This document shows positions 1 to 64,000 of a stretch of DNA of 64,000 bases, one piece after another. The stretch covers positions 124,001-188,000 of the forward strand of contig JANBVO010000014.1 in assembly GCA_030052745.1 (NCBI GenBank), in the 5' to 3' direction. This DNA is from Pleurostoma richardsiae. Taxonomy: Eukaryota; Ascomycota; Sordariomycetes; Calosphaeriales; Pleurostomataceae. The notes beneath the pieces were generated by a model. The model worked only from the letters and a program-made list of their open reading frames with translations. It ran no database searches and was not told where the DNA came from. The position numbers and the translations under genes were made by a program. The number at the start of each line of letters is the position of its first letter. The stretch's first letter is position 1.

Positions 1-330
1 ATCATTCGTTTTGTTGATAGAAGGGCTCCCACCTTGTACTCGAATCCAAGGCTCGTGGAAGAGTCAAACTTGGTCGCATGCTTGGTCTCTAGCGAAAGGC
101 CGAAGAACGTCTTTGAGAGAGCGAACTGGGCCTCAATCTCTTCTACAGTGATGCCGTGATCAACAAGAGTAAGGAAACCAGAATTCTCGGCTGCATCAAC
201 GAGTTGGCTAATGATCTCCTGTTTGCGATTTTCGAAATCTGCGTACGGACCGTCAGTAAACGATGTTCGATAGGGAAACGAGCTCAGACCCACCTCTCAG
301 GGAGATGGCTGGGACAAGCCGCTCAGCCAT
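1..330 (-). CDS. 2OG-Fe(II) oxygenase, N-terminal part only (runs off left edge)
   Basis: Exon 1 is complement(294..330), starting ATG at 330 (MAERLVPAISLR). An intron lies at complement(239..293), with a TACTGAC branch and CAG acceptor. Exon 2 is complement(33..238), giving DFENRKQEIISQLVDAAENS and continuing GFLTLVDHGITVEE. This is the DIOX_N domain of plant/fungal-type 2-oxoglutarate/Fe(II) dioxygenases (isopenicillin-N-synthase-like). It aligns residue for residue with the first ~75 residues of the gene at 899–2139, including the position of intron 1. After FEYK the frame no longer matches the paralogue, so a second intron with a weak gtggga donor probably starts at 32; decay of the copy is the alternative. 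The Fe-binding HxD…H core lies outside the window, so activity cannot be judged. Confidence 0.72.
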
Positions 331-898
331 GACTTTGATTGCCCGTCGTCACGAGGCACAGATGATCTGATAACGCTTGCAGGTAGTGATCTAAGATCCC
401 TAACAGCGTGTATCAATCGGCCGGGGCAAGGATATATCACAATTGGATCCAAGTGAGAGATGTGCGGCACAGGTTGGGTGTCCCCCCAGCGCGACAAGCG
501 GATATCAACACCTTACGCTTGAGCATAATACCGCGGCAAGAGTTCCGAGGTAACGATTCAGCGGACCGGAGAGCATCCGTGGGAATGGACAATTTCGTCT
601 TAGGCCAAGAGCGCGGCACTACGCCGTGGAGCCCCACCAGATGTCGCCGGTCGTCTTCCGTGGCCGGCAACCGGGCCGCGATCCGACGTCGCAAGGTTTA
701 CGATCAGGGGCATGGTATGGAGAGCGTTATGGCCTTTCGAAAATCTGTGTCGTTGAGATCTCTCACATTAAAGAGACCCTCAGATATCCGGGGAGTGCTT
801 GCATTTCTTCTAAACAAGCGTTGTCGACTTCGTCCACACTAACATCAACAAGCTGTATACAGTCTGGGCTCTCCTTTCCGACAATCTGACTCAGTAAA
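331..898. promoter_or_regulatory. Shared divergent promoter between two oxygenase paralogues
   Basis: This 568-base interval separates two start codons pointing away from each other, so it should hold both promoters. It is GC-rich and contains many CGG/CCG triplets. One perfect CGG-type inverted repeat lies almost exactly at its midpoint (listed separately). Overlapping short open frames in both strands show no family resemblance and are not taken as genes. Confidence 0.5.
614..626. promoter_or_regulatory. CGGC-N5-GCCG inverted repeat, candidate Zn2Cys6 site
   Basis: The sequence CGGCACTACGCCG is a perfect 4-bp-arm inverted repeat (CGG-N7-CCG). It sits at the centre of the divergent promoter of the two oxygenases. 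Inverted CGG triplets are the classical target of fungal Zn2Cys6 dimers, and such a regulator is encoded at 2883–5919. In GC-rich DNA such repeats also arise by chance, so assignment to that regulator is inference. Confidence 0.25.
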
Positions 899-2139
899 AT
901 GACTGTCAGCGCAGTTGAGCGGCTTGTGCCGACCATCTCACTCAAAGGTACTAGCAGTGCCTAACTGTGCAACGCTCGTTGCTAACGGCTTACACCACAG
1001 ATTTTGAGACCCGCAGGGATGAGATCACAAGTCAACTGGTTGAGGCAGCCGAGAACTCTGGGTTCTTCATGCTCGTTGACCATGGCATCTCCGTTGATGA
1101 GATCAAGCACCAGTTTGGGATTTCCAAGTCCTTCTTTGACTTGCCCAAGGATGTCAAGGGCAAAACGGCGTATGACCTCAATGCCGGCTTGGGCTGGGAG
1201 TACAAGGCTCAGACTCGCCGGCTCACCGGGACGGACCAAAAGGAGAGTCTCTGGCTCAGCCATCACTCTAACTGGCCCAGTGAGAGAGATGTTCCCGGCT
1301 TCCAGGAATCTACTGAGAACTTCATGAACAAATGCGGAGTGATATCTCACAAAGTTTGTAGGTACCCCCTTCTTTCTTCCCTCGTGTACGTACTAATGAC
1401 ATACGGTAAAGTGAGGTGCTTTGCGACGGCTCTCAGCTTCCCTGAGAACTACTTCGAGGAGCCAATGGATGCGAAAAAGCCCGATACCCTCAGTCGGCTC
1501 CGCATGCTCCACTATCCTCCTTCACACAACCTGCCCGGGACCTGGGGAGCCGGTGCTCATACTGACGTCGGCTGTCTTACTCTCCTCTTCCAGCTGGACG
1601 GCGGTGATGGATTAGAGATCTGCCCTGGAAGGGAAAATGTCGGCAGCAAGGCTATCGGAGACACCTTCTTCCCCCTTCCAGCAAAGACTGGTCCTATTGT
1701 TGTGAATATTGGCGATATGCTCAGTAAGTTTATCCCACCGTCCTCTGGGCTCTCCTGACCGCGGCAAACAGTGTCTTGGTCGGATGACCGATTCAAGGCT
1801 ACCTACCATCGAGTCCGCGCCATGGAGGGCGACTCCCCTAGCCGCTACTCGGTAGCCTACTTCAACCAAGGCAGGAAGGACTTTGTTTTCCAGGGCCCTC
1901 TGAAGAAGTAGTGAGTTGAATGAGACATCATCACATATCACGCCGACTAACACAACGTCAGCCCTGCGATGACATGCGGCGAATACATCCAAAGCTACAC
2001 TGTTGCACAGTTTGCGTGAGCACCCCCCTCAAGATCTATGGAAAAATCCGGCTAATCCATGGTGTCTAGAACAAATGCAAAGAAGAGCAGCGCTCCAGGG
2101 ATCCTGCAAGGACCTGCCCTAGTTGCTGTGAAGAATTGA
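899..2139 (+). CDS. 2-oxoglutarate/Fe(II)-dependent oxygenase
   Basis: Exons 899..947, 1001..1357, 1412..1723, 1772..1910, 1962..2015 and 2070..2139 give 326 aa, the usual size for this family. The N-terminal DIOX_N segment (…GFFMLVDHGIS…) is followed by the jelly-roll core. The Fe ligands are visible as AHTDVGCLTLL (HxD) and the distal His in ATYHRV, with the 2-oxoglutarate-binding Arg in SRYSVAYF. Start 899 is chosen because it gives MTVSAVERLVPTISLK, matching the paralogue at the left edge. The last intron (2016..2069) is less certain: without it the protein stops at 2019, about 23 residues shorter. Members hydroxylate, desaturate or cyclise small molecules, often in secondary metabolism; the substrate cannot be read from sequence. 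The gene is head to head with its paralogue and upstream of a Zn2Cys6 regulator. Confidence 0.85.
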
Positions 2140-2882
2140 TCCAGACATTCAGGAAGAAACGGCAGTTCTATCTTACGTGATATAATGTTCCGCTCAATTT
2201 CCGGATGGGGTGGCTTCTTGTGACAAGCATGGTTGACAGGAGGTGGGAATACATGTGGCCGGGCCAGAAGGAACGATAATCCAGGCCCCTTCGAGCGCCG
2301 GATAGTCGAGGTCACCGTGATTCCAGAGTCTCTCCAACGGCAGTGCATGGAGTCCGGGCAGCAGCGAGTGCACAACGCAACGTTCCGCCATTGGAAATCT
2401 ATAGAAGAATGACATTTATTCACATCTTGTGCCTTGAATCAGATAAGTAGCTGGTACCGTCTTATGAGCCAGTATTCCGTCATCTAGACAAGAGCTACAT
2501 TTTTGGATTAAGTGGAAGTGATGCCACTCAGCCTGGCGAGTGTAATTCAACCGATGCTTCTTTGCTAAGACCAGCAACTCTGGAATGGAGATGCCCGCAA
2601 TGTCAACCCCTTATCTTGAGCGGGTCCACGCCGAACCAACGGACTGCGACGCTAGACCGTAACAACTATAAACTTTCGGATATCTTGCCGTTATCATCGG
2701 CCATCAGACCTCGTCTCGGCCCGGTTCCCATCCGACATGATAACGGGTAGGGAACCGCAGGGCCGGCGGCAGTACATGAGATGAGATCTCCATGATGGAC
2801 GCTCTGGCACGGAAGAACTCCTGTCTCGTGTTCACCAGAGCCTCACCCCACTGAGCCCTGCCAGGTCGATCCGCCTACCGCA
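2140..2882. other. Intergenic, no gene seen
   Basis: About 740 bases between the oxygenase stop and the regulator start. Short open frames (e.g. 2562–2750 and 2052–2423 reverse) have no recognisable motif. The interval presumably holds the oxygenase 3' end and the regulator promoter; no distinct element stands out. Confidence 0.5.
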
Positions 2883-5800
2883 ATGTCGTACCGGACCCAG
2901 CAACCTGCCTCTCGCCGCGAGACCACGAGGCGTCCTAGACCCCTGGAGGAGGATGAGTCAGCGGAGGGAGGCCCCTTCGCTGTGCATGACATGCAACAAC
3001 ACCGGTAAGAGACACTCGCCTCCTATTCGTATCCTTGTTCTCACAATGGATCATACAGGGCTGGCGGCGAACCTTGTCGTCGCAGGCGCATCCCTCGGGC
3101 TTGTGAGTCGTGTCGTAAGAGGAAGATCCGATGCGACGGTAATGAAGTGTGCGATGGCTGTCGCTCGAGCTCCATCATGTGCGTCTATCGAGATGCTGAC
3201 GGCACTGGGTTGGTCAAAGAGTGAGTCCTGTCTTTGGCATAGGGATGAAATGCTCGACTGAGGATTGACCCCGTCGTTTCTGCACCGCAGGCACCTCCAG
3301 CAGTTCGACTCGCGGTTGAACAAGATGGAAGGCATGTTGGCGGACTTTTTGATGAAGTTCGAGGTCGCACAAGGCAAGACAAGCGCTCCAGAGAATCGTA
3401 GTGGCGCGGATGTAGAGACAGGGAGCGGGTCGCAAAGGGAGGAAGGACGCGATACGCGAGTAGAAGTTGAGGCAGAAACAGATGAAGGGGTTGGATGCCC
3501 ACCTTCTCCGCCGCTGTCTCATGTCCAAGGCGGGACCAACTCGAGAAATGGACGGCCAGCACCCCCAGATCGGGATCTTCATCGCACCAAGCGGCGGAAA
3601 CTTGATCGCCGAAGCACAAAGCCGACATATGCGGATGCGTATGGCGAGCTTCACGCGGACGAATGGGGTCAACTCAGGTATGAACGGTGTTGTCCTGCAA
3701 CCCCTGACCTGTGACTGACTGACCCAACATCCAGGTACATTGGTCTCAGTTCGGCGATGAGCGTCATCGACATCTGCATGCCATTTAGAGAACACATCAA
3801 CCGGGGGTTAGAGAATAAGGGCTACGAGGATCGAAACAACTTCCTCGGGCCCGCGCCCTCCATCTGCGAGGCTCTTACGCCGCAATCCACCGAGGCTGGA
3901 TCTGAGAATACAGGACCCTTCACATACGGCCACCTACCTCCTGCCCTGCTCGTGGAGGTGCTGTTGCCATCTTTCTACGAACGCATGTACTTCATACTTC
4001 CCGTCATCACCAAGGCCGACTTCGAGACTCAGCTGGCCGAGTTAACTGGCGCTTCCGACCAAGCCATCCGCGAATCCGACTTTCTTCCCGTGCTCTACGG
4101 GCTGCTGGCCGTTGCGGCCCTCAATGTCCCGCAGAATTGCCAGCGCCTTGATGATGAAATCCTCGCTCCTTATCGAAACACGGACCTCGGGGCCAGCTAC
4201 TTTGCACTGTCCACTACGTGCAAGCCCTTTAACGGGCACCACTATGGGGGCCAGAGCTCCGTAGGGCGCAGCACGGGGCGGCCGACACCCCCGTACCCAC
4301 GCCGAAGTTTGAATCCAGTCATCGCGCTGGTGCTTCAAGCAGCATATCTCGCCGCCATCGGAAGCCAAGCAGAGGCGTGGATATTAATCGGCCAGGCAGT
4401 GCGACTAGGGCAGGATCTGGGACTCCATGTAAGCTCCTTATATGCACCCATCAATGATAGAAATGGCATCTAACTCTTGCAGCGATCAGCAGCACAGCTA
4501 GGACTCCCCAGCGCGGACCAAGAAAGACGTCGCTACACATGGTGGTGCATCTATTCGCTGGATAGGACCCTCTCGGCCGCCCTTGGCCGACCGCTCGCCA
4601 TCAGGGACGCTGACTGTGACGTGGAGCTTCCCCAAAGTGACGAGAGTCCCGACGGTCACGACTGTACAGGTTTCATTGCAATCCTCAACCTTCGCTGCAT
4701 TCTGGGCGAGATCCTCACCACGGTCGCGTCGGTCCGGACGGTCAAGGCTGGCCGCCACGTCAGCAAGACGCGAGAGATGCAGGCCATGGTTGTAGGCCTC
4801 AACGCGGAACTGCAGGCCTGGGCGACAAAGGAAGTGCCCGAGTCCATCAAGGCTGCTAATGAAGGACAACTGGGTGTGGAAAAGTTCATCGCTCTGTCGG
4901 GCCACTTCTGCGCTCTTCTCCTGCTCTACCGCTTCTTCGTGGGCAACCCGCACCGGCCCTCCCCGCTCAAAGACAACGAGGCGCTGTTTCAGTGTGCAAG
5001 GGCGGCGACCAACTGCATCCGCATCACTGACAAGATCGTCAAGCTGATGCCCATCTGCGCCGATCTCGTCTTCCACACGCAGCACGTCTTCACCAGCTCG
5101 GTCATCTTGCTGCAGTGCATCCGGCGCTCTGATGACGCTGGCTTCATCCAGGAGGCCCTCAATGACGTCGAGCAGGCCACGCGTGCTCTGCGGCAGCTGC
5201 AAAACCAGTGGCCCGGAGCTAGTAGGCTTGCCGCTACCGTGGAGGAGTACGTCGAGTTCACCATCAGCTTTATCGAGCGCGGTATGGCGGGCCGCTGCGC
5301 CTTCCACCACGACAAGAGCGAGTTCACCGGCCTGGAACTGAGAGACGAGTCTGGAAGGTTCCCTGCGAATTGGGCACAGCTGGCCTTCAAGCGTCTGCCT
5401 ATCGGGCCGCTGCGGAATCCGCGGCTGCATGCCCTGGCGCACAGCAACGGCCGGGAGCAGACCTCGTTTCTCGACCGCAGCCCGTACTCGAGGCCGCACC
5501 CGCCAACGATAGACCTCACCGACAACGCGAGTGCTAACCAGCCGGCCGTACTGTCGTCGATGGACAACCCGCCTATGAGCTCCAGTCCGTCTAACCCCAA
5601 CTTCTTCCGGTTCGCCCTACCGCAGAAACGACCGACGGCAACGGCAGCAGCGGCAACAACTGTCGCCACACCAGGAACCAGCGCCAGCAACCGCTCAGCT
5701 GCGGCCAAGCTGGCATCTGTGTTCCCTCCGCTACCAAACGAGGCCCATCAATCGTGTCATGCGCTATGCCGGGATGACGACCCGACGCGGTCGTGGAGTA

Positions 5801-5919
5801 TTGGAGTGGCCGATGGTTCCTTCGACCACCTGTTGATGACCGGCACGGACACCACGAGCGACATGTTTGGGGATAACACCGCATACTTCACGGGCGACGG
5901 GCTTTGGAGCTCTCAGTAG
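2883..5919 (+). CDS. Zn2Cys6 transcription factor with fungal_trans domain
   Basis: Exons 2883..3004, 3059..3220, 3291..3677, 3735..4428 and 4483..5919 give 933 aa. The zinc cluster is complete: Cys at about 56, 59, 66, 72, 75 and 82 with spacing C-x2-C-x6-C-x5-C-x2-C-x6-C, in a basic context (RKRKIRC). It is followed by a linker with heptad-like Leu/Met (HLQQFDSRLNKM, likely dimerisation) and a KRRK basic patch. The fungal_trans/MHR region spans exons 4–5 (GLHRSAAQLGL, RRYTWWCIYSLDRTLSAALG). The C-terminal ~170 residues are Ser/Thr/Ala-rich and low complexity. The zinc cluster is split from its upstream residues by intron 1, so the start rests on the open exon 1 and a good splice. It sits tail to tail (116 bases) with gentisate dioxygenase; control of that gene and the adjacent transporter is inferred from position. 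Confidence 0.9.
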
Positions 5920-6035
5920 CATGCATTTTGAGGCGAGTTATGAGTTATGTAACGGATACCGGCGTTGTTTCAAATAGACCGCGATTGTAAGACGGGCAGC
6001 GTTGGGTTAAACGTTTAATTATGTCATTGACGAAT

Positions 6036-7164
6036 TTACAGATCAGTGTTCGCCCTGTAGATGCCCAGATTCTCCAGCAATGACAAGTCAGAGAACGTAA
6101 AGAGGTAAGCGGCCTCGCCGGCATCAGCGTGGATCGTGTACTTGTGCCAGCTGGGTATCACGAATGTGTCGGCATGGCCCCAACTTAGCTCGTAAGTCTT
6201 TCCCCCTCTCGGAGCCGTGACCACCGCCTTTCCAGAGCCGGAGTGGACCTGGAAGATCCGGTTGCAGGTGTCTTGCCGAGGTGCAGCCGTCTTGCCCGGC
6301 AGGATGCGTTCAGCCTGGGCTGCGATGATGGAGTTAATCTGCTTCCCGTCGGGAAGGCGATACTCGTAGATCGAGTGGTCAGAATCAACTGCGTCGAGCC
6401 GTGCCTTCGTCGTCTTCCAGGGGAACTTCATCTCGGCGCACTCTTCGTCGGTCACCACCTTCGACTCGTGGGTGATTGTCCCGTAGACATCCTTGTACTC
6501 TTCCAGGAAGTCGATGGGGTTGAGGCTGAAAAAAGGGATGTTGAGACCGTCCAGCCAGATGACATTCTCTTCGCCATCATTTCCATGGTCGTGCCACTGC
6601 CACTGGGGAGTGATGATCATGTCACCCGGCTCCATATACATCTTCTTCCCAGCAATGGCCGTATAGCCTGGTCAAGGCGTCAGCGTCGGTCTCGAGCATC
6701 CCTTCAGAGGAGAGATGGATCATACCATGGTGGCCCTCAATCAGAAAACGTACTGCAAAGGGTGTGTGCCGATGGCAGAGCGCTCGCTCTCCCGGAAGAA
6801 GTAGCTGATGCGCTGAGAGAATGGTGTCCAAGGTGTGAGGTGGCTTCTGAGGCCCCGGGTTGATCATGATTAGTGCTCTCCTTTCTGCCTCCTCCGCCGG
6901 AACCAGCTCGCCGGCTTTGAGCAGATGAGCTCTGGTGTCCTTGTAACGCCACATCACCGGGATGTGCTTGGTCCGGGGCTCTGGGAGCGTGACATTTCTG
7001 CCGACATTCCACAGCGCCGACAGTCCGTGATCGGTAATGCTCTTCTCCAATTGAGGTCGCGACGTGATAAGGTCCTGTGGCTCAGTCTGACCCAGGGTCG
7101 ACTTAGAGAGCTTAGACTCAGACACAGTGGAAAACTGAGGGATCTCCTCTAGCGAAGGCGCCAT
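6036..7164 (-). CDS. Gentisate 1,2-dioxygenase (cupin)
   Basis: Exons complement(6726..7164) and complement(6036..6667) give 356 aa, the normal length for the family. The enzyme opens the ring of gentisate (2,5-dihydroxybenzoate) with O2 to maleylpyruvate, using Fe(II) bound in a cupin barrel. Cupin 1 carries the metal motif HRHTPFAVRFLIEG (His 131 and 133) and WQWHDHG (His 172, with His 174 beside it). A second cupin lies near residues 265–340 (GHADTFVIPSW). The splice restores the conserved run GHHGYTAIAGKK. It lies tail to tail with the Zn2Cys6 regulator and in the same direction as the ACS-type transporter upstream, as in an aromatic-acid catabolic cluster. A related salicylate or 1-hydroxy-2-naphthoate dioxygenase is possible, since these share the fold. 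No maleylpyruvate isomerase or fumarylpyruvate hydrolase gene is seen in the window. Confidence 0.9.
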
Positions 7165-7660
7165 CTTGAACCTGCGAGATGGGGATAGGCTGTTGGATGG
7201 GCGAAGTTAACAATTGGGGACAAGAATCGATGAATACGGCCCGTGTCCTTATTTACTCATCAAGGAGCTTCAGATAAACTGGCGATTAGATAGCGAGCCG
7301 GCGCGGGTGCTTCCACGGATCGCTTCCGGCTGCTTGAGAATCCGCTGTGCTGCGGCCACGAGGACGCGAGCCGAGCCGGAACACTATCCGGGCCTCACAG
7401 CCACCCAATAGGCGTACATGGATTAAAGAAGAGGATTATCATTGACCAATGCCAAATCCCACGACGCCGATGACAGATGATCATCGTTGTGGGCTCCCTT
7501 GGGTGGCGGTTAGAATAGATTAAGACCTTCTCTATCTGGTGGAAACTGAGGATGGTATCTTCTTGATTTGTGCGACTAAAGCAGCAAATCCGCGGATACC
7601 GCCATCCAGGTTACTGTCATCAGTCTGGGAGACACCAACTGTCTCCAACAAGTTCGCAGG
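7165..7660. promoter_or_regulatory. Promoter region of gentisate dioxygenase
   Basis: About 500 bases between the dioxygenase start and the 3' end of the transporter. It contains CCGGA-N6-TCCGG (listed separately) and, farther away at about 7586, the palindrome TCCGCGGA. No coding signal was found. Confidence 0.4.
7376..7391. promoter_or_regulatory. CCGGA-N6-TCCGG inverted repeat, candidate Zn2Cys6 operator
   Basis: A perfect 5-bp-arm inverted repeat, CCGGAACACTATCCGG, lies about 215 bases upstream of the gentisate dioxygenase start codon. It can be read as CGG-N8-CCG. The spacer shares CACTA with the CGG-N7-CCG repeat at 614–626. Binding by the adjacent Zn2Cys6 protein is inference. Confidence 0.3.
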
Positions 7661-9522
7661 TCAATACTTGAACAGAACCCCATTGCCAGCGCCGCCGTTT
7701 CGATTTCTCCAGTAGTAGTAGAAGTGCATGCTGACGCATGACACCGCAACGAAGAAGAGCAAGCCGGCGTTCGTCCAGTGACCTGTTGGATAGCCTCGCT
7801 TAGCCTCATCTGCCTTGTAGATCCAGACGCCGACAATTTGGCCGGGCGCTCCCATGGAGATGTTGAGGGCGATTGCTAGACCAATAGCTGCCGTGGTGTT
7901 GAGGTTCGAGGAGAGCCATCCCAGGAGAGGCGGAATGCAGGCGAACGAACCGCAAGCTGCGACGATGAGGCAGCCATATCGTTGCTAAAGAGGTCAGCAT
8001 CTATCGTGTGAAAAGACTCTCAGAGCTATGGAAGGTCTTACAGTATAGTAATCCGCCGGGAGTACAGCTGAGGCAAGAAAACCAACCGCCCCGACAGTCG
8101 AGAAGATTGCGGAGTGTATAGCACGACTATCACAACTATATCAGCGCCTTGTCGCAAGGACATAACCCCTGATAGTCAGTCAACTTACGCATTGAAATGA
8201 TCGGCAGACCACGAGACGAGCAGCGTTACGACATACGCAGCCGCATACGGCGGGACCGTCATAAGTTGAGCTCTGAGGTCGGCGAACTTCAAGCCGTTAG
8301 CATCCTCAGATTGGAAAATAAGGCGCTTCGTGCTGAACTTACCCCTAGACCAGCTGTGATGGAAGGAGTGAAGAGCGAAAGACTGGAGAAGGGCGTCGAT
8401 ATGCCGAAGTAGATCTTCACACACGTCAGCAGAGTAAAATACGGAAAACGCACCCAATCAAACATACCAGGTAATGGGCCCATAACCTCCACTCCGTCAA
8501 GGTCTCCTTGGCCTCGGGCCACGTCAGAGACTTTCCACTTCCATGGGACGCCTGGTTTGCCAGACGTTGTGCTGCCAGCTCCTTCTCGTCCACGGATAGC
8601 CAGTGTGCCGTCTCGGGGTAATCTGGCAGGAAAAAGAAGACAAGAAAGGCCGACAAGACGGAGGGCAAGCCTTCAAGAATGAAGAGCCACCTCCAGGCAG
8701 AGAGACCGTGAGTCTTGTTCATGTGACCAACGCCGTAAGCGATGGCACCGCCGAAGGCGCCTGCGAGAGTGGCTGAGGCCAGGATCGCGGCCACACGGAT
8801 GGAACGCTCGTCAGTCCGATACCTGAAACAGAGTCAGCATCGTCTGCTTATCTCGACTACGAAAGAGACTGACCAGAAGGTTAGGTAGTACACCAACCCA
8901 GGGAAGAGTCCTATCAGCACACATCAGAACCAGCACACGGCCTTAGGCGACAGCGACGGTCGGGAACATACCGGCCTCAAAGACCCCAAGCAAGAAGCGG
9001 ATCACCGTCACCGAAGCGTAGCTGTGCGCCCCGCCGAGTCCGATCGTGATGACACCCCACGAGAACATCAGAAAGGCAATCCAGCGGCTCGGACGAAGCT
9101 TCTTGAGGAAATAGTTGGACGGCACCTCGAATAGAGCGTAGGCGATCAAGAAAACCATGAGGGCGATCGTGTACTGGTAGGCAGTCATGTGCGTCTCGGA
9201 CAGGAGGTCGTTGTGTGTCGACGAGTTCAGCACCTTGGCGTTGCCAATATTGGATCGGTCTAGGTAGCAGAGCAGGTATATGCCCGCCGCCAGTGGCACA
9301 ATACGCAGGTCCTGCTTCCGTACGAGGGCCCTCTCCAGGGCGGGGTCGACGATGGTCTGGTCATCGTCTGCGGGGGAATCGTAGGACGATGAGGACTGGT
9401 CTTTGGTGTTAGCGACAGAGCAGGTGCTGAGAGCGGTGTAAACAACTGACAACTTCCTTGCGAGCCTCGACGTCTTCGTTTCCGTAGCTCACGCCGTCAA
9501 TGGCATCTTTCTCGGCCGCCAT
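7661..9522 (-). CDS. MFS transporter, anion:cation symporter (Dal5-like) family
   Basis: Eight exons: complement of 9451..9522, 8972..9395, 8874..8910, 8468..8822, 8343..8414, 8189..8286, 8042..8126 and 7661..7984. They give 488 aa with about 12 membrane helices. The family signature is seen near residues 65–76 (LCYLDRSNIGNA), followed by WGVITIGLGG, WRWLFILEGLPS and the conserved HYLIYFGISTPFSSLS that is rebuilt only after splicing. ACS carriers import organic anions such as allantoate, nicotinate, pantothenate or hydroxybenzoates. Location beside gentisate dioxygenase suggests gentisate or another hydroxybenzoate as substrate, but this is inference. The first intron (gtcagt donor, accag acceptor) is the least certain junction. 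Confidence 0.87.
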
Positions 9523-10320
9523 CTTCACGGATCACAAGCAGCTGGTGGGGGTAGGTGTACGGAGGGGGGGAACGCTGTTCTTTACTCTTCACTCGCAAAA
9601 CATGCAGAATGCGGAGAAGTTAAATACTCTTCTCCTCCCTTGCTCGTCTCCCCGCCTTCCGCATCGCGGAGTAGCGCTCTGCATACCGTAGCAGCTTAGT
9701 GGTACGCTTCATGGTCGACTAGCCGCCAGGAAGGATTCGGCTGTGGGGAATGGTGGGAGTTGTGGAGTTGATCTTCGGCGGTGAGGCCCCGAATCGGGCC
9801 TGGACCACCGGCGAGCCAACAAGAAATACGGAATAGCTGTTTGCCTACTGTCATCTAAGCTTTGTTGACGGTGCAGCCCGCGCAGGAAGCTAGCCCGCGC
9901 AAGAACAGCTTCGCTGATGGCAGTGCTTCACCTGTAGCTGCTCCCTTTACCCCATAGAATAGACATAGAAGTGTATATAGAGCAGGAACCTCGTCTCCAA
10001 TGCATCAAGGGGATGTTCGAGCGTCAGGCTTAGAAAAGAAGAGAGCGACATGACACTATCACGGTGGGAAGGAAGAGCTTATTTCCGGCAGGCTCTAACT
10101 ATTCCCGCCCCGCCTCGACCGGAGCCGAGCCACTAAGAGCCCAGCGCCCGTTCCCAGCTGGTCGCAGATGGCAGCCGTGTCCCAGGCTGGCAAGCGGTAG
10201 CACGCGGTAGAATTTCCATCTTGAAGACCGCCCGCCGAGGTTCTGTTGAGCTCACCCAAGCCCTTGCAGAAGCCGTCGAAGTGCGCGGGGAGGGGTCAAC
10301 TTGTCGCTCTTTCCACCTAC
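9523..10320. promoter_or_regulatory. Divergent promoter region, transporter / MTF1-like gene
   Basis: About 800 bases between divergent start codons. It contains an inverted repeat AGGCCC-N6-GGGCCT at 9784–9801, about 260 bases upstream of the transporter start. The rest shows no recognisable gene; the reverse open frame at 10133–10558 overlaps the MTF1-like exon and is not supported. Confidence 0.4.
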
Positions 10321-12333
10321 ATGTTCCTCCTTCGTAGATATGGGCAAGCTCTTCTTCGTCCCACTCCAAGGCTGCTTGTGCGGCTGGAGACATGCCGACG
10401 ACATGCATCATCACTGAAGGAGGAGGTCCTCCAGCCCGCCACTCCCGTAGCTGAACGACTCGCAGAGACCGGGCTATGGCATTACGGGAAGGCCGCGAAG
10501 TCGAAGGCTGCGAAGGAGAAGACGGCGAAAGACAAGGGCGGTGCAAAGGCTTCCACAAAGTCCAGGCCGAGGTCGAAGGCGGCGAAACCGAAAGGAGACA
10601 AGAACCGTGTTAATATTGTTGACGAGAAGCTATGTGGTATGTCATTCCGCTCTGCTCTTGCGCCCCATTGCGTGCATACACATGTATGAGAAGAGGAGGG
10701 TTAACACAAACACGCAATATCTACAGATGACATAGTGACCTACATAAAGCCCACGCTCGAGCGCCATGTTGGCTGCGACCTCATCGACATCTATCCTGGC
10801 GTCGGCCTATGGAGTAACAAGCTCCATGAGGTGCTGAAGCCCCGCTCCCACATCCTCATGGAGCCCGACACCGATCTTTACAAGCCGTTTCTCGAGCCTC
10901 TCCTCGCTAAGCCGGGCGTGCGCATGGTCCCGCAATCCGGCATCGTCTGGACGGAGCTGAACCAGGTCCTGACCCCCGAGTACCTCCCCCGCCAGGTTCA
11001 ACACGCCCGCGACTCACCGGAGGCAACGAAGCGCAATGATACACTGCTCGTTACGGCGAATATCGCGTTCCACCCGCGCAAGCGTTTCCTCACGTTCGAT
11101 TCCGTTGCCATGCTTGTTCTGTATCAGTTCATCACAGCGATCCGCACGTCATCTCTTTTCCAGAAATACGGACTCGTCCGGATGCTCATCTGGGCCGCCG
11201 ACCATGACAAAACCACACTGCTGCCCCGCTCGGTTCAGGGACGGCGCCGCCTGGCAATCGAGGGCGAGCTGACGACAGACTGGATTACCGAGCTAGTCGG
11301 CTCGGACGGCGAAGTCGGGTCTAAGAGTGCGAGATTTGTGCGCGACCGCACCATCGACCTGGAAAGTGCGCGGAATACGCTGGACCGCATGCGGGAGAAC
11401 GGGATCCAAATACCGCCTGGCCGAGAGAGCCAGCTGGTCACGGAAGTGCTCACCATGTCATCGGAAGAACGACGGGCGATCGCCGCCGGGAAGGCGAAGG
11501 CCGAGTTCGACCGGCCCTACCTTAGGGAGCTGGAGGAGCTGGAAGAAGACTTCGCGGCAGGCAAGTTCTCCATCGACTCGGACAAGTACAAGCGGTTCAA
11601 AGACCTGCGATATGCGCTCACCCGCAACGCACGCCAACACGACGCGATCCATGAGCTGCTTATCGAGCGCGACGAGATTACCGCGCTGCACCGGACCGCC
11701 ACCGCGTCAGGGGAGGCCGAGGTCCTGCAGCTACTGCAGGAGCGGCAGACCGCCTGGAACGACCGGATCGACAAGCTGGTCAAGAACCAGCGGCGGGAGT
11801 TCATGCTCTCGCGCGACAACCTCGACGTGTTCCGGCAGACGCCGCCGGTGCTCAGCTGGGACCGGCGCTACGCGGAGCCGCTGCGGGCCCGGCCTACCGA
11901 ATATTTCCCCAACGCGCCGTGCTGCCTGCTCGACATCCAGCCTAAGGCGATGCACCCACTCCTCCGTGGCACAGGCGCGCGCCACGGACATGCCGGCGAC
12001 ACCTTCGAGCTAATCCTACGCAGCCTGCTGCAGACGTCACTGGACCCGGTGGGCCGGGCGCTCGGCGCGGTGTGGCCTGGCGCGCCCGACGGCGTCATCC
12101 CGCACTGCCCCAGCCTGACGGACCCGGACAGGGGCGGACAGCCGATCCCGGGGTACGGGGAGGTGACGGTGCGGGGGCTCAATGAGACGCAGCTTGTGGA
12201 GATGATGCAGGCGTGGATGAAGTGGCCGTTCCGGCCGACGTACCCGGAGCTGGTGGCACGCCTGGCGGACGACCCGGTCGCGGATGCGGAGGATGATGGC
12301 GGCGGCGGAGCGCTGCACTCAGAGTTCATGTAG
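10321..12333 (+). CDS. mtf1: Mitochondrial transcription factor 1 / rRNA adenine dimethylase-like protein
   Basis: Exons 10321..10636 and 10727..12333 give 640 aa. The start is chosen at 10321 because it produces an Arg-rich, acid-free mitochondrial presequence (MFLLRRYGQALLRPTPRL…). A Lys/Ala-rich low-complexity segment (about residues 60–98) follows, then the KsgA/Dim1-like fold. Motif I appears as IDIYPGVGLWSNKL with the acidic residue of HILMEPD, joined across the intron by VDEKLCDDIVTYIKP. Fungal mtTFB/Mtf1 proteins derive from rRNA dimethylases and act as the initiation factor for the mitochondrial RNA polymerase; methylase activity is often lost. The C-terminal ~300 residues are charged and Arg-rich with little resemblance to bacterial KsgA, as is usual in moulds. 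A generic mitochondrial methyltransferase is the alternative. Confidence 0.8.
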
Positions 12334-14821
12334 GATTGGGAGCCATCCCTGTGGGACAAACAATCTCCGGCCGGGCGGCGAGATGGGTCGTCTGATGTTT
12401 AAGCTTCCAATGCCGCAAGTCCGAGCATCCGTCGTCCTATCCTCTGCCGGGGTTCGCCTGAAGGGGCCGGCGGTTCTGAGATCTACTCATAGAGACCGTA
12501 TATACTATATAGTACTGTATTATAGACGGGAGCATATCCCCTGATACCCACGAATTCTTGACAGATGTCAAATCCCAACATGCTGCAGGTACGCCGCATC
12601 GAAGCGAGAAATAAGGTGCTGTCGGGAACAGGGGGGCTACGCGAGGCAGCGAGGATCCTCGTCCTTGAAACAAGGAGCGCGGGAACCCGGGAGGCTGAGC
12701 ATCTGGATCGACAGCGGGTACCTCACCCACGTCGATGTACTGTACATGGTCTGATAGCACATGCATCTTGGGGCCTCTGAGGTGATGGGCGTCATTTGCT
12801 TCATCGGAGGGCTCCTGGGAAGGCTCGAGATGGAATGTTGGTGGGGTGTTGAAGAAGGGGGGAAGAGGTACTGCTCCGGATATGTACGCACTACGCAGCA
12901 ACTTACACTACACGTCAGCCAACGCGCCTTTTCCTTACGCTACGGATGAGTTATAATTCAAACACAGACTCCTAGAGGACGTACACTCTGCACTTTTAGT
13001 ACGTAACAGTCAGAGGAGCCCAAGTTCCCGTGGACAGTGGAAAGACGCTGCTTGAGGCTGAGAGTGCCACATCGTTCTGGTGGAGATTGACCGCCAACAC
13101 CGATCTTAATGATACGAGTTCCACAAGCGGATACCGGGGCGCCAAGCTTCAGCACAAGATGGAGATGCTGACCGGGGCTGGCGACCCCTGCTACTGACAC
13201 CGCGTGGGTGATTGTGAACTGATCATTACAGCAAGGGGCCTCTGCTATCCGGGGTTCTTGTACGAGGAGGAGTAATAGTGAAAGAGTACGGAGGCAGTTC
13301 ACGGACAAGATATCTACTTTAGGTACTCTGTCAGTTCCGTAAACGTAAAGTGGCTTGAGTGGCTTGAGTGGGAGACTCGTCAGGCTTGGTCAGGGGCAAA
13401 CATGGCCACGTTGGAACCCCACCCTCACAGCTCACTAAGAGGAGACAAAAAAGGGGCCAGTTCGTCATGTCTGGCGCGGCGGCCCAGTCGTGGGTCAAAA
13501 GTGGCCTAAAGTAGCGTAACCAGCAAAAACGGCGCCCGCGATCTACCATCCAATTTCGAGTGGCTGGCGCCCAATCCGACAAGTCGCCAATTAGGGACGG
13601 CGAGTGCAGCCGCAGCGGGAACATGAAGCGGTACGTAATACGGCGCGCGGGCACCCAGAGTGGAAAAGGGGGTCTGTGAGGAAAATAACGATTTACCCGT
13701 ATCTTCCGTATTTGCCAGCCTGCTCAGGTACCTACGTTAGATAGGGAAGGTACGAGGATCAGGAGGATGTTGGCGTCTTGGCCGAGGAAGTGACGGTTTC
13801 TTAGGTTGTACCTTGATGGAGCGTCCTTTCCTCTCCTGGATGCTCGAAATTTGTCAAGAAGTCGTCGTCTACAGTATCTGGTACACTATACGCTGCGGAG
13901 GACCAACCTGACATACAGTAGAATACAACTGCGGCCTGCCAACTGCAAACAATCTGTGCTCCAAATGATCAACGGCCTCTTATTTTAGTGGAGGGGACCG
14001 ACAGGTCAGACAGGCCAGTCCCCTTCCCGGCGTGAGACTGAGACCTGCAGTCCCTGAAAATATTCCCCGCCAATCGCTTGGCGTGTCTCCCGCTGTACCG
14101 GTACATGCGCCCAATCGGCACTCGACTCGCGCAGCGCACTGCACTGTACTGCACTGCACACAGATCGTCCATCTGCACGGCGTCCAACGGCGGCCGTTGC
14201 TGCCGCACGTTCGTTCGTCCGTCTCGTCCGTCTCCTCCCATCCACGCCTCCACTCATCCACTCATCCACTCATTTCTGTCTTTCCGACTCTTTGTCTGTC
14301 TGCCTGTCTGTCTGTCTGTCGGTCCCGGCCCGTCGCTCCTTCTTCTTTTTCGTCTCACCCGGCACCTGCCCCAGACCTGCCTGCCCCGTCGTCCTTTCCT
14401 TCTTCATTGGGTCCTTGATTGAGGTACTTCTTGCCTTGACTGTACTCTACTGTGCCGTGCTGTACTGTACAGATCTTAATCATCCCCTCTCACCTTCATT
14501 TTTTTACTTCTTTTCTTCCCGTCGTTCCTTTAGACTGTTCCCTTCCGGACCTCCGCCGTCCGTACTCAAGCACTATTCGCGGGGAGGAATCGCACCTCCA
14601 GAGTACCTGTGACACCGGCATTCCCGGTATCTTGCCTGGCAGAGCCAGCAGCACGCAGTTCACCCGACAGCAGCACGCGTATTCGGCGCAAGACCGGGCA
14701 GAAGCATAGCTCGTCTCCAGATCTCCTGGACGTCCCGCGGCCACAAGCCTCCGTTCGGCCTACGCGGCGGACGCGGATCACTGGGGTCGAGGTTCCCGAC
14801 TCCTTTTTTCAACAGCTTGCC
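12334..14821. other. Long intergenic region with 5' leader of GT90 gene
   Basis: About 2.5 kb without a supportable gene. Open frames at 12437–12901 (reverse), 12958–13308 (reverse) and 13331–13654 (reverse) show no family motifs and overlap one another. From about 14200 the + strand becomes pyrimidine-rich (TCTG and CATCCACT repeats, CTTC tracts), as expected for a fungal promoter or 5' leader ahead of the GT90 start at 14822. Confidence 0.5.
14293..14320. repeat. TCTG microsatellite
   Basis: An imperfect run of CTGT/TGTC units lies in the presumed 5' leader of the GT90 gene, just after a CATCCACT tandem. Simple repeat only. Confidence 0.7.
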
Positions 14822-16967
14822 ATGATCTCCAAGATGCGCTCTCCAGCATTTCCGCCCCGCCGCCCCTCCGCCCTCATAAGGTACATTGTACCTGCCGTCT
14901 TCATCATCGTCTGCCTGTATTGGATGAGCGGTTCTACTCGATTGTCGTCGACGTACACGCCAACCGCCGACTCACAGCTCCAGTTCGAGAAGCCCGGCCA
15001 CCAGAACACATTGCCCGCCGGCGAGAGCGGGCAAGGGGCAGTGACGGTGATATATTCTGAGGCGGAAAAGCCTGCAGGAGGGCAGCAGCAGGGTCACCAG
15101 GCCGGCGGAGATACGCCGTCGCAGACAGGCGCCGGCCATGTATCCTCTGCGGCACAGAAGCCCGCGGTCTCGAAACCCCACCCCATCGACGACCTGCTAT
15201 CCGCTGCGGAGAAGGAATACTCCGACCTCATGGCGACAGAATCCCACAGCTTAGCCGAGGCAGCTGCCGCCTACCGCAAACGACGCGGTCGACATCCACC
15301 GCCCGGCTTCGACCAGTGGTACGCCTTCGCAAACGAGCACAAGGCAGTCATTGTCGAGGACTTCTGGGATCGTATCTATCAAGACCTCGAGCCGTTCTGG
15401 GCGCTACCGGCACCGCACATCCGAAAGGAGGCTTGGGACTTCGAGATGACCATCAACATTCGATCCGGCAATGCCACCGCTAGAAGCGACTGGTTTTGGA
15501 CCCAGATCTGGCTGGAGATGATCAAGACCATCGAGCATCTGCTGCCCGATATGGACCTTGCGCTGAACGCCATGGATGAGCCTCGCCTGGTCGTGCCATG
15601 GGAGGATATCGACGCCTATGTCGAGAAGGCTCACAAGACGAAGGTCTTGATTGACCCCAAGGATGTGGTCAATGAATACCAGAAGCTGCCATCCCCAGGC
15701 GAGGGGACGGATCGGTCGGAGCCGACCACCGACAAAGCGTGGGAGAAATCAAGTGAGCCGAACTCGTACCCTTCCGGAGTCTCGCGCCCCCGGGTGGTTG
15801 CTGTAAGATGTTGCTAACGTGAACTCTGTACTTGTAGAGCCATACTGGCATGTCGCCCGTCGCGGCTGCGCGCCCGATAGTGCTGCCCGGAAAGTCGAGG
15901 TCATGACCGACTTTGATCACTCCCCGCACATATCCACCGAGCTCGCCGAGTCCCACATGTACAAAGGCTACGTCTCGAACTTCAGCATGTCCACCGAGTT
16001 CTGTCACCAACCGGACCTGCAGGGCCTAAACGGTATCTTCATTGATCCTTTGAGCGTGTCCGCCACCAAGGTGCTTTTCCCCATATTTGGCGGCTCGAAG
16101 CTCGCTGTCAACAACGAGATCCTGCTCCCGGCGCCCATGTACTGGAACGAGGAGGAGCGGTTCACTGGTGGCAACGATCATGGCCCGGACTGGATGCAGA
16201 AGAAGGACCAGGTCGTCTGGCGGGGCGTGGCGACTGGAGGCGCCAACCGTGAGAACAATTGGAGGGCCTTCCAGCGACACCGCTTCGTAGCCATGAACAA
16301 TGGCACCAAGATATCGCGCGCCGAGAACCGCGTCGAGGCACCTCTGAACTTCGCGCTGCCGGATGAGTCGACGTATGACCTCGCGGCCCAAGAGCAGGGC
16401 AAACTGGGCGATTGGGTAGATGGCTGGGCTAACGTCTCTTTTGTCGACCTGTTCTGTCACCCTAAGGAGGAAGACGGGAGGTGCAACTATACGGGATCGT
16501 ACTTCGAGGTCACAAAGGGCATGAAGATGCAGGAGCAGTTCGCGTACAAGTACCTCCCTGACATCGACGGCAATTCTTTCTCCGGAAGATACCTGGGCTT
16601 CCTCCGCAGCACATCCCTTCCCGTCAAGGCGACGCTTTGGCATGAGTGGCATGACAGCCGCTTGGTAGCCTGGAAGCATTTTGTTCCCATGGATAATCGG
16701 TATGTCGACTACTATGGTATCATGGAGTATTTCCTTGGGTACAACGGGGGCGGCGACGCGAGCAAGGCCACGGTGGCCCATGACGAGGTTGCGCAGCGCA
16801 TCGCGACGGACGGCAAGGACTGGGCTGAGCGCGTCTTGCGCAAGGAGGACATGCAGATCTATGTCCTACGCCTGCTGCTCGAATACGCCCGGATTTCGGA
16901 CGAACGGCGCGAGACGATGGGTTGGGTTGACGACTTGCTCGACGGCAACGATATCGCGGCGCGCTAA
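14822..16967 (+). CDS. CAP10-like glycosyltransferase (GT90), type II membrane protein
   Basis: Exons 14822..15752 and 15838..16967 give 686 aa. The N terminus is short and basic with one hydrophobic anchor at about residues 19–35 (LIRYIVPAVFIIVCLYW), which sets the start at 14822 rather than the in-frame upstream codons. A Gln/Gly-rich stem follows, then the catalytic region: conserved YWHVARRGC, FSMSTEFCHQPDL, QVVWRGVATGG, FAYKYLPDIDGNSFSGRY and the terminal WHEWHDSRLVAWKHFVPMD. This is the GT90 family, whose best-known fungal members (Cryptococcus Cap10/Cxt1) act in the Golgi on xylose-containing glycans. The donor sugar is not deducible here. The intron has a gtgagc donor and TGCTAAC branch. 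Confidence 0.9.
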
Positions 16968-17974
16968 AGGGGAGAAAACCGGCATTCTGGCGTCGAGTAA
17001 CATCGATATGTTCGCCTGCGATTATAAGAGATTATTGGTTGGGGATCACAAAGCCTCACGGCGTCTCCTTTTGTCTTCTTGACCTTCTTGAAGCCAGCCG
17101 CATGACGCGACGAGGCCCATTTTTGAGGCAGTTTTGGGCCGTTCACCACAGCATATGTACCCCGGAAACAGGAGCTTGGGGTTTGGGGAATGGTGTTTTT
17201 GGCGTTGGAGCAAGACAAAGACGTGCTCCCTTTTTATGTTGATTGCAGCTAGGGGCTACGACTCGAGTGTTGCTGTGACCCTGACGCTGATGATGGCGCA
17301 TGAGCATTGAGTTTTCTGACGAACAGACAAGGGGGAAGCGATTTGTAGGATTGATCCCAACAAGGGAGGGGGTGGAAGAGAAATATAGACACTGGAATGC
17401 AGATGAGAATGGTCAGATGATGAGATGGCCGCTCGCTAGACGGCGCGAGGGGTGCGGTAGCCTCAGCAGGTTGATACCCCAATATAAAGCATCACGTTTG
17501 TCTTGACAACACACTCTAGGGGAGGTAGAAGGAGAAGAATAACGGTTCAGAGCAGTGATGGTGCGTTGGAATTTATTAATGGCACAGTTCGGAGCACTCT
17601 TTATGACCAGTTCTGTCTCGATGGCCCTGGCCGATCTCTGCTTCTTAAGGGGCTGAAATAGAGTTTTGAGACAGGTCTGGCCCAACGACCAGTTCACCGT
17701 CGAACGAACAACATCCCCGCACGAACAAAGGGATGCGTGCTGACCTTGCCCTATCCGGACAGATAGTGACGCTTCAACATGGAAACACCAGATTCTTTTG
17801 CACTCTACCTATGTTTGTTTACCGCAGTGCTCCGCCGACACGGTTATCGCCGCTGTGGATAGACAGGGCGCCAGGAGAGGTTTGCGAAACCTAAGGCCTA
17901 CACCCCAAGTCTCGGCCGTCGTCAACACGCCCACGTAGAAGGCCGTCTAAGATAGAGGTTGATGTCTAGCAATC
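16968..17974. other. Intergenic, no gene seen
   Basis: About 1 kb after the GT90 stop. Short open frames in both strands (e.g. 17413–17697 reverse) lack motifs. It marks the left edge of a gene-poor stretch running to about 24.6 kb. Confidence 0.5.
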
Positions 17975-18848
17975 TTATAACTCAACGTGCCCATCTCTTA
18001 CTAGAGTTCTCTGGTCGACGAGCTCACCCGAGTCGTAGAACTCGTCACAATATGTCCCATTCATCCTCATCTCTAGCCAGAACGCGGCACCCCTGGCGGC
18101 AGCAAACGCCGGGTCCTCCGAGACCAGAAGCTCTACCTCGGACCTTTTGTCGTTGCCGCCGCGGTCTCAGTCGGCTCGCGTATTCTCAACGCGCGCTCGC
18201 CTCCCAAGACCACGGCTCTAGCTCCGCAAGCACGAGCGCGTCGTTGACGACGCTGTCGACGGGTATGCTGTTCTGCCACGCCGCCATTGCGGGCGCTGTG
18301 ACTGACACGACATCAATGCTGCTGCCAAGGGCCACCTCGGACTGGGCCTTCAGCGCAGCCAACAACTCCGGTAAAATGGCCGCCTCGTGGGTACCCGGGA
18401 GGCCAACAGCGCGCTTCAGGAGCCTCCATATGCCCAGACAGTAACCCATCCGCCCGAGTCGACCCAGCCAGTGCGGAGTCGCGGGTTCCTGGACGAGCTG
18501 TTCCATGAGATGCACATACCGGGGGCTTCCCGCGACTTTCGCCAGATCGGTTACTGTTCCGTTGCGCCAGCGAGCGGTGCATGACCTAGACACGAGATGC
18601 AGCCAGTCAGTACTACTTTCCAGCAGGTTCAAGAGAGTTCGGAGGCAGGCCGGAGGCCCGGGTTGAACGATGTCCTCTTACCCGTAAGATTGTCCCAGGT
18701 CAACCCCAATGGTAATACCGCCTCTTGTTGAGGTTCCGGTGCCTCGGACGAGAGTCCTGAGCGGCAGCAGCTCTAGGATCAGAATGAGAAGCAGCACTCC
18801 TTGGGAACGGAGGCCAGGAGCTCCGCTTGCTCGCGAAGGTCCAAACAT
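17975..18848 (-). CDS. Short membrane-anchored Hsp70/actin-like ATPase-fold protein
   Basis: Proposed exons are complement(18682..18848), complement(18214..18585) and complement(17975..18143), about 235 aa. A hydrophobic segment (about residues 17–33, VLLLILILELLPL) precedes the phosphate-1 loop of the Hsp70/actin superfamily: ITIGVDLGQSYG joined by splicing to SCTARWRNGTVTDLAKVAG, closely parallel to the start of Hsp70 chaperones. The last exon reads VELLVSEDPAFAAARGAAFW, like the AARGAA element near the end of the ATPase domain. The middle is much shorter than in true Hsp70s and no substrate-binding domain is seen. The second intron's donor (gtggtc) is weak, so that junction is uncertain. 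It may be a divergent fungal family of actin-like ATPases or a degenerate gene. Confidence 0.5.
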
Positions 18849-18863
18849 TGTACTACGCTCCAA

Positions 18864-19608
18864 AGATATGACGCAGTCCTACAGATGTGCTGTTGGTTCG
18901 TTCTGCAATGGAAAGAGAGGCTCAAGCAGCCCCTCGAAGACAGAATTGCTAGTCTGTCATCTGGCTTGATTGGTGGGCTTCAGACACGCACCAAGCAAGA
19001 CTTGTCCACTTCAGAGGCTGCAGGCAGTCATTTCCATCCGTGCACGAGGAATGAAAAGCTGGAATCTTCAGCTTTGCTGTCTCTTCGGGGAGTTTTGCCT
19101 TCGACTTACTGTCGAGAAATAGGATCCGCGAAAGATCAAGCTCATTACCGTAATGATTACTCTGCACAATAGTCTATCTCACGCATAGGGAGCTTGTTTC
19201 AGTAACAGTGGAAGAAGAAGAAAGGAAGGAAGGAAGGAAGAAATTCGAAGAGGATATTCGTTACCACTTTTCCCAATAAATCTGCTCTTCCTGCACTCAT
19301 TTTCAACCTGGTTACTATTCACAACAGCCCCGGTTTCAAGTACAAAACCTTTGCTGACTCTCTCAGTAGGCGCAGCTCCTTCAGTTGAAAATCGAGCGGC
19401 TTAATGGAATGGGAAAGTCTAGACTCCGTCTGGGTCACATATTATGGTTGGAAAGCACCAGTCCCTTATCTCCATAAACAGACTCTAACCACGGTTGTTC
19501 TCCTTGGTTCGCCAACTCATTGAAGAACCCCTAGGCTTCTTGTTAGAACTTCCTGTTTGTCTTTGGGTTAGCAACTACACTCACGTTTTATTACAGCTTC
19601 TTTCTCGG
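18864..19608. other. Intergenic with GGAA microsatellite
   Basis: About 745 bases upstream of the Hsp70-like gene and downstream of the nuclease-like gene. A purine tract of GAA/GGAA units lies at 19211–19243. Nothing else was recognised. Confidence 0.5.
19211..19243. repeat. GAA/GGAA purine microsatellite
   Basis: A continuous purine run of GAA then GGAA units. Simple repeat. Confidence 0.75.
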
Positions 19609-21128
19609 CTACATCTCCTTAATGAAGGGGAGCCCGTTCTCCTTTCGTTCTACCAGTCGCCCCGAAATCACTTCCCTATCCACACCTGCTTTCGGAATCC
19701 AACCAAATCCTCGCTTCACCTTGTCAGAACTCCCTGTCTGAGTGTGGTACCCAAGCTTTCGATTGTGTACTCGCGTTTCCCGTGCCTTTCGTTTCCTGGA
19801 CAGCTTCGTCTTCTCTTTCAGACGCAGCCATTCTGGCTCCTCGGAAAAGGGTCTGAACACGGATTGGAAGGAACCAGAGTCGTCTGACGTTAGGTAGTCG
19901 TTCGTATAACTATAGTCTAATAAGTCCAAGTCCAGATCACCAAATACGGAGTCGTTTATGTTCGTATTTTCCAACCTTGTATTCTTTGAAGCCTCGGCAT
20001 CAGCGAGGTGAGTAAGCGACCCAGGAGGGTTTGGTGATTTTCGACGCCGGCGCAGCCATGCCTCGAGGTGCTTCATGACGAAGGGGCGATGATGATTGAT
20101 AACATATTCGTGGATCTGATCCACTATGCATACGAGTGCGCATGCGCAGTCGAACTCCTTGACATCGCCTACCCATATTGACTCCACAGTCTACTTGAGT
20201 TAGTCTGACTGAGTTGTACTCAAAGTTTGATGTTGCCAGTAGATAGATCGAGGAATCATAACTCACACAACTGTCCAGAAAGTTCCACGCTATATAGACT
20301 TCCCAATAAGGGCCACATGACGTGAATGCAAAGAGCTGGTACTGGGAGCTTTCCTCTGTCTGATACTCTGCCACATTGTTTGGATCGCGAGCCAGATCAT
20401 CCAACATAGCGAGATACGTTTTGCAGGCGTGGTAGATTTGGTTCTCGGCTGCTTGATAATCTTTGAACTGCCGCTTTGCCTCGTAGACTGCAAAAGGGAA
20501 AATAATATCAGTCTTTCCCCACATGCCATCGACAATTAGACCACGATCGGGAGCGTCCATCATAGTACGGAGTAAGACTTTGGATAGCCGTTCGTCTGGT
20601 TGCCTGCTGCTGCTGTCTTCTTTGCGGTCTTTGGCCTCGTATACATGGCCTCGTTTGAGTTCGTAATCGTCGTACGTCTTAAGACCTAACGTTGCATCAG
20701 GTATTCGTGTTCTCACGGTTCTTCGTCCTTTTTTGTCTTTTTCCACGAACTCGTAATGCCTCTTGTCCCTGCACAGATTTGTCAGCTGCGGCAATACCGA
20801 AGTCAGTCGGCAACGTCAGATAGGACATCAGCACTAACATTCGTAGCCCTTCATCGTCAAGAATCAAGCCGAAGACATCGTGCCAAGCGCATACTTCCCA
20901 GCGAAACTCAGATGAGTTGGATACATGATTGTTCATCGCTCGCTTGAACAACTTGTCTGCCCTTTCATTGAGATCCAATTTCTTCTCTTCGCTCAGAGAC
21001 CCTGTGTACTGCGGAACGTTGAGATTAGGGCAGAAGACACGCCATTTGTTAGCTATCGGCTCAGACCCCCGGTACAGGGACTGCTTTGAGACAGTAAGAA
21101 TATCGAACGGCTCGGGAATCAATGGCAT
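19609..21128 (-). CDS. PD-(D/E)XK nuclease-like fungal protein
   Basis: Exons complement(20839..21128), complement(20267..20768) and complement(19609..20190) give 457 aa. Splicing uses clean signals: gttagt donor with gctgac branch, then gtgagt donor. The diagnostic part is around residues 170–200: GKTDIIFPFAVYEAK, where Asp and the E-x-K pair match the catalytic core of PD-(D/E)XK nucleases. It is followed by a helix with QIYHACKTYLAMLDDLA and, after the second intron, TVESIWVGDVKEFDCA with CIVDQIHEYV. The C-terminal ~150 residues are basic (RRRRK, KRKAR). Such proteins recur as expanded, poorly characterised families in plant-associated ascomycetes; biochemical function is unknown to me. 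An upstream exon is possible because the N terminus begins abruptly. Confidence 0.68.
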
Positions 21129-24100
21129 AGTGCGTTCCCTTGGCTTGCTGCTTTAGGTCAGCCTCCAGACCATACACCTCAGTATCCGAATTTGTACTTG
21201 CCGTGACATTTTCAGATTTTGTAGCGCTAGAGACAGTCAATCGGACACTGCTGAACTCAAGATTGTCAGTGACGAGAGTGTTTCACGTTGGTCAATATGA
21301 ATTCATATCTGATTTTCCACAGCAAAAGGTTGCCTCCATTGCGGGTGATCGCATTTAATAGAGTCCCGTATTGATTTAGGCTGCCACAGATGTGTGGACG
21401 CAACCCCTGCAGAACACGCCGATTGCGAGACGATGTATGCGTGTTGGTCACAGAACAAATACTCCAGCGATATAATCTCTGAAGTATCTCTTAACACGGC
21501 TGCAGACTCAACCAGCACCAACAGAATTGATGAGGAGGCGGTATTCCCCGATAGCGGACTCATTCTGATACTTCGAATTATCTAGTTTCATGGGCATTCT
21601 TTCTTATCGTGTAAATGGCGAGTATCCCACAGTGTGCCAGTCAAAGCTGAGGGGATGTTGGACGGTGTCAACGTGCCATGTCCACGCCTCAGGTGCCAAC
21701 AGCTGCTGGTAGCTATCATGGACGTAACACAGCGGCATCCAACATCCCAGCAAGCGTTAAGTAGGCATAACGGAGAGACTCCGGACCATATCGGTACAGG
21801 TGTCATTGGGCTCATAGTAATATATCCGCAGTGTGCTCTACTAGGTCTTGACCGGGTGTGGCCGCGGGGCTTTCCGAATTCTAGGATTTGAGATTCGACC
21901 CGAATTTGCCCGGGTAAAATATCTCAGAGACTCGGTTGACTACTTCTGAGGAGAAGGAGAAGGTTTGAGCTGGAGACACAGCAGAAGGCGCAACTAGGAT
22001 GATCCTATTTGCCAGGACATGCCTCTCTTGTCAAGACCTCCCGAAGCCTCGGACATTCGCTGTACGTGTCGCTATGCACATTTTATTTTTGTGTTGCTGG
22101 CTGCTGGCCCTGTTTTTTTTCTTTTTCTCTTCTTCTTTTGGAGTGTGCATATGACTACTATGTCTGATGTTCAGTTATTAAACATTCGCCTACTCTCCCA
22201 ACTTACCTTCTCTCTTCCCTTTGACCTATGTATGAGTTTGTAGCTTTCCACATCCTAAAAATCAGACCGTATAGCTAACAACTGCTTAGCAGGCTGTAAG
22301 GTATTTATCTTTTAAAGCCACCTTGCTGGTGTCAAATCGAGATAGTGTGAGTAGCAACACTCTTGGCTATTAGGAGTAAATGTCGTAAATAAGGAGGTTG
22401 ATATTCAAGATAGACAGCAGAAGAGGGGGTTGACCCCCCTAGTGATGCTCTGTACGCGTCTTTTGATCTAAGTAAAAAGTGACACCAAGCTGGTATGTTA
22501 TCGTAATAAAGTCAGACAAGATACAACCTTCTCCAATGGTTTGTCCTGGGATTCTATTCTAGAGTTATCTCTCGTTTACGTCTTTGCATTCGAGGACTTG
22601 GATTTGCTTGTCTTAGTATAGAAATCTTAGGACAAGGCGTTACCGCATCTCTAATTTGCAGTCCGAGGAGTACATCCTTTCCCTTCGGCATCCGTCTCTT
22701 CCCCGCGCCACAAAATCAGGGGCTCTAGAGAGACCTGCTCGCGAACCACTCCTACAGAGACGATATGCAGACCACCATAGTGACTGTTAAGAGGCTCGAC
22801 TCAGCGTAAATGCATCCCAGTGATTCTGCTACTTCAGCTACCACAGGATCTTAGGCTCTACTCTGTGAACGTACGTGTTTTAGCTCATTACCCTGACTCT
22901 CATTATCTCCTCCCAGAGATACCGGTGATAATGACATTTACATCGAAACAGGGGCCCTACGGGGTTGCCTACGTGTTCCGGGATTAGTCCCTGCTGGTCT
23001 GCCACCTCGGTGATGAAGGTACGCAGGTCTTGCCTTGATAATGATAATGACTGTTGCGAATGCAGCAGGTGCGACATGAACACCGCTTGGACGAGCGACT
23101 TGTGCGACTCGTGGGATGATTACGGGAGCAACTGCATCCACGGTCTCAGCTGGAGAAAAGGGCAAGTTGTGCATATGTTGACGGGACGGATGCTGCAGTG
23201 AATGTTCACCGGCAAAGCGCTTGCCTACGGAATGCATCATAATTTATTTGAGAACACTATCTAAGGTTTGCTAATGAAGCGAATGAAACTGATGAAGCTG
23301 AGGGATGGGCCCTGGCGGTTGAGAGAACCCATTACATGATGCCAAAATACGGCAAGCCCCCATAGACTTGTACGCGGGTACACTGAAAGCACGTCAAGAG
23401 GCCCGGCCTCATGATGCAACCCGAGACTCGAGCGGTTAATGAAGGGAGATCTATTTCTCGTAACTCTGTACATCAAGGGTCGTCACTCTTGAGACAGTCT
23501 AGGCGGACACTCCTTGGAAGTGGCCGCTCCCATCGCGCGCCGCACCGGTCCGCAATTCGCCCAGGACGGAGGTGTCAGGTGTCGAGGGGACTGGCCTCGC
23601 TTCAGTCATTCATTAGATAACTCTTTACCTAAGAGTAACTGGAGGGCAGCGCGATTTCGGCCGGCTGGCGGCGGCAATGCGGTCATGGCTGCACACCGCC
23701 GGGCTGGGCTTGCCTTTAGAGGTATCAAGCGGTACGGGATGGCCGGCCGGAGGGGGTTCCATCGGAGGGCACGGGGCATCAATCAGATCAGTAAGTTCTA
23801 CGTGTAAAGGTACAGTACCTGACCTTGTGATCAGATGTGCAACCTGTTAGGCTGTTGGTTACTGGACAGGCGATAAGCCGATTTATGCTGCTGTCTCGTA
23901 TCACCATCTCAAGTCGCTCGCATTCCTGTCTCGATGCCGTAAACAAACCACCCTAACAGCCTCTCTCTCGACTCGCAGCTGGACGTCTTCCTGTTATCAG
24001 ATCGCGATTGACCCCACGCCAGAGCCACTTCGCAGGCCGCTACTGCAGGTGAAGTTCCATTGCCGGCGGAGATCGGGACGGCCTTTCGGTCATTACCAGT

Positions 24101-24661
24101 CTACCAGTCTACCAGTCTACCAGTCAAGCCAGTGAGTGTGGGCGCCGGTGAGCGGAAAGGGAAGAAAGCAAGGTATTACTCCGTACCTTACCATACAGCC
24201 ATACCAGGATGCAGGGTAGAAAAGGGAAATTTTCCAGAATTTCTTAGCCCCTTCGGTTCTTTCGACTGCCCGACTGCCTGCCCCACCAACCAAGCCATCG
24301 CTGTCTGCGTCACTTGTACTGTACCCCCGCCATTCCAGCCAAAGGTCAGGAAAAAAAGGCCGAGCGAGTCGTGAGCCGGAGCGAGAGACACACACGCTGT
24401 CCCTCTCCCTTCCTCTCCCTCTCTCGCTCGCAAACAGAAAAAGACGGGAAGCGAGCCTCTTTCCTATTACGTACATCTTTGCCGACTTTCCTTCTTTCTT
24501 TCTTCTACTCCAGAACTACTGCGCTCTGCTCCTCGCTGCCACTGGCCGGGCTACCTTCTAGACCCTCGCACACGTTACTCCCCCCTTCTCCCTGCTCCCT
24601 GCTCCGCAGCCACCGTCATCCTCACGAGACCCCGGAGAACAAAAACACAAACATTACAGCA
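21129..24661. other. Gene-poor, partly AT-rich region
   Basis: About 3.5 kb with no supportable gene. The part from about 21.9 to 22.9 kb is visibly richer in A+T than the flanks and full of stop codons. Open frames at 21303–21563 and 22938–23240 (reverse) have no motif. The last 600 bases are pyrimidine-rich (CTTTC, CTCTCC runs) and are probably the arginase promoter and leader. A tandem taccagtc repeat lies at 24094–24125. Confidence 0.5.
24094..24125. repeat. Four tandem copies of an 8-bp unit (taccagtc)
   Basis: Four exact head-to-tail copies of taccagtc. They lie about 540 bases upstream of the arginase start. No known regulatory meaning. Confidence 0.85.
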
Positions 24662-25957
24662 ATGGCTCCCGCTGCTGCTTCTGGAAAGGAGGGCAACGGC
24701 ACCGGCAACGGCCATCACAGCGCCCTTCAGGCACACACCAGCTACGGCCACTACCACTCCTACAACAGCATGAACACCTCCATGGTGCGCTCGCGCTTCC
24801 TCTCCAACCCGGAGGACGTCGGCGTCGTTGCCGTCGGCTTCTCCGGAGGCCAGGTATGTCTCTCCCTCACTAACCCGCCCTTTGTTTCCCCGGTCTCGTC
24901 TGCTGTCATCCGCAGCCAGCGGGGGTCAAGGAACGACAGGATGGCGCGTAACTGACCCCTTTCCTCTGCTCGCAGTGCAAGCCCGGCGTCGACGCCGCCC
25001 CCTCCGCGCTCATCGAGGCCGGCCTCCTCACCCAGATCACCGACGAGCTCGGCTACAAGCTGCACGGCGACGAGACCGTCCACTCCTACAAGGACCTCGT
25101 GCCCGCCTCCGACCCTCCCTACCGCGGCATGAAGAACCCCCGCGCCGTCTCCGCCGTGACGCGCCGCATCGCTGACCAGGTGTACGAGCACGCCGCCGCG
25201 GGCCGCCTCGTGCTGACGCTGGGCGGCGACCATAGCATCGCCATCGGCACGGTGGCCGGCACCGCGCGAGCTGTGCGCGACCGGCTCGGGCCCGGCCGCG
25301 AGGTGGCGGTCATATGGGTGGACGCGCACGCCGACATCAACACGCCGGAGACGAGCGGGAGCGGCAACATCCACGGGATGCCGGTCAGCTTCCTGACGGG
25401 GCTGGCGCGGGAGGACAGGGAGGAGTGCTTCGGGTGGCTCCAGGAGGAGAATCTGATCAGCGTGCGCAAGCTGGTGTACATCGGCCTGCGGGATGTGGAC
25501 CCGGGCGAGAAGAGGATCCTGCGGGAGAACGGCATCAGGGCGTTCAGCATGTTTGACATCGACAGGTACACCTCTCTTTCCATCTTACTCCTTTTTCTCT
25601 CTCTCTTCCTTCCGAGATAGTGCATGCTGACAGCAGGAAAACAGGCACGGCATCGGCCGCGTCATGGAGATGGCGCTGGGCCACATCGGCAGCGACACGC
25701 CGATCCACCTGTCGTTCGACGTGGACGCGCTGGACCCCATGTGGGCGCCGTCGACTGGGACGCCGGTGCGGGGCGGGCTGACGCTGCGCGAGGGCGACTA
25801 CATCTGCGAGTGCGTGCACGAGACGGGCAACCTGGTCGCCGTCGACCTCGTCGAGGTCAACCCCAGTCTGGCGCCCGAGAATGACATCGGCGCCCATGAG
25901 ACCGTCCGGGCCGGCTGCTCGCTGGTACGGTGCGCGCTGGGCGAGAGCCTGCTGTGA
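24662..25957 (+). CDS. Arginase
   Basis: Exons 24662..24853, 24976..25565 and 25645..25957 give 364 aa. The enzyme hydrolyses L-arginine to ornithine and urea with a binuclear Mn centre. All metal ligands are visible: GGDHS (His 150), DAHADIN (Asp 180, His 182, Asp 184) and SFDVDALDP (Asp 286, Asp 288). The substrate-pocket loop NTPETSGSGNIHGMP is also intact. Compared with the common ~320-residue enzyme there is a Gly/His/Ser-rich N-terminal extension of about 40 residues before SRFLSNPEDVGVVAVGFSGG. Homologues are CAR1 in yeast, aga in Neurospora and agaA in Aspergillus; arginine induction is known for those, but no control element was identified here. Confidence 0.96.
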
Positions 25958-27584
25958 GCGCTGCGAGGAAGGCAAGCGGAGAGCTATGCATATATATGTG
26001 CTGGGTGAGATAGAAAAGGGGAGAGAAAGACGGGAATAAATGGCAAATACCCAACAGTACGGTACCTCACGGTATGGCACAGGGCCCTCTCAATGGAACA
26101 TACAACGGTGCCTAGACAGGGTAGTTCTAGCTAGCATTTGCTCGGCGCATACATACTAAACACCACTACTCCGTGCTGCCTGAGCATTCCTCGATTCAGG
26201 GTACTCTAGAGCTAGAATTAGCCACGTTTTTGACAGGGGTGCACATCACTGCTCTCCATCCCAACGTCACTTGGTCCCACAACTTAATCTGTCGTCTTCT
26301 TCTACCAGATCGTGGTCGTCGTGTTAGATGCGAGAGGCTTTTCAGATCAGGCATCTCGCAAGAGGAGGCAGGGGTTGTTGCGTGTCGCTGCCGGCTGTTT
26401 GTTAGTGCAGTATCGCTGCACACCCCCTGCCACCGGGATTTTGGCTCCCAGCCACTCGCGACTGCAGCTCCCCCCACACACATCTGACCGGCCAACGCAG
26501 AAAAGCTGCGTCACTTGAGGCCATGGACCGACAGGCACAGGTCATTCTACCTACGGAGCAGGGGCAAGAAGAAGAAGAAAGCATCAGGTGTCAAACTGCT
26601 TGTCGATGATGCGAATGCCTGACAGCGCTGCCCGATCCGACAGTCTCCCTAACTATCGCGTCCAAGAGCCGATGACAGCTTCAACACAGAGTCGCTCTAC
26701 TCCGTAAATACAGAGAGCATCGACACTGCCACGCAATCCGGGGCCCAGCCGCCAGCTTTTTCGGCAGCTTATCGCGAATCCCTGCGCCCGCACACTCCGG
26801 TGCAAGGTCACAGCGGGGACGTGCGAAAACAACTGTCGCCGTCGCCGTCGCATCGTCGCGCTCCTCTTCCTTGTCACATACACAAGACACTCGTTTGCTT
26901 GCTCGACCACCAGACAGACCGACCGACGCGCAGGGCGCACGATTGCGCGCATAATCCGCAGGCCTTCAGGCACCCAAGCGGTCTCTTTCTGCCGGGCATC
27001 ACGTCCCCAGTCGACATTTGGGTCCCATCTGATCGGGAAAAGAGGAGGGGGCTCTGTCGCAGCATCACGGCCCAATTGGCCCACCCGCCCGTCGCGACGT
27101 GGCAGCTGCTCCGACCAACAACAGTCGAGAGCGCCGCCTGCACTCACATTTTGTTTCCGAACGGGCAGCGGGGAAGCGGAGCATCTGCGCCTGCGCAGGG
27201 GAGAGGCAATCAAGAAGAGGAACCGGGACTGCAGTCGGTGTTGGTCAATTCGGGGCGAGCGGACGGGCGCGTATTCGGGCTGCAATCACGGAATCGCATC
27301 GAATCGATCACGATCTTTAAAGACCTCGATATCGACTCCCGTCTTCCCAACTCACCCTACGGCTTTCGAGTCTGCCGACGCACGCTATCGAGCAGGTCGA
27401 GTCGAGCAAATAGTACCGGAGGTCGAGGACACGACTTGTCTAAAAGAGAAAGCGACATTGGGATCGCCAAACAGAACAACGCCCACAACTAGGCTGAGAG
27501 GCACGATAAGAGGGCACTCCCAAAACAGACCTGGCCGCCTAGGCCTCTAGAGACCGAACCGTCGAACGACAAGACGAGATAACA
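25958..27584. other. Intergenic / long leader region
   Basis: About 1.6 kb between arginase and the next gene. Two long overlapping open frames on opposite strands (26653–27285 reverse, 26800–27492 forward) lie here, but neither has a domain, a splice partner or a codon pattern like the neighbours. They probably reflect GC-rich promoter or leader DNA. Confidence 0.45.
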
Positions 27585-28223
27585 ATGGCGTCGACGGCAA
27601 CGTCGGGCTCGCTCGTCTACGAGCCGGCGCACTACGAGCGCGTGCACAAGTACCACTGGCCAGCCATCCAGCTCAACATCTGGATGCTGATCATGCTGGT
27701 GGCCACCTGCACCATCGTGGGCATCTTCGCGACCTTCATCCAGATCCAGCAGCAGCTCCTCCTTCCTATACCATGGTTCGTCCACCCTTACCTTTTCTCT
27801 CCTGATGCATCGTTCACGGCAGCGTTGCTAACGTATAGACGAAACAGGTACTTCCCCTACTACATAACCGTCGCCTCCCTCGGCATCGTCTTCATCGTCG
27901 TCATGCTCTGGCTCATCTACCAGCGGCGCCTCCTGCCCGCCATCGTCATGATCGGCGGCTTCGTCATGTTCGTGCTGTGGCTCGTCGGGCTCATCGTCGT
28001 CTCCGTCGAGCTGTGGGGCCCCTCGGGCAGCGTCCAGAGCAGCTGCAACCTGGCCGTGTTCAACCAGAACCCCAAGGGCCAGACGCTGCAGACGCTGGCG
28101 TGGATGGAGCAGAAGAACATCTGCCAGAGCTGGCAGGCCGTCTTCTCCATGGGGCTCGTGGGCGCCATCTTCTTCCTGTGGATCATGATCATGGCGTACC
28201 AGGTGTTCGCTGACGACGGATGA
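27585..28223 (+). CDS. Four-helix integral membrane protein (MARVEL-like topology)
   Basis: Exons 27585..27775 and 27848..28223 give 188 aa. The first exon ends after PIPW and joins YFPYYITVASLG, a phase-2 junction with gttcgt donor and acag acceptor. Four hydrophobic helices are visible: about residues 28–53, 68–90, 92–118 and 157–182, with both ends short and hydrophilic. The loop between helices 3 and 4 has two Cys (SSCNLAV, NICQSW) that could form a disulphide. Size and four-helix arrangement are like fungal MARVEL-domain proteins, but I do not recognise a specific family. It follows arginase on the same strand after a long gap; no functional link is evident. Confidence 0.8.
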   Translation: MASTATSGSLVYEPAHYERVHKYHWPAIQLNIWMLIMLVATCTIVGIFATFIQIQQQLLLPIPWFVHPYLFSPDASFTAALLTYRRNRYFPYYITVASLGIVFIVVMLWLIYQRRLLPAIVMIGGFVMFVLWLVGLIVVSVELWGPSGSVQSSCNLAVFNQNPKGQTLQTLAWMEQKNICQSWQAVFSMGLVGAIFFLWIMIMAYQVFADDG

Positions 28224-28852
28224 AGGGGTCGTGAGGAACGTTTGGGGGTGTTGTATGTTCGGTTGCACATATTTTGGTCTTTTCCCTCCTGTCGTCCACA
28301 TTACATCCTTTTTTGCAATATTGCCGATTCTAGATGCAGCAGATCTTCGTCTTCCGCGATCAATGGAACCAGGGGAGAGTCAGAACCGAAAGCCGAGATC
28401 TAATGTCGTCTGCATGGGTGGGAGTAGCGGGTTTGGGTGGTTCTCTGCTGTTACATCTTTTCATGATGCCAGGAACGGGGGCATAGGAGGGACGCGTACC
28501 GGGCTCGGCTGGAGCCCACAGGGTCTGGGAATGGAGGGGAGGTTGGAGGGTCGCTTGAATGACATCGCGACGGGTATTATGAAGTCATGAAGACATGGGA
28601 TCCGGCGGGAGGCTAACTGTCGTGGAGGCGACCATAGCATGTCACATAACTAGCAGCAGGGTGGCTCAAGTCTTGTTCAAAAGAAACCCAGTATATTTGA
28701 TATCAATATGTCCATCCTTGCCGAACTCTGGCCCTCAATCAAGGCTTGAGGCAGACAGTTTGTCGTTCGTGATCAAAGGATACCAATCCCAGCCCAAACG
28801 CCGTCATCATACTCCTCCTATAACTAACCCATATGCTGCACTAGCAGGGCTC
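28224..28852. other. Convergent intergenic, no gene seen
   Basis: About 630 bases between two converging genes. It should contain both 3' ends. The open frame at 28231–28590 shows no motif. Confidence 0.5.
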
Positions 28853-29161
28853 TTAGTTGGAGATCTTCTCGCTGACCTTCTTGCTATTTAAAAGGGAGTA
28901 TCGTCAGCAACCGTTATCATGACACACAGGAAGAGGCAGCAAAGGGATAGACAGGTATGGGGAATCTTACCCAGTGGCCTTCTCGAAGAGGCCGCGGGCG
29001 CCGTCGGTGATCTTCTCGCTGGTGTTGCGGTCGATGTTGTGGCCGGTCTTCTTGGCGCCCATGTCGAAAGCCTTGTCGAGGTAGTCCTCCTGGCCCGTGG
29101 ACTGGTTGCCAGTCGTCTGGGCAGTGCCCTGGGTGGTGGCCTGGTTGCTAGTGGGGTCCAT
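28853..29161 (-). CDS. Small hydrophilic protein, 73 aa
   Basis: Exons complement(28971..29161) and complement(28853..28883). The first exon has a gtaaga donor. The second, only 31 bases, supplies KKVSEKISN and the stop. The protein is polar and lacks Cys and any membrane segment. The first 25 residues are Gln/Thr/Asn-rich; the rest (EDYLDKAFDMGAKK, ITDGARGLFEKATGKK) should form amphipathic helices. It resembles small conserved fungal proteins ending in EKATGKKVxEKxSN that are often stress- or conidiation-associated; that association is from memory and the molecular role is unknown. The upstream sequence is AT-rich with CAGC/CTGC clusters near 29.4 kb. Confidence 0.75.
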
Positions 29162-30830
29162 TGTGAGATTGTTTGGTGATGGTCACTGGTGTATTTTAGA
29201 GCAGTATGTGGATGAAGATGAAGATGCTGTGGAGGAGAGAGATGGACTCGAGGAGAGACAGCCAAGACAAGGGATTTATATGCCTACAACTGCTACAAGT
29301 AGTCTACACATGTCAAAGAGGGGAAGAGAGCAGACTGGTATTAGGGTCTCGTACGATTACATCACAGTCCTTCAGCTTGACTAGGATCGAAACCTGAACC
29401 TTCTACTCCTCTAGCTGCAGCAGCCACAGCAGGTGCAGCACCTCTCGATGTCCCTCCGGGTCCCCGCCTCCCACTATGGGTACCTGTGCTCTGGCTCGGC
29501 GCAGGGAGGTACCTGAGCTAAACAGCGATAAGGTGCGTCACAGCTCACCCCCGCTCGCCGGCTGGTGGAGCCGATTGCGAGATGGAGGTGGTGACCTCAG
29601 CTCCGTTGGCCAGAGGCTGTCTCACCATCGACGTCATGGCGGCGAGCCTGCTGCACGCATTCGGAACTTGGCGGGTGGCTCCAGGGTCGAGCGGCGATTG
29701 GCAGGGGCATTGTCAGACTCAGGATGGGAGTGCCGATGCTTCCAAGAATAGCTGGATCCCGTCGCCAAGCAAGGTCGCGATGCTGTATACCGTTGATACT
29801 GTAGCAGTAACTCGTATGGGTCAAGGTAGCATGGGGCTCGTAGATGCCCTTCGGGGCAAGGAAGAGGCAGCCAAGAGACAAAGATGGACCGTTGGATCTA
29901 CACAAAAACCGGTAGTGTCTGTCAGGAACAGGGTCGAGCGGCAGACCAATACCGGTCAAGTGCGTGCGTTCCGAGGCGCCAGATAGAAGCATCTGCCGTT
30001 TCCACACGTGTAGTGTAGATTCAGGGTTCAGATCAGGGTCTTGTCTGCCAAGACACACGCCAATCTTGGCTGATGGCGCGGCTTCCAAGCTGGCTGCTCT
30101 TATCGTTCGGGTTACATTGGTTGGTGAAGCCATCGCGCAGACCAAGGTGGTTTGGCCGTTCATGCAGTGATCTCGTCAGACGCCTACCAATCTTTTGCGG
30201 ACGGCGCACAAGAAGCAAACGGGGGAAATGGAAGGAAGAAGCATAGAGTAAAAGATAATAGAAGCAAAAAAGAAAAAGAAAAAAGAAAACAGGTTTTGCA
30301 ATGGGGTGGAGCTGAACGGAGGGCAAAAAGAATCGCCTGGGCGACCGGAAAAGTGGTGGTTTTTCCTCATGGGGAGCCATTTAATGGACGTGTGCACGTT
30401 TCAACGTGGCCACCGACGTCTAATGGCATTGCGTGGTTCTGATGGTCCTGTCCCGTTGCGATTTTTGTCCCTTTTTCATCCTTACGGCAAGGTCAAGAGG
30501 TGAAAGTTGGGATGACAATGAGCGATGCGTGCCAACCTGACAGTAGCTTCCTCCTACGCCTGCCAGGCATGGACTCTGACGAGCTGCAATAGCTCCGGAT
30601 TGTGTTTTTACTGCTGTTTCTCAACGACGAGTATCTGTGTGCTTAGGAGACATAGACCAGGAGCAGGGCAAGTAGGTCGATCATATGGCGGTCGCAAAAA
30701 GAGCATAACACGGGCAACAGTCTCAAGCAGGTCAAGGCAGCCAGTCAAGCAGTTAGGAGTATGTTGTGCACATCGCGTCGCCGCGCCTTAATGATTGATA
30801 GACACCTACGTTAAAGAGTCTCTATTTCTC
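29162..30830. other. Intergenic containing one copy of a dispersed repeat
   Basis: About 1.67 kb. The only distinct element is the ~180-bp repeat copy at 30314–30493. Immediately before it is an A-rich tract (about 30230–30300). The reverse open frame at 29597–30163 (188 codons) lacks any motif and is not taken as a gene. Confidence 0.5.
30314..30493 (+). repeat. Dispersed ~180-bp repeat, copy A
   Basis: This sequence matches 44149–44332 in the same orientation. From about 30366 to 30456 the two copies differ at only two or three positions, including a one-base indel. The outer parts diverge more, with small indels in a T-run. No terminal inverted repeats, target-site duplication or coding potential common to both copies was found. 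It could be a short mobile element, an LTR remnant or a conserved non-coding RNA. Confidence 0.85.
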
Positions 30831-32234
30831 TCATTCAAGGAGACCGCTCGGAGGTGTCACATCCTCGGGCAGCTTGGACCAGCGGCTGGAGTAGACTCTT
30901 CCGTCCTTGATAACCGCCAGGAGGTGCTCACCAGGCCGCTCAAACACCGTGATGTCCTCCAGCGGGTTACTGTTCAGCACCAGGATGTCCGCCGCGAAGC
31001 CCTCGCCGACCTGTCCCAGGAACTGCGCCTGGCCCAGCATCTTAGCCGGGTTGATCGTCGCCTGCCGCAGCACGTCCGCCGCGCCGAGCACCCGCCCGCG
31101 CAGCCCAAACTCCTTGAGCTGCTCCGCGCCCATCATGCTCAGCAGGTCCGAGCCCAGGCACACCGTCACGCCCGCCTCCTGCGCCAGCTGCAGCGACTCC
31201 AGGCCCCGCCGCAGCACCATCTGGTTCTTGCGCTGGTTCTCCGCCGGCAGGAACGCCGAGTACCGCGGGTCCGCCATCGCCTGGTACGTGACCAGCGTCG
31301 GGGTCAGGAACACGCCGTGCTTCGCCATGAACGCCGCCGTGGGCCCGTCGATCAGGTTGCCGTGCTCGATGCCGCGCACGCCGTTCTCCACCGCCTGCCG
31401 GATCGCCCGCGGCGTGTACGCGTGCGCCGTGACGATCGTGCCGGCCGCCTCGGCCACCGACGCGATGGCCGCGATCTCCTCAGCCGTGAACTGCGTGCTC
31501 TCCAGCGCGTCCGTCGGCGACGCCACGCCCCCGCCCACCATGATCTTGATGAAGTCCGCGCCCGTGCGCAGCTGCTCGCGCGAGGCGCGCAGGCACTCCG
31601 GCACCCCGTCGCACACCGCCATCATCCCCGCCTCCGCGCCGCCGCCGCACCCGCACCCGACGGCGCCGGGCTCGTGCGCCCCGCGCCGGTCGCCGTGCCC
31701 GCCCGTCTGCGAGAGGCCGTGGCCGGAGATGAACAGCCGCGGGCCGGGGAAGACGCCGTCGGCGATGGCCTCCTTGAGGGAGAGCGAGGCGCCGCCGCAG
31801 TCGCGCACGGAGGTGTAGCCCCGCTCGAGCATGGCCTTGCACACGAAGGGCTGCCGCAGGAGGGACACGTCCGGGGCGAGGTTCATGGAGCTGCGGAGGT
31901 CGGCCTCGCCGGGCACGGAGGTCAGGTGCACGTGGCAGTCGATGAGGCCCGGGCAGAGGTACTTGCCGGCCAGGTCGACGGTGATGGCGTCGTCGGCGAC
32001 GGCCAGGGACCTGAGCAGCGTGGAGGTGCTGTCATCGTGGCTGCTGCGGTGGACGCACTCGACGCGCCCGCCGGAGAGCTTGACGGCGGAGGCCGCGAAG
32101 ACGCTGCCGGTCACGGGGTCGACGACGTTGGCGTTGGTGAAGATGTAGGTCTGCTGCGGCGGCAGCTTCCAGGGCTTCACCACATCTTCCGGGATGATGG
32201 TTGTGGAAGTTGTTGAAGATCTCGGGGCGCGCAT
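30831..32234 (-). CDS. Amidohydrolase (imidazolonepropionase/prolidase-like, metal dependent)
   Basis: A single exon of 467 aa starting ATG at 32234. It is a complete TIM-barrel amidohydrolase: HVHL (His 101, 103), FIKIMVGGG (Lys 230, usually carbamylated to bridge two metals), TAHAY (His 271), GIEHGNLID (His 291) and LGSDLL (Asp 363). The N- and C-terminal beta-sandwich parts (TNANVVDPVTG…, ADILVLNSNPLEDI) are present. The closest general group is the Xaa-Pro/Xaa-Arg dipeptidase and carboxypeptidase-like subfamily of amidohydrolases; the substrate is unknown. There is a Cys/Gly-rich loop, GCGCGGGAEAG, near residue 193. The gene is intronless, unlike most neighbours, and very GC-rich, so the opposite strand is open for over 470 codons. 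Confidence 0.9.
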   Translation of the reverse strand: MRAPRSSTTSTTIIPEDVVKPWKLPPQQTYIFTNANVVDPVTGSVFAASAVKLSGGRVECVHRSSHDDSTSTLLRSLAVADDAITVDLAGKYLCPGLIDCHVHLTSVPGEADLRSSMNLAPDVSLLRQPFVCKAMLERGYTSVRDCGGASLSLKEAIADGVFPGPRLFISGHGLSQTGGHGDRRGAHEPGAVGCGCGGGAEAGMMAVCDGVPECLRASREQLRTGADFIKIMVGGGVASPTDALESTQFTAEEIAAIASVAEAAGTIVTAHAYTPRAIRQAVENGVRGIEHGNLIDGPTAAFMAKHGVFLTPTLVTYQAMADPRYSAFLPAENQRKNQMVLRRGLESLQLAQEAGVTVCLGSDLLSMMGAEQLKEFGLRGRVLGAADVLRQATINPAKMLGQAQFLGQVGEGFAADILVLNSNPLEDITVFERPGEHLLAVIKDGRVYSSRWSKLPEDVTPPSGLLE

Positions 32235-32803
32235 ACTGACCAAGCTTCACATTGACCCTGACTTGTCCTGCATAGGTGCAGGTCTCGACAGTCCAACTCA
32301 AAGACAGGGCCGAGAAGGTCAAGTATCGGCAACTTGGCACTGCAGCGTCGGCAATCTGCCACCGGCGGCATCGGATAGGAGCAGGTCCACCCTGTGATAA
32401 GGCCAGACCAGCCACCTTCCCGAAAGGAGCAAACCCCGCCCCGCACCCGGCGCCGGCCGGCTAGACGGCACCGGGCCCGGACTCGGCGCCGACAGCCCCG
32501 TCTTGCTGTAGGCCGGGACCCAGGTAAATAAGAGCATCGACGCCCTGTCTGAGGGACGATCCTGGTCAATGAGACACTGGTACAGGGAATGACGCAATGC
32601 TATTGACTACCTCTCACCATAGATCTATAAGGTACTGCCCCGCCGCCGCCGCCGGGTATCAGGTTCTCCGCTTCAGTTCAAAAACAGCATCTCTCTGCTC
32701 GCTTTTGCTGAAAATGCATGAAGGCCTTGCGCATCTCGATCTCGGTCTCGAAATAACTCCCTACCAAGGCTCCTTTAATACCGTCCATACCATGTCTACC
32801 AGC
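32235..32803. other. Intergenic, no gene seen
   Basis: About 570 bases holding the amidohydrolase promoter and the 3' end of the Cys-rich membrane protein gene. A forward frame at 32597–33178 runs into that gene antisense and is not supported. Confidence 0.5.
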
Positions 32804-33887
32804 TCACTGTCTTGGATAGTTCTCATTGGCATAGTTGCCGCCATTATAGTTCCCACTCGCATAATTGCCCCCAGCATAGTTACCACCCCCGTCAAGCTCA
32901 TATCTGGGGTACTGCTGCTGCTCCGGGAGCTCCACGCGCACCAGTTCGTGCCCGTCGGAGTACAGTTCCGAGGGGCTATCGCGCTTCACTGGCTGCCACT
33001 GCTGGAAGTCCATGTTTCGGGGCCCCTGGGCACCCGCTGCAGCGGCAGCTGCTGCAGCAGCGCGACGCTTCCTTGCCTTGTACCATCTAGGCAGGAAGAA
33101 TCCCAGGCAGGCTGTCGATATCACGGCGAGCGGGATCCCCAGTCCCAGCCCGATCTTCAGACTCGAGCTGTCGCCTGAGCCCGAGGATTCTGACGCCTGT
33201 GAGGTAGGCGTGGAAGTAGTAGCAGCAGCGGAGGGTGTCGAACCGTCGGTAGTGGTGGAAGATGCTGTTGTTGACGTCGTGGAGGTTGTTGATGTGGTTG
33301 ATGTGGTTGACGTCGAAGGAGTGACGGTGAATCTGACGGTGCCAGTGCTGCTGACTGGAGGGTAGCTCGTAACCGCCGCCGTTACTGACGACGAAACGAC
33401 GTTTCCATCCTGGTCAAGAAAAATACCACGTCCGGAGTTGCAGCACGTCGGGTCATTGTTGCAGCAGAGGCTGCCATCGTCGCAGGTAGTCACCCGAGGC
33501 AGGAATCCCTGACTTTCTGTCTCGTCTGCACCATTGCGAGAGTTGATCAGCTTCTGCCATCGACACAAATCATTCACAGATTGAGGAGGACTTACTGTAC
33601 AAACAGATCTGAGCGCAGCTGTCGTCCCATCCGTCGACAGCGCAGGGACCGCGTACGAAGAGATTTGCTCCGTCGCCGGGGTTGTGACACAGGTGGTTCG
33701 ACAGGCACGTCGCCTCGAAGCCGCAGCATGCGTTGGACCCGGGGCAGAGCGTGTTGTTCACGTAGAGGTCGCCGTCGAAGCCATAGCAGGATATGCCCAC
33801 CGTCGGGAATGCCGCGCGGACTACGGCCCTCGACGTAATGAGCGGTAAGAGCTGCAGGGCAAACAGAGCACGCGAGAGGTCCAGCAT
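32804..33887 (-). CDS. Secreted-domain, Cys-rich single-pass membrane protein
   Basis: Exons complement(33596..33887) and complement(32804..33525) give 337 aa. Order: a signal peptide (about residues 1–25), a Cys-rich ectodomain (CYGFDGDLYVNNTLCPGSN, ACCGFEATCLSNHLC, CDDGSLCCNNDPTCC), then a Ser/Thr-rich stalk with TSTT repeats (about 155–210). A transmembrane segment follows (IGLGLGIPLAVISTACLGFF) with a basic KARKRR stop-transfer, an Ala run, and a cytoplasmic tail ending in five or six NYxxG-type repeats. This plan (Cys-rich head, O-glycosylated stalk, one helix) is like fungal wall-sensor or surface proteins of the WSC/Mid2 type, although no WSC domain is recognised. Function unknown. Confidence 0.8.
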
Positions 33888-34458
33888 CACGCGAGTGACA
33901 AAAGAGCCGCTGGACGGCCCAACAGTCTTGTCTTCAATTCTGGGCTTCACTCGCGCATTGATGCTCGGGTTGAGGATGTCTCGGTGTCGGAGACAGCGCG
34001 GATGGTGAGTTGTCCTGGCACCATCACGCTGGAGGGAATTCGGGGGCGGAGGGGAGAAAAGGGGCGGATAACGAGCGGCGGATGCGAAACTTGAAGCATG
34101 GTTGGCGATCCCACGCCGTCCATCTACGGTATAGTCCCTGAATCCTTCAGGCACTGACAGGGCCCTGCTGTATCTGGATGTCGCTTTTGCGTCAAAGCTC
34201 ACACGATAAAACACGACGTGAGTGGCCACAAGGAGGCGGCACAGCATTAAGCGCCGCCTCAGCCCCCAATCCTTGCAGGTCCGTATCGTCAGCTCCGGCT
34301 AGCTTGGCGCTTCGGCGCGCTGCGCCCCTTGGCAGCCTTTTTTTCCTCCCACCGTTGGGCGATTGCCGCATCTCAATCACTCCGTGCAAACAACATGACA
34401 GAAGCGACAGCCACGACATGACGGGCGTGGCTGGCGTCCTCTATGCAATCTACGCATC
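33888..34458. promoter_or_regulatory. Divergent promoter region
   Basis: About 570 bases between divergent start codons of the Cys-rich membrane protein and the GT71-like gene. No specific element was recognised. Confidence 0.4.
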
Positions 34459-35958
34459 ATGAATTCTCTCTCAATGCTGCGGAATCTGCGCAACTCCAAG
34501 GGCGCCGGGCTGGCTTTCCTTGCTGTTCTCGTCCTCATTCTCGTCTCATTTCTGTACTCGGCGCTCGACCGGCCCTTGGCCACCTTTCTGCCTGACCATG
34601 CCCCTGTCTCTAACCCGGCATCAAAGGCAACCGGGGCGCCGCCAGCGGTTGACGAGCTACTGCTGAATGACATCGTCCAGTATTTCGAGGACTTCCCTCT
34701 CGGCCCGCCATTCAAGCCCGTATTCGGTGAGCTGGGCCGGCGAACGAAGGTCATTGCGGATTGGCTGCTGTGGGAGGAGAAGCTGCCTGAGAACTCGACC
34801 GAGAGCGCCCTCCTGCACAATGCAGCGGAGCAGGCCGCCTTGAGCCTCTACCCCTTCCTGAGCAATTCGCCCCGGGACCGGAAGTCTAAGACGCCTCTTT
34901 CGGACCTGCGCTCTTCGTTCGAGGCCGGCTCAGCCGGTATCGTCATCCCGACAGGCGACAAGATCATCCGCTTCTCCGCGCACCTGATCGCGTCGCTCCG
35001 CTCCGTCCTGGGCTCCTCGCTCCCTATCCAGGTTGCCTATGCCGGAGATGCCGACCTGTCGCCCGGCGGCCGCGCACGACTAGCCAGCATTGTCGAGACC
35101 GGCGCGCCACCCCTGGAGTTCCTCGACGTGACCGCCATCTTCGACGACTCGACCCTGCGTTTCGGCGAGGCGTCGGGCGGTTGGGCGCTCAAGGCCTTCG
35201 CCGCGCTGGGCTCCCGCTTCGAGAAGGTGATCCTGCTCGATGCCGACGCCGTCTTCCTGCAGCAGCCAGAGGTGCTGCTGCGGCACCCGGCCTTCGAGCG
35301 GGCGGGCGCGCTGCTGTTCCACGACCGCCTGCTCTGGCAGCACGGCTTCGCGGAGCGGCACGATTGGTGGAAGTCGCAGATCCACCGGCCCAGCGCGGCG
35401 CTGGGCAAGTCGCGCGTGTGGACGGAGGACTACGCCGAGGAGGGCGACTCGGGGGTCGTGGTGGTCGACAAGGGCCGGGCGGAGGTGCTCGCGGGCCTGC
35501 TGCACGTGTGCTGGCAGAACTCGTTCGACGTGCGCGAGGAGATCACCTACAAGATCACGTACGGCGACAAGGAGAGCTGGTGGTTCGGCTTCGAGCTGAC
35601 CGGCGCCCCGTACGAGATGGAGGCGCACTACGGGGCCATCGTCGGCTGGGAGGACCGGGGCGAGGACGGCGCGGGCGCGCCCAAGGTGTGCAGCTTCGTG
35701 ATCGCGCACGTCGACGAGGCGGACAAGCTGCTGTGGTACAACGGGGGCCTGCTCAAGAACAAGCTGTCGAGCGACGTGGAGTACGAGGTCCCGGAGAAGT
35801 GGATGATCGACGCGGACTGGCAGAAGGGCGCGACGAAGCAGGATATGAGCTGCATGGTCGGCGGGGAGTCGCGGAGCCTGACGGCCGAAGAGAAGGAAGT
35901 GCTGGCCAAGTCGATAGAGCTGGCGAAGAAGATGGACAAGGACTTCCATAGACCATAG
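34459..35958 (+). CDS. Alpha-1,3-mannosyltransferase-like protein (GT71, Mnn1 type)
   Basis: A single exon of 499 aa with type II topology: a short N tail, then an anchor at about residues 16–34 (GLAFLAVLVLILVSFLYSAL). The luminal domain contains GIVIPTGDKIIRFSAHLIASL, a Gly-Trp-Ala-Leu-Lys helix and the metal/nucleotide-sugar motif VILLDADAVFLQQPEVLL (DAD at about 261–263). LLFHDRLLW and GDSGVVVVDK follow. These are hallmarks of Mnn1/Mnt-type mannosyltransferases of the Golgi that extend mannan or N-/O-glycans from GDP-mannose. The sugar linkage is inferred from the family. Mannose-6-phosphate isomerase, which feeds the GDP-mannose pool, lies 14 kb away, but this is probably coincidence. Confidence 0.88.
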   Translation: MNSLSMLRNLRNSKGAGLAFLAVLVLILVSFLYSALDRPLATFLPDHAPVSNPASKATGAPPAVDELLLNDIVQYFEDFPLGPPFKPVFGELGRRTKVIADWLLWEEKLPENSTESALLHNAAEQAALSLYPFLSNSPRDRKSKTPLSDLRSSFEAGSAGIVIPTGDKIIRFSAHLIASLRSVLGSSLPIQVAYAGDADLSPGGRARLASIVETGAPPLEFLDVTAIFDDSTLRFGEASGGWALKAFAALGSRFEKVILLDADAVFLQQPEVLLRHPAFERAGALLFHDRLLWQHGFAERHDWWKSQIHRPSAALGKSRVWTEDYAEEGDSGVVVVDKGRAEVLAGLLHVCWQNSFDVREEITYKITYGDKESWWFGFELTGAPYEMEAHYGAIVGWEDRGEDGAGAPKVCSFVIAHVDEADKLLWYNGGLLKNKLSSDVEYEVPEKWMIDADWQKGATKQDMSCMVGGESRSLTAEEKEVLAKSIELAKKMDKDFHRP

Positions 35959-36421
35959 GGCTAGGGGAAAGGCGTTCTGATGGTACGATCTAAGTGTAGT
36001 TCTGAATACAGCGTTTGACACCATTGCTCACCGGCGTGCTTCTATCGAGGCTAGCTGTCACATCTGAGGGAGACCGCGATTTAGGATGACTCTAAAGGAG
36101 CTTGTACCGCTTTAGGTTCTCTCTCTTGAAGGTACAGAAGGTCGAAAGCCTAGAGTCAGTCCAGTCAACAATGTGACCAAGCAGACGCAGTGGACCCCAG
36201 CAACGGCTGCACAGCTCGTCCAATGGTTCCATGAGGGCGCGTCCCGACTAGAAAACTTGAGGTGGAAGAGAGAGATAAATCGCTCGGGGCTGCTCCGTCT
36301 TATCCTATGGCGCAAGTGGCCTAAATGACACAGGTCCCTTGATCATCCGGATTCGGTCCGCCACTGCCCAAGGAACGGCTGCCCAAGAAGATCAAGACGC
36401 GGCACGTTTGAAACCTATCCT
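35959..36421. other. Convergent intergenic, no gene seen
   Basis: About 460 bases between converging genes, expected to contain both 3' ends. Nothing else was recognised. Confidence 0.5.
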
Positions 36422-37178
36422 TCAGCCACTACAAATATGAGATCGTGTAGTCGGCGCATGAGCGAACTGGAAGTCAGTCGAGTCGACCTGTTGATCGAAC
36501 ATCAGTGAATCCCCCCATCATTGTCGTGGACACTCAACACTTACAGTCAGCTGTGAGCTCCCGCTTGGATCTTGCGCATCCAGTGTGATTTCAATAGTGA
36601 CTATAAGCGTTCCCGGCGTCCCACAGGATGACCAGTGTGTAGTTGAAGCGGTGAAATCGTCCGTCTTGAGATAGTCTTGATGGATGGGGCCTTTGTACGT
36701 GGTCACGCGCCGAACCTGCGTGCTCGCATGCAACTGAGCTAGGCCATCCTAACAGCGAAGCATAACAAGCACCAAGACCTTCTGGTGAACTTACCTCTTC
36801 ATCCTCCTCGGAATATCCAAAGTTCACGTCGACCAAGCCGGTGTCCCCGGACTGGAGGTTGCAGAATCCACGCTGTGACGCTGTAAAGATGCCGAACTGG
36901 TACCCCGGCGTGTGGGAAAAGCGGATGCTCAGGTCGCAGAGCTTCTGGTAGTCGCTGTCAGTCGTGCCGCGGCCCGCGGAAACGGCGAGCTTGTCATATA
37001 TGACAGTAAATGTCCGCCCATCAACCAGGAGCTGTACGGATGCGGAGCCAGCCGGGCATCCGGAACCCTGGAATGTCACACCTTGGATGTAGACATCATG
37101 AGACTGCCTTTCAGAGACAGTTGGAGCCGCCAGGGCTGAGAGTGGGAAGAGAGGGAACATCGCTCGTGTGAACAGCAT
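36422..37178 (-). CDS. Secreted DUF4360-family protein
   Basis: Exons complement(36795..37178), complement(36545..36715) and complement(36422..36487) give 206 aa. The start at 37178 is chosen for its signal peptide (MLFTRAMFPLFPLSALAAPT). The mature part matches the DUF4360 pattern: FQGSGCPAGSASVQLL, TVIYDKLAVSAG, the KLCDLSIRFSHTPGYQFGIF strand, RGFCNLQSGDTGLVDVNFGYS, then VTTYKGPIHQDYLKTDDF and THWSSCG. The last exon, VDSTDFQFAHAP, completes the final strand. These are small secreted fungal and bacterial proteins of unknown function with a likely beta-sandwich fold. Four to five Cys in the mature part fit disulphide pairing in the extracellular space. Confidence 0.88.
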
Positions 37179-38920
37179 GTTGGTGGTCCAGATGTTGTTA
37201 TTGTCCACGCTGAGACCTAGTAACTGCGCCCGCCTCTCCTCATCTCCGCATCCCAGGCAAGACGCGGTCATCGAAATCTTTGACCTCAATGGCTGCCTGT
37301 TCACCCGTGGGAGGACACAAGAATAGAATCATTCTAGTAGATGAAGTCATATTGATGCCCAGGCTTCTGTCTCGACACACCGTCATGAGCAAAATACTGA
37401 GGCGCTTATACTTAAGTTAAAGGTTATTGTAATGCCGAACAGGCGCGCGGGATCTGTGTTGTCATCCCGCTTCCACTCGCATTCCTTTGAAGGATTCAGC
37501 CGGGCTGTTTCTATATCAGCTACAGCAGTAGAAACAGTCGTATTCTAGAAGTGGTTATGTCCGACCGTTCAGGCTAATCAAGGAAGGACACCCTGGAGAG
37601 ATTGTACTGCTGAATGGCGATACATTAATTTGCTGATGTGTCGTTCATTGCCCCAGAGATAGGAGAAGGAAGTGTAAGCCGAAGAGACGGGGGAAAACAA
37701 GGAGCCCAGCCGCCGGACAGGCATGTTCCTGGTGTAACCTTGAAGCGTTACATTGGCTTCGAGAGCCGCCCGACACCTGAAACTGTTGCTTGTCGTTGCT
37801 CCCAAGCCGGGGTGTCTCCCGGCGAAGTGGAGCGCGGTACGGTGCCGATAGTTGTGGGCCCCGCCGTTCCGCGGTGGAGCCGGGAGGGGTATAGGGTAGC
37901 ACGGTAGCCACCTCAGGTGTGGCTGCCACTTTACTGTGGCTGTGCAAGAAGTAAGTTATCCTTCTCTGAAGTCACGGAAGGCAGCAAGCATCTCGAGTCT
38001 GAACCTTTTCTGCGGCCGCACACCTTGACGGATGGAAACTCTAGAGCCAAAACGGAATAAGGACACGCACGCTCTCTGACTGTTTTCTCCTTACTCCTGC
38101 GCATTCTCTCTTCTTGATCTTGTCGTCTTATCCTGGGCTCTCTCTCTCTCTCTCTCGCGGTGCTGCTTTTCTCATTTGCCCCTGCATCTCTCCCTTGAGG
38201 GCTGCCTTCTCTGGCGTCCGCCCAGAGGATCCACCGCCGGGATTCCGTGCATCTTGCGACGTTGCATCAGCCTATCAGGGGTGCCGCTTCGCTGGGTCTG
38301 GGCGGGTTGCTGTCATAGCAACCAAAAGCACGGCCGGCCAGGGTGTCAGCCAGGGGTGCCGGGGTGGCTTGAGTGGTCGCTTTCTGCGCTGTGGTGGGCG
38401 CGGGCTGGCGTGGGTGTGGTGGGAGATCAAGCCACGACCGCGCTGCACCAGCAGAAAATAGCGTCGGGAGGCTCGAGCGCGTCGACCCAGAAAGACGCCC
38501 GAGTCAGTCACTCAGTCACTCAAGTCGAACACTGATCTGCGAACCGACCGAGCCTGCATCCCGTGCGGTTGCGACTGCGGAAGATCATCTACGCAGGCTT
38601 ACAGGCGTTCCGAATACATGCGCCTAGAACACGCGCAGCGAGACAAACCGCAAGGGCGAGCCGAACTGTCGGATGCACGTCCTTCCCCGGCATATGGCAG
38701 CCAAACAAACACTCCGAGACACACACGACCTATCTATCTACAGTGACATCCCGAGATAACGACGCTTTTCCCAGAGGGACGGATTAGGGCCAAAATCCCA
38801 TACCGTGCGAAGGCGACGGCGCCGACAAACAACAACGCACAGGGCGACGTCGACGGAACCTTCCCTTGCTGCCCTGTGTCTCCTGCTGCAGGTCACAGAG
38901 CCCTCGACGGTCGACCAGCT
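37179..38920. other. Intergenic / ApsB-like gene promoter and leader
   Basis: About 1.74 kb. A CT dinucleotide tract lies at 38138–38156 and pyrimidine-rich DNA surrounds it, as in many fungal promoters. Forward open frames at 38114–38627 lack motifs. No gene is called. Confidence 0.5.
38138..38156. repeat. CT dinucleotide tract
   Basis: Uninterrupted CT repeat of about 19 bases in the upstream region of the ApsB-like gene, a common promoter feature in fungi. Confidence 0.75.
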
Positions 38921-41900
38921 ATGGAGAGCGACGAGGCAAAACCCGGGAGCCCTGTGCCTCGGCCTCTCACGGCACAGAGGAGCTCCCGCAAGGTTCCTGG
39001 CAGATTTGACGACGACGACGAGATCTCTCCCACGAAAGAGAACTTCGACGACCCATCTCCTCTAGACTCACAACCACAGAATGCTGCGCTCAACTCCCAA
39101 AGCGTCCCCGCTCTTCCTCCGCCGACAATCGAGACGAGCTTTGCGGACGGCCCTAGCATGGACGACAGCAAACACTCCGACTCGATGACGGAACAAGCAG
39201 TGCGACAACACCTGCAAGATTTCGAGTCCAGCTTCGCTGCCCCTCTCTCGCCTATTCCCACCATCCACCCCGACGGCATCGACGACACCTACGTCTTCGA
39301 CTCGCCGGCCAAGGCGCGCAAACCGTCACCAGAAAGGCCATCTAGGGCACGAAACTCTCCCTCAACTAGTCCCAGGCCTCCCGCTGCTTCTCCTTCACGG
39401 GAAGAGTCAAATCTTTCGCCGGTGAAGGAAGAGTTCGAGACGACCGAAACCGGCAATGCGACCTCCTCCCTAGAAGCATTCTCCTCCTCCCCTACTGCTG
39501 CTGCAGCCGCGAGAACCGTCTCGAGAGCACTTTCAGGCACAAGCGCAGAACACAACGGGAAAAGTCCAGAAAGTGGGACACCGCCGGATGAGCAGAGTGG
39601 CGGCCTGTTGAGTCCCTCGGACGACTCTCTCCTCCGATCAGGCTATACGTCGGGGGAGTCTGCAACCCTGCGACATCAGAGCTCGGATACTAGCCTGCGG
39701 AAACTCTCGATTGACGCTGGAAGCACGCCGGGCAATGCGCTCCGGGTGGGAAAGAGGCCGAAGTACCTGCGGAGCAGAAATGCGAGCCAACGTTCATCCG
39801 TATCGTCTTTCAACACCAACGACGATATGGAGAGCGATGTTACGGTCGGCCTGGGCACGGACTACGCACTGCAGTCCGGGGGCGCCGTCCCGGCCCTGAG
39901 CCTGTCGCGGAGCACGAGCAACATCCTATCGCGGTCGATAAGCATGGGTAGCATGGCATCCGGTATTGATGACCTCCACGACACTTCAGGGAGAAATCTG
40001 GAGCAGCACCTGGCAACGCTGAGCGAGGACGAGAACAGTAGGATGGGTCTCTACTCGAAGAATCGCCCGGACTACGAGGATGTCATGCAGACCCCGAAAC
40101 CTAAAGGCACACTGGCCGCTCCGACTGACACCGTGATCGCGCGACACGTTAGGAACGTCCAGGTTCCCGAGTCGCTGGCCAAGGAGTACAAAACAAAGGG
40201 AGGTCTAGTCACACCTAGGAAGCCTTCCGATTACAGCGCCACCTCGACCAGTCACAACCGGCATGGAAAGAACTTGACTCTCAAGGAGCAGAGTAGCACG
40301 ATCGAGCGGTTGTCTAAGGAGAACTTCGACCTCAAGCTCAAGGTCATGTTCCTCAGCGACCGCCTCGACAAGTTATCCGAGGAGGGTGTTAAGGAGATGA
40401 TCTCGGAGAACGTTGAGCTCAAGACGGGCTTGGCCGTCCTCCAGCGCGACAACAAGGTCCTCCGCCGACGCGTGAAGGAGTTGGAGAAGCAGCTCAAGGA
40501 CGAGAACGAGCCGCAGCGCCCTGGGACAGCCGTCAGCGCAGCGTCGTCCAACGGACAGACCGCCGAGTCGTTTGACCAGGACGCCCAAGAGCGCGAGGAG
40601 GAGCTCCTGTACCTGCGGGAACGAGTCGACGAGTTCGTGACAGAAATTGAGCGGCTGCGGAACGAGAACATGAACAAGGAGGCCGAGAAGCGGCGCATGG
40701 CCGAGGTCGTAAGGTCGCTGCAGAATATGGGCGAGAGGGCCGCTGGGGAGTCAATGGGCCGCCAGGAGGAGGCCGACGTGTGGAAGGACCTCCTTGAGCA
40801 GGAGACGGCGCGGAGGGAACAGTCGGATGAGGACAATCGGAAGCTCCGCGATGAAGTCTTCCGTCTCAAGCAGGAGATCGCGACCGGCAACGTCGGTGGC
40901 GCTGGTCTCCACCACACGACAAACATCTACAACATCACCAAGAAGCAGAGGAATACGTCGCCCACACGATCCATGTCTGGCATGTCCGGTGACGCCGAGA
41001 CCGTGAACGGCGCCATGAGCACTGCCGCCAGCAGCACACTCGTCGAAGAGCTCCGGCGCGAAAGCGAGCAGCTGAGGCACGAGAACGCCGAGCTGCGCCG
41101 CGAGGTGGGCGCACAGACGTCGATGCTGACGTCCCGGAACCGCGAGAAGGAAAGGTTATATCAGGAGATTGAAGATCTGAAGATGGCGCAGCGGCGCGGT
41201 GGTCCCGCCCCGTCGACGATTGACAGTCTCCTCGAGCGTTCAGCATCACGAGCTGGTGCTCACGAAAGGTCTCAGTCGCGCGCTAGCGGTGGCACCCGGG
41301 CCGCGACGACCATCGACGACCCGGAAAGGGAGGAGATGGAGAGCAAAATGGCCGAGCTTCGGGACAAGGTGAACGAGGTGAAGCTGCAAAACCAGGAGCT
41401 GCAGCGCGAGATCAACAGCTGCATGGAGGACTTCGAGACCGCCGTTGCAGGCAAGAAACAGGCAGAGGAGACCGCGGCAGCGCTCCAGGAGGATCTGGAA
41501 GCGGCGATGAACGACTTGATGGCGCTGCAGACCGAGAGAGACGAGGCGCTCCAGGATTACGCTGCGCTGGAGAACGAGTTTGAGGTGCTGCGGAAGGAGG
41601 CCCAGGAAGAGATCGATGCTCTCGAGGGCGAGGCAGACCAGAGAAACAACGAGATTGAGAGGCTGCAGGTCGAGCTCAACGACCGCTCCGAGAACTTCGA
41701 TGCGCTGCAGGAGGAGATGCGCAAGATGAGCGAAGCCCTGGTGCGTCTAGAAGACGAGCAGGAGAACAAGCTCCGCAGGATAGAGCAGCTCGAACAGGAA
41801 CTCGGCGAAGCCAACAAGGAGCTCGAGGACCTGGAGGCTAAGCTGCTAGAGTCGAACGACAAGGCGAACCGCTTAAGCGTTCAGCAAGAGTCAAGCCAAG

Positions 41901-43593
41901 GCGAGATTGCGTTCCTGCGCGAGGAGCAGGAAGGTGACAAGATCCGCATCGGAGACCTCGAGGCTGCGCTTGCGAATGCGGAGCAGTCGATCCGGGAGGA
42001 GAAGGATCGCACCAAGGAGCTTGAACAGCGCCTGGCCACCGAACGCCGCCAGCGCGAGATTGTTGCCAACCTCGAAAAGGAGGAGGTGCAACAGGTGGTC
42101 AACCAGCTCAACCGTGAGGCATCGGCTGCTAAGGACGAGGCTAGGAAGCTGCGCAAGAACCTTACCAGCAGGGAAGTCGAAGCGACCGAATGGAAGGAGA
42201 GGCTCCTTGAGCTGGAGAACAATCTCAGAGAGGCTCTTGGTGACCTCAATGGGACGAGGAGCAGCTTCCTTAAGGTACGTTTGCTGTCGGCAGCACTATC
42301 GCGTAGTGTGTGTGCTAACTGTGTCCCCAGTCAATTGCCCAACTTCAACGAGAACTCGAGAACACGGGTCGCGAGCTCGACACCACGCGGGCAGCACTCA
42401 TGGAGAAGGACCGCATCATCAAGCAGCGCGACGGCCTCCTCGAGTCTCACGGCCTCGAGTCACGCAAGGTCGCTGAGCTGCTGGAGAAGGAGCGCCAGGC
42501 CCACCGCACCACCAAGAACCAGTTCGAGACGTACCAGAAGACCAACCAGCACGTCACGCGCAACATCTCCGCCGCCGAGAGCAGGATCATGGAGCTGGAG
42601 GCGGCCAAATCCCAGGACAAGAAGAAGATCGCGACCCTCGAGGCTACGTTCAGGGAGCAGCTCAACGAGCGCAACAGTCTGCTGCTCGTGCTGTGGACCC
42701 GGCTTTCGTCGCTCTGCGGCACCGACTGGGCGCACGACAACAGCCTCATCAACGGCCGCGCGCTGCCGTCCCTTGAAGCGGTCGCTACCATGCTGCCCGG
42801 CTTCAGCAAGAACCTCCTCGCCGCGGTCAAGACAATCGAGTCCATCGTGGGCACTTTCCAGGGTCGCATCAAGGGCGTCGAGAAGGACCTCTGGCGCGAA
42901 TACCAGAGCCTGGAGCACAACCTCGACTCGAGAATTAAGAAGCTTGACCGCATCGAGGCCATCGTGCGCAGCGGCGTCGCGGCGGGCACGATAGGCGGCG
43001 GGCCAGCGCTACAGGACGCACAGGGCAGGATCGCGCGACTGGAAGATGCGTACCGGCAGCTGAAGGTTGAGAACACGACACTGCGGACGGCCAACGAGGT
43101 CCGCGCCCGGGCGGCCTATGCAGCCACCGGCGATCCCACCGCCGCGGTGTCCGACGCCGTCAGTGGCGGCAGCCCCTCGCCGTCAATCCCAACAGGCCCG
43201 CGCGGCGGATCCAAAGACAGATCGCGGCTGCCGAGGACCAAGTCCTCTGGCGCAGGCAGCATACCACGGCCCGGCTCGATGGCGCGGTCCTCCAGCTACT
43301 ACCGCGAGGCCATGACGGCGGGCGAGCTGGCGCTGGCCGGGGACGCGGCGAGCGACGACGCGGCGACAATCACCGGCGACGGGGGCGGCGGATACCAGGG
43401 GGACGGCAACACCAAGTGGATGCACCGGCTGCGCGACCTCGAGCTCAAACTTAAGGCGGAGAGGGAGGGCCGCCTGCAGGACCGTAGCGAGGCGAGCAAG
43501 CGGATCCTGGAGCTGGAGGACGGGCAGACGCACCAGCGGGCGAGGCAGGCCAAGGAGGAGAGGAAGAGGCGCCTGCTGGAGGGGGGGCCGTAG
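38921..43593 (+). CDS. apsB: ApsB/Mto1-like spindle-pole and MTOC coiled-coil protein (centrosomin motif 1)
   Basis: Exons 38921..42274 and 42331..43593 give 1538 aa. The start is the first ATG of the long frame (MESDEAKPG). The N-terminal ~440 residues are Ser/Pro-rich and disordered. Near residues 450–520 is the centrosomin motif 1 (Cnn_1N): LKEQSSTIERLSKENFDLKL and KVMFLSDRLDKL, which recruits gamma-tubulin complexes. Long coiled coils follow to about residue 1330, interrupted by THNIYNITKK-like and Ser-rich linkers, then a compact region containing LWTRLSSLCGTDW and FSKNLLAAVKTIESIV. The C-terminal ~200 residues are low complexity with a final charged helix. In Aspergillus ApsB and fission-yeast Mto1 this arrangement organises cytoplasmic microtubules and nuclear positioning. 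Pcp1-type proteins are an alternative. Confidence 0.85.
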
Positions 43594-45723
43594 TAGTCCC
43601 TCGTGCTTGACGAGGGCCCTGTAACGTATCTCATGTGTAACATTAAAGCATGCTTTTTGGTCAGGGAAAGGGAGACGCGGCGTGTCTTGTTTTTTGCCCT
43701 TCTTTTCTGCGCTTTCTGATGTTGCTATTGAATGGGCGGGGAGCAGATTGCTGTGTTACCACGGGGGGAATGGCGCGCTGGAGTTGGTCTCTCGGTCAAC
43801 TTAGTCTGCCAATGTGGGTGGCTATGGAGTTGCGAGGGACTTTTCGGTGGGAAGGGTACGGGATTGGCACTATTGCTTTCTTAGTTTGTGGTTTCGTTGC
43901 AGTGTAGTGGTATATGTGTAGCCTACGAAACATGCTGGAGGTTGCTCCTGTTTTGATGACCCACGGCTGGTGAAGACCTCGCGTCGATGTTGGCGTATCG
44001 GGCACGATGACTAGCTGCGCCTGTGTCGCCATACTTGGGAGGACTCGTCGCTGTCCCTGCGACGAACCAGCGGCCCTCATTTTACATTTCGATATTTGTT
44101 TAGGAGGAGAAAAAGAGGAGAGAGTCGAGAGAGACACAGGGTGCGCTCGAACGAAGGGCAAAAAGAATCGCCTGAGCGACCGGAAAAGTCCTAGTTTTTT
44201 TCCTCATGGGGAGCCATTTAATGGACGTGTGCACGTTTAACGTGGCCACCGACGTCTAGTGGCATTGCGTGGTTCTGATGGTCCTGTCCCGTTGTAGACT
44301 TTTGCTCCCTTTTCGATCCTATACGTGAAGGTTGAGTTCGGATGGACAGAACTCCGGCGGTGAATGCCTGCACTTTCAAGATGCATTGGTGCCTGACGGC
44401 GGCTGGTGACGACTTTTAAGACATATCTACTTGATAATTTTGCCTGAGAGATGGATAGCTGGGTATATGAACATGCTTGCTCTTCCCATCGGGATATACG
44501 GGCACTCTTCTCCCCCTCTCTGAGGATGTCTCCAGCGCTGTTGATGTTCTCTAGTCTGACATCACATTGGGCATTTTCCACCACAAGTCTTGCCTGGGAG
44601 CAAGCCAAGTCATCCATGTTTTCCATTCCCAGATATCTGTCAAACCAGTACGGCGTGACCATGTCTTTTTTCTGCTCCCTGCGGTCTCTCCCTACAGAGC
44701 CTCTGAACCACCAGACGGCTACCATCGACGCAGCCGTATCGAACCACATATAGGGACGGACGACTAATTATGCAAGTCATAGCGTCTTGAGCTGAGGCGA
44801 AAAGATAGCTAGAAGCTCGCACACCTCGCCTCGCCTAGAGGGAAGACGGCGCCGAAAACCTTGCCTGCGTCAGGTAGTTTTACTCCGGACGGGAGTTGGC
44901 TCTTGTCTCGTTGATTGTTGTCCTCCGATCGGCCACGCTCACATCCCAATTGTTCCATCACATGTCCGGGTTTGGCCTGAAATGATTTCGACACCCGCCG
45001 CTCCATACATGGCGGAGTGAGCTGAGTGTAATGATAAAGAGGCACCGAGGTTCACCTGGCGCTGGCGAGTGACCGACCCTTCACATGATGGCAATAAGCA
45101 TCCTCCCGTCGGCAATGCTTCTAAGTCATGGTACCACAATCGTCTGTGCATCACAATTGCGCCAGGCCGGTCGTCGATGACTAGACTTCACCTAGTTTCT
45201 GTGTTACCACAATAAGGGCATGACCTTCACTTCTTCAGCTTCGTGGTGAGCAGCCCATCGTTGCACACGCAGTTGGATGCGGAAATGGGCGCGTCCATCT
45301 TCTCGACGACGTTGGCGCCGAGCGTGATGAAGCCATGGTGCGGGTGCGTCGCGGGTGGGCGAGTCCAGGGTAGGAGGAACAAGGGCGCATGGGTGCTATT
45401 GCAGGGGAGAAACGACGTAGTTAGCCTTCGGGTTCCTTCTAAGTCGTGGACTATAACGGCGATAGGTCTACTCGCGTGGGTAAGGGCCGCTTGGGGGACT
45501 GGGCTTGGGGTCGGAGAGTGGTCTCTGCAAGGGGGTTCTCGGTTGTCCGGTTCAAAGATAGCTTACTGCGCCGACGACAACTCACTCGAAAACAAATTCG
45601 TCGTATCTTTCATGTTATCGTCGTCATGCTGGTACAGTATTTGTACAACTTCCCCCCAAGCCTTGAACCCCGGACAAGACGCACGAAGAAAACAACCGCC
45701 GCTGAATTCGACAAGCAGGGCAC
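43594..45723. other. Convergent intergenic containing second repeat copy
   Basis: About 2.1 kb between two converging genes. The distinct element is the repeat copy at 44149–44332. A reverse open frame at 44237–44749 (170 codons) overlaps that repeat at its end and has no family motif, so it is not called. Confidence 0.5.
44149..44332 (+). repeat. Dispersed ~180-bp repeat, copy B
   Basis: Same-orientation match to 30314–30493. The conserved core includes CATGGGGAGCCATTTAATGG and continues through GGCATTGCGTGGTTCTGATG. Flanks on both sides are unrelated to those of copy A. In copy B the T-run is two bases longer and one base is missing in the GTTT(C)AACG segment. Nature unknown. Confidence 0.85.
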
Positions 45724-48010
45724 TCACCAGCACTCCCACTTCTGCCCGCCCATGGCGACCAGCCTGTTGAACAGCTCGTCCCGCAGCGGCAGTGCCGTGA
45801 TCTTGTACGTCTCCCCCGTCTTGGTCACGATCTCCAGCCCGTCCGACACCCCGCGCTCCAGCGACCAGCCGACCACCAGCTTCGACTTCCACCCGTAGCC
45901 CCCGAACTTCTTGAGCTCCACGATGTCCGACACCGCCACCGTCCACAGCGGGTGCAGGTCCTGCCTGTTGGCCGTCCCGGTCTTGTCGATCGTGGAGTCG
46001 GTGCTGAACGCCACGCAGGGGATGGTCGCCGACGTCGTGATGTAGACGTGACCCTTGCTGCCCTCGTGCCGGCCCTTGAACTCCACCGGCCCGGACGTGA
46101 GGCTGGCTCCCTTGGGCTCCACGACGCCCAGCCGGTTCTTGGCGTGTCTGCTGCCCATCTTGGCCCGCACGGTGTCCTCGGCAATGGCCGTCTTGACGGC
46201 GCCCTTGGTCGTGCCCTTGAAGAAGCCCAGGATCTTGCTGCCCTTCTTGCCGTGCTTAGCGTTCTTGGCCGCGTCGATGTCGGGCCCGCCCGTCTCGTGC
46301 GCCGTCGTGGGATCGTGTTCGATAGCCGAGCTGATCTCTTCGTCCGTCGCGTTCAGGGGCGGCTCCGCGCTCGCAGACCGGAGCTGCTCGTCCGTGAGCT
46401 CGGCGGGTTCCTCTGGCGGTGCGTCGGTGATGCGAGGAGGAGGGGGCAGCGGCGCCTTGTTGGCCTCTCCTATCCGCAGGAGCGTGATGGTCAGCTGTGC
46501 GTTAGTTGGGACGCCCTTGAGCAAGGTGTTGCGCAGCTCAAGGAGCCGCTGCCAGTTGGGGAATTTGCGGTTCAGGAGCTCCAGGCCGCGTGAAATGACG
46601 GGGTCGCCGAAGAAGCCAAAGCCGACACCGAAGGTGACACCCTTCATGAACATGTATGAGGTGACGAAAAGCGAGATGAGAAGAAGAGGGGCCACGACAA
46701 TAGCGAGCCGAATACGGGCCGTGTTCTGGGGGAAGGGTCGCGTGGGGGACAGTGCACTTTGTCGTGTCAGTACAGCTCCAGGACGGCACACATAGACGCG
46801 AGAAGGCTGGACTTACTTGGCAAAGCGTTCCCAGGTGTCAGTGGCGTAAGCCATGCCGTGCATGATGGGCCGCATCTTGGTCCACATGGCTGTTTCCATA
46901 GGGACCTTGGTCTTATCGTGGTGTGCGCCGGGCTTGCCTCCGTCCGCCTTGTTTTTGGCATCTGCGGCACTGACAGCCACTGCCGTCGGGTCGGGCGCAG
47001 CATCAGCTGCCGCGCCGTCTCCAGTGGCGTCGGGCTCTCCCTGCGGGTGCTTGCCAGTAGCACTGCTCAGCGCGACAGAAGCGATGCCGTTGACGAAGTT
47101 GCTAGCCTCCTGCTCAACTGCCTCACCCTTGTGGTTCTCAGGGGCTCCGGTGACGCTGTCGTGGCTGCCGAGCACGCCAGACTTGGGCTTCTGCACGCCA
47201 CCCGATTTTGTGTCGACGAGCGGCAAGGGCGCTGGTGGGAAGAGAATCGGGCGCGAGGGAGGATAGACGATGAGTGTGATGAGGGTGGTGCAGAGGAGAG
47301 GGACTACCATGTCAAACACCCAGGCAGTGAAATAGGCCTGTTTCCTCGTTAGCTCTCTGCCGTTAGGGTTGAGAAGGCGAGGATACGGCTTACTGCTGCG
47401 AACCATGCTGTCCGCCTGGTCTCTCGCCATGACCTGAGGCGCGCAATGTGTTTCACGGCCGCTAAGACGCCGACGATTATGGTCATGTACAGCCGCTCGA
47501 TATTAGCTCTCAGCTTGTCTGGCGAGAACTCTTCCTCGTCTGCGATGTTCAGATCCAGGCCGCCAGGGACAGGGTTGGGGATGGCCTTGACATGGTACAT
47601 TTGCTGATGCCCTCGTTAGCTATTGGGCCGTCCGCATGTAGCCTGGCTGGAAGTTATCGACGTACCTTATTAAAGCGGCGGATCAGCATCCACAGGTCTT
47701 CGTTGTTCATCCCGCCGACTAGGGGACTGGCAATCTCCTCTTTGGCCTCGTTCCATCCCAGATCCGCTACATCGGCGGTGCCCGGCTTATGCTGCAGCTG
47801 GGCCACGCCCTTCTCCTCGTGATCGTCTGTCGCCAATGCGTGCGACAGAGACGGGTCTTCGAGGAGTGTCTGGGCTTCTTCCGTCTTGCCGGGCTCGGTG
47901 ACGGGATGCGTGTCCGCAGGGATTGGGAGCAGGTCTTTGATGGCGGACCCCGCCCCGGTGTCGCCAGAGACGGGGTTGGCCGGCTTAGAGCCCTCATCGG
48001 CTCTTTCCAT
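45724..48010 (-). CDS. DUF3292-family membrane protein
   Basis: Exons complement(47666..48010), complement(47394..47603), complement(46817..47337) and complement(45724..46756) give 702 aa. Splicing rebuilds the conserved string RRFNKQMYHVKAIPNP. Further family landmarks are GGLDLNIADEEEFSPDKLRA, HIARLRSWRETRRT, YFTAWVFDMVVPLL and the C-terminal half with HPLWTVAVSDIVELKKFGGYG ending in QKWECW. Membrane segments are seen near residues 140–160, 190–215 and in IRLAIVVAPLLLISLFVTSY. Between them are long charged or Pro-rich linkers. The C-terminal domain resembles a PH/GRAM-like beta fold. Fungal-specific; function unknown. A gtgagt follows the last Trp codon by chance or as an unused donor; I keep the stop there. 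Confidence 0.85.
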
Positions 48011-49517
48011 GTTGGGCTTCCCTCTCTGAATATCTTCCGTTTGGTGGTGTTGTCGATATCGTCGAGGTGTCGTTCACGAGGTTTCAGGAGGCAAGGAAGA
48101 GGGAGGCAGAAGGGTATAGTAGCATTGGGAGAGAGGGACTGGGTTAGGTGAATTTAGGTAAATAGATAGGGAGTTATAGGCAAAACCTGATATATCCTCC
48201 TCGTCCTCGATCATCATCGCCCTCTCCTCTCTGTGCCCGCGGAATGCCGCTCAGGCTGTCAGGCCCGCGCATGACGTCGATGGCTGCCACCTTCCCGGGT
48301 ATTTTGGGAGCTGTGACGCACGAGCGATCCTTTAGTGTCCGCTGCTCTGTCCTTCAGTGGCACCAGTGGCCCACGATCTCCAAATGTCTTGCACAAATGC
48401 GCCATAGCGGGAGCTCCATCTCCATCGACGGCGCGGCGCTAAGTCATGAAGAACACAGAACCCACAGCGGGCTCTTGTGGCTCTTCATCACGTCTGCCGC
48501 GTCACGGCCGGTCTGTGGGGAATGCAGAAGTCTCTCAAGCATAGCACAGCCACGCCAGCCGTGAGTCTTTGGTGAGCCGTGCGATTGAATTGCGTAGAAT
48601 CTTCCACGACATACCTACCACTCTAGGTAGCTGCATGGGGTACAGTAGTACTGAAGTGTAGGCGTCGTCCGGCGGACATTAACCGCGTACACAGGACATC
48701 AAGCCTTATCAGAGAGACAGCCCAGGCATCTCAGCAGCTCCAGTCCAGTTATAGTGAACAAGACGGTTCAATCGCGAAGGAGAGAAGAGAGTCTCTCATC
48801 TTCGGCGTCGATTGGGTAGCCCTGCATGCTTGCCGTACACTCTCAGAACTGTACACGTCGCAAGCAAGTTCGTGACGGCTGCAGGTTCGCAACTCCCGGG
48901 CGGGATCGACACCGGGATTGCGTCAGTGCTTCCCGCGCCCGATCCGAGATCTAGACAGACCCGCATAAGGGAGAGATGCTGGGGGTGAGCTGACGCCCCC
49001 AAAGGCTTCCTTTACTTTCTGTCCATCCTCTTCCCTGTCGCCGGTGTCCTTGGCTTCCGAGGTCCGGAATACCTCTCCACTCTAGACAGAATGACCACCA
49101 GAACGGCAACCGGGGTACGGTAACCAGGCCGGTCCCACATGTTCCTTCTGTTGCTGCAGGGGTAAATTGCGCTGCCGATGAAGGCGTCGCGCGGAAAAAC
49201 AAACCGACGAACAGCTGAGCTAATCTGTGACGCCATGACTACCACATCCTGACCATGACACTCTCGCCGCCGCCGTTGTAGCCGCACATCGACGCCGTTT
49301 TTCAAGGGAGCAGAGCCCCCGTTTCTGTGGACAATGGAGTCTCTCCGGAACACAAAGAGAGCGGTTGTCCTCCTGAACTGGTTGACTTATCCGTGCCTAC
49401 GTACTCTACCTCCCTAGCTGCGAGTGAGTGCATACCGATAGCTTTACGAAACCCCCAACGTTGATCGCGTCCTTCTGCCCTGACAACGGCGACCCAAGAC
49501 GAGAGGTATCAACCGCC
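48011..49517. promoter_or_regulatory. Divergent promoter region, DUF3292 / mannose-6-phosphate isomerase
   Basis: About 1.5 kb between divergent starts. Short open frames (48244–48564, 49012–49353 reverse) have no motif. No RNA gene was recognised. Confidence 0.4.
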
Positions 49518-50844
49518 ATGACGACAACGCGGGTCTTCCAGCTCAGCGGCAGCTGCAACAACTACCCGTGGGGCAAGCAGGGGAAGCAGTCGCTCGCCGC
49601 GCAGCTCTGCGCCCGGACGCCGGACACGGGATTCCAGATCAAGGATGACGAGCGCTACTCGGAGATGTGGTTCGGCGACTATCCCGACTTCCCCGCCCGC
49701 GTGCTCAAGACCGGCGAACCCCTTAAGGATGCCTTGCAGAAGAACAAGGAGACGCTGCTGGGGAAGAAGGTGATCAATGAGCTGGACGGCCAGCTTCCTT
49801 TCTTACCAAAGGTATGTCATGGCATGCATCCGCATAACCGTGCCGCGCCGCAATTCCGCAACAGCACTGACAGGACGTTCCGCTCTGCAGATCCTGTCTA
49901 TCGCGAAGGCATTGCCTCTGCAAATCCACCCGAACAAGGAACTGGCGGCGAAGCTGCACGCCAAGGATCCCGATAACTTCACCGACCCCAACCACAAACC
50001 CGAGATTGCCGTCGCTCTCTCAAAATTCGAGGTCTTTGGGGGCTGGAAGCAGCTGTCAGAAATCGAGCCGCTATTCAAGCTTTGTGATGCCCTCGGCCAG
50101 TTCGTGCCCAAGGGCACGAGCAAGTGGACGGACGAGACCCTCCGGCAGGTGACCAAGTCCATGCTGAAGGCCGATGAGGCAACCGTCAAGTCCATCGAGG
50201 AGGGGCTCTCGAAAATCCCCAAGTCTGACCTGGACAAGTTCGGCGCAGGCTACATCCTCGACCTGCTCCCCCGGCTGCAGTCGCAGTACGGCCCGCAGGA
50301 CCCGGGCTCCCTCGTGGCGCTCACATGCATGAACTTCATGGTCTTGTCGCCCCTCGACGCCATCTACATACCCGCCGATGGCATCCACGCCTACCTCTCC
50401 GGCAACATCGTTGAGTGCATGGCGCGCAGCAACAACGTTCTCAACGCCGGCTTCTGCCCGCCCGCCGACCGCAACAGCGCCGACCTGTTCGCCTCCGCGC
50501 TGACCTTCCAGCCGCACAGCGCGAGCGACCTCATCCTCTCCAGCCAGGTCAGCAAGCGCAGCAGCACGGGCAAGACCCGCGTGTACCGCCCACCCATGGC
50601 CGAGTTCGACATGCTGGTCGCGTCGCTGGGGGCAGGCGAGGGCGACGAGCTTGCGCCGACCGAGGGGCCGGGCGTCCTGATCGTCACGCAGGGCAGTGGC
50701 GTCATGAAGGGGGACCAGGCGAGCAGCGACTCGAGCGCGGCGGAGTTTGAGCTGAGGGAGGGCTTCATCTACTTCGTCGCGCCGGGGGTCAAGTTGAAGT
50801 GGGAGACGGCCGGCGGCATGCAGGTGTTTATGGCTGCTGTATAG
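49518..50844 (+). CDS. Mannose-6-phosphate isomerase (type I)
   Basis: Exons 49518..49811 and 49891..50844 give 415 aa, typical for the eukaryotic zinc enzyme. It interconverts fructose-6-phosphate and mannose-6-phosphate and supplies GDP-mannose for cell-wall mannan and protein glycosylation in the cytosol. Visible landmarks: NNYPWGKQG at the start, ERYSEMWFGDYP, and the spliced KILSIAKALPLQIHPNKELA with Gln and His of the zinc site. HKPEIAVALSKFEVFGGW holds the Glu ligand and YIPADGIHAYLSGNIVECMA the second His with the family signature. The start at 49518 (gccATGa) gives the expected MTTTRVFQLSGSCNNY. Homologues: yeast PMI40, Aspergillus manA. Confidence 0.95.
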
Positions 50845-53081
50845 GCGATAGATTCGTCCGAGACGGAAGCTGAGGGCTAATATCGGGTGCGATGACGGCG
50901 CTCGCGTGTCGGTCAGTGATTAATAGAATATCTACTGTTTATGGCCTTAGGTGGGAGAGTGGATATGAGGAGGCTTATATCTGTGTCCCGTCATCATCCG
51001 CCAAGCAATCTCGGGATACTTTTGAGGGCTCGTGTGGCTGCTTGTCGGGACTGTCGAATGGGGTAGTGTTTCGGCTGTCCGCATATCTATAAACAGCGAG
51101 AAGAGGTGTACGAGAGGCCATGGCCTTAGACTGCATAGGTACTGAACCCATGAGTGTACACTGTACATTCGAACGTGAGGACAGCAGAAGCAAAAGCCAA
51201 TTCAAACAAGATCGAGGTGCTGATTCAGTGCCCCCTTGTGATATTGCCATCCAGAGTAGATTCACCCGGATTGGCCAGCCCCGAGCCAGGTGGTATAGAC
51301 AGCAAGCCCTCGGGTGCTTCATTGGCATCTGGATGGAATGTGAAAGAGGAGAAGTCACCCTGAGCGCAGCAAATGAGAAGCTCGCTAAAGGCGACGTCAT
51401 ACAGCCCGTATCCTGTCATGACATCGGCTTCTGAAGGCGTGTAGCCGGGGGTCTAAAGGATGAAGATGGGGATGTAACGACATGGGACGCTATGTTTCTG
51501 GAGTACTATCCGCTTTGGGCGCACGAAAGTCTCGTCATAATGGATCATGGAGGCTTATTAAGACCGAGGAGGACGGGAGATGAAGATAGGACTGGCTATT
51601 AGGCGAAGGTAAGGACAGTGAAAGCTGCAGGGCTCCGGGGTGGAGAGGGCGGCTGGACTGAGCTGCAGGTCTATTTCAGGGCCGAGAACTTAATAGCGCC
51701 GGGAGCTTGATCAAGCTTAACTGTGCCTAACTAGTGGGTCTAACAGCCCCCCTGGCTCTTCGGTTATCATCATCTCCCATCTCTTTCAGATCCCAAGACC
51801 TGGCCACACTCATACCTGCAGATTACGACTCTTTATCACATCTAACTACCTTGTTGGTTGATATCTGCAACGACACTCCTTCGCGGTCTTGCGGTGGTCC
51901 AGTCTTCCTTGCACAAGCGTGCCAAGCTGTCAATACTAGTTTGCAATCCTGAGCAACGTCGAAGCTGCATCCTGTGAGAAGGCTTGGGTCCGTACTCCTA
52001 GCCTGTTTCTTACTTTGGCCCTTTCTGCTTCTCCTCTCACAAACATCGGCTGCATCGCATCAAGATGCGGTCACGGACGCTGGTTGGGTTGGATACGGAC
52101 CGGGGGGCGTCAAGAGGCGTCCAGTGTCGTCAAGATAGAGGCGCAGACTAAATGCTTAATTTCCACATCACGCCTCTTGGCAGGGGGGCTGCCAAGGTTC
52201 CAAGGCTTTTCCATCTGCAGAGAGTCTAGGCCTCTGGATGAGTGATCCGTGCTCGTTATCTTCCGACCCGACATCGCCGGGCACGCGGCAGCGCGCAGCA
52301 CGCGAATCAGCTGCTTGATGCAATCCACAAGTTCCCCTGGGGCCCGGATTAATGCAATGCAAGACGCTGCAGTTAGGAAGGCCCGTTATGAGGAGGCGCA
52401 CCGGGTACCTGCTCCGCGTGCAACCGACTGCCAGGGGAAACCGCACTATTGATGCAGCTGCAGCGCTTGCCCCTGACTCGCCCAGCCACCAGCACCTCGG
52501 CGAGGGACACCAGAAAACAATGCCATTTTGGGATATCGAGTCCATTGGGGTGAAGTACCCGGCGTTGACTCGATCCAGAGACGTTGAGGTTTGCCCCCAC
52601 GCGGTAGTTCTTCTGGTCCCAACCGTCTACAACCCCAGTTGCACTTCGAAAAAGCGCTACGCGCCCTACTCGTTTCCCCCTTGCAGGTTAGCGACTCAAT
52701 AGATCGCAGCTGAAACCGACAGCAGAAGAAAACTATAACCACTTTACCATGATATCCCGGTCATCTTTCCGGTCGAGGTCTCAGAGGTGATGTCGTCAGC
52801 CCTACCCGTGGTGGACATGACCTGCTCATCCCGGTTCCACTTTGGTCCTTCTGCGCTGGGATTCTACGCCGGTCTTACACACCCAGTCTAGGCTGGTCTG
52901 GAAGCTATGAAAGATCATGGCTCCCAGATTTCTCTGCGTGGGGGGGCTGATGTTCTCCTTCTTCTTCACCAACCGCCGTCGTTCGTTTAGTAGTGCCTCT
53001 TCACTGGCACGGGGTCTGGCGTTCTTGGGTAGTTTTGAGACCAAGTTTTGTCTCGTTCACTCGTTTTAATACTGTGGCACT
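50845..53081. other. Intergenic, no gene seen
   Basis: About 2.2 kb. Open frames such as 50975–51400 (reverse) and 52168–52545 (reverse) overlap others on both strands and show no motif. The part from about 52700 is probably the promoter of the multicopper oxidase fusion gene. Confidence 0.5.
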
Positions 53082-56000
53082 ATGAGATCGTCACTCTTTG
53101 CATCGCTGGCGGCAGTCTTGCCAGCCTTGGTGCGGTCTCTCAGTCCCACTGATGAGTATCAAGATGCGGTATGCTTCGTCCAGAGACACATCGCCTCCAG
53201 TATTGTGCGGACTCTCGTGCTGACTATCGCGCAGGACGTCCCCCAGTCGGGCTACTTGCCCAACCACAACTTGGAACCGGCCACGTTGAGCACGTTCAAG
53301 TTGACTTGGTCAAAGCAGTTTAATACGGCCGAGGTGTTCTATGCCAAGCCTCTCACTTACACCCCCAGCGGCTACTCCTCCGAGCTGGTCATCCTCGCCT
53401 CTAACCAGAACGTTCTCCGTGTTCTGGACGGACTCACGGGTACCGTTCTGTTCACGCGCATTCTTGACCCTCCCTTCCAGGCTAGCGACAGCCAGTGCGG
53501 TGACATTCCGAACATGATTGGCATCACTGGAACACCGCTCATCGATCCGGCTACGGACATCATGTACTTCTACTCTAAAGGCTACAAGAACGGCGCCACC
53601 GGTCCCGTGAACACTATTAGTGGTAGGTGTCCCTACGCAGGAGCAGCAGAGCTGCTTTACTAACTAGAAACTGTAGGGCAGTACAAGCTGTACGCTGTGA
53701 AGATCCCTACTCTGGAAGACGTCGCCGGCTTCCCCGTCAGCCTGGAGGGCCACTTCGCCAACAACGACAACACGCGCTACTTTGTCGGAGGCACGGTTCT
53801 GCAGCGGCCTGGCCTCGCTGTGCTGGGTGATTCCATCGTTGCAGGCTTCGGAGGGCATTGCGACAATTTCAACTACACCGGCATGCTTGTCACTGCAAGC
53901 AAAACAAGCGGGAAGATCACCAACGTCCAGGCAATGGTGGCAAGTCCTGGTACGTGTTTGTACTCGCCCTGCTGATCGCTGATGGGTTAACTTGCTGGTA
54001 CAGGAGCCCCATCACCTCAGCCGACAGACATCACCGTCCAGCAGGGTGGCAAGGCCGGTATCTGGGCATCTGGCATGGGTATCGCCGTCGACGCACCCAA
54101 TAACCGGGTCTTCTTCGCCACCGGGTATGCTCGCCCTGTCCCCTGACAGCAATTATGAGCAACACAAACCCATGCTGACTAACTCAGGAACGGCCGCGGA
54201 GCAGGCGTCAACGGCGCGGGACTATCCGTCAGCGGCAAGATCCCCATCAGCACCCTCGAGCAGGTTGTGGCCAACTTCGCGGTCGACGGCGCTGGAGGAC
54301 TGACGCAGAAGGATTACTTCGAGCCCTACGAGTACGACAACCTGAACGGTGCCGATAAGGACTTTGGCTCTTCTGGAGTCACGCTGCTGGACCCGAACCC
54401 TTTCTCCGGTGGCGGCGTGAGCCGACTCGCCGTTGCAGCGGGAAAGAATGGCAAGGTATGATTGTCCTAGCCGTGGAGAAAGCAGATATCGACTCCTTGC
54501 AGAGCTGGGTGGCTAACAGAACCTTACTAGGTCTATGTCATGGACGCCGATAATCTTGGAGGTTTCAAAATGGGTGAGTTCCTGTGGCAGTCTTGGATTT
54601 CTATGAGACCCAGAGCTAACAACTCGCAGGCTCCGGAGGCGGTGACGGAGGTAAGCTGTTTTGGGCAATGTTGAGAAGCTGCACTCCTGACGCAGCAAAC
54701 AGTACTCCAGACCATCACCTACGGCACCTCCTTTTTCGGAGGAGTTGGCAGCTACCCATTAGAAGGCGGCTACATCTAGCAAGTCGAGTTCTTTCCTCCC
54801 GCTGACAACTTTCTAACGGACTCTCAGCGTTGTTCCGACGAGCGACTCTCTGTATGCCTATAAGTTCGGCTTCGACGCCAACGGGAAGCCGGTGTTCACG
54901 CAGGCTGGCAAGACGGCCCTGACTTTCGCCGGACAGTGTGTCCCGACAGTGACCAGTCTCAACGGAAAAGCTGGCAGTGGAATCGTAAGTTCCGGCCTGA
55001 CCGTTCACAGAATGTTGCTGACGTCGCATCTAGGTATGGCTATCCGACATCAACCAAGGTCTCGTAGCATATAACGCTGTCCCAGTCGGTGGAGTGTTAC
55101 AGCCGATCACGATCCCGTCTACGGGGAGACTCACCAAATTCCAGCGTCCTTCGTTCGGCAATCAGCGGGTGTACACGTCAAGCCAAAACAAGGTGTATGG
55201 GCTAGGCCCTCCTGTCGCCGTCTCGTCCAGCAGTTCGAGCGTCATTAGCTCAACCTCGAAGGCGACGAGCTCCAGCAGTACATCAACGTCGAAAGTGAGC
55301 TCGACGTCGTCTATGACGTCCTCAAACCCTGCCAGCTCGTCGACTTCCTCGAAGGCCTCTAGTAGCAGCCTGACAAGCTCGAGCAAGCTCACCAGCTCGA
55401 GTGCTACCTCTTCGAAGATCTCCAGTAGCAGTCTGGGTAGTTCGTCTACTCTCACTAGCTCAAGTGCTACTTCATCGAAGTTGTCTTCAACAATATCCGT
55501 AATCTCGTCGTCATCCATAAGGCCGTCGTCATCCTCTACATCAAAGATATCGTCAACTGCGTCCTCGTCCACTTCCAAATTATCGAGCTCATCATCCAAG
55601 TTATCTTCCTCAACCTTCTCTTCAACACTAGTCACGAGTACAATTAAGTCGTCCAGTATCTCGTCGGAAACGTCCAGCAAGACTAGTTCCGCTGTCTCAA
55701 CCCCGACTATCCCAGCCGGTAAGTTGAGGACGTACAACTGGAACATCACGTGGGTCAGGGGTGCCCCAGATGGAGTTGCACGACCCTTCGTCGGCATCAA
55801 CGGCCAGTGGCCATGCCCACCATTGGAGGTCAATCTCGGCGACACCATCAAGATCAACGTGTACAACGCACTTGGGAATGAGAGCACTGCCATTCACTTC
55901 CACGGCATTTTCCAAGAGGGTACCAATTTCGAGGACGGCCCAGCTATGGTCACGCAATGTCCCATCCCGCCAGGCGAGATTTTTGTCTACCAATTCAAGA

Positions 56001-57636
56001 CCATGCAGTCCGGCACTTACTGGTACCACGCGCACATTGGTGGCCAATACATCGACGGCTTCCGCGGTCCTCTCATCATAAAGGATCCTGCTCCGCCGTA
56101 TGGGAAGGTCGATCAGGAGCTCACCCTGACCCTCTCGGACGTGTACCATCAGGAAGCGCCCTACCTGATCCATAATTACCTGTCCTCCGACAACACGGAT
56201 ACCACCGGCGGTGCTGAGCCGGTCCCAGATTCCGCGCTCATCAACGAGGCGCAGAACGTGAAGTTCTCGATTGCGCCGGGCAAGACATATCTGTTCCACA
56301 TCATCAACATGGGCGCTCTTGCAGGTATGTACCTGCAGTTCGACCAGCATACCATGACTGTGGTGGAGGTCGACGGCGTCTTTACCCAGCCGAAGAACTA
56401 TACGCAGCTGTTCGTAGCTGTCGCGCAGCGCTACAGTGTCATTGTGCAGGCGAAGGCGGATAGCAGCAGCAATTTTGCTATTGTGGCCTCAATGAACACA
56501 CAAATGTTCGGTGAGATGCAGCCGAGTCAGGGGGCGACCGTAAGTGTCTCTTCTATATACGTTCTACCTTCCTGTGTCCAGGACTGACACGACGAAAGGT
56601 TACTGGATGGCTTGTTTACGACGCGGCGAAGAGTCTCCCGACACCGTTCGCTTTGCAAGTCCAGCCGTTCGACGATTCCGTGCTTGTGCCTTACGATCAG
56701 ACGCCACTATTTGATCCACCCTCTCAGACGTAAGGACTCACTCCCTTTTTAGACCCTTTATGCATGCTGGATGCTGACTTTTTCGGCAGTATCTACCTGA
56801 CAGCAAGCTTTGGCGCCAATATCAATGGCTCAACTCGTGCGTTATGGAATGGTCTGACATATGTGTCGCCCAAGGTGGGTGCAGAACATCCTTCCTTGAG
56901 CCCCTTCTCCGATTCATGCTTAAGCCTCAACATACCCGTTTCCCAATCATAGATGCGTCGTCTGATCTTGACTTCTTAGGTTCCTACACTCTATAGCGCC
57001 CTCACCGCTCCCGATGACGTTATCACAAACCCGTCCATCTACGGCACCAACACTAACCCCTTTGTGCTGCCGTACGGCGCCGTCGTCGAGCTGGACATCA
57101 ACAATCACGATGATCGCGGCCATCCCTTCCATCTGCACGGTCACAACTTCCAGGTGATCTGGCGCTCCGATGGTGGCGCTAACTTCCCAGGGCTCTTCGC
57201 CAACCCAGCCGTGCCCATGCGCCGCGACACCGTCGTTATCTACGCCCAGGGCTCCGCCACCATCCGCTTCGTCGCAGACAACCCAGGCATCCAGCTCTTC
57301 CACTGTCACTCCGAGTGGCACGTTGAAGCTGGGCTGACAGCAACCTTCGTCGAGGCACCGGCCGAGCTGAAGGCCGCCAAGCCATACATACCCGTCAGCC
57401 ACCGGGACGTGTGCGATAAGCACGGCATCGCGAGGAAGGGAAACGCGGCGGGAAATAACAAGAACTGGTTGGATCTGACGGGCCAGAACACGGATCCGCC
57501 GGCGAACTATTGGGGGTAAGCTCCTCCCCCTCCTCTCTCTTTTCCTTGTGGCTCGGGTTCACATAATCCCCCTTCTCGATCGGAGATCGCGAGACTGACA
57601 TTCGACACTAGAGCGCTTGTAAATCCACCAGCGTGA
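53082..57636 (+). CDS. Secreted PQQ-type beta-propeller fused to Fet3-like multicopper oxidase
   Basis: Fourteen exons: 53082..53168, 53235..53622, 53677..53949, 54004..54124, 54188..54455, 54531..54573, 54630..54650, 54703..54778, 54828..54984, 55034..56539, 56599..56729, 56790..56874, 56980..57515 and 57612..57636, giving 1238 aa. Signal peptide at 1–20. Residues ~30–541 form a quinoprotein-like propeller (LRVLDGLTGTVLFTRI, VYVMDADNLGGF, SLYAYKFGFDANGKPVF). Residues ~542–705 are a Ser/Thr linker. Residues ~706–1238 are three cupredoxin domains with all four copper motifs: HFHG (766), WYHAH (810, HAH rather than the usual HSH), HPFHLHGH (1100) and HCHSEWH (1160). Propeller, linker and oxidase are joined inside one 1506-base exon, so the fusion does not depend on splicing. 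Body and IGGQYIDGFRG-type motifs resemble Fet3, but there is no C-terminal membrane anchor. Confidence 0.88.
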
Positions 57637-58916
57637 GCTCTTGCCAGCTCTGACAATACGGCATGGTTATTCTAGCTATCCTGGAGATAATGGCGAAAGC
57701 TTCGTTGTGCTCAGGTCGGCACGAGCCCGCCAAATATGACCAGGGGCGGGCGTTTCAGCTTTGCTTGCCGCATTTGTACAGTATAAGTCGATCGCTATTA
57801 ATGACTGGTTTTCGTCTCCTCGGGCGCCCTGCTCGGGTACAGGTGTTGTTTTTTCGGATGGCCGATGACAAGGTGTCTCTAATACGTAAGAATATCTACG
57901 CAGTCCCAGTCAGGCGGCCACCTGAAGAACATGGTGAAGAGCTGCTAGAACTTGCACGCGAAGCCAATCTTCAGTGACATGGACAGCTCCATAGGTGAGT
58001 CTCGAGAGTGAGGCTTGTGAAATGTGAGGATCTTGAAGTCGAGAGGCGAAGATGTATGAGGGGGAGCCCTGATTCGCAATGAGCCGGAGATCCCCGGGCC
58101 TACCAGGGGATTTGCTTATCAGGCTGTTCCAGTTGTTTCTGCAAGCCAAACCGTCTGGGATTAGAGGATGGATTATAGATAGCTGCCAGCAGCAGAGCTA
58201 CGCGACCTGTGCGCGCTGATCCACGGTGATGGTACGATAAGTATGAAGTAAATCGCAAGCCTCTCACCGGCAGATGAAATTCACGGGCGTGCTGATCGGA
58301 AGAACATCTAACGTGCGGTCCGCGTTGATAGTAAACCCCCCAGTCGCTCATTTCATCTGTCTTGTTGATACTGGTCCGGGCGAGGCAGGCTCCCCAGAGA
58401 CCCAGAAAGAGAGCCGTGCTTATCTCCCGCCCCCGCTCCGGTCGTGGCAACGGGGATCGGGTCCGGCCCGACTGCCGCTCAGGGATGCTAAGTTTCTCGA
58501 TAGGGCCTCGCTATGTCGTTCCCATCCTATCAAGGATGGAGGACGAACAGCGTCGGGCTGCGCGACTCCACCGCTGACGAATGCTTGTGTGGTGATAAGG
58601 CATGATTCCAGGCGCTTGGAGCAGTCTATTATGTATTCCGTGTGTCCAAACGGCGGTTTCGCCATATTTAGCGTGGTTCACACTATCACTAGGGTAGAAG
58701 GTCGATGCAACATCTCGCGGTCCCTGTTGATAACGTGCTACACTATCGGGATGGCGATAGCAAGACGCCGATCCTTGGACATGATAAACCCCGGGAGCCA
58801 GCTCACGCGTCCTGGCCAAGAATGCTTGTTCAGTGTGCGTCGCCTTGGCCTCTCTGCGCTTGTCTCGCAGAGCTCGAAAAGTCCTGGAGGGTACCATTAC
58901 CATAGTAAACGCAGAC
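57637..58916. other. Intergenic, no gene seen
   Basis: About 1.28 kb between two same-strand genes. It holds the oxidase 3' end and the OPT transporter promoter. Open frames on both strands (e.g. 58274–58975, 58511–59029 reverse) have no motif. Confidence 0.5.
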
Positions 58917-61900
58917 ATGGCTACCGAAATCCAGCGGGTCAATTCAGACCTACCAAGGCCGGCAAATTCGGATGATGATGGATCGGATATCGAGAAGAAG
59001 AACGTTACCCGCACCAACGTGTCGGACATCGAGGCCGTGGCCTATGCTGACCCAGACTTCTCTGATGAGACCAAGGCGTTCCTGCATAGGGCTGACCATA
59101 CCGAGCTCACACCAGCTGAGGCTTTCAACTGGGATGTTCATGGTGACCAGTCTCCCTGTAGGTGACCTGCTCAATGAAATGAAGGCTCGCTGTCGGATTC
59201 TGGCGAATGCTAACCGTCCCCAGTCCCGGAAGTCGCTGCATGTGTGCCAAACACCGATGACACCAGTATCCCGTGCAACAGTAAGTCCTGCCAAAGTCTT
59301 CCCCTATCTATCTCATGCAGTAACATCCATCACCAGCATTCCGAGCTTGGGTTCTCACCACGGTCTTTGTTATTCTATTCTCTGGTGTCAACCAGTTCTT
59401 CGGTCTGCGTTACGTTGGTCTTCCTGTTCCTCCAAGTCATGCAGACTATTAACAGACCTGGGGCAGCCATCCCTATCAATTGGTTATGTCGTTGCTCAGC
59501 TTCTTGTCTTCCCCATCGGTCGAGCATGGGAGAAGCTCCCTCGATGGCGAGTCCCCTTGGGCAAATTGTCCTTCGACATCAACCCGGGGCCATTCACCAT
59601 CAAGGAGCATGCATTGATTGTTATTGTAAGATTAATCCCGCTTTCGCAACTTTATCCAGTCTATTGTTATCATTCACTAACTTTTAAAAACCTAGTGTGT
59701 GAACATCAGCGCCAACGTCGCATACGCTTCGGGGTCCCTGGTCGCGATCATCAGCCCTGTGTATTGGAACCGCGACTATGGAGCTGGCTTCGGGTTCCTT
59801 TACCTCTTGACCACACAGATGCTCGGGTGAGTTCTAATGGAAGGAACGTGCGTGTCCTAAGCTGACATGCTCTTTAGGTTTGGGCTTGCTGGCCTCTCCC
59901 GTCGATGGCTTGTATACCCTGCAGCGCTCATCTGGCCTTCGTCACTCTCATCAACGGTCTTGTTCCGCGCTCTCCATGAACCACAGGAGAAATCACCGGC
60001 CAATGGATGGACACTCTCGCGATACCGCTTCTTCAGCTACTTCACCATCTTTGCCTTCGTCCTCTTCTGGTTCCCTGACTATATCTGGACGAGTCTCGGT
60101 ACCTTCGCTTTCATCACCTGGATTGTCCCTCACAACCAGAAAGTGAACACGATCTTCGGGGTCAGTATCTTCGGTATGCAAGTTGCGTGAACTTGAAGCT
60201 GACTTTTTGAAGATGAACTCTGGACTTGGCTTGTTGCCTCTGAGCATTGACTGGACTCAAATCACCTACGCCGGCACGCCCCTGACGACGCCCTTCTATA
60301 TCACCTGTAATGCCTTTGCCGTGGTGGTCCTATTCTACCTGTTCCTGTCACCGATCCTGTACTACACGAATGTATGGAACAGCGCTTAGTGAGTTCCAAT
60401 CCTGTCTCTATGTTTCTCACACCAGTCCCCGCGGCTTGCATGCGTCGCAGAACTGACAACAGGAACAGTCTACCACTTCTGTCCTCCAGCACTTTTGACA
60501 ACACCGGGAAGTCGTACAACATCTCCCGGGTCGTCGACTCAAACCTCAACTTTGTACTGAGCAAGTATGAGGCTTACTCCCCCATGTACATCTCCATGTC
60601 GTACTCGCTTACGTACGCCCTGTCCTTCGCCGCCGTGACCGCCATCGTCTTTTACACGTATCTGTACAACGGCTCTGAGATCTGGGCCAAGTTCAAGAAC
60701 GCGCGACATGGCGGCGAGGACATCCACAAGCGGCTCATGAACAATTACAAGGAGGTGCCTGACTGGTGGTACGGCATCCTCACAGTCGTCGTTCTTGGCC
60801 TTGGCATCCTGACGGTGAACTACTGGGACTCGGGCCTTCCGGTCTGGGGATTCATTGTGGTTTGTTTCGGCATGGGGGTGCTACTGATTGTGCCGGAGGG
60901 TATTCTTGAAGGGACAACAAACCAGAGAATGTTAGGAGCAGCTCCCCTTATATTGGCATATGAAAGTCGGCTAACGACACTAATTCCAGCTTCCTGAACA
61001 TCATTACCGAGCTTATTGCTGGATACGCTTGGCCCGGCAAACCCATTGCTAACATGATGGTTAAGTGCTATGGCTACAACTCGGTTAAGCACGGCATGGA
61101 CTTTGCTCAAGACCTGAAGCTTGGGCAGTACATGGTATGTTTCTATCTCTCCTACCATTTCGGGAGACTAACTGTCACCTTGCAGAAAATCCCTCCTCGA
61201 GTACTCTTTGTTGGACAGATTTACTCGTCCATCTTGGCAACAATGACCCAAGTTGGTGGTGAGTACCAATCTCTAACACACCTCCTACCTAGAAGGAGGT
61301 TTGTAAATAACGACGTTACAAGTGCTCCGGTGGATGATTGGTCATATTCCGAAACTGTGTGATCCAAAGAACACTCAACGCTTCACCTGCAACGGTGCTA
61401 AGGTTGTGTACAACGCGTCGCTGATTTGGGGCACCATCGGCCCTCAGAGGATGTTCCAGTCTGGACAGGTGTACAGCGGAATCATGTACTTCTTCTTGAT
61501 CGGAGTACGTCATATTTCATTCCTGGGAGAACCCGGCAGCCGTGTGTTGTACTGACGTATTGCTTGCTTTTAAGCCGGTGGTCACCATCCTCGTATATCT
61601 TGTTTACCGCCGATATCCCAACAGCTGGGTCCGATACATCAACGTGCCAGTATTTTTTAATGCAGCAGGCAACATTCCACCAGCCAACACGAGTATGGCC
61701 CTTAAAATAACCTCTGAGACCCTTGAGAGAGCTAATTCTGACGTTCTGCAGCCCAATACTCGCTCTGGTTCATATTCGGCTTCATCTTCAACCACCTCAT
61801 CCGGAGACGCGCCTTTGATTGGTGGAAACGATATAACTGTAGGTCCCATGCTTAAAACGCTTTACTTCCTGTTATCAATGTTTCTAACAACGTCTGCTAC

Positions 61901-62104
61901 CTCTTCGCAGACCTCCTCCAGGCGGCCATGGATACGGGCACGGCGCTCGCCACGATTATCATCTTCTTCTGTCTCAGCTATCACAGTGTCAACTTCAACT
62001 GGTGGGGAAACAGTGTGGGATCGAATACAGATGACTCCAACTCAGTGCCGTGGCTAAAGGTTCCCACGGGTGGCCACTTTGGCAAGGGTCCCGGAGAGTT
62101 CTGA
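58917..62104 (+). CDS. OPT-family oligopeptide transporter (ISP4 type)
   Basis: Fourteen exons: 58917..59157, 59224..59280, 59337..59413, 59467..59625, 59696..59826, 59878..60160, 60213..60388, 60469..60930, 60990..61134, 61186..61258, 61323..61504, 61575..61692, 61752..61838 and 61911..62104, giving 794 aa. Typical OPT landmarks: [40 protein letters not shown], the NPG element in [32 protein letters not shown]-type [24 protein letters not shown]-like [14 protein letters not shown] and the C-terminal [19 protein letters not shown]. About 14–16 helices are predicted by eye. Fungal members import small peptides or glutathione with protons at the plasma membrane. It lies 1.3 kb downstream of the multicopper oxidase fusion gene on the same strand. 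Confidence 0.93.
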
Positions 62105-62974
62105 GCTCCAAGGCTTCTTCCCTTCTACACCGATCACGGATACATCTTCAACAACCGGCGCGTCGCTGTGCCCACGAGGCAATTATGGGTTCCTGAACGG
62201 CTCTGGTGGTATCTTGACGGTATATTTGCGACTGTGCCACATGTGTTGGTTAAGCCTCTAGACGTTCATTAAGGCCCCATGCAACATACAGAGCACAGTG
62301 AATCCGCTCTTTATTGACAGAATATATCACTTTTATAAAGTTTGAAGAGGGGAGCCTGATGTGGTTCTCCCAAGGTTGCGCTTCACAGCACAGGCGGTGT
62401 AGTATTGTTTCTGTCGGATACCGTAGAGACGGCCGTTCGAGGAGTAATGTGGCATGCAACGCCCCCTCAATTTTCAACTGCATCCTGCCAAGAAGCTCAC
62501 ATGTGTACTGCCTCCTAGCTACAATGAGACACACTGCTCTACTGGGATGCACTACTTGGGAAATGAAACGAACAACTATCTATATAGCTTCCACCATTAC
62601 CATACCGCCTTCTCATCGGTCTACGAGTTTAGCTGGTCATTATGTCCGATATTTAGTCGTGTTGCACCGAGAAACCCCAGCAAAAAACTTTGCGCGTCTC
62701 GATGGGGGCCCAGAGTACGTGCCTACCTAATTCATACTTTTCTCTTTTAGATAGTCACATTCAACGAGAGCCAATGCACGCACTTAGGAATTGAGAACCG
62801 AATAAGACCTTCAAGGCTATCATTGTTTTCTCATGTGGCTGTGATGTCGACCACGCGGCATGGTTCAGTGTTATAAAGGCATAAAATACACGAGAATATA
62901 TACGCACAGATGTACACACAAACAAAAAACAAGATAGATGAACAGGACAATCCTCAACTACGGCGCTTGGTCAT
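62105..62974. other. Convergent intergenic, no gene seen
   Basis: About 870 bases between converging genes. It should contain both 3' ends. Open frames at 62250–62552 (reverse) and 62314–62730 lack motifs. An AT-rich stretch lies at about 62870–62940. Confidence 0.5.
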
Positions 62975-64000
62975 TTAAGCAGTGCTCGTGGCAGCCGCGC
63001 TGCTCACAGAGCTGGCGGAGCTGCCAAAGCCACCACCGAGAGATGGGGAGTCGTCGTTGGCAACGCCACCATCGGCGTAATAGAAAGCAGCGGGAGTGAT
63101 ACTCTGGGTCTCGGTGGTGTTGATGCCAAAAGCAAGCCAGGCAAACAAGCCGTCGGACACGTCGTCGCCGAGAAGGGTGTACTCATGGAAGGGGTCAACG
63201 CCGTCCGTGGCAGTCTCCTCGCTTAAGATAGAGTCGTCGGCGTTGGTTGTGAGCACCTGAGTATTTGTGCTATAGGGATCAAGCACCTCAACTGCAGAGA
63301 TAAGGGTCTGATCGAAGAAGGCCTGGCCAACATGGCTTGCGGTAACTTCGTTGCCCAAGGTTCCGTTGGGGTAGATAGTGGCGTTGGTGTGAACCATCAG
63401 GTGAATGTGAGTGGCTCGAGAAGTGTAGTGGCCGGGGAAGATGGTCTCGAACTGCGTAACTCCATCGGAGTCTGTCGGCTGGATACCGCGCAGGAAAGTC
63501 TTGTCAATGTTGACCTCATCCGAGGAGTCACCGTTTCCAGAGGCGACGATGCCCGAGTAAACACCAGTCGCGTTGCAGTGCCACATTTCAAGGTAGACGT
63601 TGGGGACGGGTTCACAGGTGTCAACGTCAATGACCTGGTAATCAATGATAGTGTCGACACCTTCTTGGTCCTCTCGAACATCACGTCTGATGTACTCGCC
63701 GCCGACGTCTATATATCGCGGTCAGTATCGAAGCTCCGGGAAATATTACCAAGTAGGAACACATTACTTACAGTAAGGGCCTTGTGTGACGTCAGGGGTC
63801 AAGATACAGGAGTTGTTACCACTGAAGAGGGTCGCGGCATCGGTGTTCACAGTGTATCCGAGACCAGTTTCGTTGTGAGATGTAGCCAAAACGGTGTCGA
63901 GGTCACGTTTCTTCAAGCCGCGCTTGGCCCTGGCCTTCTCGAGCGCAGCAGTTCGGCGGGCGACATTGCGCTTGTCAACGCCGCGGGCCTTCAGCTTGGC
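62975..64000 (-). CDS. Extracellular intradiol ring-cleavage dioxygenase, 5' end outside window
   Basis: Exons complement(63772..>64000) and complement(62975..63708). About 320 residues are visible; the signal peptide and start are beyond the right edge. The first visible part is basic and helical (VARRTAALEKARAKRGLKKR). The catalytic domain follows: CILTPDVTQGPYY joined by splicing to VGGEYIRRDVRED, then DVDTCEPVPNVYLEMWHCN and FETIFPGHYTSRATHIHLMVH. The Tyr/Tyr/His/His Fe(III) ligands of intradiol (catechol 1,2- or protocatechuate 3,4-type) dioxygenases are present in these motifs. The Ser/Ala-rich C-tail (GGGFGSSASSVSSAAATS) is usual in the secreted fungal subfamily, which cleaves catechols and lignin- or tannin-derived phenols outside the cell. 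Substrate not deducible. Confidence 0.9.

Follow-up and report, generated by a model that had tools for sequence, protein, structure and literature searches.

The window, a stretch of 64,000 nucleotides of genomic DNA from Pleurostoma richardsiae, carries on its forward strand, to which all coordinates given here refer, a gene at positions 53082–57636. The rebuilt model opens with the ATG at 53082, its stop codon ends at 57636, and spliced translation of its 14 exons (53082–53168, 53235–53622, 53677–53949, 54004–54124, 54188–54455, 54531–54573, 54630–54650, 54703–54778, 54828–54984, 55034–56539, 56599–56729, 56790–56874, 56980–57515 and 57612–57636) yields a protein of 1238 residues. The 13 introns measure 49–105 bases; 12 have GT-AG splice sites, and the remaining one (54779–54827) is of the GC-AG type with the donor GCAAGT, its excision producing the stretch ...LEGGYIYVVP, which is matched by the paralogues. 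Four of the nine propeller introns agree in position and phase with the modelled introns of the paralogue L037, and the last small exon is backed by the paralogue L042, which has a similar tail and an intron identical in position and phase; the paralogue models are splice-aware alignments guided by the window protein and may locally be off.

The N-terminus (about residues 1–22; 53082–53147) resembles a signal peptide by hydropathy, residues 3–21 being the most hydrophobic 19-residue stretch in the whole protein, in line with the single N-terminal signal peptide named in the earlier note. Exon 10 (55034–56539), open throughout its 1506 bases, begins at residue 479 in the end of the propeller, crosses the whole Ser/Thr-rich linker (residues 542–707; 55223–55720) and enters the oxidase, where it encodes most of cupredoxin domains 1 and 2. 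Since everything from the last part of the propeller to the second oxidase domain lies in frame within this one open exon, propeller and oxidase are one chain from one real gene, and the fusion looks intact; the earlier statement that the join is read in a single frame and a single exon was thus borne out by the rebuilt model. The linker had been put at about 164 residues; its Ser/Thr nature stood, and its length was corrected to 166 residues, or to 170 if cut at residue 538, in which case 89 of its residues are Ser and 25 are Thr. Its sole methionine is Met572.

The multicopper oxidase half comprises residues 708–1238 (55721–57633), as defined by Pfam, the alignment with Fet3p and the copper motifs. 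The three Cu-oxidase domains are present in the order 3-1-2, namely Cu-oxidase_3 (PF07732; residues 716–831, 55745–56092, E = 3.3e-40), Cu-oxidase (PF00394; residues 840–989, 56117–56625, one internal intron, E = 6.8e-38) and Cu-oxidase_2 (PF07731; residues 1048–1180, 56860–57363, one internal intron, E = 4.2e-39). All ten histidines and the one cysteine that act as copper ligands are found when the motifs HFHG (766), WYHAH (808), HPFHLHGH (1100) and HCHSEWH (1160) are aligned with Fet3p, and the T1 axial position is occupied by Leu1171. The best PDB match is yeast Fet3p (1zpu, E = 2.6e-121), whose alignment spans nearly the whole oxidase half, so that the earlier designation as Fet3-like holds; three domains, copper motifs and the axial leucine are common to both proteins.

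At two positions the window oxidase departs from Fet3p. Asp283, the third acidic residue, is replaced by Gly (alignment, counted by hand), and Tyr354, which we take to have a functional role, is aligned with Arg; because of these two exchanges, ferroxidase activity of the window oxidase is uncertain. The counterparts of Fet3p Glu185 and Asp409 are retained as Glu873 and Asp1096 (alignment, with the Fet3p numbering done by hand using a 21-residue offset), and an oxidase subgroup with both acidic residues is described in PMC10741624 as having efficient ferroxidase activity. Further differences from Fet3p are the N-terminal propeller, the long linker, the lack of a C-terminal membrane segment by hydropathy (maximum −0.31 among windows starting beyond residue 1180) and the lack of an FTR1 neighbour. 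FTR1 gave five matches in the genome at three places, on contigs C13, C81 and C126 only, each about 1–2.5 kb from a paralogous oxidase, whereas the window lies on C43; three of the four oxidase paralogues examined have an FTR1 gene nearby, unlike the window oxidase. Cu-oxidase_3 has at least 28 matches in this genome, at no fewer than 22 places (places counted by hand). By its sequence, the window oxidase belongs to the Fet3 lineage and is a predicted soluble enzyme, with neither membrane anchor nor FTR1 neighbour.

The propeller half covers residues 20–541 (53139–55222, nine internal introns) and was delimited by bacterial homologues, profiles and the fold of a homologue. Pfam gave no match over it, even for the propeller alone at E ≤ 10, and neither did NCBIfam; thus, the domain search proposed in the earlier note returned Cu-oxidase 1, 2 and 3 and nothing over the propeller. 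Among four fungal copies, Pfam matches of the propeller type were confined to two weak, sub-threshold ones, each in a single member (Beta-prop_ACSF4, 0.0079; PQQ_2, 0.088), and the bacterial relatives stayed below the cut-offs of PF01011 and, by far, of TIGR03075. A PDB search with the single propeller sequence was without result, and one with four fungal propellers returned just two rows, both resembling chance hits (E 0.41 and 1.1). With the copy on contig C46 as query, 20 of 22 plasmid records cover at least 80% of the query, identity being 22.6–26.8% in the 20 rows listed. The earlier view that both halves are complete is supported, the oxidase being complete by its Pfam domains, the alignment with Fet3p and the copper motifs. 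Alignment A2 took 5 of the 22 plasmid records, and alignment A6 contained 14 sequences, without L046 and L043.

Profile matches of the propeller family are to quinoproteins and BamB. The strong PDB rows mostly represent one or a few repeated blades, and the long matches among them are to quinohemoproteins only (1kb0, and in one search also 1kv9 and 1yiq). In hhalign, 14 family members aligned with five PQQ dehydrogenases at a probability of 97.7 (E = 1.5e-12); with the four fungal propellers alone, the match to PQQ dehydrogenases was weak (probability 49.5, E = 1.7e-4). For the bacterial homologue L054, which shares 29% identity with the window copy, the predicted fold has a mean pLDDT of 76; Foldseek lists 8gy2, 1yiq and 1kb0 first (TM-score 0.54–0.57 by query), and VIA-align designed propellers, YxaL and BamB. 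Although leading in Foldseek, quinoprotein dehydrogenases are absent from the 50 listed VIA-align rows. A partial fungal relative was also predicted to adopt a PQQ-like propeller fold (pLDDT 66). The tetrathionate hydrolase is found among both structural and profile matches, and six-bladed propellers of the sGDH-like (AA12) type do not occur among the best 50 rows of Foldseek or VIA-align for L054. Membership of the window propeller in the PQQ-like superfamily is supported at that level by homologues, profiles and the modelled folds of L054 and the partial fungal relative, so that the former label of a PQQ-type propeller survives for the superfamily and fails as a Pfam assignment. The propeller is probably eight-bladed, by analogy with the structural matches rather than by a count of blades.

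In the pocket region, Trp270 (54063–54065), Asn291 (54189–54191), Asp346 (54354–54356), Asp348 (54360–54362) and Lys376 (54444–54446) do not vary in any of the 16 sequences aligned, the last one answering to the Lys/Arg of the PQQ site, and this holds at identities of only 21–29% between the window copy and the bacterial members. In a residue alignment with 1kb0, all of these except Asp346 fall on residues of the PQQ site there, Trp270 on Trp, Asn291 on Asn, Asp348 on Asp and Lys376 on Lys; when the site was checked with hhalign, the profile alignment of the four fungal propellers agreed, and that of the 14 members agreed for Asn and Lys and shifted Trp and Asp. Arg202 (53805–53807) is present in 15 and Asp221 in 14 of the 16 sequences, the latter position being Val in L036 and L043. 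Asp221, part of His219-Cys220-Asp221 (53856–53864), lies near the Glu177-type metal ligand, from which each of the two profile alignments sets it off by one place. Cys117 (53496–53498) and Cys220 are either both present or both absent in the 16 sequences. The vicinal Cys-Cys pair, which like Trp243 we presume to be a functional position of the PQQ-dehydrogenase site, is missing, as its first Cys alone aligns and the second does not. As to the earlier question whether PQQ or metal ligands are kept, the alignments show the Trp, Asn, Asp and Lys/Arg positions as kept and the vicinal pair as absent. The spacing Asp346-x-Asp348 equals that given in PMC8028316 for Asp327 and Asp329 in a methanol dehydrogenase of the lanthanide type, and from this spacing a lanthanide-type site in the propeller is possible; the alignments that set Asp348 at the catalytic Asp would put the extra Asp on the side opposite to that of the lanthanide-type site.

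Three other copies of the propeller were found in the genome, on contigs C46, C96 and C47, at 40–54% identity to the window propeller, which has four introns in common with C96 and none exactly in common with C46 or C47. All three continue into Ig-like (HYDIN/ASH type) and WSC domains, and none of the at least 28 Cu-oxidase_3 matches of the genome falls on these contigs. In these proteins, as in L043, the propeller and the Ser-rich spacers are like those of the window protein, but Ig-like and WSC domains stand where the latter has its oxidase. A whole-protein Pfam scan gave no WSC or Ig-like domain above the cut-off in the window protein; a sub-threshold Ig-type match (Ig_NUP210_15th, E = 0.0089) falls within the oxidase. 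Thus, a module that elsewhere accompanies WSC domains appears here joined to what reads as a soluble oxidase.

Bacterial proteins annotated as PQQ-binding-like beta-propeller repeat proteins (Caballeronia, Paraburkholderia, Acidisarcina, Bradyrhizobium) show near full-length homology and the same invariant pocket. They differ in being stand-alone, as in three annotated homologues of 494–554 residues with no further domain noted, or in having IPT/TIG domains after the propeller, as in L054. A scan of L036–L059 for oxidase motifs detected the oxidase paralogues L039–L042 and a probable chance match in L055, and no clear motif in the flanks of the bacterial propeller loci. L043, the only match in the contig search of genomes, is filed under a Deltaproteobacteria MAG; it was rejected as bacterial, its frames breaking at intron-like sites and carrying WSC, and is treated as a fungal contig, so that it offers no evidence for bacterial WSC fusions. 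The MAG itself has six Cu-oxidase_3 matches, on C58, C9, C220 and C141, and its propeller is on C11. In the phylum search around G001, two of 52 genomes matched, one being the contaminated MAG and the other matching marginally, over some 80 residues (5.9e-4). Viral contigs searched with P0003, A1 and P0002 gave no result.

The reading we tentatively prefer, with confidence just short of even, is that of a secreted two-module protein from one gene, in which an ordinary copper oxidase is combined with a ligand-binding propeller that places the oxidase at the ligand. Electrons from Fe(II) or phenols would enter the copper half at the T1 copper, and the trinuclear site would reduce O2 to water. 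The conserved pocket of the propeller would bind a small molecule, a cofactor or a wall component and thereby position the oxidase where this ligand sits, the long linker, probably O-glycosylated, serving as a spacer. What we infer here comprises secretion and glycosylation of the protein, an activity as ferroxidase or laccase, the binding of a ligand and the positioning of the oxidase. The WSC sister genes without an oxidase and the incomplete vicinal Cys pair favour binding or targeting, the second option of the earlier note, as much as coupling, its first, and a ligand-binding or positioning role is considered somewhat likelier than electron coupling. What speaks against plain binding is that in dehydrogenases the conserved pocket positions belong to the PQQ site, which points to a cofactor and catalysis. 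A cell-wall location can be suggested by analogy only, since neither WSC nor Ig-like domains pass the Pfam cut-off in the window protein.

Rather unlikely, if the strongest competitor of the positioning role, is a coupled redox enzyme, in which the propeller with PQQ and a metal ion would oxidise a substrate and transfer the electrons intramolecularly to the T1 copper, with no free mediator. The four residues matching the 1kb0 site in all 16 members and the strong profile match of the 14 members argue for it, as does the fact that fungi can use PQQ enzymes, as reported for AA12 in PMC6881810 and PMC6881789. Against this stand the incomplete Cys pair, the displaced Asp221, the weak match of the four fungal propellers alone and the VIA-align rows free of quinoprotein dehydrogenases; furthermore, in three sister genes the propeller occurs with no oxidase, and one of these has Val in place of Asp221, while halves tethered by a 166-residue linker are not forced into contact. 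Unlikely, and ranked behind coupling, are two independent activities, the propeller acting as a separate kind of enzyme, such as a hydrolase that needs no cofactor, and being joined to the oxidase for co-secretion only. The tetrathionate hydrolase of Acidithiobacillus ferrooxidans, which has the same fold and, according to PMC10859504, operates without PQQ by means of a pocket Asp, would be a precedent, and the stand-alone bacterial homologues fit as well. On the other hand, the same source presents Ad-TTH1 as lacking the conserved PQQ-site residues, several of which the propeller family keeps, and mentions quinoid compounds detected in Ac-TetH; the ten neighbouring reading frames scanned point to no substrate. 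Improbable as a complete claim is a secreted oxidase of new design, in which a PQQ/metal propeller would oxidise a substrate and deliver the electrons via the tethered T1 copper to O2. That separate propeller and oxidase genes were read as one by annotation or assembly is very improbable: the linker is of low complexity and a single fusion copy was found in this genome, but the join is in frame within one open exon, introns on both sides of it match paralogues, and an oxidase-only start would need Met572, after which no signal-like stretch follows.

Regarding known systems, the PQQ alcohol dehydrogenases (1kb0, 8gy2, methanol dehydrogenase) have the superfamily and the Trp, Asn, Asp and Lys positions in common with the window propeller, which differs from them in having neither the vicinal Cys pair nor an NCBIfam or Pfam match. 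Fungal AA12 enzymes (CcPDH, TrAA12) are quinoproteins as well, and CcPDH is joined to a cytochrome b (PMC6881789); they differ in their six-bladed, sGDH-like propeller (PMC6881810) and in having a cytochrome as partner where the window protein has a copper oxidase. A further known system likewise fuses a copper redox enzyme to a propeller, there one with an activity of its own, but differs in the families, in the six-bladed form of the propeller and in its lactonase activity. The earlier note knew of no described architecture with the present combination, and a search of the open-access literature concurs, none being found among the matches listed, which are part of a larger number.

The window protein unites in one chain a copper enzyme of the O2-reducing type and a propeller with several PQQ-site positions. 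If the halves were coupled, this would be a natural mediator-free oxidase, relevant to biocatalysis and to fungal iron or lignin chemistry, in which a copper oxidase replaces the cytochrome partner of a known fungal quinoprotein; if not, the propeller of the WSC proteins would be re-usable with an oxidase. In either case, attention is drawn to a fungal and bacterial propeller family hardly recognised by Pfam.

The gene model of the earlier note, a single gene at window positions 53082-57636 on the + strand that joins a propeller through a Ser/Thr linker to a Fet3-like multicopper oxidase, was borne out by the sequence and its spliced translation, with 14 exons, 13 introns of 49-105 bases and a product of 1238 residues. 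A GC-AG intron (54779-54827, GCAAGT donor) lies within the propeller part. Residues 3-21 form the segment of highest hydrophobicity in a hydropathy scan, the propeller spans residues 20-541, the linker 542-707 and the oxidase 708-1238, and exon 10 (55034-56539, + strand) runs from the propeller end through the linker into the oxidase, where it covers most of the first two copper domains. A secreted oxidase starting within the linker is unlikely, since Met572 is the sole linker methionine and no signal-like stretch follows it. The sequence argues strongly, if not finally, that propeller and oxidase are one product.

The assignment of the second half as Fet3-like held as well: Pfam recognizes three Cu-oxidase domains, and yeast Fet3p is the closest solved relative. 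All four copper motifs are present, the T1 axial position is occupied by Leu1171, and a hydropathy scan found no C-terminal hydrophobic stretch. A review (PMC10741624) names Glu185, Asp283 and Asp409 as the acidic residues of Fet3p, and ascribes efficient ferroxidase activity to a laccase-ferroxidase subgroup with the first and last of the three; in the Fet3p alignment (positions counted by hand), Glu185 and Asp409 are conserved in the window oxidase, Asp283 is not. The Cu-oxidase family is large in this genome (at least 28 matches at 22 or more places, the latter counted by hand). The four top-scoring paralogues, spliced for comparison, share 51% (contig C81), 50% (C126), 44% (C13) and 46% (C49) identity with the window oxidase. 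Fet3 and Ftr1 genes are usually paired, and the paralogues on C81, C126 and C13 (loci L039, L041 and L040) each lie ~1-2.5 kb from one of the three FTR1 places found, forming three reductive iron uptake pairs of Fet3-like oxidase and FTR1 permease. No FTR1 was found on the contig of the C49 paralogue, which resembles the window gene in its tail and shares its last intron. The window oxidase is thus of the Fet3 lineage but stands apart from this pairing.

In the propeller, five residues (Trp270, Asn291, Asp346, Asp348 and Lys376) do not vary among 16 family members aligned together, with Arg202 conserved in 15 and Asp221 in 14. By HMMER, Trp270, Asn291, Asp348 and Lys376 align with the Trp, Asn, Asp and Lys of the quinohemoprotein alcohol dehydrogenase structure 1kb0, which we take to be its PQQ site, Trp included. 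One of two profile alignments agrees for all four positions; the second agrees for Asn and Lys, with Trp moved to an upstream Trp and Asp shifted by one place. For methanol dehydrogenase, PMC8028316 gives Glu177, Asn261 and Asp303 as ligands, with Arg331 behind. Only the first Cys of the vicinal pair remains in the propeller family alignment. Cys117 and Cys220, both present in 10/16 members and both absent from 5/16 (in one, from Bradyrhizobium, the second is displaced), may be linked by a separate disulphide.

Searches of the genome with two queries found the propeller in four genes, the window gene included. The other three (C46, C96, C47) continue into HYDIN/ASH-type Ig-like domains, under the Pfam cut-off in the C96 gene, and several WSC domains; none of their contigs is among those of the 28 Cu-oxidase_3 matches found. 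WSC domains bind wall polysaccharides in one tested case, as quoted in PMC8400822. Four introns are common to the window gene and the modelled C96 gene in position and phase, none exactly matches the C46 or C47 models, and the window and C96 propellers are 54% identical. Shared introns and identity with C96 place the window propeller half in this propeller-Ig-WSC family, in which one C-terminal part, oxidase or Ig-WSC, would have replaced the other, in either direction. Ig-like partners occur in bacteria too, as IPT/TIG domains follow a bacterial propeller homologue (L054, 3564-4580). Beside the propeller gene of Caballeronia insecticola, an 889-residue ORF (L046, 628-3297) resembles, by eye, a membrane PQQ glucose dehydrogenase. 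NYXK01000007.1 (L043), filed as Deltaproteobacteria MAG CPC1, carries a propeller-WSC gene with intron-like frame breaks; the contig looks fungal and seems to have been mis-binned from a eukaryote into a bacterial MAG.

Each half is of a known kind; no description of the combination appeared among the matches listed in full-text searches of the open-access literature, and the new domain arrangement is well founded in sequence, its function being predicted. In the most likely reading, at a little under an even chance, the copper half would oxidize iron or phenols as an ordinary O2-reducing enzyme, and a ligand held in the conserved propeller pocket would fix where it acts. That pocket also makes it attractive to suppose that a propeller carrying PQQ passes electrons directly to the oxidase, but the missing vicinal Cys pair, the sister propeller genes without an oxidase and the linker, whose length would not force the halves into contact, weaken this idea and leave it unlikely. 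Two unconnected activities in one chain have a small chance of being the explanation, and an artefactual fusion is very improbable. Downstream of the fusion gene lie an OPT-family transporter exon (58909-59862, + strand) and an intradiol-dioxygenase-like exon (62978-63721, - strand).
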